Source of the DNA: a virus
Reading direction: 5' to 3' (one strand)
Virus record (IMG/VR): IMGVR_UViG_3300050021_000294
Coordinates: 1-60,288 of that record
Length of the DNA stretch: 60,288 nt
The notes under the pieces were generated by a model that saw nothing but the letters and a program-made list of their open reading frames with translations, was not told where the DNA came from and ran no database searches. Below are positions 1 to 60,288 of this stretch, piece after piece. The position numbers and the translations under genes were made by a program. The number at the start of each line of letters is the position of its first letter. Positions within the stretch are counted from its first letter, which is position 1.

Positions 1-71
1 ATTTACGCAATTGTTAAGGCTGTTTAGGGTAGAGTCAGTGTGGCTCACACCTTGCATATCGGGAACATCCA
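1..71. other. Window edge, upstream of the helicase gene
   Basis: No complete gene. On the plus strand a short reading frame runs from the window edge to a TAG at 25-27 and could be the end of a gene lying outside the window, but seven or eight codons cannot prove it. A small inverted repeat (GTGTG, 3-nt loop, CACAC) follows at about 38-50 and may be part of a terminator or leader. The GGGAA just before the ATG at 72 is a plausible ribosome binding site for the helicase. Confidence 0.25.
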
Positions 72-1658
72 ATGCTCATGTCTCCAGACTTATTTCTCGA
101 TTGCATCCTCTATATCATCAATGACAAAACGGAGCAATCTCGCAATCTCGTTCGTGAATTAGTTAATCTTTATGAAACAGATGCCCGCAATAATGCAACG
201 ATAGACAATGACATCGTACGTTTTTATATTCGCATTATTAAAACCATTATGGATACGGGTGTTTCAAAACAAAATCCAGATGAATTACGAATGATTTTAC
301 TGAAGTTTCAGTCAGATGCTGTATTATCAAAGCGTACTGAAATTTATAAACTATTAAACGATACATTTATGTCAACAGAACTATTGACTGAAGAAAAGCG
401 CTTACAGTATTTTGAACGTATTCAAAACGTTCTTATCATGTATCGCTGCAATAAGATGGCCGGAAAGTTTTACGGTGCGCTTGCTAAAGCTGGGGATATG
501 ATCAATCCATTTGATCAAATAAAAGAATTGCGTAAACTTTCTGGTATTGCCAAAGAAGTTGAAACGGCTTTTGATGATACAAAATCATCTAGTTCTCAGG
601 GTATTTCACTCATTGATAAGATTGATTTGTCCGATAAAGAATCTATGAAAGTGGGTTTGGACAAATATAAAGAACGAGCGGTATCTGGTGTTGTGCGACT
701 TGGTCTACAAGGACTTAATCGCATACTCGGAAAACGTGGTGGTCTTACGCGTGGGGAATCTTTAGTATTCTACGCACTTCCCCATCATTATAAATCTGGT
801 ATGTTGATGAGTGTTGCTGGATGGATTGCTCTCTACAATACACCCGTTTTAAACAGAGAAGATGCTGGAAAGAAGGCCCTGGTTCTTCTCATATCACTTG
901 AGAATGAAGCCTATCAAAACTTTGTTTGGATGTTTCGTCATTTCTACCAAACAATCAATCAGATGTCATCGGACCATATGACAGATGAACAAGTTACCGA
1001 TTGGACGTATACTGCATTTTCTGCCAAAGGTTATTCATTGATTATTGAACGCCATTTACCTTCAAAGTTCAACTATCCCCAATTTGTTGAAACTGTTGAA
1101 CGGTATGAGAATTCTGGTTATGTTGTTGTTACAGCATGTCTCGACTATCCCAATCTTATGGCAAAAGATGGAATTACAGCAGAACCTGCCGGACGACCCG
1201 ATCTTGCCGTGCGTGCTCTCTTTAGCGCATTATGCAACTATACCAAAACCAAAGGCATTACCTTTGTTGGAGCACATCCTCTCCATCGCGATGCTAAGAA
1301 GATTGCCGCTAGTGGTATTGTCAATGTCGTAAAACGCCTTGATACGAGTCATTTAGCTGACTCATTTGATGTGGCTCGTGAAATCGATGTTGAAATCTTT
1401 ATTCACATTGAACGAAACTTAGAGGGTGCTGTATATCTAACAATGCAACGTGGTAAACATCGTTATGTCGACGATACTCCAATTGCACACCAGTATACCG
1501 CATATCGGTTTCATCCTATCTACGGTATCAGCGACGATTTGTTATTACAGGCTGAATTTGTATCGGACATATACTCAGATCCCCGTAGTTCTGAAGGCAT
1601 GCACGGGATTCCAGATCAACCCCACGAAACTGATATTGAAGAAGTTTTAATCTTCTAA
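72..1658 (+). CDS. DnaB-family replicative helicase-like ATPase
   Basis: Probable hexameric replicative helicase (RecA-fold, DnaB family) that would unwind phage DNA ahead of the replisome. The first 170 or so residues are helical with no recognised motif. A DnaB-like core follows: GGLTRGESLVFYALP leads into a P-loop-like segment (about residues 234-242) reading HHYKSG, and a beta strand ending in SLENE (about 270-280) matches the DnaB Walker-B-proximal SLEM region. The P-loop is non-canonical: the glycine before the lysine is Tyr. The C-terminal third (THLADSFDVAREIDVEIFIHIERN) looks like the DnaB segment that judges between DNA-bound states. The ATG at 72 follows GGGAAC. A structured hairpin element begins immediately at the stop codon. 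Family level is fairly secure; a DnaB/RadA-like recombination ATPase is the alternative. Confidence 0.72.
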   Translation: MLMSPDLFLDCILYIINDKTEQSRNLVRELVNLYETDARNNATIDNDIVRFYIRIIKTIMDTGVSKQNPDELRMILLKFQSDAVLSKRTEIYKLLNDTFMSTELLTEEKRLQYFERIQNVLIMYRCNKMAGKFYGALAKAGDMINPFDQIKELRKLSGIAKEVETAFDDTKSSSSQGISLIDKIDLSDKESMKVGLDKYKERAVSGVVRLGLQGLNRILGKRGGLTRGESLVFYALPHHYKSGMLMSVAGWIALYNTPVLNREDAGKKALVLLISLENEAYQNFVWMFRHFYQTINQMSSDHMTDEQVTDWTYTAFSAKGYSLIIERHLPSKFNYPQFVETVERYENSGYVVVTACLDYPNLMAKDGITAEPAGRPDLAVRALFSALCNYTKTKGITFVGAHPLHRDAKKIAASGIVNVVKRLDTSHLADSFDVAREIDVEIFIHIERNLEGAVYLTMQRGKHRYVDDTPIAHQYTAYRFHPIYGISDDLLLQAEFVSDIYSDPRSSEGMHGIPDQPHETDIEEVLIF

Positions 1659-1659
1659 C

Positions 1660-1716
1660 CGAGATCTGAGTGGATCTCGCTAGAGCTTATCTGATCTTTG
1701 ATCAGATAAAGTTAAC
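1660..1716 (+). repeat. Double-hairpin AGTTAAC module, copy A
   Basis: Starts in the stop codon region of the helicase gene. It has two consecutive hairpins: 1660-1679 (stem CGAGATC / GATCTCG) and 1687-1709 (stem TTATCTGATC, TTT loop, GATCAGATAA), joined by CTAGAGC and followed by AGTTAAC. The second hairpin is identical to that of copy C after the chimallin-like gene (21750-21772). It may be a terminator, a 3' end stabiliser or a protein-binding site; there is no T-run directly after it. Confidence 0.6.
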
Positions 1717-1800
1717 TAAGAAAATCGTATATTTGTTTGTTGTAACAATAACATTTAGCAGTTGATCTAGTGGTATCTGAATAATAAAAAACACAGATTA

Positions 1801-1808
1801 TATATTGT
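1801..1808 (+). promoter_or_regulatory. Possible early promoter, variant TATATTGT
   Basis: The context CAGATTATATATTGT resembles the other early promoters of the window (AGATATATATTAC), with the last two bases changed. It lies in a 146-bp gap after the helicase gene and just before the next coding frame. If it is real, transcription would begin close to 1815, so the TTG at 1805 could not be the start codon of the next gene. Confidence 0.35.
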
Positions 1809-1849
1809 ATAGCACCAACTCATATCATTTATTTTTTGGTGGATATCTG

Positions 1850-3070
1850 ATTGTCAGCACTGATAATGCCATTTCAGATATTTCTACTCTAAACCAGGTT
1901 TGTCGTGCGTATTCCGATCAACTGCTAAAAAATAAAAAAAAGGCGCACTGTCTGATGACAACTTCCAATTGTCTAATTGAGTCGGAAACCACTGTTGAAA
2001 CATGCAATGAACCTACAATTCGTATGTTCAAGAGTGATCGTGGATATAATATCAACATCGGTGAGATTGCTAAAGCGATCTACGAGCAATCCATTGAAGC
2101 AGTTCGGTTTATTGACATTCCGTCTATCGTTCGCGAACAACGTCGGGGAACTGATGTTTCTGATACCCCCACACTCTCAGAAGTTGGCGTTACCACCGTT
2201 TCTTCCGCCACCGGATTTCAGTTTTGTCAGGTGGTTGCCGGCACAGATGCGCGTCCAATCAGCATCGACAATGTATTGTTTGTGAGTAACGATCCGGCCA
2301 ATACCGGGATCAATCACGGCACTGGTGGTGTTGAGATCGGTAGCTATTTTGGTCTCGGTTGGAAACGACGTTCTGATAGCATCACATTGATTTATCGTGT
2401 GATTAGCTGTGAAGAATACATATCCAGCGAAGCACAGCCACCCGATCGCAACAATCGTCCAGCTCGACCAATTGCCAAGTTGACATGCGTACTTGATGGA
2501 CATTCGATGAGAACTTGGCGTGGTATTAACGGCGATGTGCCAAATTCTCTGGCAGCACTCCACAGTGCAGTTGAAGAACGCATGAAGTCGGATTATAATG
2601 TCCCGGTTTATATGGACATGATTCGGATGATCAGCAGCACTGAAGCAAGCAGAACAATTGCTGAGCAGATGAAGACGGAACAATTTGGGATGGTCAAATC
2701 ATACGACCCAGAGACGTTCCGTCGCGAAGTGTATGATGAAGTCATGGCTATTCGGAATAGTCAATATTCCAAACTGCCGACTGGCGCTGACGTGAAGCGC
2801 AAAGTCAGTCCATTGCATGCTGTCGAGACTATCGAACTCGATCGTGAGCAAAATTCTATTACGGTTGAAGTGGTGATCCCGCGCGACGACGGTGTTGCTC
2901 CTGTACACTATCAGACGATTCTCACCCCTGAGAATTTCTTCGATCAAGATGGGCGCGTTGTGCTCGAACGCGGACTCGTTTTAAAGAGTTCATCCTTTGA
3001 GAAGTTTCGGACCGAACTTGAAAGCCGTCGGGATTCAATCATCTCGGTACACTTGACAAGCATCCGCTAA
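1850..3070 (+). CDS. Unknown protein, about 406 residues
   Basis: No family recognised. The frame is open from 1805. The start is unclear: a TTG at 1805 sits inside a promoter-like element, ATT at 1850 has GGTGG (1838-1842) at good spacing, and the first in-frame ATG is at 1955 behind an AAGG. The start given here is a compromise. The protein is mixed alpha/beta with no transmembrane segment or signal peptide; the middle (about 140-220) is strand-rich and the stretch around 260-330 is helical. The codon choice from about 2000 on is richer in G and C than in the helicase gene upstream. The gene stands alone, ending at a strong hairpin that faces a converging gene. A virion or DNA-metabolism role cannot be decided. 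Confidence 0.7.
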   Translation: MVSTDNAISDISTLNQVCRAYSDQLLKNKKKAHCLMTTSNCLIESETTVETCNEPTIRMFKSDRGYNINIGEIAKAIYEQSIEAVRFIDIPSIVREQRRGTDVSDTPTLSEVGVTTVSSATGFQFCQVVAGTDARPISIDNVLFVSNDPANTGINHGTGGVEIGSYFGLGWKRRSDSITLIYRVISCEEYISSEAQPPDRNNRPARPIAKLTCVLDGHSMRTWRGINGDVPNSLAALHSAVEERMKSDYNVPVYMDMIRMISSTEASRTIAEQMKTEQFGMVKSYDPETFRREVYDEVMAIRNSQYSKLPTGADVKRKVSPLHAVETIELDREQNSITVEVVIPRDDGVAPVHYQTILTPENFFDQDGRVVLERGLVLKSSSFEKFRTELESRRDSIISVHLTSIR

Positions 3071-3081
3071 GCAATATTGCT

Positions 3082-3113
3082 CTCTAGGATCAGGCATCTG
3101 CCTGATCCTAGAG
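3082..3113. terminator. Bidirectional hairpin terminator
   Basis: A 14-bp perfect stem (CTCTAGGATCAGGC, loop ATCT, then the complement) lies between the converging genes ending at 3070 (+) and 3124 (-), and can serve both strands. Confidence 0.75.
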
Positions 3114-3123
3114 CAGTATACAT

Positions 3124-4038
3124 TTAAGCTTCGAGTAATCTACGAATCACCAACACAAAATTATGCTCAATTCTTTGCATCGACTCATATACCACACCGA
3201 GCATATCCAACTGAACACTTGCTGTCATAACGAGTTTATAAAGTGACCGTACTGCAACTTTATCAACTGGAGTCTTTTGTTGTTCAAGTGATGTAACAAG
3301 AGTATCGATGATCTTTTCAATCTTATCTAAATCATTACAAATACTTTCTGCTTTTTGAAAGATAGCATTATAACCAAGTATGTGTTTGTCAATTGCAATA
3401 AGTTCATCAAAGGAAGAGATGACTGTATTAAGTGGGACCTCTAGTGTTTTATCCGCAGTAAAAATATGACGAAGACTTGTTTCAACAGAATCTTTAGTTA
3501 CACGAGCAATGGCTTTTGTTGTATCTTCTGCTGGTAACAAATGTCCGGCAGTATTAACTGCAGAAAGATATGCTTGTAATGTTGTAATTGTATTTTCAAT
3601 TGCAAGAGTCTTATATAATTCTTCAACTATAGTGGTAGCCTGTAGATAACCAACCTTCATTCCAGATGGAATGGGTATTGACAAATCGATGTTAAATTGT
3701 TGATGCTTAAAGAATTGATTGAGAAGGAGTATATGAGATTCATGATAGGTCAATAATTCAGAACGTTTGAATTTTTTATTAAAACCCACAAGACTTGTTT
3801 TAAAATTATTGAGGATTCTAGCGAATCCATCAAAGAGTCGAAGAGCGAAGTCAAATGATTCGATTGCTTCACTGTGGGTGATGGGACAGTCGAGCTGTTC
3901 TAAGGCAAAGTACGAGACATTTAGATCATGTGCCATGGTGATATTCTTAGTCCCGATCATTCTTCTATATAATAGCTCGAATGCCTTTGATTGAATATTT
4001 ATTCGAGGCTGAGATCTTATGACATAGCACAAATACAT
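3124..4038 (-). CDS. Unknown helical protein
   Basis: Not recognised. About 304 residues if it starts at 4038; starts at 3960 (MIGTKNI) or 3936 (MAHDLNV) are also possible, since no start has a strong ribosome binding site and the 4038 start leaves only 24 bp to the divergent RecA-like gene. The protein looks almost entirely alpha-helical with heptad-like Leu/Ile spacing over roughly 180-300 (for example EKIIDTLVTSLEQQ), suggesting a coiled coil or helical bundle. No transmembrane segment. It converges with the gene at 1850-3070 across a shared hairpin. A scaffold or structural role would fit such a fold, but this is a guess. Confidence 0.65.
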   Translation of the reverse strand: MYLCYVIRSQPRINIQSKAFELLYRRMIGTKNITMAHDLNVSYFALEQLDCPITHSEAIESFDFALRLFDGFARILNNFKTSLVGFNKKFKRSELLTYHESHILLLNQFFKHQQFNIDLSIPIPSGMKVGYLQATTIVEELYKTLAIENTITTLQAYLSAVNTAGHLLPAEDTTKAIARVTKDSVETSLRHIFTADKTLEVPLNTVISSFDELIAIDKHILGYNAIFQKAESICNDLDKIEKIIDTLVTSLEQQKTPVDKVAVRSLYKLVMTASVQLDMLGVVYESMQRIEHNFVLVIRRLLEA

Positions 4039-4062
4039 TTCTTCTCAATAAGGATCGACATC

Positions 4063-5481
4063 ATGGGTCTTTTGGATTCGATAGATTTTAAAGAAAGCGC
4101 ATTCCAACCTTACTTGAACACCGGAACATTACTTGATGTTCAAGCAGGCGTATTCATTCCAGGTAGTCATGGTGGTATGATTTTAAATGGTGGATTGAGT
4201 ACCACCAATGCAGTTGTTGGTAGAGAACAAATGTTCAAGTCTACCGAACTCATGTCTTACATTGTACGTGCAATGAAACACTATCCTCAATCTGAATGTT
4301 TCATATATGACACAGAATATGCTCAGAAGAAAGATCGATTGATTAAATTTTCAACTTTTTCAGATTATAACACGTTTGATGGTCGCTTAAAGATTTCCAC
4401 ACCAGCTGAAGAAACAGCAGAAGAATTTTTTGAAAAAGTTAAAGCTATGTGTGCTTATAAGCTTGCCAATCCAAAAGACTTCATGGTCGATTCTCCGCTA
4501 CTGGATCCCCGCACCGGAAATCCCATGAAAGTCTGGATTCCAACCTTTGTTGTATTCGACAGTTGGTCTGAAATGACCTCTGGTAATGTACAAGGCATTC
4601 TTGAAACAAAAGTTCTTGGATCTTCAGATACTAATATGATATTTATGAAAGATGGCATAATCAAAAAGATGATGTTATCTCAAATTCCTAGATTGGCCAC
4701 AATGGCTGGTGTATACTTTATGATGTCTGCACATCTTGGTAATAAGTTCGAACTCAATCCTCGGGTGACATCTCCCAAAAGTCTACCCTTTATGAAAGCC
4801 GCTGACAAACCCAAAGAAGTAGGATCAAATTTTAACTTCTTAATGTCAAACTATCTCGAAATGCGCAAAGTTGAAGTTTTGGTCGATGATAAAATACCTA
4901 TCTATCCAACAGACGGATCGAGTGATTCAGAACTTAGTGAAGTAACCGCTATCATGTTGCGGTGTAAGAACAACATGAGTGGAACATTGCTACCGATGGT
5001 CGTTAGTCAAACCTCAGGCATCATGTCGGATTTGAGTAATTACAATTACATTCGTAAAAACGAATATTTTGGATTACTTGGTAGTAAAGTTCACCACAAA
5101 CCAGCTATGACAGATATTAGTGTTGGACGCACCACTATCCGAGAGAAGCTAAATGATCCAAAACTGGCACATGCGATTGAACTGTTGGCTCAGTTATGTT
5201 ACATCCAAAACAATTGGGTTCAATCTCCGGGTGCCGAAGTTAACTTTTCTATGAAGCCCGAAGTTCTTGCTGAAAAACTATTAGCAAGTGATTCTCCAAC
5301 GACATCCGATATATTGGAAAGTCGTAGTTGGTGGACATACGATAAGACAAATAAACAACCGTATCTTTCACTTTACGACGTTCTGGCAATCGCACAAGGT
5401 GTTTACAAAGCCAAAGGTGTCTCACTAGCGGGTCTTGTAGTACCGAAGCCTTCAGTTGTTACATCTAAAAAAGCAGTCTGA
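4063..5481 (+). CDS. RecA/UvsX-like recombinase ATPase
   Basis: Probable strand-exchange ATPase of the RecA/UvsX type, for recombination-dependent replication and repair. About residues 29-48 read AGVFIPGSHGGMILNGGLST and lead into a P-loop-like GREQMFKST (53-61); T4 UvsX also has Phe-Lys-Ser in its Walker A. The strand ECFIYDTE (78-85) corresponds to RecA FIDAE with the catalytic Glu, and TFVVFDSWSEM matches the Walker B strand. YFMMSAHLGNKF fits the L2-proximal strand. Length (472) exceeds UvsX (about 390), with extra C-terminal sequence. The ATG at 4063 is chosen because AAGGA stands about 9 nt upstream; the frame is open to 3991. An unusual DnaB/RadA paralogue is possible. The gene ends at a strong hairpin. 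Confidence 0.65.
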   Translation: MGLLDSIDFKESAFQPYLNTGTLLDVQAGVFIPGSHGGMILNGGLSTTNAVVGREQMFKSTELMSYIVRAMKHYPQSECFIYDTEYAQKKDRLIKFSTFSDYNTFDGRLKISTPAEETAEEFFEKVKAMCAYKLANPKDFMVDSPLLDPRTGNPMKVWIPTFVVFDSWSEMTSGNVQGILETKVLGSSDTNMIFMKDGIIKKMMLSQIPRLATMAGVYFMMSAHLGNKFELNPRVTSPKSLPFMKAADKPKEVGSNFNFLMSNYLEMRKVEVLVDDKIPIYPTDGSSDSELSEVTAIMLRCKNNMSGTLLPMVVSQTSGIMSDLSNYNYIRKNEYFGLLGSKVHHKPAMTDISVGRTTIREKLNDPKLAHAIELLAQLCYIQNNWVQSPGAEVNFSMKPEVLAEKLLASDSPTTSDILESRSWWTYDKTNKQPYLSLYDVLAIAQGVYKAKGVSLAGLVVPKPSVVTSKKAV

Positions 5482-5494
5482 TAAGACCATAATA

Positions 5495-5526
5495 CTAGTG
5501 GGGATCGCCATAGCGATCCCCACTAG
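5495..5526. terminator. Bidirectional hairpin terminator
   Basis: Perfect 14-bp stem (CTAGTGGGGATCGC, loop CATA, complement) between the converging RecA-like gene (+) and the small membrane protein gene (-). Confidence 0.75.
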
Positions 5527-5539
5527 GTTTGGTAAATAC

Positions 5540-5881
5540 TTAATGTGGGACTGTATAAATCGGACATTTACGATCTGATTTAATCCAAGCTGCTTCTGAT
5601 AAATGTAATTGTGATACGGTATCTTCAATGGTATTGAGTTTATTGACAGAAGTATCTAACATATTATTTTGCAAAATAAGTTTTTGTGCAATAACATCTT
5701 GTTGAACTGTCACTGCTACTAAATTGGGATTGTTGCTTGAAGTTGTAGATGCTGTAGATAGAATGGGATAGTCTAAAACTAGAAAATGGTACCCTGTATA
5801 AATAGCTGAAAGAAAACCTAAAACGGCGATAGTTTCACGGAAGGATGCATATAATCCACCAGCTCTTGGAATGAGCATCAT
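5540..5881 (-). CDS. Small single-pass membrane protein
   Basis: 113 residues with one clear hydrophobic segment (about 17-37, TIAVLGFLSAIYTGYHFLVL) after a short N-terminus, then a polar helical region (about 60-100) with coiled-coil character (LILQNNMLDTSVNKLNTIED). The ATG pair at the start follows AAGGAG at good spacing. It sits alone between two hairpins, on the same strand as the reductase gene. This layout resembles a spanin or holin-associated protein, but no lysozyme is adjacent, so the function is open. Confidence 0.7.
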   Translation of the reverse strand: MMLIPRAGGLYASFRETIAVLGFLSAIYTGYHFLVLDYPILSTASTTSSNNPNLVAVTVQQDVIAQKLILQNNMLDTSVNKLNTIEDTVSQLHLSEAAWIKSDRKCPIYTVPH

Positions 5882-5920
5882 GACTTAAACTCCTTTTTGA
5901 ATGGCCATATGATAGCCTCC

Positions 5921-5951
5921 ATACCAAGTGGTCGTGAAGACCACTTGGTAT
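5921..5951 (-). terminator. Hairpin terminator after the reductase gene
   Basis: A 13-bp stem (ATACCAAGTGGTC, loop GTGAA, complement), about 30 nt past the stop of the minus-strand reductase gene and upstream of the small membrane protein gene, so it separates two transcription units. Confidence 0.65.
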
Positions 5952-5983
5952 TTCGGTTTAGCGAGTTGAATATTTAGTCGATA

Positions 5984-8383
5984 CTAGATCGGACAAATAC
6001 CCGAAGCACACTGGAGATGAACCAAATCAATTTCTTCGTTGTCGTTCTCAACTTTGATATTTTGAACAAGTTCCACAAATCGCTCCAATGAAACTTCTTC
6101 TTCTGGAAGATACTCATATCCCATTTCAGCATCGGATTTACTTGGAAGAATAGCACAACATCTGACAGTGGATTGATGCTCTCGCACGATAGTACGAAAC
6201 GCTTCTACATCAAAGTTATTGGTCAATACTTTCAGTGTGTAGCTTATCTGATTTCCTCTATCTTTACCGATCCAATACTTTTCTAACAAACGCAACCATT
6301 GATATTGATCAGATGGAGATGCCTCACTGGCGGTAACGACACGTTCACCAATACCAAGACGAACCAATAGAGGTACTGTTGGAAATCCAACAATTGTCAT
6401 TCCTTGGAAAGTCTTAAGCCCTCGCATTGGATATCCTTGGGATTCGTATTCAGCAAGTCGTGGATCGGAACCAACATCCCATTGACGAGTATCTGAATTT
6501 TGAGTACCTTTAAATTGAACCCAACGAAGATATTGACGACGGGCTGGTAGGTGAACACCTTCAGTTAAACCAAACAATTTCGAGGTAGATCCGGCCGGTT
6601 TCACAGTCGTTACAGTAATTGGATCATTCATTCCTAGAAATTCAGAATATGAACAACTCTCATCTTTAGCTGCAAATGAAAAACGCTCCATCATGTTCCA
6701 GAATGGTGCTGACTTGATAGGATCTAGTAGATCATTAAAATCATAACCAAACCGCATCCAAGCATATTCATGTAATCCAGTTGGACCAATACCAATACGG
6801 TTGGTACGAGCAATTTCTTTGCCATAAAGGGCATTCATCGTATTGACACGAATCAGAAATCTTACACCCAATCGCACAGATTCTTCGATACGATCGTCCC
6901 ATCGCTCAGCCCACTCGTCTGAGATTCCTCCAGGTTCGAATGTCATCAGATCAAGCGGACAGGCAAGTAGTGGGGCAAAATCAGCAATGACACATACGCC
7001 ACCAGCCACATGGAGCGAAATTTCGGAGCATGGATTAGTGGTTACAGGGAATCTAGACACTGCACTTCGACGAGTCAGTTCTGCTAACAGGCCACATGCC
7101 TCATCAACATGATAACGATCACTTTGAAAATCTTCACCATTTTCATAAACTGGACGATCCCTGGCACTACCAGTACGATGGTCTTCGAGTTTATCGACAT
7201 TGATAAATCCAGGTTCGCCATTTACATACGCACATAGCGTTACTTCGTCGAATACGGCGTGGGCATGAATAGACAGTGGATCGTCGGTTGCTTCTGCTTG
7301 AACCAGTGACCAAAATGTCTTATCGACCATTACCGAATGATTGGCAGTCCACAGTCCACCTTCACTCTTGATTCGAATAAATGCAAGAATATCACGATCG
7401 CGCCAACTTTTGGTTGCCATTCTTGCAGCGCGACGTGCTCCACCAACCTGAACTTCAATCGAGAAGTAATGGTCGATGCGCAATGCTTGTTCCCAGAGCC
7501 ACATTTTAGACTTAGCCAACATGACATGATTGCGAAGATTCAAGAAAGCGCGCATCACGGAAACGGGGCCGGAAGCTGGACGGTTTTGCATTCCACCGAT
7601 GGGAGCACCTAATCGACGAATATGTGAGAACTTTAACAAGAGAGTCTTATTACTCTCGTGTCGGAAGGCCATTGCTTCGAGAATCTCGACTGCTTTACCC
7701 CATCCCTCACGACTGTCGGCGATGTCGTGTTGGATCGTATCTGGCGGAATACTGGAGAGGTCTGATACAAAATTATTTGCAATATATTGGCGCATAATAC
7801 CAGTTGGATCGGTTGTAGTACCATATGGCAATATACCGAGATCAACACCAAGTTGACATTGTGATTTGACATCATGGGGATAATCAGGATGTTCTGGGGA
7901 TAAATATAACAACAACGTTGGTGCGGCTTGCCAGTCCACAACGATAAGTTCGTCATCATACGAACGACCGACGCCTGCGCCATTCAGTAACAAATAGAAC
8001 TTAGCAAATGTGGTAATGGCTGTGGCGCAATTCGAGAAAACTTCGATATTTCTTAGGGATTGCGACATATCTCCATGTTGAAGATGTCGACCAGAAGTGA
8101 GCAATGCGCCAGTAGCGATAGCATTGCGCAATTGCTTCTGTTCATTACATTCGTCATCCATGAGGGGATGACCCAGAAGACTCATATTACCAGCAGCTAC
8201 GCGATCTGCAACACGTCCAAATGACTCATCATCACCTTCACGAAACACAGTACGACGAGCAACTGCAATGCCCATACCCGGATCTAAAGTTCTGGAGGTT
8301 ACTGGTATATGACCAAAATGATTTGTTGCAATAGTCGACGATATCGACATTTCCGATTCGGACAATTTCATCGCATAGTTCAT
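5984..8383 (-). CDS. nrdJ: Class II (adenosylcobalamin) ribonucleoside-triphosphate reductase
   Basis: Reduces ribonucleotides to deoxyribonucleotides with a B12-derived radical, supplying DNA precursors without an NrdB subunit or oxygen. The 799-residue protein follows the monomeric Lactobacillus leichmannii type. It has VFSNCATAITTF with Cys119, a loop-like NGAGVGRS (134-141), GGARRAARMATKSW (314-327), the active-site NPCSEI with Cys452 and Glu454 (the family usually has NPCGEI), TVKPAGSTSKLFGLTEGVH, and a C-terminal CASGICPI (792-799), the redox-active Cys pair of this family (CEGGACPI in L. leichmannii). All essential cysteines are therefore present and the gene looks intact. The ATG at 8383 has GAAGG upstream; a second ATG 12 nt further in is possible. 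The gene forms its own minus-strand unit, bounded by hairpins at 5921 and 8559. Confidence 0.93.
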   Translation of the reverse strand: MNYAMKLSESEMSISSTIATNHFGHIPVTSRTLDPGMGIAVARRTVFREGDDESFGRVADRVAAGNMSLLGHPLMDDECNEQKQLRNAIATGALLTSGRHLQHGDMSQSLRNIEVFSNCATAITTFAKFYLLLNGAGVGRSYDDELIVVDWQAAPTLLLYLSPEHPDYPHDVKSQCQLGVDLGILPYGTTTDPTGIMRQYIANNFVSDLSSIPPDTIQHDIADSREGWGKAVEILEAMAFRHESNKTLLLKFSHIRRLGAPIGGMQNRPASGPVSVMRAFLNLRNHVMLAKSKMWLWEQALRIDHYFSIEVQVGGARRAARMATKSWRDRDILAFIRIKSEGGLWTANHSVMVDKTFWSLVQAEATDDPLSIHAHAVFDEVTLCAYVNGEPGFINVDKLEDHRTGSARDRPVYENGEDFQSDRYHVDEACGLLAELTRRSAVSRFPVTTNPCSEISLHVAGGVCVIADFAPLLACPLDLMTFEPGGISDEWAERWDDRIEESVRLGVRFLIRVNTMNALYGKEIARTNRIGIGPTGLHEYAWMRFGYDFNDLLDPIKSAPFWNMMERFSFAAKDESCSYSEFLGMNDPITVTTVKPAGSTSKLFGLTEGVHLPARRQYLRWVQFKGTQNSDTRQWDVGSDPRLAEYESQGYPMRGLKTFQGMTIVGFPTVPLLVRLGIGERVVTASEASPSDQYQWLRLLEKYWIGKDRGNQISYTLKVLTNNFDVEAFRTIVREHQSTVRCCAILPSKSDAEMGYEYLPEEEVSLERFVELVQNIKVENDNEEIDLVHLQCASGICPI

Positions 8384-8558
8384 TTTGGTCAGACCTTCGT
8401 ATTTACATAGTTACAGGACGAAATCTCTGCTATTGCTGTGATATTTCTACCGAACATGTAGTTCTCCGCTAATTTTTTGGATGCATAAGATGGTCATTGG
8501 TGGGTCTTTTTATAAGTATTTTGCTTAAAAATACCAGCTTTAATTTGTTGACAAAACC
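8384..8558. other. Intergenic region upstream of the reductase
   Basis: An A+T-rich stretch that must contain the minus-strand reductase promoter. It has no TATATTAC element on either strand and no open frame of interest; nothing further is seen. Confidence 0.4.
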
Positions 8559-8590
8559 TAACACACAGGGGATTAATCCCCTGTGTGTTA
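8559..8590 (-). terminator. Hairpin terminator after the fibre operon
   Basis: A 14-bp perfect stem (TAACACACAGGGGA, loop TTAA, complement), 6 nt after the stop of the last minus-strand fibre gene. Confidence 0.75.
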
Positions 8591-8596
8591 TCTCTT

Positions 8597-9178
8597 TTAT
8601 GGTATCGAAGCAGGTGGTAAGGGAGCCACCCAGGCACCTCCAGCCAATCCAACGGTAAGTGCTGTAATCAAAGCATCGTCATAGAGAGCAATGGTCTCAG
8701 CAAACGCCGTAAATTCTGTAATAGAGGGAAACATATGTGGCGTTCCCGAACTATCCAACCATCCACGTGTGGTTTGTCCATTGGTAAATTTACTGGTGTT
8801 TGTAATATAGACTTGTTCGCTTGTGATACGTCCGAGACTGGTCTGATCCAATGCATAGGTGCCATTGAGTGTCGGAGTTCCCGTACTCGTAATAGCCACT
8901 CCAGCAGCAATAGCTGCATTATATGCAGTTTGTGCTGATTGTGCCAATGTTGGCGGAGGTACAACGGGTGCCACAGGTGCTACTGGTGGAACGTATGGTG
9001 CAATCGGAATAGTGGTTTGGTTGGCAATGATTGAAACATAGAGTGCGGAGCCGGAAGCATCTGGATCGGTAGAACTTGCAGTGTACGGAATGCTACCAAA
9101 AACCGGATGACTAACAATACAAGAAATGAATTTACCATCAACGGTTATGTATTCTGGATTTGAGTATGCCCAGGTCAT
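8597..9178 (-). CDS. Tail fibre-associated protein
   Basis: 193 residues, last gene of the minus-strand fibre cassette; its ATG follows the upstream stop directly (TAAATG), so translation is probably coupled. It has an N-terminal strand region, a Pro/Val/Ala hinge at about 60-75 (PYVPPVAPVAPVVPPP), then a part (about 85-185) with LNGTYALDQ, KFTNGQTTRGWLDSSG and a final helix. This last part resembles the C-terminal domain found in many phage fibre or fibre-chaperone proteins of DUF4376 type. It may be a distal fibre tip or an assembly chaperone for the collagen-like fibre encoded just upstream. Family assignment is tentative, association with fibres is likely from context. Confidence 0.65.
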   Translation of the reverse strand: MTWAYSNPEYITVDGKFISCIVSHPVFGSIPYTASSTDPDASGSALYVSIIANQTTIPIAPYVPPVAPVAPVVPPPTLAQSAQTAYNAAIAAGVAITSTGTPTLNGTYALDQTSLGRITSEQVYITNTSKFTNGQTTRGWLDSSGTPHMFPSITEFTAFAETIALYDDALITALTVGLAGGAWVAPLPPASIP

Positions 9179-10204
9179 TTATGCAATCCTCAAAATAATC
9201 ATGTTGGTAGATGGTTGACTGCTGGTGTACGAATTGAATTGTCCACCTCCGGCATCATACCAGCTGATAACGCCTGGATTATACTTGGCTGATACAGAAA
9301 CCCATGTACCACTTAGGGGGACAGTTCCTATTACAATAGGACCTAGGCTATTGTTACTAACGGGATCAATGGCATATGGAATGTTGGCGCTGGTGGTACT
9401 TACTGTATTAGAAATCCATGCCGACCCCGAACCATCTGTAACAAGGGGCCCTGCAAATGTAGTACCGATGCCAAATTGACCAGCTGCATTATATTGGGCA
9501 TAAGTTCCTACAGCACCTTGTGTAGTAACCACTGAGGTATTGACACCATCAGTACCATTTGTACCGGGAGCACCATTCGTTCCGGGAGCACCAGGTGCAC
9601 CGTTTGTACCGGGAGCACCAGGAGTACCCGGAGGTCCAGTTAGATCGCCAGTAACGACAATTGTTCCACCATTACTAAGCGTTAGTGTCAGAGTACCACC
9701 CGTAACACTAGCTGATGCAACAGAAATACCACCTGTAACAGTCAGAACACCACCAGCAAGTGTAGCTCCAACAACAGAAGAAACTGGACCGGCAGTCCAT
9801 TCACCGGAACCACTTCCCCCAGCAATGGTTAGTACGCCGCCAGCAAGTGTAGCTCCAACAACAGAATTAACAGTACCAGCCCCCCATTCACGAGCAGGAA
9901 GTGCCGCCACTGCTGCTGTGATCGCTGTGGAAATAGCAGTTGTCATTTCTACAGTTGTAACAACACCAGAAGCATCGAGTACTGCCATTTGTGATACAAA
10001 TGTAGTGAGTTCATTTAATGTTAAGAGTACTGGAAGTGCCGAGTAGAGAGTTACACCATCGCCCATTTTAAGAACTGTGGTATCGACGGCATAAACAACC
10101 ATTCCAAGCGGAACTGGAATTAATATAGAATTCCAAACCGCCTGGGTGCCACCAACAAATTGCGTAACTGCATCAATAACTGTAAGATTTGGACTACCAC
10201 TCAT
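9179..10204 (-). CDS. Tail fibre protein with collagen-like repeats
   Basis: 341 residues. The first 100 or so residues (PNLTVIDAVTQFVGGTQAVW, GDGVTLYSALPV) match the N-terminus of the spike protein at 11296-13038, so this is a shared adaptor probably docking to the baseplate. Next comes an internal duplication (SVVGATLAGGVLTI and SVVGATLAGGVLTV about 25 residues apart), then Gly-X-Y collagen-like repeats (about 190-220: GPPGTPGAPGTNGAPG and on), a classic trimeric fibre shaft. The C-terminal 110 residues are strand-rich and should form the tip. AGGGG stands 8 nt before the ATG at 10204. In phages such fibres bind host surface receptors; the collagen part and repeats make this a likely site of length variation. 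Confidence 0.85.
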   Translation of the reverse strand: MSGSPNLTVIDAVTQFVGGTQAVWNSILIPVPLGMVVYAVDTTVLKMGDGVTLYSALPVLLTLNELTTFVSQMAVLDASGVVTTVEMTTAISTAITAAVAALPAREWGAGTVNSVVGATLAGGVLTIAGGSGSGEWTAGPVSSVVGATLAGGVLTVTGGISVASASVTGGTLTLTLSNGGTIVVTGDLTGPPGTPGAPGTNGAPGAPGTNGAPGTNGTDGVNTSVVTTQGAVGTYAQYNAAGQFGIGTTFAGPLVTDGSGSAWISNTVSTTSANIPYAIDPVSNNSLGPIVIGTVPLSGTWVSVSAKYNPGVISWYDAGGGQFNSYTSSQPSTNMIILRIA

Positions 10205-10273
10205 CTATATTCCCCTAGTGCGAATTCCATAGAATGATTTAGTTTGGACTGAGGAGTTGTGGGTAATGGGTGG

Positions 10274-10597
10274 TCATATCGCCACCTCACAAGCAGCGGC
10301 ATAGAGTGTTGCGATCTCAGTAGACGACATCCCCAACACAGCGGCGATACTTGCCAATGTGGGTGAAGTCTGTGATACATCGGCAGCATCTGCCCATGCG
10401 ATCTGTGTTTTAAAATCAGCTGCAGCTACAGCCACATTGGCATCATCAAGTAGGGTTTTTCCTGCGTTTGTTGGTGAGGGTTGGTCAGAGAGAACGATCT
10501 TGATCTTCCACATGGCGATGGTGTCGGAGAGTGGTGGAGAGGGTATTACCGGATCTGGTAAGGGGATTGGCATTTCTCCATCAGGGCAGAATGTCAT
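10274..10597 (-). CDS. Small fibre-cassette protein, possibly frameshifted at its start
   Basis: 107 residues from the ATG at 10597, but the same frame stays open upstream and translates as GNAAQAAAFF just before it, while a start ATGAGTGGG with better context lies about 50 nt upstream in another frame. The two would join as MSGYNGG-PGNAAQAAAFFM if one base were added in the G/C run near 10630 (GGGGGCCGGGG). Pro-rich N-terminus, then MWKIKIVLSDQ and an Ala-rich helical C-terminus. Position between two fibre modules suggests an accessory or chaperone role. No family recognised. Whether the frameshift is real, programmed or a homopolymer sequencing error cannot be judged here. Confidence 0.5.
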   Translation of the reverse strand: MTFCPDGEMPIPLPDPVIPSPPLSDTIAMWKIKIVLSDQPSPTNAGKTLLDDANVAVAAADFKTQIAWADAADVSQTSPTLASIAAVLGMSSTEIATLYAAACEVAI

Positions 10598-10696
10598 GAA
10601 GAACGCCGCCGCCTGCGCTGCATTCCCCGGCCCCCATTATACCCACTCATTTTAAAAACCCCAAGTTAATATTTCCTATAGACCAATTTAAAATAC

Positions 10697-10734
10697 TAGC
10701 GCAGTTGTGATACATTCACCTCACAACTGCGCTA
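10697..10734 (-). terminator. Hairpin terminator within the fibre cassette
   Basis: A 14-bp stem (TAGCGCAGTTGTGA, 10-nt loop, complement) just after the stop of the 182-residue fibre protein; it splits the minus-strand cassette into two units, each beginning with an adaptor-bearing fibre or a small protein. Confidence 0.7.
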
Positions 10735-10747
10735 TTGATAGTAAAAT

Positions 10748-11296
10748 TTATGGAATTGTTGCAGTCGTGGCTGGAAGTTCCGCACCGACAACACCGTTGG
10801 TAACGTTGCGACATTTTGCAACAAACTGACCAATGGCCATTTTGAATGCTTGAAATTGTGCTGGGGTCAATGGATGAACACCAGTTGCACCAGGCCAGTT
10901 AACAACAGCCGCCCCATCAAGGAACAAGGTTCCTCCGGTCCCATCCAAAGCCTGTTGCTCTGACAACAACATCACGCCAACATTGTTATTTGAAGAATCG
11001 GTGACCACGGGAAAAGTGTCTGACCAGGCACCCGATGTGCTATTGATGATAATACCCTTGTTCAATAGAGCCTGTGCCTGTTGCACAGGTGTTTGAACCG
11101 GAGGTGTAACACCAGAAGAAAACACACCATCAACGAACTTCCAACCGGGTTTTACAGCCAATCCCGGTGGTACTGGTTGTGCACTAGCAATTTGTGCAGG
11201 TGATAAAAATCCACATTGAGCGATAGTCGATCCATCTGGAGGTGAACATAAATTAACAACAGTGCCTGTTGTATCAAGCAGTGCATAAAGAGACAT
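10748..11296 (-). CDS. Tail fibre-associated protein
   Basis: 182 residues; its start overlaps the stop of the tailspike gene (TAATG), so the two are co-translated. It begins MSLYALLDTTGTVVNL and carries KPGWKFVDGVFS, a Trp-containing hairpin seen in many phage fibre tip or assembly proteins, followed by a helical region (LTPAQFQAFKMAIGQFVAK). Its place mirrors the 193-residue gene after the collagen-like fibre. Likely a small fibre subunit or a chaperone for the preceding spike; no enzyme motif is present. Confidence 0.65.
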   Translation of the reverse strand: MSLYALLDTTGTVVNLCSPPDGSTIAQCGFLSPAQIASAQPVPPGLAVKPGWKFVDGVFSSGVTPPVQTPVQQAQALLNKGIIINSTSGAWSDTFPVVTDSSNNNVGVMLLSEQQALDGTGGTLFLDGAAVVNWPGATGVHPLTPAQFQAFKMAIGQFVAKCRNVTNGVVGAELPATTATIP

Positions 11297-13038
11297 TATG
11301 CCATCCTCTCAATAATAATCGTACCCGAAATAGAAGTTGCATTTACATCTCTCAATGTTCCAAGCAATGTCCAGGGTGTGGTAGTATCGCCCCAATTTGA
11401 GAAACACGATGCTGGTCCACCAGTAATACCACTCGAATTCTTAATCATCTTTGCATTCGTATAAGTGCTGATCAAGAATTCATTCAGACTCGGTCCAATG
11501 CCATTTATAGTATCACCAGTACTAGGTCCGTAAAATAGATCGCAATAGAAACCACTGCTGGTACCAATACTAGCACCTGCAATAGGAGTTGAACTTAGAA
11601 ATGGTGGTACCGTTAGTGCGCCACCTGTTGTGGAATCACTATTTTCAATTACCCAACTTGAAAATGCATCTGTATAGTTACTATTATTCGGCTGAAGTCT
11701 CCAATTAGAATCGGCTGTATTTGATGTAGTAATAACACAAATTAATCGATAAATACCGGGTGTTGTTGCAACATTAAGTGGAATAGTTGAAACATTTGTA
11801 AATGTGATTGTAACTTGTTCATTTGCAACTAGTGCAAATGGTGCGGTTGGTGGTGTACTGACATCAAACTGATAAACACCGTCGTATGAACCAGTGCCGT
11901 CATTGGTGCCAGGAATTGTACCAGGGAAGTAATTCTGATTACCACCAGTTCCAGTATTGATAATACCACCAGTTGCTAGGGAATATCGAGATCCAGTTAC
12001 ATTGGATGCGCCAGCAAAGGTGAGCGCCCGAGTATCACTGGTACTATTAATGGAGATTAAAGCAAAACATTCATTCATGGTGATGAGTGTTGAAATGGTA
12101 ACTACAATAGAACCATTTGTGCAGAACAATCTCGATGCTTCAAGAAAACACCAGTGGATGTTGGCCGAACCAGAAATTGTATAACTGGATGCAATAATAA
12201 CTAATGCGTTCTGTCCTCCGGCGATGTGAAAGGTGTTGCATGTCCCAAAGATAATACCCGTACCAATGGTACAGGTCGAATTCTCGAGAAAGATACCATT
12301 ACCTTGTGCGCCGTTACCATAAGTTCCAATGGTGTTCAGGATAGTCATGTTGGAGATAAGTGCATTGGCACCATTGATGAAGTGAAGGGCACCGGCATTT
12401 CCCATCACTCCGGCAAATACCGTTGAAGGACCTACACCCGTAATGACGATTGATTGTGTTGAACCGAGTGGCATACCTGATAAAATAGTATTTGTCGTAT
12501 AAGTTGTACCATCAACTGAAATGGTGATCTGAAATCCAGCAGCATCAATCTCATTAGCAATAGATTGCCATGCATGTGATAATGTCGCCCAAGGGGCTCC
12601 AATCGCACCAGTTCCGACACCCGTGATATCGGATCCAGCTGCTGTTACATAAAAGGTCGTATTGGCCGTCAGTCGCTGACGAATGGTAGAAACAACCCCC
12701 GCAATAGCAGTTATAAGTGCGGCATTGATGGCTGTTGTAATTTCAGTTGTCAGAGATGTTGGTGAAACATCCGTGCCCACTAGAAGAGACAGTGCTGCTA
12801 CCTGAGATGATAAAGTAGCAACAGTATTCAAATAAAGTACAACAGGAAGATTGGCATACAACGTACTACCATCACCAATCTTGAGTGCTGTTGTATCCGT
12901 TGCATATACGACAAGACCAGCAGGAATTGCGATAGTAATAGTATTCCAAATAGCTTGAGTGCCACCGGCAAATTGTGTGATAGCATCAATCAATGCTAGA
13001 TTGGGGGCGCCGATAATAGATCCAGTACTACCACTCAT
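11296..13038 (-). CDS. Tailspike-like protein with beta-helix region
   Basis: About 580 residues. The N-terminal 115 residues (GAPNLALIDAITQFAGGTQA, KIGDGSTLYANLPVVL) are a second copy of the adaptor found in the collagen-like fibre. At about 130-165, FYVTAAGSD and GAPWATLSHAWQSI match the usual entry of right-handed beta-helix tailspikes, and residues to about 370 are Asn/Ser/Thr/Ile-rich with the short repeats expected for beta-helix coils. The C-terminal 200 residues form another strand-rich region. Such proteins bind and often cleave host surface polysaccharide; no catalytic residues can be named. The ATG at 13038 is chosen over a GTG at 13062 because AAGGAG precedes it by about 7 nt. Confidence 0.82.
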   Translation of the reverse strand: MSGSTGSIIGAPNLALIDAITQFAGGTQAIWNTITIAIPAGLVVYATDTTALKIGDGSTLYANLPVVLYLNTVATLSSQVAALSLLVGTDVSPTSLTTEITTAINAALITAIAGVVSTIRQRLTANTTFYVTAAGSDITGVGTGAIGAPWATLSHAWQSIANEIDAAGFQITISVDGTTYTTNTILSGMPLGSTQSIVITGVGPSTVFAGVMGNAGALHFINGANALISNMTILNTIGTYGNGAQGNGIFLENSTCTIGTGIIFGTCNTFHIAGGQNALVIIASSYTISGSANIHWCFLEASRLFCTNGSIVVTISTLITMNECFALISINSTSDTRALTFAGASNVTGSRYSLATGGIINTGTGGNQNYFPGTIPGTNDGTGSYDGVYQFDVSTPPTAPFALVANEQVTITFTNVSTIPLNVATTPGIYRLICVITTSNTADSNWRLQPNNSNYTDAFSSWVIENSDSTTGGALTVPPFLSSTPIAGASIGTSSGFYCDLFYGPSTGDTINGIGPSLNEFLISTYTNAKMIKNSSGITGGPASCFSNWGDTTTPWTLLGTLRDVNATSISGTIIIERMA

Positions 13039-13163
13039 ATAAAGAGACTCCTTAAAAGACACAACTAATCAGAAAGCCGAGATCATGCGATCTATATCAT
13101 GATTGAATTACAATGTTATAAAACCATCATATAGAATTACCCCAATTCCCCCGAGGGTTCACC
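13039..13163. promoter_or_regulatory. Divergent promoter region, fibre and tail operons
   Basis: 125 bp between two divergent late-type genes. No TATATTAC element is present, consistent with late transcription by the non-virion polymerase, whose promoters are known to be poorly conserved. GAGGG precedes the ATG at 13164 by 6 nt. Confidence 0.4.
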
Positions 13164-14936
13164 ATGCCAATTAGAGATATTCTAATATCAGAAGCGTCTA
13201 GTGCAATTCTAGAACCAATTTCACAACAAGTTGTCTATTCTGTCCTTGGACGACTTGGTCTGGGAACTGCGGCATTTGGTGAAAATATCTACATTACGAA
13301 TGATTATACAAAGCCGTCACAAACCACCGGAGATGGGCACAATGCATTGATCTCAAAAGATCGATGCGATGTCAAAATGACAGTTGCTTGGAATCCTTCA
13401 GATACAAAATGGGATGTTAATTCCTTTAATTACACGCAGGCCTATGGTATATTTGGTAAATTAGATAATTCACTAACTGCGGTATTTCGAGATTCAATTG
13501 CTGATGTACAACTTACTGAACATCAAATACCTTGTTCTATGGTGTTGGAATTTTCACTACAATTTAAGAATCGAGAATCTGCATTTTCAACAATCAGTGT
13601 CATTAACAATACCAGTCTGAAAGACTCAGTTATTAATTATCACACGCTGTCCTATTCCTATCCAATTACCGACGACATGTTTAATTCTCTTTTTGAAATT
13701 TATCAACTGCGACAAGAATCTGTTGGTATGGATTTTTGGAACTATCTTAAGCGTTATTCAAAAGGCGCCGCACAATACATCCAACAGAGAACCGGATCAC
13801 AGATTGAACTAGTTATCAAACGACAAGATATTAGAGCAATGGGTGTATTGGATTATACCCAGAATGCTCCGACAGTACAAGAACAAGATCGCGGCATCGA
13901 CCGTTTTGTTGTAGATTTTACATATACCATTCAATTTGCCAGACCGGATGTTCTTCGACTTAAATTTCCTGTGACTGTTTGTAATAAACCAGTTCCAGAA
14001 TTTCTAGTACGTAAAAATACTGCAGATGAACTTTATTTTCTTCGTGGACAGTTTCAAGAACACAGTATTGGTGGCTACTTACGCACGCTTACCAACCCCT
14101 CCTCTGTGGTTGTGCGGATGCCTCCTTATGATGACTTCCGACCCCCATCGCAGCCAGCCATAGCTGCCGGATTTACAGAATTCTTTACTGCAGCACTCTA
14201 TCTAGATGACACCGCTACAACAACAATCGACCTGCTCAATCTGGGTGGCAATATCAAATTACACAATACCGCAATAGAGCTTATGCAACTACAAGGTTCT
14301 GAAATTTTTGGTACAACAGGATTATTTAATATTACAATCTACTGCAATGGTATTCCAGTAGATATATCGTGTTTATCAATCGATACCAATCTTGTTGTGA
14401 CTCTTGCCATGCAGGATAGATTGCGTAGATACCATTTGGTATTATCAGAAGCAACTGCCCTTAGATCGCTTGATGTAAAATGGTATCCGACATTTATTGC
14501 ACATCGAACATTCTTTCCTATTACATTGATTAAAAATCTACAAATGTTCATCAATAAGCATTATTTATACATCGATTCTCACAATGAAGTATTGCGATTG
14601 GTTAATCGTATGATTCAAACAATGAACATCGATAATCAAATTCAAATACTTATTACTGCTGGTCATTTAAATCACTATGCTTATTCCTATGCAACAACAG
14701 CAGAACAATTTGTTGAATATATAATCAATAAGCATTCTCCGGTATCCCATAAATCAGTTTATGATGAATATATAAAATTGTGTATTATTACAAATCTTAT
14801 CGTTGAGAGTCAATTATCTACTGGAAACTTACGTTCTCCCAAAGGACATCCAATGTTGCCTGTCAATCTTCGTGGAGTCACATCGACCTTCAATTTACCA
14901 TTGCGCATTGTAGATAGTGTTATTGTTGTAAAATGA
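13164..14936 (+). CDS. Probable virion (tail/baseplate) protein
   Basis: 590 residues, first of four tightly spaced plus-strand genes. No enzyme motif. The N-terminus (ISQQVVYSVLGRLGLGTAAFG) is followed by a large mixed alpha/beta protein with a strand-rich middle (about 280-440) and a helical C-terminus. Segments such as DRFVVDFTYTIQFARPDVLRLKFPV look like the beta-rich parts of baseplate proteins. Following genes include a probable hub-like protein, so a baseplate or tail role is the best reading. Specific T4-like counterpart not recognised. Confidence 0.65.
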   Translation: MPIRDILISEASSAILEPISQQVVYSVLGRLGLGTAAFGENIYITNDYTKPSQTTGDGHNALISKDRCDVKMTVAWNPSDTKWDVNSFNYTQAYGIFGKLDNSLTAVFRDSIADVQLTEHQIPCSMVLEFSLQFKNRESAFSTISVINNTSLKDSVINYHTLSYSYPITDDMFNSLFEIYQLRQESVGMDFWNYLKRYSKGAAQYIQQRTGSQIELVIKRQDIRAMGVLDYTQNAPTVQEQDRGIDRFVVDFTYTIQFARPDVLRLKFPVTVCNKPVPEFLVRKNTADELYFLRGQFQEHSIGGYLRTLTNPSSVVVRMPPYDDFRPPSQPAIAAGFTEFFTAALYLDDTATTTIDLLNLGGNIKLHNTAIELMQLQGSEIFGTTGLFNITIYCNGIPVDISCLSIDTNLVVTLAMQDRLRRYHLVLSEATALRSLDVKWYPTFIAHRTFFPITLIKNLQMFINKHYLYIDSHNEVLRLVNRMIQTMNIDNQIQILITAGHLNHYAYSYATTAEQFVEYIINKHSPVSHKSVYDEYIKLCIITNLIVESQLSTGNLRSPKGHPMLPVNLRGVTSTFNLPLRIVDSVIVVK

Positions 14937-14960
14937 GATTGCCCGAAAAAGGAATATCAC

Positions 14961-16322
14961 ATGCCTCTCGCTGGTAGACGTGGGCCGCCAGAACCGCCTA
15001 TTGCGGATATTCTACTTCTACCCGTTGCCCAGGTAGAAGAATCTCTCATTGATCATCAACCTTATATCGAAGATACTTTTATCAATAAAACAGCATTCAA
15101 TCCAGAAACTTATGCCGATACGTTTAAATTATTACAACGATATTCTTCTGGTAGTCGTATTTCGGTTACCTATTTCTTACGTTCTACACCAACAAGTAGT
15201 GTACAGCGTGCCGATTCTATTGATCCTTCTTCATTGCGGAGTTCGACACAAACGAGTTATACTGAGATTAAACAATTTGAAATTGTTATACAGAGTAAAG
15301 GTTTACAGACTGGATTTAGTCAGGATAATCAAGAGTCTAAAATTACCGGCGAAGCTCTATTATATCCGGGTATGAAACCTCGTATTGGTGATCTATTCAT
15401 TACACCAATTGGAGACTCAACGTTTGGTATATTCCAAGTTACCAGTGTCGATCGACTCACTTATCGACAGGGTAGTAATCATAAAATCACTTTCTTTTTA
15501 AGAGAATATGCGAGTGATGATGGTGTTGCTATCATTCGCAGATCTGTTACTAAAACAGTTTGGTTTGATAAAGAAACCTATTTGGGAGATGCCACAACCC
15601 TCCTAAAAGAAGATAGTTACATCTGTCTCAAAACTATGCGTCAGATGCGAGGTATCTTAATTCGACACTACTACAATACTTTTTATGATAAACAGATGAA
15701 TAGTATCATTGCTCCCGATGGAACATATGATCCTTATCTGGTAAATTATCTGAATGGTAAAATTTCATTGATGGATTCTATTCATCGACCTGCTCAACTT
15801 TATCCAACCATTCTAAACTATGAGAATTGTATCTGGTCCAGATTAACTGAAGTAACGAATCGTACACTATTTGGATTACAAGCAGAAAATTCATTGGTCA
15901 GGTGCCGAGTGTCTCGTTGGGATGTTTCTATTACATCACTTGCCAATCGTGTTATGGTGTTAATTGACAATCCCAATAAGCAAGCAATGGAGGCACCAAC
16001 ACTAAGTCCAAACTACAATGTACCATCACCACCAACTCCAAGTGTCGTTCAATCATTACAACCAATTTCGACTGGATTGCCTTATGTTTTTTCAGCAAAC
16101 TTCTATGCTGGAGACAAAGTGGCAATGACGCCATTTGAATTTATGATCCATGCTGTTATTCAGGATCGAAAAATAATCAAACTGCGTGACTTCATCGACG
16201 GCTTTCTCAATCGTTATGCTGAACTTACTTATGCACAACAATACTATTACATTCCACTCTACCTATGGCTAATCGATGTTGGTATAGATGGTATTGGTGC
16301 TTCCGATTCCTTCATGACATAA
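14961..16322 (+). CDS. Probable virion (tail/baseplate) protein
   Basis: 453 residues with AAGGA well placed before the ATG. Residues about 120-180 (LLYPGMKPRIGDLFITPIGD, IFQVTSVDRLTYRQGSNHKI) read like a beta-barrel domain of a baseplate protein. A Pro-rich linker (about 350-370: NYNVPSPPTPSVVQSL) separates a C-terminal helical part. It lies between the 590-residue protein and the hub-like protein and is most likely part of the same baseplate assembly. No catalytic motif. Confidence 0.65.
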   Translation: MPLAGRRGPPEPPIADILLLPVAQVEESLIDHQPYIEDTFINKTAFNPETYADTFKLLQRYSSGSRISVTYFLRSTPTSSVQRADSIDPSSLRSSTQTSYTEIKQFEIVIQSKGLQTGFSQDNQESKITGEALLYPGMKPRIGDLFITPIGDSTFGIFQVTSVDRLTYRQGSNHKITFFLREYASDDGVAIIRRSVTKTVWFDKETYLGDATTLLKEDSYICLKTMRQMRGILIRHYYNTFYDKQMNSIIAPDGTYDPYLVNYLNGKISLMDSIHRPAQLYPTILNYENCIWSRLTEVTNRTLFGLQAENSLVRCRVSRWDVSITSLANRVMVLIDNPNKQAMEAPTLSPNYNVPSPPTPSVVQSLQPISTGLPYVFSANFYAGDKVAMTPFEFMIHAVIQDRKIIKLRDFIDGFLNRYAELTYAQQYYYIPLYLWLIDVGIDGIGASDSFMT

Positions 16323-16330
16323 GGTGTGAC

Positions 16331-16918
16331 ATGATCTATTTATCAGCAACCGACCATATCAACAAACATCCGTATTGTGTGCATGCTCCAGCTTACATTC
16401 AAAGTATTCACAAACCAATAATTGCTGGAGATTTATTTGCTCCAATATATGAAACATTTGATACCAATCAACAACAACGCATGATGATTCCAATTGCAAA
16501 AATGGTTGAACTGAGTATTAGTAATACGATCTTTACAATTATTGATGATTATGACGTTCTTTTAATTCTACATCAAATCGATGCCTATGTAAAAGAAGTA
16601 TATCAACTTATATCAGATAAACAAGTATCTTCTTATGTTGATCGAATTTTAAAACTTCGTATTCGAATATATACTTTATTTCGTCGGGTGTTAAATAGAC
16701 GACCGGATTGGAAAAAGGCATATGGTCATGGTAAAAATCTATTTGGTATGATTGAACAATTATATCAAGGTTTGGGTATTACCATGAATACTCCGTCCGC
16801 ACCACTCGACGAATTAGCAATGTGTCCAACTGTTCGTGCACATTCAGATCAGTTTAAACAAATATTAAGACCGGCTGTCATGTCAGAACTCGGTGATAAG
16901 ATCAATTACAATGTCTGA
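16331..16918 (+). CDS. Unknown protein of the tail operon
   Basis: 195 residues if started at the ATG at 16331, which has AAGG 7 nt upstream and follows the previous stop by only a few bases (the frame itself is open from 16265). Mostly alpha-helical (VKEVYQLISDK, ILKLRIRIYTLFRRVLNRR). It ends inside the start of the next gene, so the two are translationally coupled. Probably a small tail or baseplate component. Confidence 0.65.
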   Translation: MIYLSATDHINKHPYCVHAPAYIQSIHKPIIAGDLFAPIYETFDTNQQQRMMIPIAKMVELSISNTIFTIIDDYDVLLILHQIDAYVKEVYQLISDKQVSSYVDRILKLRIRIYTLFRRVLNRRPDWKKAYGHGKNLFGMIEQLYQGLGITMNTPSAPLDELAMCPTVRAHSDQFKQILRPAVMSELGDKINYNV

Positions 16919-18293
16919 TACAGCATCTAATACAAATCTGAATGTAAGTGCTGCATTGTCTAATGCGATCAGTGCAGTACTGGCTCCCATATCCATCACA
17001 GAGTTTACTCTTGATGTACAGATCACCACACTCGATGATGCTGCCTATAGTTTTACTCCAGACTGGATTGATAAACTAACTATTACTCAATCATTTGCTG
17101 AGAATTTTGGTGATATTGTTATATTAGAATTTAAAGCAGCTCCAACTGATTATATGAAACTATTCGCCAATAGTAAGGGATTGCAAGTTGCTTTGAGAAT
17201 AGTCTATTATGATGCTCAATCAGCCCAACGCGTATTTACACCACCCCCGATTGCTAGAATATATAAAGCTATGTTGATGGATCCCCAAGATCTTTCAAAG
17301 AAGTACACAACTGGTTCACTCATGCCAACAGCATCGATGCCGAAGACCGAACAACATATTTCTACTCGTATTCCAACGAAGTTACGTTTAATTGAATCTG
17401 CGGTTTATACGATTCGTCAACAACAAGTTCATGGTATTTATAAAACTACAAAAATTGCAGATGTTATCTCTCACATTGCCCAAAGCTTTTCGATTAAACA
17501 ACTTTATATAATTCCACCAGATAACACGATGAAGTGGGATCATATTGTTATTCCCCCGGCTCAGGGAATTGATCAAATCTTCGACTTTCTTCAATACCAC
17601 CATGGTGTCTACATGAAGGGCATCGATTGGTATTTTACCAATAGTATCTTGTATGTATATCCAGCATATGAGAATAATCCAACTATTAAATACAAAGCTG
17701 ATATTTACAATGCCCCCTCGGGTAGTTATTCTGGTCTCCATTCCTATCACAATAGCGATCTTGCAAACAATAGACTTGGTATTGTTTCTACTACCAAAGT
17801 TAAAACATCTGATATTTCGAGACCCGCAGCTGAAAATGCCGGAAGTAACTTTAGTTTTGTTCGAGCCAGTTCTATTGTTGATAAGTTCGCAACAACAACA
17901 TCAAAAGGAACTTTTATCAACAACAATAATGCATTGACAGTTGGTACGACTATTAACCGAACTGCTAGCACGAATGCCAATAATCCTAGATATACAAAAA
18001 CCACTGATAATATTTTTGAAGAATCTTCAAAACTAGCAAAGTGGAGTGCTGTTCTAATAGAATGTGGATGGGGTCATGCTGTCCCATATCTACTCTATCC
18101 CGGTCACTCAATCCGATATCACTATGATAAGAATAGTGTTTTCACAACACAACAAGGTATTCTAGAACGAGTGGTCTATACCTTCAGTAGATCTCATCAA
18201 CTTACCAGTGGTTATACGTATTCTGGAAATGCCACATTAAATATACGGGCTGATTCTGACGTGACCAATGCGGTACAAACTCCAACTCTGTAA
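16911..18293 (+). CDS. Probable baseplate hub-like protein
   Basis: About 460 residues; ATG at 16911 overlaps the end of the previous gene, with GTG at 16893 as an alternative. The order of segments (an N-terminal strand pair DYMKLFANSKGLQVALRIVY, a helix TTKIADVISHIAQSFSIKQL, then FDFLQYHHGVYMKGIDWYF and ILYVYPAY) resembles gp27/gpD-type hub proteins, where a similar module helps form the trimeric ring under the tail tube. A Ser/Thr/Asn-rich region (about 290-370) looks flexible. The C-terminal strands (YLLYPGHSIRYHYD, GILERVVYTFSRSHQL) fit a second barrel. The hub identity is an inference; a virion role is likely. Confidence 0.6.
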   Translation: MSDTASNTNLNVSAALSNAISAVLAPISITEFTLDVQITTLDDAAYSFTPDWIDKLTITQSFAENFGDIVILEFKAAPTDYMKLFANSKGLQVALRIVYYDAQSAQRVFTPPPIARIYKAMLMDPQDLSKKYTTGSLMPTASMPKTEQHISTRIPTKLRLIESAVYTIRQQQVHGIYKTTKIADVISHIAQSFSIKQLYIIPPDNTMKWDHIVIPPAQGIDQIFDFLQYHHGVYMKGIDWYFTNSILYVYPAYENNPTIKYKADIYNAPSGSYSGLHSYHNSDLANNRLGIVSTTKVKTSDISRPAAENAGSNFSFVRASSIVDKFATTTSKGTFINNNNALTVGTTINRTASTNANNPRYTKTTDNIFEESSKLAKWSAVLIECGWGHAVPYLLYPGHSIRYHYDKNSVFTTQQGILERVVYTFSRSHQLTSGYTYSGNATLNIRADSDVTNAVQTPTL

Positions 18294-18404
18294 GTAAAAA
18301 AATACACAACGTCATTATACATATGTAATGGTTCATGGTGTTGGGTAATCCCCACACGTATGACATTCTACACCTTACCCATATGCCGCAGACAAGACAC
18401 CTCT

Positions 18405-18432
18405 CCAGGTCCTCCTGCAAGGGAGGACCTGG
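18405..18432. terminator. Bidirectional hairpin terminator
   Basis: Stem CCAGGTCCTCC (11 bp) with a 6-nt loop, between the converging hub-like gene (+) and the 383-residue gene (-). The rest of the 164-bp gap holds nothing recognised. Confidence 0.7.
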
Positions 18433-18457
18433 ATGGTCGTACAATATAGAATTTAAA

Positions 18458-19609
18458 TCATTTACTTTTTATCAAAAGTTCTTTTAGTATGTTTTGTATT
18501 ACCTGACTGGTTCTTGTGCTACGACAGTTTTGCCAAGGTCTCATAGCATAAACAATTGGGACATCTCGACGTAAGTTTGTATGTAAATTCTTGGTTCCAA
18601 TAAAATCTGGTTGTAATTGATAAGCACTAAGAAGAATATTGAGCCAGCGTATATCCTTAAGAGTTTCCATCCAGAAGTTCTGACGATGATCTTCGATTGA
18701 GATTGTGTTAATGAGTGTTTCCAAATATGTCGGAATATTATCATCGGACAATAATAGACTTTGTACTAATACCGAAGGGTTTATCACACCACCTTGACAT
18801 GCTGAAATAGCAGAAGATATTTCTCTTAATGCAATAGGTAATTCAGTTCCTTGAAACCCATATCTGGTATCACCAGCTATTGTAGCAAGACATTGCTTCG
18901 GATCTGTTATAAACCAGGTTGGTTGTGATAACATCATCCCATAAATATTTGCCAACCATAGATCTTGTAGATCTTGTAATAATGGAGTTACCACATATCG
19001 ATGTAGATATTCTGGTTGTGGTAGGACCTGATCGCTCGTTCGTAGAAAAGTAACATATTGCAATACCAATGCCACAACATCAATCGTCATAACGGCTCGG
19101 GTTGGTGGTTGTGATGAAAAAACAATCTGATCTTGATAGGTAGCAAAAGTAAGTTCTTGACTATCTATATCAACCAAACGTAGTGGTTTAACCGATTGCC
19201 ATTTATCCCATCCAAGATCGAATGGAAGATCATCTGGTGGATCTTGACATGTTACTGGAATAAAGAACTCTTCCGTATGTACAGCAGATCTACGAATCGC
19301 CATATCATAAAACGACAATCCGGTTGTTACCGCATCAAAAATAGCATTGAGTCCTGGTGCTGTATAGACTAATATATCAAAATAACAATCGGCATCATTG
19401 CTCTTGGATAGTAATGTGGGAATATCGGCATCAGCCAGGATTTTACGTAGCAATACAACGAGATTGCTTTCATAACCTGGTGCATTATCACTACGGTCTT
19501 GCTGCAGTACGCGACGTGTATTTAGCGTTTCGATATATTGTTTTAGATGAGGCATGACACGTGGTTTACTATTTACAAAGAGATAGTTCTCAATCCCTCT
19601 AAATAACAT
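18458..19609 (-). CDS. Probable virion (baseplate wedge-type) protein
   Basis: 383 residues, transcribed towards the tail operon. No motif of an enzyme. N-terminal helices (MPHLKQYIETLNTRRVL, LVVLLRKILADADIPTLLSK), a central alpha/beta part, and C-terminal helices. Overall composition and position next to hub and tail genes suggest a baseplate wedge or tail completion protein. Start at 19609 has only a weak ribosome binding site; an ATG at 19555 (MPHLKQ) is the alternative. Confidence 0.6.
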   Translation of the reverse strand: MLFRGIENYLFVNSKPRVMPHLKQYIETLNTRRVLQQDRSDNAPGYESNLVVLLRKILADADIPTLLSKSNDADCYFDILVYTAPGLNAIFDAVTTGLSFYDMAIRRSAVHTEEFFIPVTCQDPPDDLPFDLGWDKWQSVKPLRLVDIDSQELTFATYQDQIVFSSQPPTRAVMTIDVVALVLQYVTFLRTSDQVLPQPEYLHRYVVTPLLQDLQDLWLANIYGMMLSQPTWFITDPKQCLATIAGDTRYGFQGTELPIALREISSAISACQGGVINPSVLVQSLLLSDDNIPTYLETLINTISIEDHRQNFWMETLKDIRWLNILLSAYQLQPDFIGTKNLHTNLRRDVPIVYAMRPWQNCRSTRTSQVIQNILKELLIKSK

Positions 19610-19871
19610 CTTGTAAAACTTTCAGTTGGTTCATTTTTTACAATGAGCTAAAATGGTATGATCGAAGTATCCCACTTCGAGTACAATCCATCTAATTCTT
19701 TCCATAGAATGGACATCCCTTCAATTGATACCGATACTGAGTAGCTAATTATAAGACAAATAATTAATTACACACCCCTAATTATTATATGGGACATAAT
19801 CGCATTTCGAAAGAAATGTGTTTATGATAAACCCCACACATTATGCAAAAATTTCAATCTGCTTTTAGGTA

Positions 19872-19879
19872 TATATTAC
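19872..19879 (+). promoter_or_regulatory. Early promoter TATATTAC
   Basis: Exact match to the phiKZ early promoter consensus for the virion RNA polymerase, in the context GGTATATATTACCTAGTTG. It lies 180 bp before the chimallin-like gene with no other complete gene between. Confidence 0.8.
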
Positions 19880-19954
19880 CTAGTTGTAAGATCGAGAATT
19901 CCTGTTCTTGCAATTCGATAATGTGCAACCAAGCTGTCCATCCAACAGCTTTTC

Positions 19955-20047
19955 ATGACTACGAAGTTTATCGATTCTAAGTTTGGAGGAGAGCTACTCC
20001 GAATGACCAACTGTCTTTTCGTGTGCACGTTACTCTTGAAAGGTTGA
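19955..20047 (+). CDS. Possible 30-residue leader peptide
   Basis: ATG to TGA frame of 30 codons whose stop is four bases before the ATG of the chimallin-like gene, so ribosomes could re-initiate there. No ribosome binding site is visible before it, and the peptide (MTTKFIDSKFGGELLRMTNC and on) matches nothing known to me. It may be chance. Confidence 0.2.
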   Translation: MTTKFIDSKFGGELLRMTNCLFVCTLLLKG

Positions 20048-20051
20048 GTCC

Positions 20052-21659
20052 ATGGCTGTCAAATCACCTGATGCCGATATGAACATTCACCAGGCTACTT
20101 CTGGTGCTGAAACACAGAATGCTCCTGGCTATGCCATGAACACCTCCGGCGATAATCCGAACTTGTTCTCACTGATGAACAAGCTTGGTGTCGGCCAGAC
20201 GCTCGGTGTTGATATTGAGAAATACATCGAATCAGTCAAAGCCTGTTTCCAGAAAGATTCCAACAATCAGGTCATTGGCCAGATCGCCATTAAACGGTTG
20301 TCTGAACCCAATGGTGCTCATGCATTCATTTCCGGCGATGCTGTCATCATTCTGATGTTCGATGCCATGCTGCCGCATGACATGACGAATTTCATTCCAT
20401 CCAGCGACTATGGTTCGCGTGCGTTTGCGGCATTCAAGCGTGAGATTGCTCCAACAGCACGTTTGCTGCATGTCATTCTGATCCAGCCTGAGGATTATAC
20501 CCGCGCTCAGCAGATTGCCAGCTATATTCAGCTGAATCTCGCCATCGCCACCAACAGCTACGGTTCTGCAGAAAGCAACATCGCGCTGTTGAGCGGTCTG
20601 CAATATACCGTAGATCCCAATGTCGAAACGGCTCGTCAGTTCATCGAGCAGTACAGTCCCCACGCCGTGCAGCCGCGTATTGATATCGGCTTCACCGTCT
20701 ATGCCAAGACGCCTCGCCAGCCTGGTCGTCAGCTGGCACTTGAGGAATCGCGAGCCATCGCCGCCGTTGGTGCTTATGTGGAAATCTGGTTGCCGGAGAA
20801 CCAGAACTTCAACACTGGTCGTCCGAAGTATGCCGCAACCGTGCATATCACCAATATCACAGCAACTCTGCCGATTCCCGGCCTCATTCCGATGTGCATG
20901 GCTATCGCTGCCGACCAGTTCATCCAACAGGGCCGCTGGCTGCAGCCGTTCATGTCCTTTCAGAAGGGAAAAGTCAACCTCGGTAACTTGGACTTCGATC
21001 CGAACGATGCAAAGAAGTTGTGGTTTGCTCCTACCCCAGATGCTCTCTACAAGTGGGTTGGTGCCAACATGTATGTGCGGCCATGCTTGGCTGTCGATGT
21101 TGAAGAAGGCCAGTGCCGCATTCCTGCACTTGCGAACTATGGCGATATCGAATACACCAATGCAGTCTATGACCAGATCACCGCATTCTTTGGCCCGCTG
21201 CCACTGAATCGTTCTATTCCGCCGTTCACCATTATGGCACAGACGTTCTGTGGTCAGTATGGCGATCAGCGGAACACTGGTCGTCTGATGGATAGTCGGG
21301 ATATCGACTATCTGCAGCTGCTTGCTGCTGGTTCGCAGGATCCAAGTGCCCGACTGCTGTTGCAGTATAGCTCGGATCCAACACTGCGTGCTCGGGTGAT
21401 CTCTGAACGCACTGGTGGTACATTCAAGTCGTTGTATCGGACACGGATCTCCATCATCAATCCAGACATTCTCACGATGCTTGCTGGTGAGATCAAGAAG
21501 AAGGTGTCCATCGACGGTTCGTCGCAGAACAACCAGATCCTCAACACGCCATGGCTGAATGATATGATGGCTCAGTATCAGAACGCCAGCTTCAATACCT
21601 CAGCGCCACTCTCGCAGGCTGGCTATAACAACTATGGCAGTATGCGTTATGGCGTCTAA
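20052..21659 (+). CDS. chmA: Candidate phage nucleus shell protein (chimallin)
   Basis: 535 residues. In phiKZ-like phages chimallin self-assembles into the proteinaceous shell that encloses replicating phage DNA. The case here is contextual: an exact early promoter with a long leader directly upstream, the codon usage of a highly expressed gene (clearly richer in G/C than its neighbours), a length close to the 600-residue family, and the RNA polymerase beta-prime N gene about 1.3 kb downstream, as phiKZ gp54 lies next to gp55. The protein is soluble, alpha/beta, with extended N-terminal (about 1-35) and C-terminal (about 500-535, Asn/Ser/Tyr-rich) tails, fitting the linking arms of chimallin. 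GAAAGG precedes the ATG. I could not align it from memory, so a different abundant early or structural protein remains possible. Confidence 0.5.
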   Translation: MAVKSPDADMNIHQATSGAETQNAPGYAMNTSGDNPNLFSLMNKLGVGQTLGVDIEKYIESVKACFQKDSNNQVIGQIAIKRLSEPNGAHAFISGDAVIILMFDAMLPHDMTNFIPSSDYGSRAFAAFKREIAPTARLLHVILIQPEDYTRAQQIASYIQLNLAIATNSYGSAESNIALLSGLQYTVDPNVETARQFIEQYSPHAVQPRIDIGFTVYAKTPRQPGRQLALEESRAIAAVGAYVEIWLPENQNFNTGRPKYAATVHITNITATLPIPGLIPMCMAIAADQFIQQGRWLQPFMSFQKGKVNLGNLDFDPNDAKKLWFAPTPDALYKWVGANMYVRPCLAVDVEEGQCRIPALANYGDIEYTNAVYDQITAFFGPLPLNRSIPPFTIMAQTFCGQYGDQRNTGRLMDSRDIDYLQLLAAGSQDPSARLLLQYSSDPTLRARVISERTGGTFKSLYRTRISIINPDILTMLAGEIKKKVSIDGSSQNNQILNTPWLNDMMAQYQNASFNTSAPLSQAGYNNYGSMRYGV

Positions 21660-21662
21660 CGA

Positions 21663-21780
21663 AGTTAACCGAGATCTACTTAGATCTCGCTCGAGCTCAC
21701 AATCAAAGATTGTGAAGTTAACCACGATCTAAGTAGATCGTGTTCGAGCTTATCTGATCTTTGATCAGATAAGGTTAACT
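21663..21780 (+). repeat. Double-hairpin AGTTAAC modules, copies B and C
   Basis: Two consecutive modules right after the chimallin-like gene, bounded by AGTTAACC (21663), AGTTAACC (21716) and GGTTAACT (21773). Module B: stem CGAGATCT with loop ACTT, linker CTCGAGC, stem TCACAATC with loop AAA. Module C: stem CACGATCT with loop AAGT, linker TTCGAGC, stem TTATCTGATC with loop TTT. Stem bases differ between modules yet stay paired. The loops of B are complementary to those of C (ACTT/AAGT, AAA/TTT), and the outer AGTTAACC and GGTTAACT can also pair. Related to copy A at 1660. Function unknown. Confidence 0.7.
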
Positions 21781-21795
21781 GACTATCGGCTAACA

Positions 21796-21831
21796 CAACT
21801 AGCGTTATGGGTTACACCATAACGCTAGTTG
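21796..21831 (+). terminator. Hairpin terminator
   Basis: Perfect 15-bp stem (CAACTAGCGTTATGG, 6-nt loop, complement) after the double-hairpin modules, ending the chimallin-like transcript. Confidence 0.7.
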
Positions 21832-21875
21832 GGCTACCGTATCATCAATGCATACAAACAAATTGAGATCCCTCC

Positions 21876-22214
21876 ATGTCAGATAAAGAAACACCTCCTA
21901 CATTTCACTGGCTGTTGGCAGAACTTGGTGTTCAGACAACAGATATCTTTGATGTTCGTGGAGCATCTAGTTTGGTATATTCCATCATCAAACGGGATGG
22001 TGTTATCCTCGAACAACGTCATGAAATCATCGCGGGTGAACTATATCCGCTGTTTCCCGGTAGCCTCTCTATCGAGAAATGCGAATCTATTATGTCGAGA
22101 CTGTTGGATTCCAATTGGTCGATGACGGATGTTGCAAAATTTGTGGATGTGCCCCAGTCAGCAGTGCGTCGGTTTTTAACAAAAAATATACTGGGAAAAA
22201 TGCCTCCGGTGTAA
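21876..22214 (+). CDS. Small protein with C-terminal HTH-like segment
   Basis: 112 residues. The C-terminal part (about 80-108, NWSMTDVAKFVDVPQSAVRR) has the helix-turn-helix pattern of a DNA-binding protein, with Ala at the second position of the turn region and a recognition-like helix. The N-terminal half has no known motif. It lies between the chimallin-like and polymerase genes, where a regulator of transcription would be plausible, but this is inference. GAGATCC stands before the ATG as a modest ribosome binding site. Confidence 0.65.
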   Translation: MSDKETPPTFHWLLAELGVQTTDIFDVRGASSLVYSIIKRDGVILEQRHEIIAGELYPLFPGSLSIEKCESIMSRLLDSNWSMTDVAKFVDVPQSAVRRFLTKNILGKMPPV

Positions 22215-22272
22215 TTTATAACCACCATCTACCATATTGTGGAAGAAGCAATACCAGCATTTCTTGATTTTT

Positions 22273-22288
22273 ACTCAATTAATTGAGT
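22273..22288 (+). terminator. Small palindrome, possible terminator
   Basis: ACTCAATTAATTGAGT is a perfect 16-bp palindrome about 60 nt after the preceding stop, within a 224-bp gap that otherwise shows nothing I can name. Confidence 0.35.
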
Positions 22289-22438
22289 GGAATGAAAAAT
22301 GGGTGCTACTTCAAATAAACATGCGCCCATTCTTGCAATGGCCATGTGTCGTTAACAGAATTCTCCATAAGGTTACTTGGCCGCATCCGGAAGGTGGTGT
22401 TGTGGAGAGTGCCCATAGAGAGTAATCGGGAGGCCCGC

Positions 22439-22900
22439 GTGTTTAATCACGAAATCCTTGAGACGATCTTGGGTGAAGTGCGTGCAGGTAATAGTGAAAT
22501 AAAGTCACTAAAACTTGAAGTGTGTTCAATCAGACAGGAGCTACACGTTATGAGTGAATCTGTTGCCCAGGCCCAAGCCGATCTTCTCGCCAAGGTCACC
22601 ACGCTCTCTGGTGATGTTCAGCTGCTCGCTATCGGCGTTTCCAGCGCTCTCACGGGGTTTGCTTCTCTCACTTCGCAGGTCGCAACTCTGACTACCGAAC
22701 TTGCGGCAGCTCAGGCAGCCGGTAACACCATCGACGTGAGCGCCACACTCGCCTCGCTTTCTGCCATCGACGCCACCGTCAACGATGTCGTGGCATCCAT
22801 CAATACAACCTTGGCTCCGGTCGCCACCACTCCGGCACCAACTCCTGCTCCGACCGACGCTCCGGTGGCTGTCGATCCGACTTCGGCACCAGCCGCCTGA
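22439..22900 (+). CDS. Coiled-coil protein with Ala/Pro-rich tail
   Basis: Start is a GTG with a strong GGGAGG 5 nt upstream; an ATG at 22550 behind AGGAG is the alternative and would give 116 residues. The longer form is favoured because the extra part (EILETILGEVRAGNSEIKSL) continues the heptad pattern. The rest is Ala/Thr/Leu-rich coiled coil (about 40-120), ending in a Pro/Thr/Ala tail (APVATTPAPTPAPTDAPVAV). The codon composition changes to G/C-rich from about 22550. Small proteins of this look are common in jumbo phages and in some bacteria; no function is known to me. Confidence 0.6.
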   Translation: MFNHEILETILGEVRAGNSEIKSLKLEVCSIRQELHVMSESVAQAQADLLAKVTTLSGDVQLLAIGVSSALTGFASLTSQVATLTTELAAAQAAGNTIDVSATLASLSAIDATVNDVVASINTTLAPVATTPAPTPAPTDAPVAVDPTSAPAA

Positions 22901-22936
22901 TCATTCAGGAAGCTCGCTAACGCACTATCCTGTTAG

Positions 22937-22970
22937 GAGCGATGATGTGCCAATTGGCACATCATCGCTC
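22937..22970 (+). terminator. Hairpin terminator
   Basis: Perfect 15-bp stem (GAGCGATGATGTGCC, loop AATT, complement) followed by TTT. It contains ATG codons in frame with the next gene at 22942, which are therefore unlikely to be real starts. Confidence 0.75.
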
Positions 22971-23001
22971 TTTACACTCCAACAATCTGGAGGATAATGA
23001 T

Positions 23002-24492
23002 TTGGATAACGATCCTATCATACCACCTCACCATGTGTTCATCGATAACTATCTCAATCTCATTGATCTTGATGCGATGTTTGCTAAATCACCAGACGCC
23101 ATCATTCTGAATAAGATTGATGCTTCTGCACCAGACTATGTGAAGTTGCGTAACAGTCGAGTGTTTGCCAGAGCTGGTGCTCTTAATTTCATTGCTCATT
23201 GTGATTGTGGTACCATTTCTGGTAATCTTAACATCGGTCAAGAATGTTCACTTTGTAAGACCAAATGCACTCTCGATTTCAGTTCTTCTGAACAACTCGA
23301 ACATAACACTTGGTTTAGTATTCCATCAGTACTTCCTGGAATATTACATCCAATTGCTTATATTGTATTATCTAATTGGTTATCACGAAAAAGCAGTATC
23401 GATTGGACACCGAGGAATGGTGCCACGAACTATCTCGATATTATTATTGATGCCAGTGAGGATTTGCCGCCAGAACTCCATGGTATCGTATTGGGACGCG
23501 GACATGCCTATCTCTATGAGAATTTCGATGAATTGATGTCGCAATTCTTGAACTATTTCCGCAATGTCAACAAAAAGCCGGCTTCTGCTAAGAAGAACAA
23601 TGCTGATTATATCGAACAGTTTGTTCTCAACTATCGAAGTGTAATATTCTGTACAAAACTACCAGTCATGTCAAATGTGCTACATTCGATTACCTCGTCG
23701 GATGGTGGAGCCAAGAGTCGACAGTATGCGGATGTCAGTCTTCAAGTCATCATGGATGCTGCAACTGATTTGCGACATGTTGAAGAAACCACGGTGCGAA
23801 CTCGACCAAGAGCCGTATCTGAGATCGTTCATCGGATCTATAAGACGTATATTACTTATATCGTCGATATCGCCAAGACACGATTGAGTAGTAAGAACTC
23901 TTTGATTCGCGGACACATACTTGGAACTCGGTTGCATTTCTCCTTGAGAACTGTGATCATTCCCCATATGGATCGCTATGATGAACTTTATTTTCCTTGG
24001 GGGGTCACAGTCAATCTGCTTAAGTTACATATCGTTGGTCGTCTCGTGCGCCAGCATGGGTTATCTATCGGCGAAGCCATGAATCGTCATGTTAAGTCAC
24101 TGTTGTGTCATGATCCAATGATTGATCGGGTCATGAAAGATCTGATAAATGAATGTAAACCAGATTTCCCAGGCCTTCCTATCCTTTTCGGACGAAACCC
24201 GAGCTTGCGTCGTGGGGCGATGTCTTTATTCTATATGACCAGAGTTAAACCAGAGCTTGAAGATAAGACTATCAATATTTCGACTTTGACGATCGGCGCT
24301 CCAAATGCAGATTTCGATGGTGACGCCATGAATGGTATTCTGCTGACCGAGATGGATGCGGCCCGTGCCTATCATGTGTTGCATCCATCCCAGCGCATTC
24401 GATCAACCAATGAAAGTTCCATCAGCACAGATATCACACTCCCAAAACAGAGCCTTGCCGTTCTAAACAACTTCCTCCAATTAGTCGACTGA
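23002..24492 (+). CDS. RNA polymerase beta-prime subunit, N-terminal half
   Basis: Catalytic half of a split phage multisubunit RNA polymerase. NADFDGD at residues 435-441 carries the three Asp that hold the catalytic magnesium. Residues 67-85 (CDCG then CSLC) have the spacing C-x-C-x12-C-x2-C, identical to the bacterial beta-prime zinc-binding domain. RGHILGTRLHFSLRTVIIPH fits the RxxLxGKR.DfSgRtVI conserved segment. The frame stops soon after the catalytic loop, as in phiKZ gp55 (non-virion polymerase) or gp180 (virion polymerase); closeness to the chimallin-like gene favours gp55. The start is taken as TTG at 23002, with GGAGG 7 nt upstream, because the ATG at 22942 is inside a terminator hairpin. 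Confidence 0.92.
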   Translation: MDNDPIIPPHHVFIDNYLNLIDLDAMFAKSPDAIILNKIDASAPDYVKLRNSRVFARAGALNFIAHCDCGTISGNLNIGQECSLCKTKCTLDFSSSEQLEHNTWFSIPSVLPGILHPIAYIVLSNWLSRKSSIDWTPRNGATNYLDIIIDASEDLPPELHGIVLGRGHAYLYENFDELMSQFLNYFRNVNKKPASAKKNNADYIEQFVLNYRSVIFCTKLPVMSNVLHSITSSDGGAKSRQYADVSLQVIMDAATDLRHVEETTVRTRPRAVSEIVHRIYKTYITYIVDIAKTRLSSKNSLIRGHILGTRLHFSLRTVIIPHMDRYDELYFPWGVTVNLLKLHIVGRLVRQHGLSIGEAMNRHVKSLLCHDPMIDRVMKDLINECKPDFPGLPILFGRNPSLRRGAMSLFYMTRVKPELEDKTINISTLTIGAPNADFDGDAMNGILLTEMDAARAYHVLHPSQRIRSTNESSISTDITLPKQSLAVLNNFLQLVD

Positions 24493-24555
24493 ATATAAGT
24501 GGGGTGTTGTAATGACATCCCATCTATTCTTCTCATCTGTTAAAGGAACAAATCT

Positions 24556-24978
24556 ATGACATATCGTATCTCACGGAGCCCCGAAAGTACTATGTGTTTG
24601 TGGGATGAGCGTGAAGTTATCCCATCGGATCATACCAATGTCCGTGAAGCAACAGAAGACGAAGTTGCCCGAATCAAAGCTGCAATGACTCTGAGGTATC
24701 TATTACTCAACGAGCCGCTTGGTTACATTGCAGTAACAACCGATACAGACATCTATCTGGTTGGACCCTTTGAGTCCTATGATGCAGCAGCAGAATATCC
24801 TGCTAAGGTAGATGTTACAACATTGGTTGGTGACGATGACTGGAAATGTGTCACTCTCACCAATACATTCGGTCTTCGTATCGTAACGCCTCCCGATCCC
24901 AAAACACTCCAGGCAGCTCTTCTGGAAACCGCGTCTATTCTTTACTGCCATGACAACACAAAAGGAATTGACACCTGA
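24556..24978 (+). CDS. Unknown small protein
   Basis: 140 residues; AAAGGAAC precedes the ATG at good distance. Not recognised. Alpha/beta with a strand pair PLGYIAVTTDTDIYLVGPF and a second half rich in Thr/Val; no transmembrane segment. First of a run of small co-directional genes after the polymerase gene; its end overlaps the next short gene by 29 bp. Confidence 0.6.
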   Translation: MTYRISRSPESTMCLWDEREVIPSDHTNVREATEDEVARIKAAMTLRYLLLNEPLGYIAVTTDTDIYLVGPFESYDAAAEYPAKVDVTTLVGDDDWKCVTLTNTFGLRIVTPPDPKTLQAALLETASILYCHDNTKGIDT

Positions 24979-25126
24979 CGATGCTTTTCTGATCAGTGAA
25001 GAAGCAGCCGCACGGATGGCAAAGACTGATAACATTGAATGCAAGGTCACTGTTCGATATGATGCGAAGGGCATTCCCCCAGCATCTATCTATCCAGATG
25101 ACTACAATAACAATCCTGTAAAGTAA
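24950..25126 (+). CDS. Short unknown protein (58 residues)
   Basis: ATG to TAA frame overlapping the preceding gene by 29 bp. Acidic, soluble-looking (KELTPDDAFLISEEAAARMA), with a Pro/Asp/Asn-rich end. No clear ribosome binding site, so expression would rely on coupling to the previous gene. A terminator hairpin follows soon after the stop, supporting that it is the last gene of a transcript. Confidence 0.45.
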   Translation: MTTQKELTPDDAFLISEEAAARMAKTDNIECKVTVRYDAKGIPPASIYPDDYNNNPVK

Positions 25127-25147
25127 ACGTCACTACCATAAGTCATG

Positions 25148-25169
25148 TGGGTGGGGTCATTCCCACCCA
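25148..25169 (+). terminator. Hairpin terminator
   Basis: Stem TGGGTGGG / CCCACCCA with loop GTCATT, 21 nt after the stop at 25126. Confidence 0.55.
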
Positions 25170-25195
25170 TATTTCACCAAAATGGAGAATCTAAA

Positions 25196-25567
25196 ATGGC
25201 AATACGTGATCCAAAAGACCTTCGTCTCTCTGGTGGTAATGGTTATGTCGAGACATTTATCGCCGATACTTTGACCAGAAATCCCGATCGTGAACAATGC
25301 ATTCAACTTGTGGCATGTGTTATGTCGGCACTTGCCAACCATCTACAAACAGATGAAATTGAGTTGATGACAAGAGTTGCCAATATCAGCAGTGAACCTC
25401 CTCACACTACCGAATATTCGGCATTTAAAACATCAATTGCGCATCTGTTAAATACAGCAGCCCGACAGACAAATGCCCTGTTTGTCGATTTGAATGATCG
25501 TGTCAAACAACTCGAAATCTCCAAGTCTAAGAAAAAGAAGAAGAAATCTGATGGAAAAAAGTCTTAA
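25196..25567 (+). CDS. Unknown protein with Lys-rich tail
   Basis: 123 residues from the ATG at 25196, which has GGAG 8 nt upstream (the open frame reaches back to 25145). Helical middle (CIQLVACVMSALANHLQ) and a C-terminal tail of nearly uninterrupted lysines and serines (about 108-123), likely to contact nucleic acid or act as a localisation tag. No family recognised. Its end overlaps the start of the next, apparently frameshifted, gene. Confidence 0.65.
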   Translation: MAIRDPKDLRLSGGNGYVETFIADTLTRNPDREQCIQLVACVMSALANHLQTDEIELMTRVANISSEPPHTTEYSAFKTSIAHLLNTAARQTNALFVDLNDRVKQLEISKSKKKKKKSDGKKS

Positions 25568-25902
25568 CGCTTTAAAAAGTATTACTCCAGAAAGCGGAAT
25601 CTGCTAAAAAAGAATATCTGGAAGCAATGTCTACTTCTGAACAGTTGGGGGTAGACATTGTTTTAAATGCACTAACCGAACAAGACTTTTTGATGTTTGA
25701 CGCACATATTCTCAAACTCAAAACACTCATCGCCGATGGTGAAAAAGCCTGGATCGATATGAAGAATGCTGAAGCTGTTATGTTGAAGTCACTCGATGCT
25801 TATGTGGAAGGCGCACTGCCAGAAGAACGTGAAGCCATGCATGTCAAGAAAAATGAATTTCTCAGATCACTCGGTGCCGGTCCTCCCGAAAATCTCAATT
25901 GA
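25551..25902 (+). CDS. Unknown helical protein, probable frameshift near its N-terminus
   Basis: The intact part starts at an ATG at 25627 (91 residues, helical: DIVLNALTEQDFLMFDAHIL). Upstream the same frame is open back through QKAESAKKEYLEAM, and a neighbouring frame supplies MEKSLNALKSI from an ATG at 25551 that overlaps the previous gene. Removing one base near 25580-25590 would join the two into a single natural-looking helical protein of about 116 residues. So either the gene carries a +1 change (mutation or sequencing error) or it starts at 25627, where the ribosome binding site is poor. Function unknown. Confidence 0.55.
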
Positions 25903-25912
25903 GGAAATTATC

Positions 25913-26230
25913 ATGCCCCTGAATACCGCATGGCAAGAGCGATTAAAGCTTCATCTAGAAGGAGATCAACTCCAGGCTAAAGGTGGTAAATTCAACGTTG
26001 AACGAGATCAGATCTATGCTGAGGCAAACGCTCTGTGGGTAGAAGCTATTTATAAAACAAATGGCAACACTACACGAGATTGGAAAAAGCGGGGTGGTGT
26101 TTGGGATTGTTACCTAGCAAGTGGTGAGATCTTTCTGGGTGATGAACCTATGATAGAAGTTCATGGAGCAATTGAAAAAGTGTCTGAAGATTCTTCATAT
26201 CCCAGATATGATCGAAGTTGGTTATGGTAA
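25913..26230 (+). CDS. Unknown small protein (105 residues)
   Basis: GAGGAA lies 7 nt before the ATG at 25913, making this start much better than the open frame upstream. Helical N-terminal 55 residues (WQERLKLHLEGDQLQAKGGK) then a Trp/Gly-rich part (RDWKKRGGVWDCYLASGEIF) and an acidic, aromatic end (SYPRYDRSWLW). No family recognised; probably soluble. It follows its neighbour by 10 bp, so both are likely on one transcript. Confidence 0.65.
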   Translation: MPLNTAWQERLKLHLEGDQLQAKGGKFNVERDQIYAEANALWVEAIYKTNGNTTRDWKKRGGVWDCYLASGEIFLGDEPMIEVHGAIEKVSEDSSYPRYDRSWLW

Positions 26231-26280
26231 ACTAAACAGTTAGACTAGATCCGTTCAATCCAATAACAGGAATTCTTCCA

Positions 26281-26490
26281 ATGAAAAACCCAACTTCACA
26301 CGAACCGAAAAATATTAGTATCACATTCACAGATTCTATTAAACACGTCCTTGGTATAACGATTGATTTGGATGAAAAATGTTGGGATCTGGCAAATCGT
26401 ATATTCGAAGTTTCCAAACAGCTTCAAGTGCCAGAATCTGTCATACTGACAAAAGTCGGTGAAATATTGACTACCGGTCAAACAAAATAA
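26281..26490 (+). CDS. Unknown small protein (69 residues)
   Basis: AGGA 9 nt before the ATG. The C-terminal half (NRIFEVSKQLQVPESVILTK) resembles in pattern the end of the 105-residue protein at 27412 (TIAKQFDVPNNIIVEQVMLK), so the two may be distant relatives sharing a small helical module. No function can be assigned. Confidence 0.6.
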   Translation: MKNPTSHEPKNISITFTDSIKHVLGITIDLDEKCWDLANRIFEVSKQLQVPESVILTKVGEILTTGQTK

Positions 26491-26545
26491 CAGTTAGACA
26501 AAAGTATAACTGGGCTACAACGAACCAAAAAGAGAGATAACGTCC

Positions 26546-26998
26546 ATGTTGAATGCAGCGATTACTTCACTTGATGCGAATTGGCATTATCTCATTGCGA
26601 TTCCACAATCGCGAGTTGATCTTATTGCCCATTATCCCACTGCTACAATTGCAGCAGAAGGTACAATTGAGCTGATCAATCCAAATCCATTTGTCATTCT
26701 CAGAAATGCTATTTACAATTCAAATGAAGAAATCTGGTGTTATCGAAATTCAACTGGAGTCGATGTGGCTATTCCAGACAATTGTCAACCACTGGCATGG
26801 CGTCCCGCGCACATCCGTCAAGATGCTGCAGCACGTATTGTCGATATCAAACGCATGATCAAATTTCTTAATTTTGTAGGAGTTATACAAGATCCAGTTC
26901 AAATCACATCACTCATTATAGAGAAGGCTATTGTTCAGGATCATGTAGTTCCTAAATATATCGATTCGATCAAAGATATTATCCTAGCTGTATATTAA
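26546..26998 (+). CDS. Unknown protein (150 residues)
   Basis: ATG preceded by GAGAGATAAC. Strand-rich first half (HYLIAIPQSRVDLIAHYP, WCYRNSTGVDVAIPDN) and helical second half (AAARIVDIKRMIKFLNFVG). Soluble, no motif recognised. Same strand and close spacing to its neighbours suggest an operon of small accessory genes. Confidence 0.65.
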   Translation: MLNAAITSLDANWHYLIAIPQSRVDLIAHYPTATIAAEGTIELINPNPFVILRNAIYNSNEEIWCYRNSTGVDVAIPDNCQPLAWRPAHIRQDAAARIVDIKRMIKFLNFVGVIQDPVQITSLIIEKAIVQDHVVPKYIDSIKDIILAVY

Positions 26999-27011
26999 AA
27001 GGAATGTTGTT

Positions 27012-27374
27012 ATGCCACAGATAGAAGATCCCGAACAATTAACTGAAGTTGTAGATATTGAAACCGACGCGATCGAGTGCAGTGTGCGCACTCGTGGTGC
27101 CTGGAATACAACAGTCAGTGTCCCCATTGATCCTGATCCAACCAACAATTCCAGAGCTGAAGGTTTCTTTGGATACGATCCTCGGAAAATTCAGAATTCT
27201 ATTACAGTCGTCGATGACGTGTTTGTCGGTGGCCATGCTGTTGTGTTCGGAGACAAATTTCCAATGCCTATGGGTCGCAATTATATTGTCGATTATAGAT
27301 TTTCCGATAATTACAAAAAGAAGCGAAATGCTCAGAGAAAAGCTCGTGCCATCACTCGTAAACATCGGAAATAA
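27012..27374 (+). CDS. Unknown protein with basic C-terminus
   Basis: 120 residues; AAGGAATG 6 nt before the ATG. Acidic first 30 residues, a middle with strands, and a strongly basic tail (KKKRNAQRKARAITRKHRK) that could bind nucleic acid. No recognised family. Preceded by 13 bp and followed by 37 bp, in the same operon as its neighbours. Confidence 0.65.
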   Translation: MPQIEDPEQLTEVVDIETDAIECSVRTRGAWNTTVSVPIDPDPTNNSRAEGFFGYDPRKIQNSITVVDDVFVGGHAVVFGDKFPMPMGRNYIVDYRFSDNYKKKRNAQRKARAITRKHRK

Positions 27375-27411
27375 AATATGATATTTTTAACTCAACATTA
27401 AGGAATTTATC

Positions 27412-27729
27412 ATGGTCAACATAACCACCATATCAGATGATAGAATCAGTAGTCCTGGAGAAATCACTGATGCTATCGTAGATTTATTTAATACCCATCT
27501 GAATACAAGGATCAATGCTGTTGGGGTGGAGATGAATCTACCCTATCTCGTCGTCATTGGCGATGGAATGAATATATATTACACCACGAATAAGGAGTCG
27601 GACACTCCGGGATTCTACGTTCACGCTTTGGCTGGACTCATACAGACTATAGCCAAACAATTTGACGTACCCAACAATATTATCGTAGAACAAGTCATGT
27701 TAAAATTAGACAATACAAAATCAATTTAA
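27412..27729 (+). CDS. Unknown small protein (105 residues)
   Basis: AAGGAATTTATC stands before the ATG. Alpha/beta, with a strand pair LPYLVVIGDGMNIYYTTN and a C-terminal helix reminiscent of the 69-residue protein at 26281. Last gene before an early promoter, so probably the end of a transcription unit. Confidence 0.6.
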   Translation: MVNITTISDDRISSPGEITDAIVDLFNTHLNTRINAVGVEMNLPYLVVIGDGMNIYYTTNKESDTPGFYVHALAGLIQTIAKQFDVPNNIIVEQVMLKLDNTKSI

Positions 27730-27759
27730 TCAGTCAATATCTCTACCGCATTTTAGATA

Positions 27760-27767
27760 TATATTAT
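27760..27767 (+). promoter_or_regulatory. Early promoter TATATTAT
   Basis: Context TTTTAGATATATATTATTTA matches the other early promoters apart from the last base (T for C). It stands about 35 bp before the tnpB-derived leader element and is the only visible promoter for the genes from 28043 on. Confidence 0.65.
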
Positions 27768-27801
27768 TTATTTGTATCTGTAACACCATTATTCAAAGAA
27801 A

Positions 27802-27975
27802 GGATACAACAGTATGCTTACAGCACGCGTCTATCGTTTGTATCCTTCTGGGGAACAACGAGTTCAACTAGCCCAACACTTCGGTTGCTGCTCGGTGAGG
27901 GCTCTTTGTAAGTCAACCAGACTATCGGTTGCAGTCCCTATGAAACGAGAAACATCAGAAATGATGTGGTACATT
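27802..27975 (+). ncRNA. tnpB-derived structured leader RNA, copy 1
   Basis: A conserved element of about 174 nt shared with 43647-43815. It begins GGATACAA, then an ATG (27814) and codons that read MLTARVYRLYPSGEQRVQLA QHFGC, the signature start of IS605-family TnpB (HTH_OrfB domain). Relative to copy 2 one extra C near 27887 shifts the frame. Beyond this the RNA keeps a 5-bp stem CAACC / GGTTG around the loop AGACTATC (27914-27931), an AGGGCT / AGTCCCT closing stem with one bulge, and a hairpin ACATCA-GAAA-TGATGT. Copy 2 has a different stem with the same loop. It resembles a guide-RNA-like tnpB 3' end fused to the tnpB 5' end. It is placed between an early promoter and the gene at 28043. 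Confidence 0.6.
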
Positions 27976-28042
27976 CAAATGTACTACTTGGTAGAAGACT
28001 ATTTTCAACCACCACCTTATACACCCAATAGGAGTACTTTCC

Positions 28043-28642
28043 ATGCAGTTATCGAGCCCATTCTCCGTGGGAAGTGTCAGTGCTGGTGCCCTTCTTGGTA
28101 CAACAGGTACTGCCGATCTTGTCCGTTCGATCAATGAATCACTTGGCGGCTCTGGACTCATTTCTACTGTAAGCAGTGCTGCAAGCAAGGGTCGCAATCT
28201 GTTCATCGAAAACGTACTTCGTCCTATCCAACGAGGTCGGGCTGAAGTGATGCAGCGGGTTAATATTCTGATGAATCCCGATGTCATCAGGCCCCTTATT
28301 GCCGATGCTGATTTTGCAGCAATTCCTCCATGCATGTATGAAGCTATCGTCATGTATCCGCCAGTTCGGAAATTGCTTGAACAAGGACGCATTTCTGGAT
28401 TTGGCTTTGATCCCGACTGGCTTCCAAAAGAAGACACCTTTGGTAGATTGATTGCTAATGGAACATGTGAAGAAATACCAGATGTAGATGGTAAGCGTTG
28501 GATGACCTGGGAATGGCACAGCGGCGATCCGAAAGTTAGTGAAAGTGATCTGGATGCTATTGAAATTACCAGACAGAACATCGAACGACTCATTAACACA
28601 ACACGTATCGATCCAACTGATTTTCCAAATGACCGGGGGTAG
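28043..28642 (+). CDS. Unknown protein (199 residues)
   Basis: AGGAG 8 nt before the ATG. The N-terminus is Gly/Ser-rich (SVGSVSAGALLGTTGTADLV), then a helix, then a middle with MNPDVIRPLIADADFAAIPPC and an acidic end. No transmembrane segment is evident. The gene is the first after an early promoter and the tnpB-derived leader, so it is likely expressed early. Its role is unknown; the N-terminal pattern could suit a virion protein. Confidence 0.65.
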   Translation: MQLSSPFSVGSVSAGALLGTTGTADLVRSINESLGGSGLISTVSSAASKGRNLFIENVLRPIQRGRAEVMQRVNILMNPDVIRPLIADADFAAIPPCMYEAIVMYPPVRKLLEQGRISGFGFDPDWLPKEDTFGRLIANGTCEEIPDVDGKRWMTWEWHSGDPKVSESDLDAIEITRQNIERLINTTRIDPTDFPNDRG

Positions 28643-28649
28643 AATAACA

Positions 28650-28766
28650 ATGGATAAGCCAACGACTATCGTTCGTAGTTCTGTTTTTGGTATTGACCTT
28701 GATGCCAAAAACCACAATGGGAAACAAAAATTAACTGGGAAATTACAACATGATTCAAAACAATAG
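28650..28766 (+). CDS. Short unknown protein (38 residues)
   Basis: ATG to TAG frame 8 bp after the previous stop; GGGGG about 10 nt upstream. Peptide ends in a basic, Gln/Lys-rich tail. Overlaps the next small gene. Weak case. Confidence 0.35.
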   Translation: MDKPTTIVRSSVFGIDLDAKNHNGKQKLTGKLQHDSKQ

Positions 28767-28944
28767 TTGCCGGGTGTCTCTTGTGGGTCTACCAAGATGG
28801 GCTAGAATAGATATATTGATGCGAAAACCTTCTCCTTGGTGGAGAACTCATAATCGATCTGTAAAACGACGAGGACCCCTTCAATTGGCTCTCGATTATA
28901 GACAAGATTATGTGCGCGGCGCTCGCGGACTTTCACTTCGATAA
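28750..28944 (+). CDS. Small basic protein (64 residues)
   Basis: Rich in Arg and Trp (PRWARIDILMRKPSPWWRTH, SVKRRGPLQLALDYRQDYVR). GGGAAAT stands upstream of the ATG. Likely binds nucleic acid or an acidic partner, by charge only. A true rho-independent terminator follows, which supports it as the last gene of this transcript. Confidence 0.55.
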   Translation: MIQNNSCRVSLVGLPRWARIDILMRKPSPWWRTHNRSVKRRGPLQLALDYRQDYVRGARGLSLR

Positions 28945-28958
28945 ATTACACGATCAGA

Positions 28959-28995
28959 TACATCCAGACACATGTCTGGATGTATTATTTTTTGA
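28959..28995 (+). terminator. Rho-independent terminator
   Basis: 12-bp stem TACATCCAGACA / TGTCTGGATGTA with loop CA, followed directly by TTATTTTTT, a textbook intrinsic terminator. Confidence 0.85.
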
Positions 28996-29053
28996 TGTGT
29001 CTTAAATAATGTCACTTCATGATCTTATGATTATTCAAAGTGGAGATTATGTG

Positions 29054-29479
29054 ATGTCGACAACTACCACTATATTACCAACACTCGATTCTCAATCCAT
29101 TCTTACAAACCCAGTTGATATTTTGTCCTATATAATCAGATATTACTGCACTGCTCCAAAAAGTATTTCTGATACAACACCTACTTTAATGATCTCATTG
29201 GCAGATGATGTATCGCGATATCAGAATGATTCTGGTATGTTAATCAATATAGTTACCACTGCATTACAGTCAGTATTGAATCAATATTTTCCATCACCTA
29301 ATGCTTCATCGACAGTTGATGTTTCAACCAGTGATAATGGTGACAATACTTACAATCTCACCATACAACTTGTGGCCACCGTTAATGGTGCTGTTTATAC
29401 CATAGGGGCCGATGTGTCTGTTAACTCAGCCGGTATCCTGTTGTTGAAATTCCACCCAGGACTTCCTTCATTTTCATAA
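29054..29479 (+). CDS. Probable virion protein, gp25-like pattern
   Basis: 141 residues from the ATG at 29054 (GGAG 8 nt upstream), rather than the in-frame ATG at 29009. The order ILTNPVDILSYIIRYY, a helix with INIVTTALQSVLNQYF, then two strand segments (NTYNLTIQLVATVNGAVYTI) resembles the layout of gp25-type baseplate wedge proteins. This is a pattern match only; sequence-level similarity was not checked. It is followed 20 bp later by another unknown protein. Confidence 0.5.
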   Translation: MSTTTTILPTLDSQSILTNPVDILSYIIRYYCTAPKSISDTTPTLMISLADDVSRYQNDSGMLINIVTTALQSVLNQYFPSPNASSTVDVSTSDNGDNTYNLTIQLVATVNGAVYTIGADVSVNSAGILLLKFHPGLPSFS

Positions 29480-29499
29480 GCTTGTTAGGAACCATAGTA

Positions 29500-30096
29500 A
29501 TGAGTCTCGCTCCTCCGATGAAATCCTCCATACCGCCAATCCAAATGATTACTATTGAAGAGCCCGATACTACTAAGCTATTCAATGCCCTTCAGAAAAT
29601 TCATTCACGACCCAATACTGTCACAAGACAACAATTTCATCAATTTGAACCCCTGTTCAAAAAAGAACACAATCTTGACCCCACACAATTAGAAAATTTA
29701 ACAAAGCTTTATTGCAAGACATTTGATTTTTATAAACAGACCGTTATTATTGAAAGTGCTGACAATCCAAAAGTTGTTATTACCCTACCTGCAGTATTTG
29801 CTCCCGTTAGAACACTATCTCCAACTGAACGAAATGCAACATTGGTCGACATCAATAACAAACTTGCTGGATCGTTACCAAAACATAGCACTAATGCATT
29901 TGGACAGATGGCAGATGCCTTGATTACAGAACAAGTTCACAACAAGAGTGTTATTACTGAATATCGTAAAGACTATGTAGCAACAATCCAAGAGTTTCTC
30001 AACGCCTATAGTGATAAATCAAAACCCGCAACCATCACGGTAGATGAGACGGCCACTTCTACTGTATTTAAAGATGCTGACTGCACTTTCGAATGA
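29500..30096 (+). CDS. Unknown protein (198 residues)
   Basis: ATG at 29500 chosen for its AGGA 9 nt upstream (frame open from 29482). Mostly helical (TTKLFNALQKIHSRPNTVTR, NKSVITEYRKDYVATIQEFL), soluble. The stop overlaps the start of the SbcD-like nuclease (ATGA), so the two are translated together and may function together. No family recognised. Confidence 0.65.
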   Translation: MSLAPPMKSSIPPIQMITIEEPDTTKLFNALQKIHSRPNTVTRQQFHQFEPLFKKEHNLDPTQLENLTKLYCKTFDFYKQTVIIESADNPKVVITLPAVFAPVRTLSPTERNATLVDINNKLAGSLPKHSTNAFGQMADALITEQVHNKSVITEYRKDYVATIQEFLNAYSDKSKPATITVDETATSTVFKDADCTFE

Positions 30097-31274
30097 GTGC
30101 GACAATACCTTTTTTTCTGACAGCACGCAATACGCCGTTGCGGATTATGTCGACGTCTGACTGGCATCTCGGCAATGCTCGAGTTCCAGCAGTTAATATC
30201 TGCAATAGGTTGCGTGAAGTCATCTTTCCTCTCTTACCCAACATCGATCTTCTCAATATCGGCGGTGATGTTTGGGATACCTTATTATCTATCAATAACG
30301 AATCCAATGAAATTATTTCTTTCATCATTGATCTACTACGTATTTGCAATGATCATCGTATTGTCGTACGCGTATTACTTGGCACATTCACCCATGACCG
30401 CGATCAATCCACGGTATTTGAAATCTATCACAATAAATGTCAATTTACCAACGATCTACGATATATTGATAAAGTATATCTAGAGGAAATTTCTGCTCTT
30501 GATGTAAGAATCCTCTATCTTCCAGACGACTTGCCTTATGAATCATCCGATGCTTGTCTTGCTGCAGTGGCTGAGATGATGTTGGTTCGGGGATGGACTT
30601 GGGTTGATTATGTTTTTGGACATGGTTATTTCGAACATATGTTGCCTCCTCATATTCCAAAACCTCCTAAATGTACATTTCGAGTAGCGCAATTTACTTC
30701 ATTTGTGCGACGTTATATCTGCATGGGACACATTCATTTAAGTGACATAACTGGACAAGTAATTTACAATAATAGCTTCGACCGTATAGCGCATGGGGAG
30801 GAGGCTCCTAAGGGCTGTATGATCATAGAAGACCTAGGCACATCAGCTAAATTAAGGTTCATAGAAAATAAAAGAGCAACTAAGTTCATTACCTTAGATT
30901 TGTCAAAATACCCAGATAATGAAACCATAGGAAAACACTATCTTGATCTACTTAAAGAGAAGTTCAATGGTGCTTCTGGATATGTTCGAGTTAGTCATCC
31001 GTCGGCTGAAGTTCGCCAAACACTTCATCGACTAACAACCAGTCAACATCAAGAATTATTCTATTCCTTTAGAAAATCACTCGATGAATCCGTCAGTGAC
31101 GGTAGAATGCTTGCTCGCAAATCGTTCAATGTTAACGAATATCCCACTCCAACAATTACGACATTACCACAAATGATCTTCAAATTTCTCGAAAACAACG
31201 GTGGTGCCAAGTTAACTCCAAGTCGAATATCTGAAATTTTATCCAATTTATCATCAAACTCAACGGGCTCTTAG
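30093..31274 (+). CDS. SbcD/Mre11-like metallophosphoesterase nuclease
   Basis: Probable two-metal nuclease that trims DNA ends in recombination-coupled replication. Motifs in order: SDWH (22-25), GGDVWD (57-62), a GNHD-like GTFTHD (97-102) where the usual Asn before His is Thr, FGHGYF (175-180) and MGHIH (211-215). These supply the metal-binding His and Asp of the family. The C-terminal 170 residues would hold the capping region and contacts to an SbcC-like ATPase, not found in this window. 393 residues is in the normal range for SbcD. The Asn-to-Thr change may affect activity. Coupled by overlap to the preceding gene; an early promoter lies a few bases after its stop. Confidence 0.82.
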   Translation: MSATIPFFLTARNTPLRIMSTSDWHLGNARVPAVNICNRLREVIFPLLPNIDLLNIGGDVWDTLLSINNESNEIISFIIDLLRICNDHRIVVRVLLGTFTHDRDQSTVFEIYHNKCQFTNDLRYIDKVYLEEISALDVRILYLPDDLPYESSDACLAAVAEMMLVRGWTWVDYVFGHGYFEHMLPPHIPKPPKCTFRVAQFTSFVRRYICMGHIHLSDITGQVIYNNSFDRIAHGEEAPKGCMIIEDLGTSAKLRFIENKRATKFITLDLSKYPDNETIGKHYLDLLKEKFNGASGYVRVSHPSAEVRQTLHRLTTSQHQELFYSFRKSLDESVSDGRMLARKSFNVNEYPTPTITTLPQMIFKFLENNGGAKLTPSRISEILSNLSSNSTGS

Positions 31275-31277
31275 ATA

Positions 31278-31285
31278 TATATTAT
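31278..31285 (+). promoter_or_regulatory. Early promoter TATATTAT
   Basis: Context TTAGATATATATTATCACAA, directly after the nuclease gene and 27 bp before the next start. Last base deviates from the consensus. Confidence 0.65.
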
Positions 31286-31311
31286 CACAATAGTAACCAG
31301 AGAGGTTGGAT

Positions 31312-31680
31312 ATGCGTAAATATATTAAGTTCAGTGACAACACCATGCATGAATTGTCGTCACTGACTTATGATGAATTTATTTCATTGGATTTATGGAC
31401 AGGTGCTTCTGATATAGCATTTGCCAGCTGGCTTTCTCATAATAAACTATCAGAACTTGATAGTTTTAATGATGAAACTAAATCCGATTCAGTTATTGTA
31501 GTAGAGATCGCACATCGCAGTTTCGAATTCAATCCCTCTGGTGATGAAAAGACTTGGATCGTATGTGATAAATCAGTCATAGGTATCAAACCTCCTGGTG
31601 GTGGATTATCTTTAGTTGAAACACATGCAGTTAATGCAATCCTTAAAAAGAAATACGGAGATTATCATCCTACTGTATAA
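31312..31680 (+). CDS. Unknown early protein (122 residues)
   Basis: ATG at 31312 with GAGAGG upstream (TTG at 31306 also in frame). Acidic, soluble alpha/beta protein with an aromatic-rich start and a Gly/Pro-rich segment (IGIKPPGGGLSLVE) before a C-terminal helix with lysines. First gene after an early promoter, so an early takeover or replication role is possible. Nothing further recognised. Confidence 0.65.
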   Translation: MRKYIKFSDNTMHELSSLTYDEFISLDLWTGASDIAFASWLSHNKLSELDSFNDETKSDSVIVVEIAHRSFEFNPSGDEKTWIVCDKSVIGIKPPGGGLSLVETHAVNAILKKKYGDYHPTV

Positions 31681-31702
31681 TACAAAATAAGGATCATTTT
31701 CA

Positions 31703-32596
31703 ATGACATATACATTTCCAGATACTTCTGGGTTAGAACGAGCCCAGAATGATCTAACAGAACCACTATATCGAGGATCTATCGGTTCAAATAGAATCTT
31801 TCATGTGCTTCGTACTACTGCAGGTCTCATCAATAATCCACGCTGGGATCTATTCATAATTAACGTATACACACTACTGCGCAATGCCTATAGTAAAGAT
31901 ATCAAACAACAAGCCATTGAAAAAATCGTTGATGCCGATGTAGATTTGTACATGACATTCATAGGAGCCTATTGTTCGTTTTTACGACTGATGCCCGCAA
32001 CGGTATTGTTTTATGCTCCAAACTATAGAGCTATTCCAAAAGAACTCCTTCGTAAGACGACTGGACAGCGCGCTGAGATGGATGTTATGTATGATAAGTT
32101 ATTACATAAACTTCCTACCAAACTCACAGAACTAACCGAAGATGTTTCAGTTCGCAAATTCTTGGTTGCTACCAGTGGGAATACTTTTCCCCATAAAGAA
32201 TTACCTGGATATATTCGTGAGATATATGGCGGGATACGTACCTCCGGACAGATCGGTACCGTGTTGTTTACGCACTGTCCAATCGACCTTCATCTTACAA
32301 CAACGATTCCAAAAATGGATCTGTTTGAAAGCTTCACTGGTGCAATTTATCCAGTATCAGAATTTGGTCGTAAGTTGACTAAAGAAGTAAAGGTCCCATT
32401 CAATACAGCAACACATCGTGCATTTGGTGATGACATCCATCTGATTGCGTTATGTAAAGGTCCTCAAAAGACTAAGCTAGTGGAACTTGCAGCCAAAAGA
32501 AATTGGACCATTCACACCGAACGTGAAATCATCAACGATATCACCTCTACATTTTCCGATATTTCATCATCCGAATTGACTCGATTGAGATTGTGA
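31703..32596 (+). CDS. Unknown protein (297 residues)
   Basis: AAGGATC 9 nt before the ATG. Helical N-terminal two thirds (RWDLFIINVYTLLRNAYSKD, DVDLYMTFIGAYCSFLRLMP), then alpha/beta with TVLFTHCPIDLHL and a C-terminal helix. No enzyme motif I recognise and no membrane segment clearly long enough. It lies 22 bp after its early neighbour, on the same transcript, and ahead of the SSB-like gene. Confidence 0.65.
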   Translation: MTYTFPDTSGLERAQNDLTEPLYRGSIGSNRIFHVLRTTAGLINNPRWDLFIINVYTLLRNAYSKDIKQQAIEKIVDADVDLYMTFIGAYCSFLRLMPATVLFYAPNYRAIPKELLRKTTGQRAEMDVMYDKLLHKLPTKLTELTEDVSVRKFLVATSGNTFPHKELPGYIREIYGGIRTSGQIGTVLFTHCPIDLHLTTTIPKMDLFESFTGAIYPVSEFGRKLTKEVKVPFNTATHRAFGDDIHLIALCKGPQKTKLVELAAKRNWTIHTEREIINDITSTFSDISSSELTRLRL

Positions 32597-32631
32597 GAAC
32601 TACATCTTGTGTATTCCTTAACAGGAGCTAA

Positions 32632-32660
32632 TTATTGTATGTGTTAGATTTATACAATAA
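32632..32660 (+). promoter_or_regulatory. Leader hairpin occluding the SSB-like gene's ribosome site
   Basis: Perfect 9-bp stem TTATTGTAT / ATACAATAA with an 11-nt loop; the 3' arm runs straight into the AAGGAG (32659-32664) of the next gene. Melting or protein binding here could control translation, as T4 gp32 controls its own mRNA. Confidence 0.45.
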
Positions 32661-32671
32661 GGAGATCCCAA

Positions 32672-33229
32672 GTGGCTGATCTAAGTTTCGACCGTCTGTT
32701 TAGTGTGAATGCTGAGAATGACAAAAATACGTCATTGAGTTTGGGTGTCTGGCAGGGCAATGCCAGCATCAGTGTATTTTCCAATCGCGCACAAGTTGCA
32801 CGACTGCCGGTGCCCAGGACATTTCAGGTTTCATTGAAGAAGGCTTTGCAGGTACTGTTGACCAGCAAGCCGACTGATAAGAAGAGCTGGAATTTCAGCA
32901 AGTGGGATCCGGAGACCAAGAAGAGTTTCAGTATTGGAACTTTTGTTATCGGTCGTGATGACAAAGCCATATTCTTCATCGGCATTGCTGCACCAGACCA
33001 TCCTCCGATGAAGTTTATTCTGAAATCACCGATTTCTTTTGATACATCAGATCCGATGACGGATGTCCAGCGTTCTGAACTTGCGGTAGAAACACTGATC
33101 GAACAGCTCGGTTTTGATATCCCCATGGCAGTATCACTTACCAGTTTCAAGCGAACTGATACTGGTCGTGCGACTGGTGGTGCTGCTAACAATAATGGCA
33201 TTCGCGATTCGGATGTTTCGATTTTCTAA
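32672..33229 (+). CDS. Probable single-stranded DNA-binding protein
   Basis: 185 residues from a GTG with AAGGAG 7 nt upstream. The case for SSB: a strand-rich first 150 residues (LSLGVWQGNASISVFSNRAQ, FSIGTFVIGRDDKAIFFIGI), then a Gly/Asn/Ala-rich linker (about 168-177) and an acidic tail ending in Phe (DSDVSIF), the arrangement by which SSBs recruit replication proteins. The codon use is richer in G/C than its upstream neighbour, suggesting high expression, as expected of an SSB. It stands before its own terminator and has a hairpin at its ribosome site. No direct sequence match to a known SSB family could be made. Confidence 0.5.
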   Translation: MADLSFDRLFSVNAENDKNTSLSLGVWQGNASISVFSNRAQVARLPVPRTFQVSLKKALQVLLTSKPTDKKSWNFSKWDPETKKSFSIGTFVIGRDDKAIFFIGIAAPDHPPMKFILKSPISFDTSDPMTDVQRSELAVETLIEQLGFDIPMAVSLTSFKRTDTGRATGGAANNNGIRDSDVSIF

Positions 33230-33244
33230 CGATATCAATTAAGA

Positions 33245-33274
33245 ACTCACGTCTGGAGTAATCCAGACGTGAGT
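33245..33274 (+). terminator. Hairpin terminator
   Basis: 13-bp stem ACTCACGTCTGGA / TCCAGACGTGAGT with loop GTAA, after the SSB-like gene, followed by CTTGTT. Confidence 0.7.
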
Positions 33275-33324
33275 CTTGTTGAAGTTCATTTAACCTCACA
33301 TCGGATCTCATTTATATACAGACA

Positions 33325-33332
33325 TATATTAC
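33325..33332 (+). promoter_or_regulatory. Early promoter TATATTAC
   Basis: Exact consensus in CAGACATATATTACTTAG, followed after 4 nt by TTGAAG, a downstream element shared with the promoters at 35334, 58481 and 58582. Drives the four-gene early cassette to 35250. Confidence 0.85.
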
Positions 33333-33409
33333 TTAGTTGAAGAGTTTCCGAATCAAATTGGTATACTTCTTCATTCCTACAATACTCACAACTAGAAGGA
33401 CTTTCCGAC

Positions 33410-33892
33410 ATGTCACTCATGTTCGATGAAAATAGCATCGCTACAACTACACATCCATTAGCTCGAAGGTTGCGCAAGTTCTTCTATCGGAATAATGTTA
33501 CCGTAGAAGAATTCGACCTGCTTATTCGCGCATATGGCGTAAAGCACGGTCAAAGTGAATCGTCGATCCGGTTGCATCAAATCAATCTACCTCGTGCATT
33601 GAAGATCGATGATCTCACCTTCCGTATGTTTCAGTTTTGTTTGGTTCAGCTTTTCGGTTCAACCGACGCTCAGGTCAACCTGGTATTGCAAGATCGCGAT
33701 CCTGATACTATGATGATTTCTAATCACACACTGATGGCCTTGATTCACGGCAGTGAACAGTATAGTGATTATCTAAAACTATTCATAAAGGCCCGATGCG
33801 ACGAGGCGGAAAGTCTTCGCGAGCTTGAGAAAGTGAAGAACGCCATTACAGAGGCATGTTCCCTCCTCTCTGTCATCTCGTTTAAGAATTGA
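33410..33892 (+). CDS. Unknown early protein (160 residues)
   Basis: AAGGA well placed before the ATG. Helical, basic N-terminal half (HPLARRLRKFFYRNNVTVEE) and a C-terminal helix (DEAESLRELEKVKNAITEAC). First gene of a four-gene early unit whose second member is an HTH regulator. Soluble, no known family. It may act with the regulator or on a host target. Confidence 0.65.
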   Translation: MSLMFDENSIATTTHPLARRLRKFFYRNNVTVEEFDLLIRAYGVKHGQSESSIRLHQINLPRALKIDDLTFRMFQFCLVQLFGSTDAQVNLVLQDRDPDTMMISNHTLMALIHGSEQYSDYLKLFIKARCDEAESLRELEKVKNAITEACSLLSVISFKN

Positions 33893-33899
33893 GTTCATC

Positions 33900-34325
33900 A
33901 TGTCCAAGTCAATCCATACGGTTAAATCCAATCACGTTGCTCTGAACAAGTTGCACCAGAAGAACACGACTGCCTATCGATTTGCTGATCCTGATCCGAT
34001 CTTGGATCTTCTGCGCGCGGCGATTTCTGATGCGATGCGCGATAATCGCATGTCTATTGTACAAATTGCTGCCGATGCGATGTGTGCCTATCAGACAGTT
34101 GCTCGTATTGTGGATGGAGAGACGCGCCGTCCTCAAAATAGTACTGTTGATCGCATCCTGAAAGCCTGTGGTTTCACCAGGCCGATTCTGCGTGCCATGC
34201 TGGACGTACATGACATGACCCTGAATGTTCAGGAAATGTATGATGCGATGGAAGCTGTCATCACCAAAAAGATGTCCCATGCTGAAATCGTAGCTCTGTT
34301 GAAAAAGACTATCGGTAAGAAGTAG
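33900..34325 (+). CDS. HTH (Xre-like) regulator
   Basis: 141 residues with a helix-turn-helix at about 46-92: a first helix MRDNRMSIVQIAADAM, turn and recognition helix CAYQTVARIVDGETRRPQ, then VDRILKACGF, the usual closing of Xre/Cro-type domains. The C-terminal 50 residues are helical and could dimerise. Located in an early cassette behind a consensus early promoter, so it could repress host genes or switch off early phage transcription. Starts 7 bp after its neighbour's stop. Confidence 0.75.
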   Translation: MSKSIHTVKSNHVALNKLHQKNTTAYRFADPDPILDLLRAAISDAMRDNRMSIVQIAADAMCAYQTVARIVDGETRRPQNSTVDRILKACGFTRPILRAMLDVHDMTLNVQEMYDAMEAVITKKMSHAEIVALLKKTIGKK

Positions 34326-34338
34326 AAGGAAGTCACAC

Positions 34339-34803
34339 ATGTCACGCGATAAAGTACTCGAACAAGCAGCCAAGCTTTGTGATGAGCTTGCTGCTTCATA
34401 TAGCGCCTGTGAAGTATCCTTTGTTGGAAGTCGATCTGATGGTTTGTTTGCAGAGGCGGCTAAGGAATGTGCAGCTAAGATTCGTTCACAAATTCCTCCT
34501 CCGGCTGGATACAATGAATTGATTGAGAGTCTGCTCATTGATGGAAGCCAACCATCCACTCCCAATACCACAGGATTGGCAGCGGCGCCTACCATGGAAA
34601 CCATGACTTTGCCGGGACATCAAATCTATAAAGACCAGAATACTGGAGATTACTGGGTAGAACTCGCCTGGATTAATTATCCAGCAACCTGCCTACGAAA
34701 TCTCCGTACTGGTGATAATACCGTTGAAGTCATCGGTTGTCTGCATGCAGATCGCTTTGTTGCAATCGGGAGAATCGAATCCTCGAAACTTCCTAGAACC
34801 TAA
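34339..34803 (+). CDS. Unknown early protein (154 residues)
   Basis: GAAGGAAG before the ATG. Helical start (DKVLEQAAKLCDELAASYSA), a Pro/Ser/Thr linker (about 70-85) and a C-terminal strand region with two Trp (TGDYWVELAWINYPATCLRN). No family recognised. Third gene of the early unit after 33325. Confidence 0.65.
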   Translation: MSRDKVLEQAAKLCDELAASYSACEVSFVGSRSDGLFAEAAKECAAKIRSQIPPPAGYNELIESLLIDGSQPSTPNTTGLAAAPTMETMTLPGHQIYKDQNTGDYWVELAWINYPATCLRNLRTGDNTVEVIGCLHADRFVAIGRIESSKLPRT

Positions 34804-34815
34804 AAGAAAACACAT

Positions 34816-35250
34816 ATGTCCACTGATCTGACTGTTGACAACTGGAAGAATATCCGTCGCGATAGCGAGAAGATGTTGAACGATACGCTGCGTCAGTTGC
34901 ATGAGCACCTGACGATGTCGCCGGAAGAAGAGGTCTTCGATCTGGCGAAGTTGGCCAATATGTCATCGATGCCGAAGGTGATGCCAACCAACATGATCGC
35001 GGCGCGCAGTTGCATCAATGATCTGGTCGGCCAGATCGAGGCACTGCAGCGGGCTCTTCGGATGTCAGTACATCTGGCTTCGGATACGAAGAACTACATG
35101 AATGGCGTGAGTGGATCTGAGATCAGCGACTCCACCTGCGTTCTGTTCGGTGGGATCAGGTCTCGTTATGAGGTGTGTGCAGAAACCTACGAGAGGCTGC
35201 AGGTCAAGCGTGACTTGACGTCGGATCGTTTGCAGAAAGCCACTGACTGA
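34816..35250 (+). CDS. Unknown early helical protein (144 residues)
   Basis: Almost fully helical (DNWKNIRRDSEKMLNDTLRQ, SCINDLVGQIEALQRALRMS, ETYERLQVKRDLTSDRLQKA), suggesting a bundle or coiled coil. The codon use is visibly more G/C-rich than in the following gene, hinting at strong expression. Last gene of the early unit, ending at a terminator. Upstream AAAAGAAAAC is a weak ribosome site. Function unknown. Confidence 0.65.
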   Translation: MSTDLTVDNWKNIRRDSEKMLNDTLRQLHEHLTMSPEEEVFDLAKLANMSSMPKVMPTNMIAARSCINDLVGQIEALQRALRMSVHLASDTKNYMNGVSGSEISDSTCVLFGGIRSRYEVCAETYERLQVKRDLTSDRLQKATD

Positions 35251-35258
35251 TGTTGAAT

Positions 35259-35290
35259 ACCATACTCCTGGGACATCCCAGGAGTATGGT
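35259..35290 (+). terminator. Hairpin terminator
   Basis: Perfect 15-bp stem ACCATACTCCTGGGA / TCCCAGGAGTATGGT with loop CA, 9 nt after the stop. Confidence 0.75.
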
Positions 35291-35333
35291 AACTTTCATG
35301 ATTTTATTTTTTATCTCAATGCAGCTTCGGATA

Positions 35334-35341
35334 TATATTAC
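35334..35341 (+). promoter_or_regulatory. Early promoter TATATTAC
   Basis: Exact consensus in CGGATATATATTACTATT followed after 4 nt by TTGAAG. About 90 bp before the next gene. Confidence 0.85.
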
Positions 35342-35431
35342 TATTTTGAAGATCAAATAAAAATTCACAGTAATCTGGATTATCCATTACATCATAATGA
35401 CATGCTATAGAATTTGGAAATTGACTAAAGA

Positions 35432-37255
35432 ATGAAGCGTCTCCAACAAAGTTGTGATAATAGACCATTCTATTTATTGGGAAATGTCATGGAAATAACC
35501 TATCGTAGAATGTCAAATGGCAACAAAGATATCGTCGTTGCTTTTATAGATACAGAGGGTCTTGATCTCGGAATAGAGACAACCTATCTTGAACTCGATA
35601 CAGAAGATGATGAAGTAGCGCCATACGTTGATCCAGAAGATGATTCTGAAGAGACCGAAGTCCCATCTCCCATCATCGTTGATGTCGATGACGGACCTTA
35701 TAATCTCAACCAACTCTATTTTCTAGTCGGAACTTATCAGAAACTAACTGAAAATCCAGAAGGTGCTTGGGAACTATTGTTGCGTGGAGCCAATCGATTT
35801 CTCGATACACTATCTCCTGATGAATTAAGACAGTTTTGTCTATTCTTCATTTATGCTCGACAAACCATTACACGAGAGTTGATTGGTGGAAGTGCTATTA
35901 CTGATGTTGCAACACATCTTGGTAATGAACTTTATGATCTGGCTTTGGCTATCAATCTACCAGCGAAGCTATTGCATTATGTTCAATATGAATCTGGGAT
36001 TCCAATTCCAGATCTCTCTACTGCAGGAACAAATGCGAGTCGTGATTCTGAGGACATGACATTTAGAGTACCTGAATATTATGTATTGCTTGCAATCAGT
36101 GTTCTTTGTAAAATCTTAGCTCCTATCTGGGGTGACATGATTGAACGAACTCGCGATGATGTTGATAATATGTTAAAAGAGATCCAATGTATTAATCTCA
36201 TTGAACCGATACTTACGATTGGCGTGTTCAGTATTATACGTGAAAAACTCTATAACTATGTCTCCACTATCGTCAATACCGAAATGAAAAATTCCTATGC
36301 CACCGCATCATTTGCTGCAACTATCGGTGGTGTATCCAGGACACAATTTCATCACATTGTGTTTTGTAATTTGATTGTTAAACGATTTGTTACTATCGAT
36401 CTCTATATGCTTGACGGTGACAAAAGTAGCAACGTAATGATTTGGGTTGCAACCTGCTCAAGACAATCGTATACGTCGACACAACAAGCGCTTAACAAAC
36501 GCTGTCGAATTATGCCTCGCACAGATATCTCCGAAAACGCCAGTTATGGAGAAGAAGAGCGTAGTGTCTCGGTTTTAGAACATAGTAGTCGCATCACCGA
36601 TGTTACTGCAGATACACCCCAATTGATTCGATTTGGTGCTCGTATGGCTGTGCAGCGCCTACGCAAGGAATATGAAGTATCTGAATTTGAGTTTCTTCAG
36701 GTTATGAATTATTATCAACAAAATCCAATCCAGGTCACTTCGTTCAATAAAATTCTGGTTGGTGTCTTTGTTGGTAATCATATCGGTGGTGCTCAAGGTA
36801 TAAAATATCTCGATCTGCCACTTTATATGGAACTGGTCACGATCACCCAGATCTATATTGCCAAGCAATATGCTGCTCCTGATGTTGTTCACTTACTGAC
36901 TGCCAATACCCCCATTGAAGATCGGCCAGTATTAGAACTATCCTCCATCAACAGCATGATCGACAATACCTCTAAGAAGACACTTGAGTATCGTGGATGT
37001 GAAGAATCATTTCCATACACACTCAATAGTGTTGGTATTGGAACAGCACTCAAGACATTACAAGACTATATCATCAAACATCATCACTATGCGAACACTT
37101 CACCATTCATTTCTGGAATCATGGATAATGCCACATTGCCACCAGGAACTCTCATTTATTATGAACCAGAAGTTATGCAACAATGTTGTTCTGTCATTCT
37201 CGACAATATTAATCCTCATGAGGTTCGCATGGGTAGACAACTTCCAGGAGACTGA
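35432..37255 (+). CDS. Large unknown protein (about 607 residues)
   Basis: No recognised motif. An ATG at 35489 with GGGA upstream is an equally good start. There is a strongly acidic stretch at about 55-90 (LDTEDDEVAPYVDPEDDSEE), then a mostly helical body (LDTLSPDELRQFCLFFIYAR, RVPEYYVLLAISVLCKILAP). It lies directly after a consensus early promoter and is followed, 3 bp later, by another unknown gene. Its position between the polymerase beta-prime N and beta C genes is where phiKZ places its fifth non-virion polymerase subunit (gp68), a possibility worth testing; a structural protein is the alternative. Confidence 0.65.
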   Translation: MKRLQQSCDNRPFYLLGNVMEITYRRMSNGNKDIVVAFIDTEGLDLGIETTYLELDTEDDEVAPYVDPEDDSEETEVPSPIIVDVDDGPYNLNQLYFLVGTYQKLTENPEGAWELLLRGANRFLDTLSPDELRQFCLFFIYARQTITRELIGGSAITDVATHLGNELYDLALAINLPAKLLHYVQYESGIPIPDLSTAGTNASRDSEDMTFRVPEYYVLLAISVLCKILAPIWGDMIERTRDDVDNMLKEIQCINLIEPILTIGVFSIIREKLYNYVSTIVNTEMKNSYATASFAATIGGVSRTQFHHIVFCNLIVKRFVTIDLYMLDGDKSSNVMIWVATCSRQSYTSTQQALNKRCRIMPRTDISENASYGEEERSVSVLEHSSRITDVTADTPQLIRFGARMAVQRLRKEYEVSEFEFLQVMNYYQQNPIQVTSFNKILVGVFVGNHIGGAQGIKYLDLPLYMELVTITQIYIAKQYAAPDVVHLLTANTPIEDRPVLELSSINSMIDNTSKKTLEYRGCEESFPYTLNSVGIGTALKTLQDYIIKHHHYANTSPFISGIMDNATLPPGTLIYYEPEVMQQCCSVILDNINPHEVRMGRQLPGD

Positions 37256-37258
37256 TCC

Positions 37259-38374
37259 ATGATCCTTGCGGCATTTCGTTTAGAACGAGATCGACTTACA
37301 TCAAGCCAGTCATTTGGTTATGAACGACAATTATGGCCTGGAAGGAGATTGCCATTTCAACAGTTTACAACAAAACTTGGTTGTCCTATCGAAATAGGCA
37401 CAACGCTAACAGCAAGTATTGTAAAAATTATCGAATTGTACAATCGCGAAGAACCAATTGTAATCGAACGATTGGCTTGGCAATTTGGCAATCAACTCTA
37501 TCCCTATCGTGTAAAATACATTCGTCTTTGTGATACGATGCAATCAGAAGAACCCATGCTCTTTCTCCCTAACATAGGAACGATCCACAAAAAGTTAACT
37601 GGACTTGATATAGATATTATCTCACCATTAGAGTTTTATCTCGATAGAGCAGTGACTATAGATCCTCGAATCATTCCATCATCAATTCAAACCTACATCC
37701 ACTCACTTTGTCATAAACATCGTTTGGCAATTGATGGATTGGCCCCACAACAAACTGATCCTCTCACGTTACGTGACTTTCTGACAGTTCTTGATTGTGA
37801 AAATCCGTTTGGGTTTGAACAATTTGTTATGCCAAAATTAGCCATTAATGATCCAATTAGTATCCCCTTCATTAATCGTTCGTTGGATGCAAGACATTTG
37901 TTCTCTCCAGGCGCCGGAGGTAATCCATTTGATACTTCAGCAGTTGGACCCATTCAAATTAATCATCCGGAAGTTACTCTCTGCAGTCCTTTAGAATACC
38001 ATTCAATTGCAGTGGATTGTGATACTGTTAGTCAGCAATATTCTGATGTAAAACTCAAGTATATATTATCTTTTAGTGAAGGTATATTAGATTGTATTAC
38101 TCAACATTTGGTTTGTCGTTATGTCGATACTCCAAATGAAGAACTGATTGCTCACTATTGTGCATCAATTGTTATCAATGTACACGGTTCTGCTTGTGCT
38201 CAACATCCAGAGTGGATCGAAGACAATCATATCGTCACACTAGAAATCACTTATGGAGATGAAGCACTCATTGAGATTTATACCATCGATCACAAATGCT
38301 GTCTCTTTGCTCTACATCTAGATCTTGCCATGATAGCACTCTGTTGTGCAGATGTTATCCCACAAGTTGCTTGA
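37259..38374 (+). CDS. Unknown protein (371 residues)
   Basis: Starts 3 bp after the previous stop, so is probably coupled to it. Alpha/beta, soluble; notable segments are SPGAGGNPFDTSAVGPIQIN (about 222-241) and a Cys-rich end (IDHKCCLFALHLDLAMIALC). No enzyme signature. A TATATTAT-like word inside the gene at 38062 may be chance. Likely in a complex with the product of the preceding gene, judged only from the arrangement. Confidence 0.65.
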   Translation: MILAAFRLERDRLTSSQSFGYERQLWPGRRLPFQQFTTKLGCPIEIGTTLTASIVKIIELYNREEPIVIERLAWQFGNQLYPYRVKYIRLCDTMQSEEPMLFLPNIGTIHKKLTGLDIDIISPLEFYLDRAVTIDPRIIPSSIQTYIHSLCHKHRLAIDGLAPQQTDPLTLRDFLTVLDCENPFGFEQFVMPKLAINDPISIPFINRSLDARHLFSPGAGGNPFDTSAVGPIQINHPEVTLCSPLEYHSIAVDCDTVSQQYSDVKLKYILSFSEGILDCITQHLVCRYVDTPNEELIAHYCASIVINVHGSACAQHPEWIEDNHIVTLEITYGDEALIEIYTIDHKCCLFALHLDLAMIALCCADVIPQVA

Positions 38375-38394
38375 TCCCAATAACGGAGTCTCCC

Positions 38395-39975
38395 ATGTTT
38401 CAAAACAATCAGTTTCAGGGTGTTCCGACCAACCCTCTCACATCTACCATGTCTGCAGTATTGTGGATCATCTCACCGCGTCAATATAGTCAACAGGTCA
38501 AACGACCATTGCGTTATAATTTCAATGGTGGTATGATCGATGTTGCTGATTCTGCTGTTGCTAAAATGGCAGAACAGAATAATCCGATGGGCATTCGATC
38601 ACTGATATCCTCTCCAGTTTGGTTGTCATCAATGTTCCCAGATGCACAGGGACACACTATAGATATGCGACCACTGGCACCAAAATGGACCTTTATGTTA
38701 ATGGTCAATAATGATAAGAGCGGTCCTGGTGGTCAGATACGCATGATGTCGGATAACCAACATCTGTATTATGGATTTTTCGTTGAGGAGCCTTGTAATA
38801 TCAATATGCATATGGGAAGACAATCATTTAATCACAATGCGATGATGATCATCACCCATAAGACCCTCATTAACAAAACGAGTATGCTGAGTGGATGGGG
38901 ACAAAAATCACAATATGATGTAATGTCAGATGTTGATATTATTCATCCAATGCTCATGGGTAGTCTGACGACAATGCCCACAACACTTCTACGACCGGAA
39001 GATTTGTATCTTAATATCACCGATGATCCGGAACCTGTTGTTATGCAATCGACATCAGCATTGCTGGAACAGCAACAGGATCCACTTATGGTTACTGCAA
39101 ATCTGTCTGTACCACGAAGTAATCTTGAAAAGATTCTTGGTGCAGTGGCCGGTGCTCGTGGATCAATAAATGCCGATATACATTCTGGAACTTCCAATTC
39201 ATTAGCACTTGGTAGAGACAGCTTTCGTCAGATAGTTGAAACAAATCTACTAGATAACTGTCGTACCAATGAAATGGGTCTGAGTGCTGGAAGTAGCATC
39301 ACTCTTGGTGGGGTAATACAGCGGTATAATCCAAAAATCGAAACGGCACGTCAGGATTACAATCCACGATATGATCCGATTGATCAGAGTACTACGAGTG
39401 CTAGAAACATATTTGCTTCTATGTTGACGACGACCGTGCCTGCACTTATGATGGAATTTAAGTTGATTGAGATTTCCTTTCATTATGATTCTTATACTGG
39501 TGCATTTCAGTTGTTTGAAGAAACGCCACCAGCTACGATTGTGGTAATGTCTGATGCTGAAAGACAAGGATGTGTCAATGGATTCATTTACCGATTGACC
39601 GCTGAGATTTTACCCATTCTTAAAATGAACCATGGTGATTTTCATCTCAACATGAACTGTTCCAGTGGAGGTGTTACTCACATCAATCTCAACTTCTTCG
39701 ATGATGCCATCAGTTCCAATGAAGTATTTGAAGTTCCAACCATCTTTGGTGGACTCAATTCTTCCTTGTTGGGTGGAGCTCCAACATTTGATAACAATGC
39801 TAGAGAAATCCATGGTTTGATCAGTGGTCTTGTTGAAACCCATACGGACAGACAACCCCCACTGGGTTTCTATAACGAAGATCGGTTCTCACACGCTCTG
39901 AATCTATACGATCAGGGTCTGCCAGATACAACATTGCCCGTCGTCATTCCGTCATCGAATAGATGGCAGGTTTAG
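38395..39975 (+). CDS. Unknown protein, probably virion or assembly (527 residues)
   Basis: ATG at 38395 with CGGAG about 8 nt upstream; the open frame reaches back to 38296 into the previous gene. Met-rich, strand-rich N-terminal half (SPVWLSSMFPDAQGHTIDMR, WTFMLMVNNDKSGPGGQIRM), a helical middle and a C-terminal half with FKLIEISFHYDSYTGAFQLF. No membrane segment or catalytic motif. The gene is followed by a protein with a low-complexity tail and then the baseplate spike, so a structural function is the most natural reading. Confidence 0.65.
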   Translation: MFQNNQFQGVPTNPLTSTMSAVLWIISPRQYSQQVKRPLRYNFNGGMIDVADSAVAKMAEQNNPMGIRSLISSPVWLSSMFPDAQGHTIDMRPLAPKWTFMLMVNNDKSGPGGQIRMMSDNQHLYYGFFVEEPCNINMHMGRQSFNHNAMMIITHKTLINKTSMLSGWGQKSQYDVMSDVDIIHPMLMGSLTTMPTTLLRPEDLYLNITDDPEPVVMQSTSALLEQQQDPLMVTANLSVPRSNLEKILGAVAGARGSINADIHSGTSNSLALGRDSFRQIVETNLLDNCRTNEMGLSAGSSITLGGVIQRYNPKIETARQDYNPRYDPIDQSTTSARNIFASMLTTTVPALMMEFKLIEISFHYDSYTGAFQLFEETPPATIVVMSDAERQGCVNGFIYRLTAEILPILKMNHGDFHLNMNCSSGGVTHINLNFFDDAISSNEVFEVPTIFGGLNSSLLGGAPTFDNNAREIHGLISGLVETHTDRQPPLGFYNEDRFSHALNLYDQGLPDTTLPVVIPSSNRWQV

Positions 39976-39987
39976 GAGGATACTCTA

Positions 39988-41358
39988 TTGAAAACCGCAC
40001 TCGTTACCAAGTTTCTCAAAGACATGGTGGAACTTGCCATTCCATTTACTGTTGATGATGAGAACTACGTTATCTGGTCAGCCGATCGTCCGGAACGCCT
40101 ATTGCTTTCGGATGATGGTAAATTGAATTCTAATGGTCAACCTATTTTGTTGTATCAGGAAGAAATCAAAGATCATACGGCCTATATTCTCAATCCTCTT
40201 GCAGAAGGACTTGGACAAACTCCATCGTCCAGTTGGTTCTATCGGTTACTTCAAGCTTCATTGAGTGCCAGAATTCAAGGACTGTGTCGAAATATCATTC
40301 ACAGCGCCATTGCTGCTAAGAAGACGACCGATAAAGAAGAATCTCATCTACCCATAGAGATTCTCAACGTCGCTGCTAAAATCAGCGATGATGTGGATGA
40401 CAAGACACTTGGTGAACTCGAACTGATTTTCGATTCTCCAGAATCTCATGAATTTCTGGTACTCTATTATCAGAAAAAGAATATCCGTTATGTTGTTCGA
40501 TCTGCGATTTTCGAACACGAAGGTGATGTTGTTCCAGGCATTGCCTCGTTCCGCAGTAAGTTCAATACGGATGGGGGTGTCCCAAAAATCCGCAAGAAGT
40601 CGTGGGGGGTTTTTGAAAAACTACTGCTCGGTATTCTCCACATTAAGACAGATGAAGAGCTTCATAAGTTCGGACGTAAGTCGACTGGATATCAAGATGG
40701 CGTGACGTGTGTTCGGCTATCGAGTATGCTCAATACACTACTTGCTATCTTTGAGGAGATCAATCCTCTTCTCAGTCATATCAACAATGGTGAACTTGCC
40801 ATTGATCTTTCGATGCTTACCGGGCACATTGATAATCTTGGTGGCTATGCCATCAATGCCAGAGGCATGGTGCAATCACGACAAACAACACCGCCACCAC
40901 AGAACAATCTCATACCAGGAACAGCAAATATTCCGGGTGCTGCACCATCGGCCATGTATGGTAATGTGGGACAACAACAACAACCAATTATCCCTGGAGG
41001 AGATATTGCTATTCCAGGTTATAACGTACCAGCAAATAGTGTTATCCTAGCACCAAATGCTGCTCAACAAGGCAACATGCCGGGACCCTACTACAATCCA
41101 CCTCAGCAACAACAGCAGCCAGGTCCTGGGTTTGGTCAACAACCAAATTGTGGATACGGTCAACAACAGCCACAATACGGATATGGCCAACAACCCCAGA
41201 TGGGACAGTGGCCACAACAAGGACAGCCTGGATACCAACCACTTCCTTGGGAAAACATCCCACCACCACCTCAACAATGGGGAGGATTGATGGGCAATCA
41301 ACAAAACATGCAGGGAATGAATTTTGTTCCAGGCATGCCCCAAGGAATCTATCGCTAA
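39988..41358 (+). CDS. Protein with long Gln/Pro/Gly/Asn-rich disordered tail
   Basis: 456 residues from a TTG with GGAGG 8 nt upstream. Residues 1-295 are a folded alpha/beta region of unknown family. From about 296 on the chain is a low-complexity, prion-like tail rich in Gln, Pro, Gly, Asn and Tyr (for example GQQPQYGYGQQ-type repeats), about 160 residues long. Such tails often drive condensation or weak multivalent binding. The tail is unusual in this window and hints at a role in an organising or assembly compartment. A terminator follows. Confidence 0.7.
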   Translation: MKTALVTKFLKDMVELAIPFTVDDENYVIWSADRPERLLLSDDGKLNSNGQPILLYQEEIKDHTAYILNPLAEGLGQTPSSSWFYRLLQASLSARIQGLCRNIIHSAIAAKKTTDKEESHLPIEILNVAAKISDDVDDKTLGELELIFDSPESHEFLVLYYQKKNIRYVVRSAIFEHEGDVVPGIASFRSKFNTDGGVPKIRKKSWGVFEKLLLGILHIKTDEELHKFGRKSTGYQDGVTCVRLSSMLNTLLAIFEEINPLLSHINNGELAIDLSMLTGHIDNLGGYAINARGMVQSRQTTPPPQNNLIPGTANIPGAAPSAMYGNVGQQQQPIIPGGDIAIPGYNVPANSVILAPNAAQQGNMPGPYYNPPQQQQQPGPGFGQQPNCGYGQQQPQYGYGQQPQMGQWPQQGQPGYQPLPWENIPPPPQQWGGLMGNQQNMQGMNFVPGMPQGIYR

Positions 41359-41376
41359 CACTGACAGTATGATAAA

Positions 41377-41401
41377 GGCAGACCTCAATATGAGGTCTGC
41401 C
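41377..41401 (+). terminator. Hairpin terminator
   Basis: 11-bp stem GGCAGACCTCA / TGAGGTCTGCC with loop ATA, after the preceding stop. Confidence 0.65.
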
Positions 41402-41438
41402 CACTCATCCTATAGACCCCATTATTTTTGAGTGTAAC

Positions 41439-42596
41439 ATGGCAGTTAATGATGCTTCCCTATTACAAACAAGTCCCATTCATTCGTGGATCGGTATTGT
41501 CGCCGATGATAAAGCCGCAAACAGCATCTCTATAAATGTTATTATCCCAGAACTCACACCATCAGTTACTGGAACTGTTGCTTCAACAACAGCAACACAA
41601 GCAGTTACACTAACTGACATCAGTGGAAACACTATCAATAGTTCGGTTAATACCGGAAATACAATTACGGCATATTACCATGGTGGGGCAACTAATCGCA
41701 AGTATCCACCCGACGTCGTTAAAGGTGAACAAGTTCAAATAACAAAATTTGCAAATGCTGATAAATACTATTGGGAATCACTTGGGCGCGATGATGCTCT
41801 ACGCAAGACAGAGACTCATCGCATTGATGTTGCCAATCGAGCAAACTTCAATGATCCAATGGATGACGACCATACCTATTCGATGGAAGTTGATACCAAG
41901 CGCAACAAACACATTTGTATCAAAACATCAAAAGGTAATGGTGAAGCTTTTGCCTATCAACTTATGCTTAATGCTGGTAGTGGAACCGCACAATTAACCG
42001 ATGATAATGGTAACTCTGTTATTATCAATAGCGCAATTGCACAAATTGTTATTCGCAATAACAAACAAGCATTCTTTATGCTCAATGGTGAAGATGTTAT
42101 CATTGGAGCACCAAGAGATTTTATAATGAAAGCTGGAAGACAAGTCTTATTTGAGAGTCCGCTAATAACAATGAATGTTACTTCCGGTAGTGGCGTGCTG
42201 GCTATCATTGCCAATGCTATTGCAATGTCTGCTAAATCTAGCATAACATCAACTGCTCCAGCTATTGGTCTTAATGGTGCCGTTCAGATTCCATCTATTT
42301 TAACTGCCATGAACATTCGTGCTGAAACTTATGCTAATGGTGCTCCTGGATCAACATACGGCGCTGCTTCTATAGCACTTGCTTCTGCACAAGCAACTGT
42401 ACCAAATGTTACTCCAGATACAATGATGCCTGCATCTCAACGACATGCTGCAGCTTGGGAACAAGTCAGTGCCGCACTCACAACAGTTGTGTCTTGTTTT
42501 GATGCAATTCAGTCGCATATTGGAGTACCAACAGCACAATCTGGAATTACTCCACTTTCAACAGATGCGCAGATGTCGAATCTACAAGGAACATAA
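41439..42596 (+). CDS. Baseplate spike protein (gp5/gpV-like)
   Basis: 385 residues. The N-terminal 110 residues have the OB-fold pattern of gp5/gpV-type spikes (SWIGIVADD, SINVIIPEL, PDVVKGEQVQITKFANADKY-type strand). This is followed by the triple beta-helix style repeats (KRNKHICIKTSKGNGEAFAY, GSGTAQLTDDNGNSVII, AQIVIRNNKQAFFMLNGEDV, RQVLFESPLITMNV) that form the membrane-piercing needle. No lysozyme domain is inserted, unlike T4 gp5. A C-terminal Ala-rich helix follows. Together with the hub-like gene at 16911 it would make the central baseplate. Start ATG at 41439 has a weak ribosome site. Confidence 0.78.
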   Translation: MAVNDASLLQTSPIHSWIGIVADDKAANSISINVIIPELTPSVTGTVASTTATQAVTLTDISGNTINSSVNTGNTITAYYHGGATNRKYPPDVVKGEQVQITKFANADKYYWESLGRDDALRKTETHRIDVANRANFNDPMDDDHTYSMEVDTKRNKHICIKTSKGNGEAFAYQLMLNAGSGTAQLTDDNGNSVIINSAIAQIVIRNNKQAFFMLNGEDVIIGAPRDFIMKAGRQVLFESPLITMNVTSGSGVLAIIANAIAMSAKSSITSTAPAIGLNGAVQIPSILTAMNIRAETYANGAPGSTYGAASIALASAQATVPNVTPDTMMPASQRHAAAWEQVSAALTTVVSCFDAIQSHIGVPTAQSGITPLSTDAQMSNLQGT

Positions 42597-42601
42597 GTTC
42601 A

Positions 42602-43144
42602 ATGAATATCTTCCACAAGACAGTGCTGTATCTACTTCCGATTGCTTATAAATTAGGTCGTCAACGATTAGAAACCTCACATGAACCACAAGATCCTGCA
42701 TCTCTGAGACTTCTTTTCGATCGCATCAAACAATGGTGTATTATAAATCAATTCTTAACTCCAGCAAATGTTACTGGTGGTTATGTACCAAACATTGCTG
42801 GAAAATCATTAGACAATAACATACGAAATTTTATCTATGGAATGAACTTCAAACGACTTTGTGTACGCAGTTATCTGGATGATGCATTGGCATTATTTGA
42901 AGATACTGAATTCGATAAAACCACATCTCGACTTTATGATTTACATCTCAGATTACTGACTGAGATCGATTCTCGAACGCTCAATCTCTATATAAACAAT
43001 CTAACTTATGGATTAACAACTCTCTATTCTCTAGAAGAAGATGATGTTATTCCATGGGAAGAACTCTTTAGGACATATCCTTATTTGTGGATATTATTTC
43101 CTATTCAACAAATCATGCGCGATGTTACTCCAATCGATGGATGA
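42602..43144 (+). CDS. Probable virion protein (180 residues)
   Basis: AAGGAAC 9 nt before the ATG, 5 bp after the spike gene stop, so in the same unit. Mostly helical (DPASLRLLFDRIKQWCIINQ, YDLHLRLLTEIDSRTLNLYI), soluble. Directly after the spike it may be a baseplate or spike-tip related protein; no match is recognised. Confidence 0.6.
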   Translation: MNIFHKTVLYLLPIAYKLGRQRLETSHEPQDPASLRLLFDRIKQWCIINQFLTPANVTGGYVPNIAGKSLDNNIRNFIYGMNFKRLCVRSYLDDALALFEDTEFDKTTSRLYDLHLRLLTEIDSRTLNLYINNLTYGLTTLYSLEEDDVIPWEELFRTYPYLWILFPIQQIMRDVTPIDG

Positions 43145-43152
43145 TATAGTAC

Positions 43153-43186
43153 CCATAAGCCCTTCCCAATTGGGAAGGGCTTATGG
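43153..43186. terminator. Bidirectional hairpin terminator
   Basis: Stem CCATAAGCCCTTCCCA with loop AT, 16 bp, between the converging genes ending at 43144 (+) and 43188 (-). Confidence 0.8.
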
Positions 43187-43187
43187 T

Positions 43188-43526
43188 TTACACTGGTATT
43201 GGATTTGCTGTTACATAGTTGGTATAGAGCGATTGAATTAGCGTTAGACTAGGAACATACAACAATGTTGTTCCAGCAACAAACTGAACATCCGATGGAA
43301 TGTTATTGATCAAGGAAACGATCCAAGCTAAATGTGTATTATAGCCAATCGATCGCAAATACCGTTTCATACTAAAAATATAACTCTGTAGATATGAAGA
43401 GGAGATGCTATATGTTTGTGACTGACCAATGAGGTATTGTTTGTGATCACTAATGAATTGCCTCCAGACAACATCGGTATCGTCGTATTGATTGATACTG
43501 GCATTAAGTGTATCTATTAGAGCCAT
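43188..43526 (-). CDS. Small unknown protein (112 residues)
   Basis: Alone on the minus strand between plus-strand genes. GGGG lies about 6 nt before the ATG. Helical (ISSSYLQSYIFSMKRYLRSI) with a C-terminal hydrophobic stretch. Probably a tail or baseplate accessory, from position only. Confidence 0.6.
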   Translation of the reverse strand: MALIDTLNASINQYDDTDVVWRQFISDHKQYLIGQSQTYSISSSYLQSYIFSMKRYLRSIGYNTHLAWIVSLINNIPSDVQFVAGTTLLYVPSLTLIQSLYTNYVTANPIPV

Positions 43527-43621
43527 AATTTCCCCAGCATCCGTTAAAAATTATCTCGCAATCTCATAATATGATAATGTCCAAAATCTTTAGTAGATTG
43601 TGCTGATCAATATTTTAAATA

Positions 43622-43629
43622 TATATTAC
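43622..43629 (+). promoter_or_regulatory. Early promoter TATATTAC
   Basis: Exact consensus in TAAATATATATTACTACAAC. Drives the leader element and the two polymerase genes behind it. Confidence 0.85.
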
Positions 43630-43646
43630 TACAACAGAAGGGAGGG

Positions 43647-43815
43647 ATACAATATGCTCACAGCTCACATCTATCGTTTGTATCCTTCTTTGGAACAGAG
43701 GATACAACTAGCCCAACACTTCGGTTGTGCTCGGTGAGGGCTCTCGTAAGACATCTGAGACTATCCAGATGCAGTCCCTGTGAAACGAGAAACATCAGAA
43801 ATGATGTGGTACATT
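43647..43815 (+). ncRNA. tnpB-derived structured leader RNA, copy 2
   Basis: Second copy of the element at 27802, in the leader between an early promoter and the RNA polymerase beta gene. The tnpB-like frame is intact here and ends after 27 codons (43654-43737). The downstream RNA has a 6-bp stem CATCTG / CAGATG around the same AGACTATC loop (43752-43771) that copy 1 holds in a stem of different sequence, then AGTCCCT, and the identical hairpin ACATCA-GAAA-TGATGT. Compensatory stem changes with a fixed loop are strong evidence of a functional RNA. Confidence 0.65.
43654..43737 (+). pseudogene. TnpB N-terminal fragment / 27-residue upstream ORF
   Basis: Reads MLTAHIYRLYPSLEQRIQLA QHFGCAR then TGA: the canonical first residues of IS605 TnpB (Y-R-L-Y-P-x-x-E-Q, F-G-C-A-R). 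GGAGGGATACAAT precedes the ATG. Compared with copy 1, half of the differing codons are synonymous and two of the others are Val/Ile swaps, as if the peptide had been under selection. It may be a relic or a working upstream ORF. Confidence 0.6.
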
Positions 43816-43850
43816 ACTAAGATGAAATGCACTATCCATGGGAGTTGAAA

Positions 43851-46034
43851 ATGACAGTTGATATCCCCCCAAAATCTATCTTGTACAATACCACAAGTCT
43901 TACAGAACCCGCAGCTGTTTTACATAGAGACTATCCCTATTTGAATAATGTAAATATAGACCCACGACTCTCGGGTTTTCAGGCGGGATTAATTCCATTT
44001 CTTCCTGGAACATCGAGTCCACGTGTAGATATGTATGCCAGTCATCTCAATCAGGCAATGGTGCTGGATGGTGGTGAATTTTCAATGATTTTCGCTGGTC
44101 CTGAGCAGAATCTTGGAGAATATGAATTCAGTAAAACACGACGCAATCAAGATATTACAGTACTTGAAGTTATTCCAAAATACCCAACTGTATTTGGTCC
44201 AAATCGCATTGGTAAGAATCCATCACTTACGGTAATCTATGTTGGTCATACTGACAAAAAATTACACTATATGACGATCGATTCCTATCATAAAGGAAGT
44301 GATGGATTTGGATATGAACTCGTTTGGGAAAACACCCATCTGTTAACTCAACCAAATACACCAATAACCAAAGAGACACGTCTAACAACTTCGCCCAATC
44401 ACCGAGATGGTTTGTATGGTATGGGGTTAAATCTCAATGTCGCGTATATGACACTTGAGGAAACCATCGAAGATGCCATGTTGCTTAGTGAATCTGCCGC
44501 TGAGAAAATGATGACGAGTGAATTGCATGAAGTTAAAATCATTGTTCGTCCAGATCAATATCCCCTGAATGTCTATGGACATGAAGATGAAGTTCGATTT
44601 ATGCCGGACATCGGTGATATCGTAAATGCCGATGGAATTCTTGCAATCTTCCGACCACTGAATGCTGAAACTATAATCTCGGATACAACGAAAGGGTCGC
44701 TTGACGAACTTCAACAATTACACGATGATGTTTATGTTGCACCAGCAGGTTCTGTTATTCTAGATATCACTATCAATGCAGCACATTCATCCAAAGCACC
44801 AAAATCACTCTATGCTCAAGCCGACAAATATGTTCAAGCCAGTAATAAATATTGGCAAGAAATTGTTAGAGTGTATGGTCAAAACCGTCAGACCTATGAA
44901 CTTGCTGAGGAATCCAACACTCTTTTGAGTACGGCCATTCAACGATTGACTGCTGCTGGTATAGCAGTACAGCTACCTGGTGTATCGAGAAAGCCTAAGA
45001 CCAAATTGATCGGTAAGAATAAACAACCGATTGAGTTTATGGAAATCACTATCGTCTTTGCAACAAAAAGAAAGTTTGCTCCGGGATTCAAGATAACTGG
45101 CCGAGATGGTGCTAAAGGAGTATGTTGTCGTATTCTTCCAGATAAGTATATGCCGATTGACGATTATGGATTTCGTGCCGATCTTGTGGTCGATCCGAGT
45201 TCTTGTATCAGTCGCATGACGATGGGTCCGCTTTATGAACCGGCGATTAATCGAACTTCTGAATTCGTACGTCGTCGTCTAGCTGAGTTGTTTCCGAGTG
45301 ATCCGAGAGCTGCAGGAGCAATGCTACTCGATTATCTTGCAGATATCAATCCAAATTATTCAGCACATATTCGTGAAGTTATGTCGACCGATCAAGATAT
45401 GGCTGAGTTTGTCAAGTATTGTATTGATACGAGAATCAATATGCATATTCCACCTGGATTGAATACTATTGGATTGGAGCTTATCCAAAAACTCAAAAAC
45501 AAATGGAAGATTCCACTTTCTCCAGTGACGTTTACGCAATGTGATATGGATAATAATGTCATTGCACAGTTCAGAACTAGAGCTAATGTTTGTATCGGAT
45601 CTAAATATACGTATTTGTTGTGCAAGATTCCAGAACCATCCTCCCCTGGGGTTGCTCGCATCAATCAATACAATACACCAATGAAGTCTCCACCATCAGA
45701 TAAGTTCATGTATCCGATCAAACAGTCACCCATTCGTACTGGTGAAGATGAACTTCGAATTATTGTTATGGATCTTGAACATCCACAAGAACATGAACGA
45801 CTGATGTGTCTTCAAGGGAGTTCGCCGAAAGGAATTAATGCCGTTGCCGAAGCACTTCTCAATGAACCATATCCAACTAGAATCAAACGAATTCCCCTCA
45901 GCAATACGCAACTAATGACGTCGAATACTGTGATTCAGGTATTTGATCATATGCTATCTACCATGGGTGTTGGTATAACGACTGCTGGTCCAGTTCCCAT
46001 TCTCGGCGATCTCTTAAGGGATGTAAAGAAATGA
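43851..46034 (+). CDS. RNA polymerase beta subunit, C-terminal half
   Basis: 727 residues. Matches the second half of bacterial beta: SSPRVDMYASHLNQAMVLDG (about 55-74) corresponds to the segment around ANRALMGxNMQRQA, GLNLNVAYMTLEETIEDAML (192-211) to GQN..VAFMPW.GYNFEDAI, and KITGRDGAKGV (414-424) to KMAGRHGNKGV, where the second Lys contacts the nucleotide. The conserved DDYGFRADLVVDPSSCISRM equals the [20 protein letters not shown] segment. ATG at 43851 is chosen for GGGAG 7 nt upstream. It overlaps the beta-prime C gene by 4 bp, exactly the pairing of phiKZ gp71-73 with gp74, so this is probably the non-virion polymerase that transcribes late genes. Confidence 0.92.
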   Translation: MTVDIPPKSILYNTTSLTEPAAVLHRDYPYLNNVNIDPRLSGFQAGLIPFLPGTSSPRVDMYASHLNQAMVLDGGEFSMIFAGPEQNLGEYEFSKTRRNQDITVLEVIPKYPTVFGPNRIGKNPSLTVIYVGHTDKKLHYMTIDSYHKGSDGFGYELVWENTHLLTQPNTPITKETRLTTSPNHRDGLYGMGLNLNVAYMTLEETIEDAMLLSESAAEKMMTSELHEVKIIVRPDQYPLNVYGHEDEVRFMPDIGDIVNADGILAIFRPLNAETIISDTTKGSLDELQQLHDDVYVAPAGSVILDITINAAHSSKAPKSLYAQADKYVQASNKYWQEIVRVYGQNRQTYELAEESNTLLSTAIQRLTAAGIAVQLPGVSRKPKTKLIGKNKQPIEFMEITIVFATKRKFAPGFKITGRDGAKGVCCRILPDKYMPIDDYGFRADLVVDPSSCISRMTMGPLYEPAINRTSEFVRRRLAELFPSDPRAAGAMLLDYLADINPNYSAHIREVMSTDQDMAEFVKYCIDTRINMHIPPGLNTIGLELIQKLKNKWKIPLSPVTFTQCDMDNNVIAQFRTRANVCIGSKYTYLLCKIPEPSSPGVARINQYNTPMKSPPSDKFMYPIKQSPIRTGEDELRIIVMDLEHPQEHERLMCLQGSSPKGINAVAEALLNEPYPTRIKRIPLSNTQLMTSNTVIQVFDHMLSTMGVGITTAGPVPILGDLLRDVKK

Positions 46035-48013
46035 TAGAATCCTTTGATCCAAGAACAATTCCTCTATTTCCTGCAGATTCACTTGCTTTGAGTAAACGGC
46101 TTCTTTCGATCAAAGACCAAATGTTCAGCATCCAACTTGCTGATATTGTTGTTACCATGTCAGCAAAGTGGCTTATGGTAAATATCTTTACCTGGAGACC
46201 TCTTGTTCGACGAGGATTACCAATAGAACAACGACATACTTTATGTGACGGATTGGTTACCTCTGTTAGACTTGCAGAAATCGAAACTGAGATTTACAAT
46301 GATGTAATTGCACAAGCAAATGTGCAGTATGGTCTAGTTCCGCCAGCTATCGACCGATTCATCCTCGAAGATCTTTGTGAAATAATCAACGATTTACACA
46401 CGATGGTTGCCACCCAACTTGGAGAGTATCATCTCTCCATGTCTGCCTTTGAACTTGCAGATCTTCTCTTGAGTCCAAAGATTGCTCCATTGACAAAAAT
46501 TGATATCTCAAAAGAGATGTTAATTGGCGTTACTGCAGTTGAAGAAAAGATAAATGCAGCTGGCCTGTTGATGATGACCGCACTTAAGGATCGATCCATT
46601 CCATCTAACATCATCGCTCCTTTTCTTGAACTCGGCCAGCTCAATGAAAAACAATTGGCTGCAGTAACCGTTGCCATTGGTTATCGCACCGATGCTTCTG
46701 ATAACATGGTTCGATATCCCATCATGTCTTCTTATGTGACAGGATTAAAAGATATCAAAGAATATGCCATCGATGCATTGATGGCAAAGAAGACGGTTTA
46801 CTACAATAAAAATGCTATGCCAGATTCTCAATACAATAGCCGCAAGCAACAGATTCTTTCTAGTGTTGTGCGACATCTCTATCCCGGAGATTGTGGTAGT
46901 AAACTAACAATACCATTTTACGTCAACAAGACCAATGCGCGATATATATTGGATAAGTATATTGTTGTAGATGGACGAAAAATCTGCTTAACCAAATCCA
47001 ATATCAAGTCGTACATTGGAACGACCGTCCACTTCAAATCTCCATTAACCTGTGGACATACAGATGGCGTTTGTCATGCTTGTGGGGGACGACTAACAGA
47101 CTATATGCCACCATTTGTTTCGCTTGGTATTGCCAGTACTATTGAATATATGGGTAAGGTGGCACAGCTTGTGTTGAGTTCAAAACACTTTGCCTTTACG
47201 AAAGCAATTGCCTATATTGTTCCAGATCAACTACGAGATTTTCTAGTTGTGCGCCAAAATGACATCTATATGCGAGAAACGATTGATATCAAGAAACTAC
47301 AGATCTGTATTCAATATAGGGACATATCCCATATCAAAGAACTATTGTCTGATGATGTAGGAGACAGTGCCCCTATTATTGAGCAGCAATTTTCTACAAT
47401 TCACACAATGCGATTTGTAAATGCCGATACTGGTCTATTGGAAACACCAGAAGTTCTGATGAATGGTGCAGCTGCTCATCCAGTGTGGCCATATTTTTCA
47501 TTAGAATTTCTCAACTTTCTAAGTGAACATCCAAAGAATGTCAACATTATAGATGATATCGTTTTAATTTCATTGAAAGATTTTGACTCTAGCAATAAGC
47601 CGCTGTTCCGCTATGTAATGCAATCGAGTAGTATGCTTAAATTCAATAGTGATTTGGCTAAATTTGCAACAAGTACTATTCGAGATTTTACGTCGATACC
47701 AGAAGCACTTGCTGAATTCTCACAGATGGTGTTTAGTGAGGTGAAGAATGTGAATATTCTTCATCTCGAGATTGTGTTGAAATCATATCTCATCGCAAGT
47801 GAGTTGGATTACAACATTCCTGTGGTAACAGATATCAATAATGTGAAATTTGGTACTCTTCTTAGTATCATCCCAAGGCGATCTCTGGGTGGATTGTTTG
47901 CCTATGAGCGATTAGCTGAATTCATGACGAAAGAACCAGAACTCTACTTGTTCCCCCACAGACAAGGTGATTTTGATGCATTCTTCATAGCCGAACTTCA
48001 ACAATATCTGTGA
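46031..48013 (+). CDS. RNA polymerase beta-prime subunit, C-terminal half
   Basis: 660 residues. PGDCGSK (286-291) with Cys288 and CGHTDGVCHAC (341-351) rebuild the second beta-prime zinc site (one Cys, then C-x6-C-x2-C). SSYVTGLKDIKEYAIDALMA (233-252) is the bridge helix/trigger loop entry seen as SF.EGL...EYF in bacteria, and GIASTIEYMGKVAQLVLSSK matches AGIIAAQSIGEPGTQLTMRT in position. The frame begins where the other half (23002-24492) leaves off, so the split lies after the catalytic loop. It starts in the stop of the beta gene (ATGA), giving stoichiometric translation, and ends at an intrinsic terminator. Best counterpart is phiKZ gp74. Confidence 0.92.
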   Translation: MIESFDPRTIPLFPADSLALSKRLLSIKDQMFSIQLADIVVTMSAKWLMVNIFTWRPLVRRGLPIEQRHTLCDGLVTSVRLAEIETEIYNDVIAQANVQYGLVPPAIDRFILEDLCEIINDLHTMVATQLGEYHLSMSAFELADLLLSPKIAPLTKIDISKEMLIGVTAVEEKINAAGLLMMTALKDRSIPSNIIAPFLELGQLNEKQLAAVTVAIGYRTDASDNMVRYPIMSSYVTGLKDIKEYAIDALMAKKTVYYNKNAMPDSQYNSRKQQILSSVVRHLYPGDCGSKLTIPFYVNKTNARYILDKYIVVDGRKICLTKSNIKSYIGTTVHFKSPLTCGHTDGVCHACGGRLTDYMPPFVSLGIASTIEYMGKVAQLVLSSKHFAFTKAIAYIVPDQLRDFLVVRQNDIYMRETIDIKKLQICIQYRDISHIKELLSDDVGDSAPIIEQQFSTIHTMRFVNADTGLLETPEVLMNGAAAHPVWPYFSLEFLNFLSEHPKNVNIIDDIVLISLKDFDSSNKPLFRYVMQSSSMLKFNSDLAKFATSTIRDFTSIPEALAEFSQMVFSEVKNVNILHLEIVLKSYLIASELDYNIPVVTDINNVKFGTLLSIIPRRSLGGLFAYERLAEFMTKEPELYLFPHRQGDFDAFFIAELQQYL

Positions 48014-48020
48014 TGTAATC

Positions 48021-48051
48021 AAGAAGGTGACTGTATGTCACCTTCTTTTGA
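48021..48051 (+). terminator. Rho-independent terminator
   Basis: 11-bp stem AAGAAGGTGAC / GTCACCTTCTT with loop TGTAT, followed by TTGATTT, 8 nt after the beta-prime stop. Confidence 0.75.
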
Positions 48052-48127
48052 TTTATGGACGATGCTCTCTAAAATATTTGGAGGGCGAACCTCCTTTGTA
48101 ATACCATAATCATAAGAGGAGGTTTTC

Positions 48128-49618
48128 GTGATAGTCATACAGACGACTCCATTAAGCTATAGAATACAAGTTGCTGCAAATGGACAATTGTTTGGGACGA
48201 ATCTCTATCTATCGAAATATCTAAAACGGTTTAATCATACAAAATGGGATAAACGATTAAGACGATCTATTTTGTATCGACGTTATATACGATATGATGA
48301 AAAGACTCAGACATTATACGCACCTAGATATGATCTTCCAGCGTTTTGTCAGTATCTACAATCTAGCGGCATTGCATATACCACCGAACAGTTACCATTA
48401 CAGATCGGTGCTGAAATAAATGTATCGCTTAAATCTCACATAAGAGATCGCAACGAACAACAAACAGCGGCAATTAATTATTTAACAACATGTTCGGAAT
48501 CTCAACGTGGATTATCATCCATGCCGGGCTTCGGAAAAACTTTTTGTGCAGTAAAATCTATTGCTATACTCGGACGTCGCACTATGATTTGTGTGGCTGG
48601 GTTAATAGAACAATGGCAAAATGCTATTCTTGAATATACCGAACTATCAGAATCTGATGTCTACATCATTCAAGGAGCAGTCTCTATAAATAAGTTATTG
48701 CTCCAAATTGATAAAACACTGTTTCCTAAGATTATTATTTGTTCATTGGGCACCATTCGAGCTTATTCTACCGGTGATGCAGCATATGAAAATCATCCTC
48801 CGTTTGTTGAATTATTTGATAGGCTGCGCGTTGGTGTGAAGGTTGTAGATGAAGCCCATTTGAATTTTTACCTCACACTAATGATAGACTTACAAACCAA
48901 TGCTGCAGTGAACATAGCATTGACTGCTACCTTTGATAGAGGTGACTATCAAGTCAAACAGATATTTGATTCTCATTATCCACATCTTATGCGATTTGGA
49001 GAAAATGTTCTAAATCGTTATGTTGATATCTACAGCTATAATTACAGCTTAGGAAATATGATACCAGCAAAAGCATATCTCACATCTGAGGGGTATAATC
49101 ATAGCAAGCTTGAAGAATATCTGATGCGGCGCGTACCAAAACATTTAGAATACATCTATAAGTTTGTTTATTCTCCTGCTATATATGCACATTATATCAA
49201 TAAGCGTCGCCCAGGACAAAGACTGTTGATATTGTGTACAACTGTGGCAATGTGTACTTGGTTGCATGATAAACTTGTTGCCGAACTATCACCAGAAGAA
49301 AATTTTAAAGTTGCACTCTATACTTATGAATCCAGTATTGATGTATTATCAGAAGCGGATATCGTCATATCAACACCAGGATCTGCCGGTACGGGAACTG
49401 ACATTAAAGATTTACTTATGGTATTAATGACCATAGCTACGGGCTCAGAGAATACTAATAAGCAATCCCTAGGAAGATTGCGTGAATTGTCTAATGGCGA
49501 CACACCAGTCTATGCTTATAGTTGGAATCGTGACTTGTCTCAACATCAGAAATATCAAGAAGCACGACGCCATACATATACCGCTCGTGGCAAATCCTTT
49601 CACGAGATTGTTTTATGA
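48128..49618 (+). CDS. SF2 DNA helicase, UvsW-like
   Basis: 496 residues from a GTG behind AGGAGG. Superfamily 2 motifs are complete: RNEQQTAAI as a Q-motif-like start (about 112-120), Walker A MPGFGKT (132-138), DEAH (241-244), LTATF as motif III (265-269), and in the second RecA-like domain STPGSAGTGTD (motif V) and QSLGRLRE (motif VI, about 446-453). T4 UvsW, a recombination and fork-regression helicase, has the same plan and similar size. It is likely a branch-migration or R-loop unwinding enzyme at replication forks. It follows the polymerase genes but has its own leader after their terminator. Confidence 0.88.
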   Translation: MIVIQTTPLSYRIQVAANGQLFGTNLYLSKYLKRFNHTKWDKRLRRSILYRRYIRYDEKTQTLYAPRYDLPAFCQYLQSSGIAYTTEQLPLQIGAEINVSLKSHIRDRNEQQTAAINYLTTCSESQRGLSSMPGFGKTFCAVKSIAILGRRTMICVAGLIEQWQNAILEYTELSESDVYIIQGAVSINKLLLQIDKTLFPKIIICSLGTIRAYSTGDAAYENHPPFVELFDRLRVGVKVVDEAHLNFYLTLMIDLQTNAAVNIALTATFDRGDYQVKQIFDSHYPHLMRFGENVLNRYVDIYSYNYSLGNMIPAKAYLTSEGYNHSKLEEYLMRRVPKHLEYIYKFVYSPAIYAHYINKRRPGQRLLILCTTVAMCTWLHDKLVAELSPEENFKVALYTYESSIDVLSEADIVISTPGSAGTGTDIKDLLMVLMTIATGSENTNKQSLGRLRELSNGDTPVYAYSWNRDLSQHQKYQEARRHTYTARGKSFHEIVL

Positions 49619-49667
49619 TATGTCGAGACTATTTCTTGAGTTTACTCTAATCAAAAAAGGATAGATT

Positions 49668-50330
49668 ATGACAAAATTAGTTGCTGAAATGCCGAGCATC
49701 GAACTTCCTTCAGCAGGAAAACATAGTTCCGGTACACGACATATGACGGGATATAAAATTGAAGTAAGAACTTCTTACAATAATCCAACCATTCTTGGTG
49801 AATTTGTTATCGACAACGTATGGCGTGAAATTCCAGTCATCGCTGGTGCAACTCCATATGGTATCAACATTCCAGTCGGTGAGTATGACCGAAAGATGTT
49901 GTCTGATGTTGGACTGCTGTCATATATTGCAGCAGAAGCCCATCGTTGGGCCTTCTTGGCAGTTGTTGATTCTGCCAAGATATCTGGTGCTCTCTGCATC
50001 GAAACTCGTTTTGTCAAAGTGAAGTATAGTTATTCCTATACCACTGAAGAAATTGGTGTATCCGAACCACACGAAAGTATGTCATATAAACGAGATGTTG
50101 CTGCATTTAAACCACGATATCCTGTCAAGGATGAACCCGAACCAATTGAAGATGGATCTGCAGCACGTGCTGCACTAGATGTCGTAAAAACTCCGACAAA
50201 AAGTATGCTAAATGCTGCCCGAGATTGGTCAATCAAGAAACATGGTAGAGGTATTGGCAACGAAGATGCAATTGGTTGTTGGAATGCCATGTGGGAAGCA
50301 GCAGTCAATCCACCACCCCAAGAAGAATGA
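49668..50330 (+). CDS. Unknown protein (220 residues)
   Basis: AAAAGGATAG precedes the ATG. Strand-rich first 130 residues (GYKIEVRTSYNNPTILGEFV, WAFLAVVDSAKISGALCIET), an acidic Pro/Glu linker (about 150-165) and a helical end (KSMLNAARDWSIKKHGRGIG). No family recognised, no membrane segment. First of a run of small co-directional genes that may depend on the helicase promoter. Confidence 0.65.
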   Translation: MTKLVAEMPSIELPSAGKHSSGTRHMTGYKIEVRTSYNNPTILGEFVIDNVWREIPVIAGATPYGINIPVGEYDRKMLSDVGLLSYIAAEAHRWAFLAVVDSAKISGALCIETRFVKVKYSYSYTTEEIGVSEPHESMSYKRDVAAFKPRYPVKDEPEPIEDGSAARAALDVVKTPTKSMLNAARDWSIKKHGRGIGNEDAIGCWNAMWEAAVNPPPQEE

Positions 50331-50399
50331 TGATTAAATTAGACTACCTGTAATGCTTAGAATTTATCTACAAAACACAACAGAAGATTTGTAAATATC

Positions 50400-50786
50400 A
50401 TGTTGAAAACAACAGTTATACCTGAATTGGCTACTAAAACATTAGCCCTTTATAAAGTATTGGGTGAAATTGAACAATGTGATATCGCAATAAGGGCTTA
50501 TGCTGAGCATGGAAACTCCGGTACTGTTCATGATCTTGAACACAAACAAATGCGAGAAGTTGCTTGTAAAAAAGTACAAGAAATCACAGCTGTCATTTTC
50601 ACAGTTGTCAATATCAATAATCCTAAAACAACTGCAGAACAAGAACGAGATGAACTATTAACTATTCTTCGTGATATTGTATATCGTGACTCAGAGGGTA
50701 TTATTCACGATACCTATCGTACAGATATTGATCTTGGAGAAATACACCCGACTCTTGAAAAATGGATACCACAAAGAAAGCTCTAA
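50400..50786 (+). CDS. Unknown helical protein (128 residues)
   Basis: ATG behind a weak AGAAG-type site, 69 bp after the previous stop. Predominantly helical (TKTLALYKVLGEIEQCDIAI, LEHKQMREVACKKVQEITAV), soluble, with an acidic end. No known family. Confidence 0.6.
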   Translation: MLKTTVIPELATKTLALYKVLGEIEQCDIAIRAYAEHGNSGTVHDLEHKQMREVACKKVQEITAVIFTVVNINNPKTTAEQERDELLTILRDIVYRDSEGIIHDTYRTDIDLGEIHPTLEKWIPQRKL

Positions 50787-50808
50787 TGATTAGAAATGGA
50801 GAATTGTT

Positions 50809-51111
50809 ATGAGTGAATCAATTAAAATGAGTCCAGAGGATGTTCGTAAAAAATATAGATTACTTAAGTCACTACAAGCAAAAACTTCTTTGGCTTTAAC
50901 CATACTTGAACGTGATTGTACCCACCCACTACTAACAATGAAGTATGGAGGAAGTAGTGGGAACTATGATCCATCTGATAATCATTATTGGATTGATTGG
51001 GCATGTCCAGACTGTGGTAGGCGTTGGACTACTCCACAAGACAGTAATGAGAAACGAAAATATCCACAGGCGATTGACATAACACATCTTGATTTAGCAT
51101 CCCGCCGCTAA
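50809..51111 (+). CDS. Small zinc-ribbon-like protein (100 residues)
   Basis: Contains CTH at about 37-39 and CPDCGRRW at about 72-79, which together could bind one zinc in a ribbon-like fold; the first half is a basic helix (EDVRKKYRLLKSLQAKTSLA). GGAG lies 8 nt before the ATG. Such small proteins often bind DNA, RNA or polymerase; this is inference. Confidence 0.6.
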   Translation: MSESIKMSPEDVRKKYRLLKSLQAKTSLALTILERDCTHPLLTMKYGGSSGNYDPSDNHYWIDWACPDCGRRWTTPQDSNEKRKYPQAIDITHLDLASRR

Positions 51112-51140
51112 CTTCAATTTCATAACGATTTGGGTGACAC

Positions 51141-51707
51141 ATGTTCAAAATAAATCTTGATGCTACTAAAGTTCCAGCATGTTCTATCTGGATCGATCTT
51201 ATGAAATTCCCAATGCCTCACACCACAGATATGATTTTATCAGATCTGGGTCTTAGTGAAGAACAATTGAGTTTTGCTAGAGATAATGTAGTATCTTCTA
51301 GTAATAGTAGATATACTACTTTGTTCTATCGATATTGTAGTATGCGCATTATCAACTATATTCCAAAAACATTTGCAAAAGTTATTTCTGGTGGATACGA
51401 CTACATAGCAATGACACTTGATGTAGAAAATCTATTTGATTTACCCGTACTACCAAAGCTCGATGTCTATACATATCGCACACTTCTCCCAGATGCAGTT
51501 GTTGTTTCGTTTTCCCAAGAACTTCATCTCGGTGAGCGAATTGTAGTTCATCGCAATCTCAATAATGATCAACGAATGGTACAATATTGTACGAGAGGAG
51601 ATCGGGCCTATCCTCTGTTTAACCGACTCATGTTGTTGAAACAGCATAGTGATGCTATTCTGATAACCAATGATACAATTCGAGAAGTGCTACGCATTGG
51701 CACTTAG
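51141..51707 (+). CDS. Unknown protein (188 residues)
   Basis: No family recognised; alpha/beta, no membrane segment. GGGTGAC is the only candidate ribosome site. Ends 6 bp before the first ligase-like gene, so it is likely co-translated with it and could be part of the same pathway. Features: an N-terminal Trp/Phe/Pro segment (SIWIDLMKFPMPHTTDMILS) and a basic region near 150-165. Confidence 0.6.
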   Translation: MFKINLDATKVPACSIWIDLMKFPMPHTTDMILSDLGLSEEQLSFARDNVVSSSNSRYTTLFYRYCSMRIINYIPKTFAKVISGGYDYIAMTLDVENLFDLPVLPKLDVYTYRTLLPDAVVVSFSQELHLGERIVVHRNLNNDQRMVQYCTRGDRAYPLFNRLMLLKQHSDAILITNDTIREVLRIGT

Positions 51708-51713
51708 GAAATC

Positions 51714-52571
51714 ATGACACAATCTCAAACGACTGTTGTAATAGAGCATATTACCATTCCACCAAATAGATTTGGTAGACTTCATCCAAGAATTTTTGCA
51801 GAAACACCCGAAGATTATAATTCCAATTTAGATATAGAACTATCCAGCATCGATGATGTCATCAAGAGAGATTATCGCAAAGGTGATGTTGTTGAATTGA
51901 ATTATATTGGAACCATTCCACAACTTGGAAAAATACTACAACCTACAAAAATTACGTTTCCCACAGAATCAAGTCTCGATCACGAATTGAGAATTGTTCG
52001 TAGTGGTCGGTGTACGAGTTGTTACAATCCACTAACTTGTCGCAATGGAAATTTGTATTGTGATAACACGACCTGTTCTTATAAAAACATTGATCGACTC
52101 GTGTATGCCTGCGGTCATCGAATATTAGATCTACCGGTTGGTAAATTAGATCTGGCCTATTGGTATTCAGATCAGTGTAGTGATATTGTGGCTCCAGTGA
52201 CACAGCTTCTCACTGCAGAACGAGACATACTAAATCAATTTGCTAAAGATGAAGATGAATTGAATTATATATTAGATACTTTTGTAACGCGACACAACCA
52301 ATTACACGGATATACCTATCCAGATGAAGTTCAATTGATTACCCAAGGTCGATTTCTAAATGCTTTATCCTTAAGAGGACTCTATCAATCAAATATCAAT
52401 CATCTTCAGACCGGATTGGCCTATGCAAATTGGCAGTGGAAAGATCTTCCGACTGTTTTGACAGATTCAAAGAAATTACAATCTCTAGGCATTCCACAAA
52501 AAGATGCTCGTGAAATTGTACAATCTACTTTGTTAGGAATAGACGAAGTCGCTTCTTTTGCCAATCTCTAG
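51714..52571 (+). CDS. LigA-like protein without adenylation domain, paralogue 1
   Basis: 285 residues that resemble only the C-terminal part of NAD-dependent DNA ligase (LigA). About 42-75 (SSIDDVIKRDYRKGDVVELN, then IGTIPQLGKI) match the OB-fold end HN-x-DEI-x-xxDIRIGDxVxVxxAGxVIPQ. Cys100, 103, 116 and 121 (C-x2-C-x12-C-x4-C) give the ligase zinc finger. The remaining 160 residues align in pattern with the helix-hairpin-helix region (LDLPVGKLD, LSLRGLYQSNI). There is no KxDG nucleotidyl-transfer lysine and no BRCT. It may be a DNA-binding partner of a ligase half encoded elsewhere, or a repurposed nick or end binder. Tandem with a related gene. Confidence 0.7.
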   Translation: MTQSQTTVVIEHITIPPNRFGRLHPRIFAETPEDYNSNLDIELSSIDDVIKRDYRKGDVVELNYIGTIPQLGKILQPTKITFPTESSLDHELRIVRSGRCTSCYNPLTCRNGNLYCDNTTCSYKNIDRLVYACGHRILDLPVGKLDLAYWYSDQCSDIVAPVTQLLTAERDILNQFAKDEDELNYILDTFVTRHNQLHGYTYPDEVQLITQGRFLNALSLRGLYQSNINHLQTGLAYANWQWKDLPTVLTDSKKLQSLGIPQKDAREIVQSTLLGIDEVASFANL

Positions 52572-52583
52572 GATCAATGTATT

Positions 52584-53387
52584 ATGTCGAATTGTGAACA
52601 CATTCCAGTTTTAATTAAACACATCACGGCCGAACATGATAGATTTGGTCGCATACATTCTGTTGTAGAAATCTCTCCAATTATACGCAATGAAACTAAA
52701 ATATCAAAAATACATTTAACCGAACTTGATGATCTACTTTATATTAAATATAAAGTAGATGAAGTTATTAAACTTCCATTTATAGGAAATATTCCAAGAT
52801 TTAATTCTTCAAATAATCATTTTAGAGATTATTGTTATTGTTGTAATAAATTTCTTATTAATAAATATGGGGGCCTTTATTGTCCCAATGAAAATTGTTC
52901 AAAAACAATAGTTGCTCGTCTTATATATGCTGCACGTAAACCACTGTTAGATTTACCTATTTGTAAAGAAACATTAGAAGACATTGTTTTGAGTAGTGAT
53001 TTTGTCAACGATCTTCCTAGTTTGTTGTGTGTTGATATCAACCAACTGGATGAACTATTTGATCGCACTGAAAGTGAATTGATTGTTAGCGCCTTACAGT
53101 TGAGAATGGATCGATTGTTTGGTCGGGGATGTTCGCAGGAAGAACAATTGTTGGTACAAAGTAAGTTCCTCGATGCACTATCCATAACCGGTCTATATAA
53201 CAAAGACCGCATGAAAATTCATAAGGAATTGCAGGATAGAACTTGGTGTTGGGAAAATCTTACTGAAGTTCTTACTGATACCGGTTTTCTTGTTAAGTGT
53301 GGTATTGTAGCACAAGATGCTCGTGTTATCACTAAACATGCATTGAACCGAATTGTAGAACTAGATACCCTAGCTCGAGGGTTTTGA
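52584..53387 (+). CDS. LigA-like protein without adenylation domain, paralogue 2
   Basis: 267 residues, a diverged duplicate of the preceding gene: HITAEHDRFGRIHSVVEISP and KIHLTELDDLLYIKYKVDEV align with its OB region, Cys84, 87, 100 and 105 with its zinc finger (C-x2-C-x12-C-x4-C), and LDALSITGLYNKDRMKIHKE with its HhH part. It also lacks an adenylation domain. First half is A+T-rich compared with paralogue 1. The start is 12 bp after the previous stop. Two copies kept side by side suggest a heterodimer or distinct roles. Confidence 0.68.
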   Translation: MSNCEHIPVLIKHITAEHDRFGRIHSVVEISPIIRNETKISKIHLTELDDLLYIKYKVDEVIKLPFIGNIPRFNSSNNHFRDYCYCCNKFLINKYGGLYCPNENCSKTIVARLIYAARKPLLDLPICKETLEDIVLSSDFVNDLPSLLCVDINQLDELFDRTESELIVSALQLRMDRLFGRGCSQEEQLLVQSKFLDALSITGLYNKDRMKIHKELQDRTWCWENLTEVLTDTGFLVKCGIVAQDARVITKHALNRIVELDTLARGF

Positions 53388-53396
53388 TATCTAACA

Positions 53397-53708
53397 ATGA
53401 AAGAAACTATCATGAATACTCCAGTTATGTCACAACAAGAAAAGACTTTTCAAACAACAATTGAAATTCTTCGACGACAGCGAGAAACACAATCCGATTT
53501 AGTGGTACAACTTTCTGTACAAATTACCGAACTAGCTGCACACTCTGCTGCACAACAACAAAGTATCATCGATCTTCAACAGGAAAAAGATGAACTACTT
53601 GTTGAACAATCATGCATGTTGAATAATACACGACATGTCATTGCCAAACTTGATCAATTAGATAAGCAATTGAAATTGATTCTATCTTCAGTAAATATGC
53701 TTGTGTAG
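53397..53708 (+). CDS. Coiled-coil protein (103 residues)
   Basis: Long heptad-type helix over nearly the whole length (QTTIEILRRQRETQSDLVVQ, IIDLQQEKDELLVEQSCMLN). Start is 53397 or an ATG at 53412; neither has a strong ribosome site. Ends at a small hairpin. Likely an adaptor or scaffold protein. Confidence 0.6.
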   Translation: MKETIMNTPVMSQQEKTFQTTIEILRRQRETQSDLVVQLSVQITELAAHSAAQQQSIIDLQQEKDELLVEQSCMLNNTRHVIAKLDQLDKQLKLILSSVNMLV

Positions 53709-53729
53709 GATGATGATTTAATCATCATC
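53709..53729 (+). terminator. Small hairpin, possible terminator
   Basis: GATGATGATT / AATCATCATC stem with one-base loop, immediately after the stop. Confidence 0.5.
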
Positions 53730-53761
53730 TTATAGAATTCATAAAAAGATAGGAGAGTCTT

Positions 53762-54868
53762 ATGTTTGCAGCACTAGAACAGACCACTATGATGACGCCA
53801 ATGGATTCCACAATGCAAGAATTTGACGATACGGTATTTGATGGTCTGGCATTGGAAGTAGAAATCAATGAACTTCGTCAAGAAGTTCGTGCAACAATGA
53901 CAACGATCGACGAACTCAATGCTCTACATGCTAGTATCGAAGCACATGGATTGTCAGTTGCTCTGTTACAATTTGCCAATACGAACAATGCTTTAAGTCT
54001 TGTCATTCCGGAAATTCCTTCACTTGAATCGATGAGTGTCGAATCGACAGATGAAGCACGAGATGCTGCTTTAGAAGGCATTTTGCGCACCGTTGGTGAT
54101 CTCGTTGGTGGGGTGATTACTAAAATCAAAGCCATGGGTGCTAAGATTATCTCTTCTATCAAATTGTGGTTTGAATCAACTACTGAATTGCAAAAACAAA
54201 CAGCAAAGTACAAAGCGGCAGTTGCTGGTAAGGCGTTTGATACCGAACTCTTCAATACACTTACGTCGAAACTGATTCCATGCAACCAACTCATCGAACT
54301 GATTGACCTTGGTCCGGCGAATAGTACTTTTACATTTGCCATCATGAAGATGAAGGTTCCAGAAACCAATACTGATAGAGAGATATGGTTGACTGAATAC
54401 CACAAGCTTTATGCTAAATACATAGGTGGTTTCTCTATTGTTAAAAACGAATGGGTTTTGAAACCAAAACCAACATCAACAACATATACTGCTGCTGGCT
54501 ATACTGAAAAATCATTTGATGATATTGTCAATCACCTTGAAGCTTTTGTTGAAGACGAACTTCACAACTACGATAGTCTCTGTGCTGAATTTGAACGCTA
54601 TGAAGATTATGTTATGCGGCGTCTTGACGAATTGACTGTGACCAATACGACAAGTGGTCATAATACTCAAATTGATCCAGAAACCAATCGTCCGAAAGTC
54701 ACAATAGGTAAATCAACCACAGTAACAAAAACTGAAGGTGCTAAGATTTTGGATTATGTGTTTGATCTTTCTGGAGAGCACTATATCCGCAATAGCAATA
54801 TTAGCTGGAAAGATGGTGCTCGTCGTGGTCTGCGCGTGCTGAATGATTTGACTAAGGCCTACAAGTAA
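53762..54868 (+). CDS. Probable head/inner-body protein with cleavage site
   Basis: 368 residues; AGGAG stands 9 nt before the ATG. An acidic, helical N-terminal 90 residues (DDTVFDGLALEVEINELRQE) ends at SVE (92-94), which fits the S/A/G-x-E cleavage motif of the phiKZ prohead protease; the following segment begins a Gly/Ile-rich helix (VGDLVGGVITKIKAMGAKII). Propeptide-plus-mature layout is typical of phiKZ inner-body proteins packed in the capsid. The C-terminal 130 residues are helical with a basic end. Identity is an inference from this layout; ends at a strong hairpin. Confidence 0.55.
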   Translation: MFAALEQTTMMTPMDSTMQEFDDTVFDGLALEVEINELRQEVRATMTTIDELNALHASIEAHGLSVALLQFANTNNALSLVIPEIPSLESMSVESTDEARDAALEGILRTVGDLVGGVITKIKAMGAKIISSIKLWFESTTELQKQTAKYKAAVAGKAFDTELFNTLTSKLIPCNQLIELIDLGPANSTFTFAIMKMKVPETNTDREIWLTEYHKLYAKYIGGFSIVKNEWVLKPKPTSTTYTAAGYTEKSFDDIVNHLEAFVEDELHNYDSLCAEFERYEDYVMRRLDELTVTNTTSGHNTQIDPETNRPKVTIGKSTTVTKTEGAKILDYVFDLSGEHYIRNSNISWKDGARRGLRVLNDLTKAYK

Positions 54869-54900
54869 TTTCGTTAACATATTTTTTGTTTGAATACGAC

Positions 54901-54934
54901 AGTACTGAGATCGGCACATGCCGATCTCAGTACT
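54901..54934. terminator. Bidirectional hairpin terminator
   Basis: 16-bp stem AGTACTGAGATCGGCA with loop CA, between genes converging from 54868 (+) and 54965 (-). Confidence 0.8.
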
Positions 54935-54964
54935 ACCAACTCCAAAATTGTCTAGGAATATATA

Positions 54965-55864
54965 CTACAAAGTAACTAGTTTTGCTTCAATAGCCACCAA
55001 TCGTGAGATGACACCTGTGAAGGCGGCATCAGTACCGAGATCGGCCGCTGTCAAAAATGTATTGGCACCAAGATAGGCATTGATATTGACGAGAGTCTGA
55101 TAAATAGAAGACACATCAGATAATGTTACGCCACCACCATAAGCATGATAAGTGACAGAAATAATACCAGCAAATGGTCGAGTTACTAGAATGGATCGAT
55201 ATACACCAGAAGTATTGGTGGTAGAACGCGTTCTTTCTATATCGCAACCAATGATGATATAATCAACATTTCTAACCAATGGCACAGGTGGTGTGGTGCC
55301 AGAGATAGTCAATACCACACTATCAGCAAAGAATGCTCCAGAAACCGGAATGATGAGATTCATTCCAGAAAAAGTATTTGTGGTATAAGGTTCTGCAACA
55401 ATAAGATTGGATGTATTGGTTTCATTTGGATCAGCTGGTAATAATTTAGGTATTGCTGGTGTTGATGTAGTTGTCGTTGTCATAATCGAAAGTTTTGTCT
55501 CAATGACAGCCAATCGTGATAGTATATTAGCGATTACATCTTTATAAAGCAGTTGATAATTACAAGAGATTGTATATGGTGTTGTAAAGGCAGTAATAAT
55601 TTGAATACTACTTATCAAAGTTGCCGTAAAAACACTACTGACAGCCATCGCTTGACCCATCGCAGTGTAATCCGCAACAGCAACTGTCCAATCGGTACCA
55701 AATACTAAAGTCGTGGAAGTACCAAGAATAGTTATGTCTAAACTATTTTGATAAATAGGTGTTTTAAAATCTATTCGTTGACCAACCATAAAAATTCTAT
55801 ACTGGTCATTCGTCACCGCATAAGTTGGATCAACTCCGGTGAGATCTGGCGTGGTATCAGACAT
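54965..55864 (-). CDS. Probable virion protein of a fibre/baseplate operon
   Basis: 299 residues with GGAGG 9 nt before the ATG. Ser/Thr/Val-rich and strand-dominated. Two halves look repeated: NILSRLAVIETKLSIM and GVISRLVAIEAKLVTL are similar helical ends, and each half holds strands with YQSILVTR or FGTDWTVAV-like patterns, so it is probably a duplicated domain. Last of a three-gene minus-strand unit. Likely a tail or fibre-network protein. Confidence 0.6.
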   Translation of the reverse strand: MSDTTPDLTGVDPTYAVTNDQYRIFMVGQRIDFKTPIYQNSLDITILGTSTTLVFGTDWTVAVADYTAMGQAMAVSSVFTATLISSIQIITAFTTPYTISCNYQLLYKDVIANILSRLAVIETKLSIMTTTTTSTPAIPKLLPADPNETNTSNLIVAEPYTTNTFSGMNLIIPVSGAFFADSVVLTISGTTPPVPLVRNVDYIIIGCDIERTRSTTNTSGVYRSILVTRPFAGIISVTYHAYGGGVTLSDVSSIYQTLVNINAYLGANTFLTAADLGTDAAFTGVISRLVAIEAKLVTL

Positions 55865-55887
55865 ATCCTACGATCCTCCGGACATTG

Positions 55888-56502
55888 TTAGGGAGCAGCA
55901 AGTGCAATCAATGTATTTTGATAATAAGTATTGAGATTTTGGGCAGCCGTTGCTAATGCAATCTGTTGTTGTAATTGTTGATAAAGTGTTGCATATGGCA
56001 CTTGGGCATCTGTACGAGCAGCTACTAATGCGACATAATCCGCTGCAGACATATACGTTGTGCCGAGACTATAAAGTTTGACTGGACTGGTTACTCCAAC
56101 AACTCCACTGATAATGGAATTGATTTCACTAACAATCCAAGTTAATGCAGCTTCATCGGCAAATAGTCCAAGTGAAACACCAATAGCAAGATTGTTATAA
56201 CAACCAACCATAGGATCTGGTACTGTTGCTAACAGTGAGGATGGTATATAAATAGAAGTACCTATACCATTTGCTGGTACTAAATAAAGCACCGTGTCAT
56301 TTGCATAGTTGTGGGCATCGGTCGTATATTGTGCCGAACTAAGTCCCGCCGGAATGTAGAGATTGATAACAAAATCGATACCAACAGTAATAGCTTCATC
56401 AAAAGAAAGCAATTCTTTTACAGTATATATGCCATTTAAAGTGGTAAAACCAGTATTGAAGGTATAAGCACAAGTACTATCTATGACGGGTAATGGAATC
56501 AT
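55888..56502 (-). CDS. Probable virion protein
   Basis: 204 residues; start overlaps the stop of the upstream gene (ATGA). Strand-rich first 110 residues and a C-terminal Ala/Gln-rich helix (YQQLQQQIALATAAQNLNTY) with trimer-forming appearance. No family recognised; part of the same minus-strand structural unit. Confidence 0.6.
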   Translation of the reverse strand: MIPLPVIDSTCAYTFNTGFTTLNGIYTVKELLSFDEAITVGIDFVINLYIPAGLSSAQYTTDAHNYANDTVLYLVPANGIGTSIYIPSSLLATVPDPMVGCYNNLAIGVSLGLFADEAALTWIVSEINSIISGVVGVTSPVKLYSLGTTYMSAADYVALVAARTDAQVPYATLYQQLQQQIALATAAQNLNTYYQNTLIALAAP

Positions 56503-57908
56503 GGCGCTGGTACCAGACTGAGATAGGATGTCTTTGTCATGACGTAATAGATGACATCTCCCACACTAAATGTAATATAACTACGGGAATCATTTGGTGG
56601 AGTATAAAGTGACAGCAGTGGATTGACTACAACATTTCCAGAAGCACGAGATAGTGCAGATCCTAATAGTGCTGCAAACTGTTGGGTCAATATAGTCATC
56701 GTTGCAAATAGTGGATTGGTGGTAGCCACATTTTGATACGTTGGATGTTCTCCAAGCAATGATAATCTCAATGGATCATTTCCACTATCTGGTATAGCCA
56801 AGACGGTCATAGCATTGTAGAAAGCTGAAATGAGATCAAGATTTGCTGTAATAAATCCGGTTGTCATATCATACAGTGCAACTTCTGCATCGGAGATGGC
56901 TGTTGGTATAGATACTATATTTGGATAAATAATGACACTAATAAGCGAAGTGGTTGCTTCCCACATCGGCAATAGATAAAATACTTCCGTTACAAACAAG
57001 GATGGAAAAAGTGCTTTCCAGCCAGCTAAAGTACCAACACCGGGTACTAAAGAAGTTCCGGTGACGGCACTTATCAGTAGATTCCGAATGGCTGTCCTAA
57101 TGGCAATATCCCCAGGAACACATCCATTATAAAGTATGTTAAATTCAACCGGAGCTGAATTTCCAAAACCATCAACTACCAATACAGTTTTTGCGACATA
57201 TCCACTATACTGAGCAGATTGGATATAACTTTGAAGATCCTGTTGACTTGTACTACTAGATACCAATGCTGTGGTGAAGACATTATCTGTGCTTGTTGTA
57301 ATACTCAGGGTATAAAGTTCTGATAAGGGTATCGGTGGGATTACAACAGCAATTGTCGACAGCGGATACTTGGTATAAAAGATTGTATTGTTTAACCAAA
57401 TACGAAATTGATATTGAGTGCCATCAGTAATTACAAAAGTAAATGTCACATAATCAGGACAAATAATGGCTGTCGGTACAATGGTATCATATACATCCGC
57501 TGAGGTATGTGTTGTGCTGTAAACATAACTTGATGTGAGATACTGTGGCCATGCTACAAGTGCTAATTCAACTTCGGCTGTCGTGGCACTTGTATTATAA
57601 GCAAAACAAAGTTGATCGATAATAGCAAATAAATTCTGTCGTTCAGTTAAAGTCCAAACAGTTTGAGTTGCAGTTAAGACTGCAGCGTATTCATTTTGAT
57701 CAATGATCAATCGTGATTTGGTTGTAAAGGGTAGATTGAGATCAAGTGCACGAGATGTTCGTGGATCTGTAAATTCTTGTGGGGTTACAAAATAAGATAA
57801 TGATTGGGAAGATAATACACACATACCACCATTTTTACGAACTGGATTGAGTCCACTGGTGATATCTAAGAAACTTGGGTCATACAGGAATGCATGGATA
57901 ATCGCCAC
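56499..57908 (-). CDS. Large virion-like protein
   Basis: 469 residues from a GTG with AAAGGA about 8 nt upstream. Ser/Thr/Ile/Val-rich, alternating strands and loops with a helical stretch near 100 (TERQNLFAIIDQLCFAYNTS) and another near 340-420. First gene of the three-gene minus-strand unit, divergent from an early gene. Such composition is typical of tail or baseplate-proximal structural proteins; no specific relative recognised. Confidence 0.6.
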   Translation of the reverse strand: MAIIHAFLYDPSFLDITSGLNPVRKNGGMCVLSSQSLSYFVTPQEFTDPRTSRALDLNLPFTTKSRLIIDQNEYAAVLTATQTVWTLTERQNLFAIIDQLCFAYNTSATTAEVELALVAWPQYLTSSYVYSTTHTSADVYDTIVPTAIICPDYVTFTFVITDGTQYQFRIWLNNTIFYTKYPLSTIAVVIPPIPLSELYTLSITTSTDNVFTTALVSSSTSQQDLQSYIQSAQYSGYVAKTVLVVDGFGNSAPVEFNILYNGCVPGDIAIRTAIRNLLISAVTGTSLVPGVGTLAGWKALFPSLFVTEVFYLLPMWEATTSLISVIIYPNIVSIPTAISDAEVALYDMTTGFITANLDLISAFYNAMTVLAIPDSGNDPLRLSLLGEHPTYQNVATTNPLFATMTILTQQFAALLGSALSRASGNVVVNPLLSLYTPPNDSRSYITFSVGDVIYYVMTKTSYLSLVPAP

Positions 57909-57995
57909 TATAACAATCCTTTATAATACATATTCGTGGTTCTAGCTGAACTATAGGATGTTCATACTGCCTTAGTAATTATTTTATTACAATGT

Positions 57996-58003
57996 GCTAT
58001 TAT
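57996..58003 (+). promoter_or_regulatory. Weak early-promoter-like element GCTATTAT
   Basis: Reads GCTATTAT followed by CTA and TTGAAG. The ATTAT and the TTGAAG are as in other early promoters but the 5' half deviates, so this is a weak candidate for the gene at 58103. Confidence 0.3.
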
Positions 58004-58102
58004 CTATTGAAGAGAGAGATAGATATATCTTATGAGGGAACTCCTTATGTTCCTCCTGAAAGAGTCTCCTATAAACCAATATTGAATGAAAGAAGTTGTA
58101 CC

Positions 58103-58399
58103 ATGAAGAGAAAAAATACGTTTCCATTTACAGCAAGTATGCGACGTTTCGATGACGCATCTGGCGATGTTGAGAATTTTTATACCATTCATGGGACAAC
58201 TGTTGTTTTTAACAGCGACCTTGTTGATTCATTTACCATGCTTCCTGTTGTCGATTCAAACTCCATTGGTGTGAGATTGCATAATCAAGATGGCACCTGT
58301 ATCGATAGACTGTTTTCTATGGTTGACGATAAACTCTGTGAAGTTCCTCCAACCATGCCACCGATTCCTGGAATCGCGATTGACCACCACGCACTGTAA
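58103..58399 (+). CDS. Small unknown early-region protein (98 residues)
   Basis: ATG at 58103 behind GAAAGAAG; the frame is open from 57992. Basic N-terminus (MKRKNTFPFTASMRRF), strand-rich middle, ends in a Pro/Ile-rich stretch and a terminator. Likely one of the small early accessory genes found here. Confidence 0.6.
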   Translation: MKRKNTFPFTASMRRFDDASGDVENFYTIHGTTVVFNSDLVDSFTMLPVVDSNSIGVRLHNQDGTCIDRLFSMVDDKLCEVPPTMPPIPGIAIDHHAL

Positions 58400-58411
58400 T
58401 ATTGACGCCTC

Positions 58412-58450
58412 ATGATAGTGATCATCTCGATTTGAGATGATCACTATCAT
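58412..58450 (+). terminator. Hairpin terminator
   Basis: 17-bp stem ATGATAGTGATCATCTC with loop GATTT, 13 nt after the stop at 58399. Confidence 0.75.
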
Positions 58451-58480
58451 CACATAATAACTTCATTGAAATCTCAGATA

Positions 58481-58488
58481 CATATTAT
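58481..58488 (+). promoter_or_regulatory. Early promoter CATATTAT
   Basis: Context TCAGATACATATTATTTTTT then TGAAG. One base off at the start and one at the end of the consensus, but CAGATA and TTGAAG flank it. Confidence 0.6.
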
Positions 58489-58495
58489 TTTTTTG

Positions 58496-58536
58496 AAGTA
58501 AATAGTTACAATGGCGTGAGGCCATAGTGTTTTTTG
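58496..58536 (+). ncRNA. Possible very short early transcript
   Basis: About 25 nt after the promoter at 58481 comes the hairpin ATGGC-GTGAG-GCCAT (58511-58525) followed by AGTGTTTTTT, like an intrinsic terminator. No reading frame is present before it. A promoter with so near a terminator suggests a small RNA or an attenuated leader of a lost gene. Confidence 0.35.
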
Positions 58537-58581
58537 GAGAGATCATCACTCGTACCTATATAGTTCATATTCATACAGATA

Positions 58582-58589
58582 TATATTAT
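58582..58589 (+). promoter_or_regulatory. Early promoter TATATTAT
   Basis: Context CAGATATATATTATTTAT then GTGAAG; 48 bp before the next small gene. Confidence 0.7.
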
Positions 58590-58636
58590 TTATGTGAAGA
58601 TGTCGGAGTTTTAACAGTCATTCTGGAGTAATAGCT

Positions 58637-58846
58637 ATGAAGATCAAAACGCTGTTAAAAGACTTTGCTGAAGCAAGAAAGCGACGTCAACAACGCATTC
58701 TTTACAAACTTGCTGTTGATGGCAAAACACGTCTCTACTTCATGGGATTTGGTGTCTATCTACCAGATCGCGAAAATGCCATACGGTATAACAAGAACCA
58801 TCTACCAAGAATTTTGGCAGATGGCGTCAGAAGTGAATTGGCTTAA
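58637..58846 (+). CDS. Small basic early protein (69 residues)
   Basis: GGAG 8 nt before the ATG. Strongly basic helix at the start (FAEARKRRQQRILYKLAVDG), then a strand pair (TRLYFMGFGVYLPDR) and a helix. Own promoter and terminator. The size, charge and arrangement are those of phage takeover proteins, which commonly target host RNA polymerase, ribosomes or nucleases; target unknown. Confidence 0.65.
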   Translation: MKIKTLLKDFAEARKRRQQRILYKLAVDGKTRLYFMGFGVYLPDRENAIRYNKNHLPRILADGVRSELA

Positions 58847-58859
58847 ATAACACAAGGGG

Positions 58860-58885
58860 ACACAACTGGAATATTCCAGTTGTGT
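58860..58885 (+). terminator. Hairpin terminator
   Basis: 12-bp stem ACACAACTGGAA / TTCCAGTTGTGT with loop TA, 13 nt after the stop. Confidence 0.75.
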
Positions 58886-58925
58886 TACTTTCTCAACAAC
58901 AGTGTGTTTCAATTAAATTCAGATA

Positions 58926-58933
58926 TATACTAC
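58926..58933 (+). promoter_or_regulatory. Early promoter TATACTAC
   Basis: Context TCAGATATATACTACCCAGG; T-to-C change within the core. 53 bp before the next gene. Confidence 0.6.
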
Positions 58934-58985
58934 CCAGGCGATGATACTCCACAAATATCATCAAAACAACTAACAGGAGACAATC

Positions 58986-59252
58986 ATGCCGGATATCACA
59001 CTTACTTCTGACCAAGTCAAACTAGCCAGAGATGTGTTTTTGGGAACTTGTTTGCTTTCACAAAACGATCAGATTGCAGCAGCGTATTCTAGCATACACA
59101 ACATCAGAACTGACTTTTCTACTCCAGTGGATCCTGTCTGGTATGCTCCATTGAAAATAATATACGACGAGATACAATTGCTTCCTGCCAGACAACGCAG
59201 GATTCGATCAAATGCCCGCCTGACACACCGCATTTTGAATAACCTTCCATAA
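58986..59252 (+). CDS. Small early protein (88 residues)
   Basis: AGGAG 8 nt before the ATG. Helical, with a basic C-terminal third (PARQRRIRSNARLTHRILNN). Own promoter and terminator, as for its neighbours. No family recognised. Confidence 0.65.
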   Translation: MPDITLTSDQVKLARDVFLGTCLLSQNDQIAAAYSSIHNIRTDFSTPVDPVWYAPLKIIYDEIQLLPARQRRIRSNARLTHRILNNLP

Positions 59253-59258
59253 CGAATA

Positions 59259-59296
59259 CTATCATGCTGAGGGGAGAAATTCCCTCAGCATGATAG
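59259..59296 (+). terminator. Hairpin terminator
   Basis: 17-bp stem CTATCATGCTGAGGGGA with loop GAAA (one G-T pair), 7 nt after the stop. Confidence 0.75.
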
Positions 59297-59341
59297 ATTC
59301 TATTTTATATGGGTTTACTGCGTTTCATCGTATTTCAGATA

Positions 59342-59349
59342 CATACTAC
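59342..59349 (+). promoter_or_regulatory. Early promoter CATACTAC
   Basis: Context TTCAGATACATACTACACCA; two changes from TATATTAC but the CAGATA lead is kept. 60 bp before the next gene. Confidence 0.5.
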
Positions 59350-59408
59350 ACCAATGATAGAAAGAGAATAAATAACTCTTCTAGTAACCCACATAAGGAA
59401 TTGTTCCT

Positions 59409-59975
59409 ATGAATACCAAGATCATCATTGCTGCTGCTGTCGGTACAGTTTCGGCTGTTGTCGTCGGCGGAGCTATCTGCTACAAGTTCTGCAAGAAGGC
59501 CAAGACTCCGGCGGCGATTCCTTCGACGACCGCACCAGCTGCGCCGGCTCCCGCCAAGCAGTATCTCGCCCCCTTCATCAAGATGATGATGGATCACAAT
59601 ATCCCGGTCGACCACAACATCGACATCGGCACCACCGACTATCTCGACTACCCCGTGAAGAACCGGTTGTTCTGCGGATTCGACGCACAGGGTCGGGCGT
59701 TCGTCAACCTTCCGCTCAAGGTGGCGAAACGCATCAATGGGATCGATTGGACGCAGTATGATGCTGCGGTGGTGCTGTTTCAGAGGGAAGCCTCGGACCA
59801 TACGCTCTTCGTGCTGGGTGGCGATACCAGCACGATCCTGCCGGATGATTTTCCCGGAAACGATTTCTCAGAAGGCTGGACCTTCGATCCGCTCCTGGCT
59901 TTGCTGGAAGGAAAGATGTTGTTGAATACCAAGAACAACACCACTTACGAGATCATCCTCGGGAAAGTTGGCTAA
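59409..59975 (+). CDS. Early membrane-anchored protein (188 residues)
   Basis: One N-terminal hydrophobic segment (about 5-24, IIIAAAVGTVSAVVVGGAIC) followed by a basic CysLys patch and a Pro/Ala/Thr linker (about 33-50), then a soluble domain. This fits a type II or signal-anchored protein; Lys on the far side of the segment would keep the domain in the cytoplasm. The DNA is visibly more G+C-rich than the neighbouring small genes (about 53% in the line 59701-59760), suggesting adaptation for high expression or recent acquisition. Upstream AAGGAATTGTTCCT holds the ribosome site. Function unknown. Confidence 0.7.
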   Translation: MNTKIIIAAAVGTVSAVVVGGAICYKFCKKAKTPAAIPSTTAPAAPAPAKQYLAPFIKMMMDHNIPVDHNIDIGTTDYLDYPVKNRLFCGFDAQGRAFVNLPLKVAKRINGIDWTQYDAAVVLFQREASDHTLFVLGGDTSTILPDDFPGNDFSEGWTFDPLLALLEGKMLLNTKNNTTYEIILGKVG

Positions 59976-60041
59976 CTCGTTCTCTGCATGCCGTGCCTAA
60001 AACTCCGTCTTTCACAATTCTGTTCATCAAGGAAGTTCATC

Positions 60042-60221
60042 ATGTCTGAAGAAAAAGTCGCCGGCTACATCATCCTCGGCGTTGGTGCTGTCGGCATCAC
60101 GCTCTGTGCCATCAACCTGGTGCGTCTCACCAAGTGGGCCTACACCCGGGTCAAGTTCGAAAGGCGTCATGCCCAGCCGAAGGTCGCCTCGACCAAACCC
60201 GCCTCGCCCATCGCCGCCTGA
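60042..60221 (+). CDS. Small single-pass membrane protein (59 residues)
   Basis: AAGGAAG 7 nt before the ATG. One hydrophobic segment at about 8-27 (YIILGVGAVGITLCAINLVR) followed by a basic, cytoplasmic-type tail. Shares G/C-rich codon use and probably the transcript of the preceding gene; no promoter is seen between them. The pair may act together at the membrane. Confidence 0.65.
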   Translation: MSEEKVAGYIILGVGAVGITLCAINLVRLTKWAYTRVKFERRHAQPKVASTKPASPIAA

Positions 60222-60236
60222 ACATCAAGTGTGTGA

Positions 60237-60263
60237 GACTGTGATCCACAATGGATCACAGTC
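60237..60263 (+). terminator. Hairpin terminator
   Basis: 12-bp stem GACTGTGATCCA / TGGATCACAGTC with loop CAA, 15 nt after the last stop. Confidence 0.7.
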
Positions 60264-60288
60264 GGCCATTTAGTAAATAGGAGGCTTA

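Follow-up and report, generated by a model that had tools for sequence, protein, structure and literature searches.

The two copies of a sequence of about 170 nt in a phiKZ-like phage, each of which joins the first codons of an IS605-type tnpB to a structured RNA, raise the question of whether such a sequence is a guide RNA working apart from its gene, a leader regulator or the remains of a transposon. The window analysed is the whole 60,288-nt stretch of IMG/VR record IMGVR_UViG_3300050021_000294. We confirmed the two-copy element reported in the initial annotation (86% identity), with the start of copy 2 moved from 43647 to 43645. Overall, 32 of the 175 alignment columns differ between the copies (18%), while the last 46 nt hold one difference (45/46 identical; shuffle p 0.0001). 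At the 5′ end of both copies, GGATACAA can pair with TTGTATCC in a hairpin that folds better than shuffled sequences and whose loop of ∼25 nt contains the tnpB start codon. The junction between the tnpB and RNA parts, TGCTCGGTGAGGGCTC, is identical in both copies, and a single deletion event is therefore the simplest ancestry for the two. The coordinates of all features are collected in Table 1.

Table 1. Features of the two element copies and their surroundings (positions in the window).
Feature	Positions	Strand	Basis or remark
Element, copy 1	27802-27975	+	86% identical to copy 2
Element, copy 2	43645-43815	+	86% identical to copy 1
Early promoter TATATATTAT, copy 1	27758-27767	+	motif scan; predicted RNA start near 27774
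Early promoter TATATATTAC, copy 2	43620-43629	+	motif scan; predicted RNA start near 43636
5′ hairpin, copy 1: GGATACAA (27802-27809) / TTGTATCC (27838-27845)	27802-27845	+	fold z -2.3
5′ hairpin, copy 2: GGATACAA (43645-43652) / TTGTATCC (43678-43685)	43645-43685	+	fold z -3.1
tnpB codons 1-26 (MLTARVYRLYPSGEQRVQLAQHFGCC), copy 1	27814-27891	+	PF12323 E 5.8e-9
27-codon tnpB remnant MLTAHIYRLYPSLEQRIQLAQHFGCAR, copy 2	43654-43737	+	PF12323 E 1.5e-9; TGA 43735-43737
Omega-RNA scaffold, copy 1	27891-27975	+	R2 at locus E 0.014; helix comparison
Outer helix, copy 1	27891-27894/27946-27949	+	helix comparison
Stem 1, copy 1	27898-27903/27933-27939	+	
Variable hairpin, copy 1	27914-27931	+	
Terminal hairpin, copy 1	27952-27967	+	
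Omega-RNA scaffold, copy 2	43730-43815	+	R2 at locus E 0.0018; helix comparison
Outer helix, copy 2	43730-43733/43786-43789	+	helix comparison
Stem 1, copy 2	43737-43742/43773-43779	+	
Variable hairpin, copy 2	43752-43771	+	
Terminal hairpin, copy 2	43792-43807	+	
Would-be guide, copy 1	27976-27994	+	predicted from TnpB reRNAs (PMC8612924); boundary TACATT or TTCAA
Would-be guide, copy 2	43816-43834	+	predicted
Gene after copy 1: phrog_3254, function unknown	28043-28642	+	
Gene after copy 2: phage RNA polymerase beta-type subunit	43851-46034	+	phrog_3295 E 1.6e-135

The proposed tnpB origin of the coding part was borne out by PF12323 (HTH_OrfB_IS605), which matched copy 1 with E 5.8e-9 and copy 2 with E 1.5e-9, the match covering profile positions 1-27/28 only in both cases. 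The nuclease gene is thus cut to 26 codons, against ∼400 in tnpB, and is too short to encode the nuclease. In copy 2 the tnpB frame ends at the TGA, within the RNA part; in copy 1 it continues through the RNA part to 28137 because of a 1-nt insertion. There was no sign of an intact IS605/IS1341 transposon, since the PF12323 search of the 60-kb window returned only N-terminal tnpB fragments, and no tnpB or tnpA gene was recognised there.

Directly 3′ of codons 1-26, both copies carry the part first described as a guide-type RNA. It was compared with right ends collected behind intact tnpB genes in plasmids, phages and two sampled phyla. Many of these carry the motifs GTGGAG, GTAAG and TGAAGC-NN-GAA and a TCAA end, along with a variable and a terminal hairpin. 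A covariance model of ten intact-tnpB omega-RNAs, built with the window copies excluded (R2), found held-out tnpB right ends with E-values down to 1.8e-8. At the two loci, which were fixed beforehand, the best R2 match was full length, with E 0.0018 for copy 2 and 0.014 for copy 1. Over the whole window the copies scored E 0.54 and 4.1, below significance, and would thus not be discoverable by R2 alone. A wider model, R3, brought no improvement on R2, matching copy 1 only (E 1.3), and the Rfam families gave no match at gathering score and nothing meaningful at either locus.

The outer helix provides a further comparison. In known omega-RNAs, a helix forms between the four bases preceding TGGAG and the four within GAAR....AA; its strands are CCTG/CAGG (11), CTTG/CAAG (8) or CTTG/CAGG (3). 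The window copies have CTCG/CGAG, which covaries with CCTG/CAGG and CTTG/CAAG, and full pairing was almost never seen in unrelated pattern matches of the same DNA. Together, the R2 match at the fixed loci, the outer helix and the adjoining tnpB fragment argue that the 3′ half is, as judged by sequence, a TnpB omega-RNA and right end, in agreement with the guide-type nature first assigned to it.

Around the invariant loop AGACTATC, the paired arms are CAACC/GGTTG in copy 1 (27914-27918/27927-27931) and CATCTG/CAGATG in copy 2 (43752-43757/43766-43771). The initial annotation had described this as full compensatory change; the stem letters and the compensation stand, but its extent depends on the alignment. 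Anchoring on the invariant GTAAG and GCAGTCCC yields two double substitutions and one paired base insertion, none of them uncompensated, the chance of all 5 pairs being restored by an equal number of 3′-arm changes being 0.022; anchoring on the loop yields differences at all five pairs. The covariation persisted once true omega-RNAs were added. The AGGGCT/AGTCCCT stem and the GAAA-capped hairpin are invariant in both copies and so conserved as initially claimed, without covariation between the copies.

These data bear on the main rival explanation, a somewhat unlikely one, in which the element is a passive relic: a deletion derivative tolerated as a neutral leader between promoter and gene, its conservation dating from a mobile-element past or reflecting gene conversion between the copies. 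Such a relic would account for the frameshift in copy 1 and for the RNA half, whose fold on its own is no more stable than that of shuffled sequences (z -0.8 and -1.2), but would leave unexplained a compensated stem with no broken pair and the 45/46 identity at the 3′ end despite the 18% divergence over all columns. Selection in the present place, earlier selection and gene conversion fit the two copies alike, and the comparison cannot tell between them.

A second structured element is also present twice in the window (1656-1717 and 21719-21780), directly after gene ends. It contains TAACC, a hairpin with a compensatory change (CGAGATC/GATCTCG and CACGATC/GATCGTG), an invariant hairpin CTTATCTGATC-TTT-GATCAGATAAG and GTTAACT, and inverted copies lie nearby at 21669-21722; it looks like a 3′-end or terminator element. 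Elsewhere, collagen-like and tandem repeats at 9526-9891 (- strand) fall within ORF 9179-10204, which probably encodes a fibre or structural protein.

The two ends of the element differ in their state of preservation. The right-end hairpin is present in both copies, with the right-end letters GGTACATT. The GC-rich left-end hairpin, which lies upstream of most of the compared tnpB genes, is absent upstream of the ATG in both copies, where the sole palindrome is GGATACAA/TTGTATCC, and neither therefore appears transposable. The missing left end favours a passive relic, and so does the fact that IS605 deletion derivatives are common, as with the PATEs, the palindrome-associated transposable elements of Haloquadratum (PMC3119063). 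By its anatomy, the element is an internally deleted IS605-type (PATE-like) derivative in which the guide RNA appears to be retained, and we consider it very probable that it is a miniature tnpB element carrying an omega-RNA.

Both copies lie 3′ of TATATATTAT/C, a phiKZ/AR9-type early promoter, in sense orientation and at a distance of 35 nt (copy 1) or 16 nt (copy 2). The motif agrees with the early promoter consensus of AR9, AAATATATATTAT-6N-G (PMC5312081), and with the phiKZ motif TATATTAC (PMC7058600). The motif scan and the phrog matches thus confirm that each copy is flanked, as suggested, by an early promoter on one side and a gene on the other; the RNA polymerase beta-type gene has its likely start at 43851, after GGGAG. 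That both copies are sense-oriented and directly behind an early promoter speaks against a passive relic. The source phage is a divergent phiKZ relative, with a polymerase 23-29% identical to those of known phages and 36% identical to that of the nearest IMG/VR contig by polymerase alignment. For copy 2 only, the syntenic site could be compared in two distant phages, Erwinia phage AH06 and Proteus phage 10 (polymerase 26-29% identical), where the promoter TATATTATCT and a ∼40-nt leader are present and the element is absent; it is thus an extra segment set between the gene and its conserved promoter. A model in which the element inserted at the TTAC of the early promoter was rejected, because copy 2 matches it loosely and copy 1 shows TTAT at another spacing.

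Each copy makes up the whole 5′ leader of an early gene, which raises a second alternative, that of an exapted cis-regulatory leader whose 5′ hairpin and omega-RNA fold would, with no need of TnpB, regulate how the early gene behind it is translated or how stable its message is. We regard this as quite unlikely. The hairpin over the tnpB start is found in both copies and is better folded than shuffles, and the related AR9 has long 5′ UTRs (PMC5312081), but the short ORF is unconserved (copy 2 has a stop within the RNA part, while copy 1 reads through) and the two downstream genes are unrelated to each other.

TnpB trims its own mRNA to omega-RNA, with ∼16 nt of the right flank serving as the guide (PMC8612924, PMC10278001). 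The bases after 27975 and 43815, which the initial annotation had proposed comparing with host or phage targets, have none in the window: neither would-be guide has a second match there at ≤2 mismatches. Solitary CRISPR repeats serve as RNA anti-CRISPRs, and by analogy the phage omega-RNA, with a harmless guide, might be a decoy that ties up a host TnpB soon after infection begins. The early promoter, the retained scaffold and the unmatched guides are in keeping with a decoy; a host TnpB and its action against phages are, however, both hypothetical, and an arbitrary flank ends every element by default, making this reading very improbable.

A third copy was absent from 50 phiKZ-like IMG/VR relatives searched with model R1, which was built from the two window copies and has the variable stem registered one base off. 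The shift comes from the underlying MAFFT alignment (A2), from which pair counts are therefore unusable. R1 recovered no tnpB right ends, and blastn of the element against phages and plasmids gave nothing above noise. Scanning IMG/VR with exact and gapped patterns produced one match and a scan of genome contigs two, all chance matches inside unrelated coding sequence. The lack of a third copy among the 50 relatives is consistent with a passive relic. Further copies in relatives, on which the initial annotation had laid weight, are thus missing from these genomes and from the phage, plasmid and viral collections as far as the sequence goes, but not as regards the architecture, which recurs in the jumbo phage G239 (IMGVR_UViG_3300037502_002993; 220 kb, phiKZ-like).

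Among the 50 phiKZ-like records, PF12323 identified three intact tnpB genes in G239 and one further match there that ends at profile position 27. The latter belongs to a miniature in which 26 codons of a different TnpB are fused to a complete omega-RNA (R2 E 4e-12), a fusion that arose independently of the window element. G239 has six copies of this omega-RNA: three follow tnpB genes, one is in the miniature, one keeps a left end but lacks an ORF, and one is a solo copy that lacks a left end. An ORF in a group I intron region (Rfam RF00028) contains the solo copy; the intron interrupts the RNA polymerase beta gene, with HGG on one side and KGVIC on the other. Along with the window copies, these tnpB-less omega-RNAs indicate that a guide RNA without tnpB arises repeatedly in such phages. 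An intact tnpB in trans, which the initial annotation had proposed looking for, is thus lacking within the 60-kb window and present in a related phage, so that, from the gene content of G239, TnpB is apparently available in trans in at least one such phage. The contrast once drawn with a dead transposon was not established: the window element is built like an IS605-type element with an internal deletion, and G239 shows such deletions arising.

The intact G239 tnpB also has a start-codon hairpin (AGGAGGTC/GACCTCCT), which weighs against a cis-regulatory leader because the 5′ hairpin of the window element may be a tnpB inheritance. At the 5′ ends of the G239 tnpB genes (L202-L204), AGGAGGTC is the ribosome-binding site and GACCTCCT, its complement, lies near the beginning of the coding sequence; a translation control of tnpB shared with GGATACAA/TTGTATCC of the window is possible.

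Several other features of these phages were observed. The G239 gene split by the intron (RF00028 E 8e-17) is found at L210 5246-6512, with ORFs at 6072-6464 and 5645-5863; by eye, the solo omega-RNA is inside a putative HNH-type ORF, with no Pfam match at E 0.1. Group I introns also occur in the RNA polymerase beta region of phiKZ-like contigs L161, L173, L177 and L188. On G239 stretch L211, a HEARO RNA, an IscB-type guide RNA, lies at 5353-5562 on the - strand (RF02033, E 3e-24). The same stretch has a terminal-only remnant of ∼50 bp, GTGGTCGTAAAACCCCGTCATTTAAGAAGGGGAGTGTCAA, with the left end joined to the right end, which resembles the 52-bp PATEs of Haloquadratum.

Most likely, the element is now, or was recently, a guide RNA for a trans-acting TnpB. 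An internal deletion would have fused tnpB codon ∼26 to the beginning of the omega-RNA and spared the scaffold and right end. The product, a miniature, non-autonomous IS605/IS1341-type element, would form the leader that separates a phage gene from its virion-polymerase early promoter. The early transcript would begin just upstream of the element, and a TnpB from elsewhere (the phage genome beyond the fragment, or the host) could trim the leader to omega-RNA, with the leader sequence 3′ of the right end as the guide. The resulting ribonucleoprotein might then cut empty-site genomes, favouring spread or retention of the cassette. We give this explanation as a whole, a miniature tnpB derivative with a trans-trimmed guide RNA, an even chance of being right, and present use in trans by a TnpB slightly less than that.

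TnpB guide RNAs are usually treated as tied to their own tnpB gene. Here, two phiKZ-like phages hold guide RNAs without the gene, one of them together with an intact TnpB. A broader proposal, which we consider unlikely, has stand-alone cassettes of TnpB guide RNA retained by jumbo phages at their genes for RNA polymerase and at other early genes, with TnpB supplied in trans and the guides directing cleavage of cassette-less genomes of co-infecting or related phages. If true, such a system would parallel homing endonucleases, but with RNA guidance and with a single shared nuclease that gains a guide from every cassette. It can now be tested whether several guide RNAs are served in trans by one TnpB, and whether phages use them in competition or early gene control.

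Among known systems, the element resembles the reRNA/omega-RNA of IS200/IS605 TnpB (PMC8612924, PMC10278001) in its scaffold helices, its TGAARC-NN-GAA strand and a terminal hairpin at the right end, downstream of tnpB sequence. It differs in its terminal hairpin and right-end letters (GGTACATT instead of the usual TCAA/TTCA) and in its setting, with 26 tnpB codons left and no tnpB in the window. It shares with the G239 miniature the joining of 26 tnpB codons to a complete omega-RNA in a phiKZ-like phage; the G239 solo copy, too, lacks a left end, and it lies within the RNA polymerase beta gene region. The TnpB clade and RNA sequence are different, however, and in G239 the miniature has a left-end hairpin and tnpB is intact. 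TldRs (PMC13418256) are phage-borne TnpB repressors that are nuclease-dead and work with guide RNAs; they are likewise a case of a tnpB-derived guide RNA in a phage, but the window has no TnpB-like protein and a regulatory role of the element is hypothetical. Like the PATEs (PMC3119063), the element is an IS605-type deletion derivative without a transposase gene; unlike them, it keeps the 5′ coding end of tnpB and the omega-RNA, shows no visible left-end palindrome, and stands as a leader behind early promoters in a phage. On these sequence features, PATEs are the nearest known class; the element departs from them by keeping its guide RNA, by having apparently lost its left end and by lying in an early leader.
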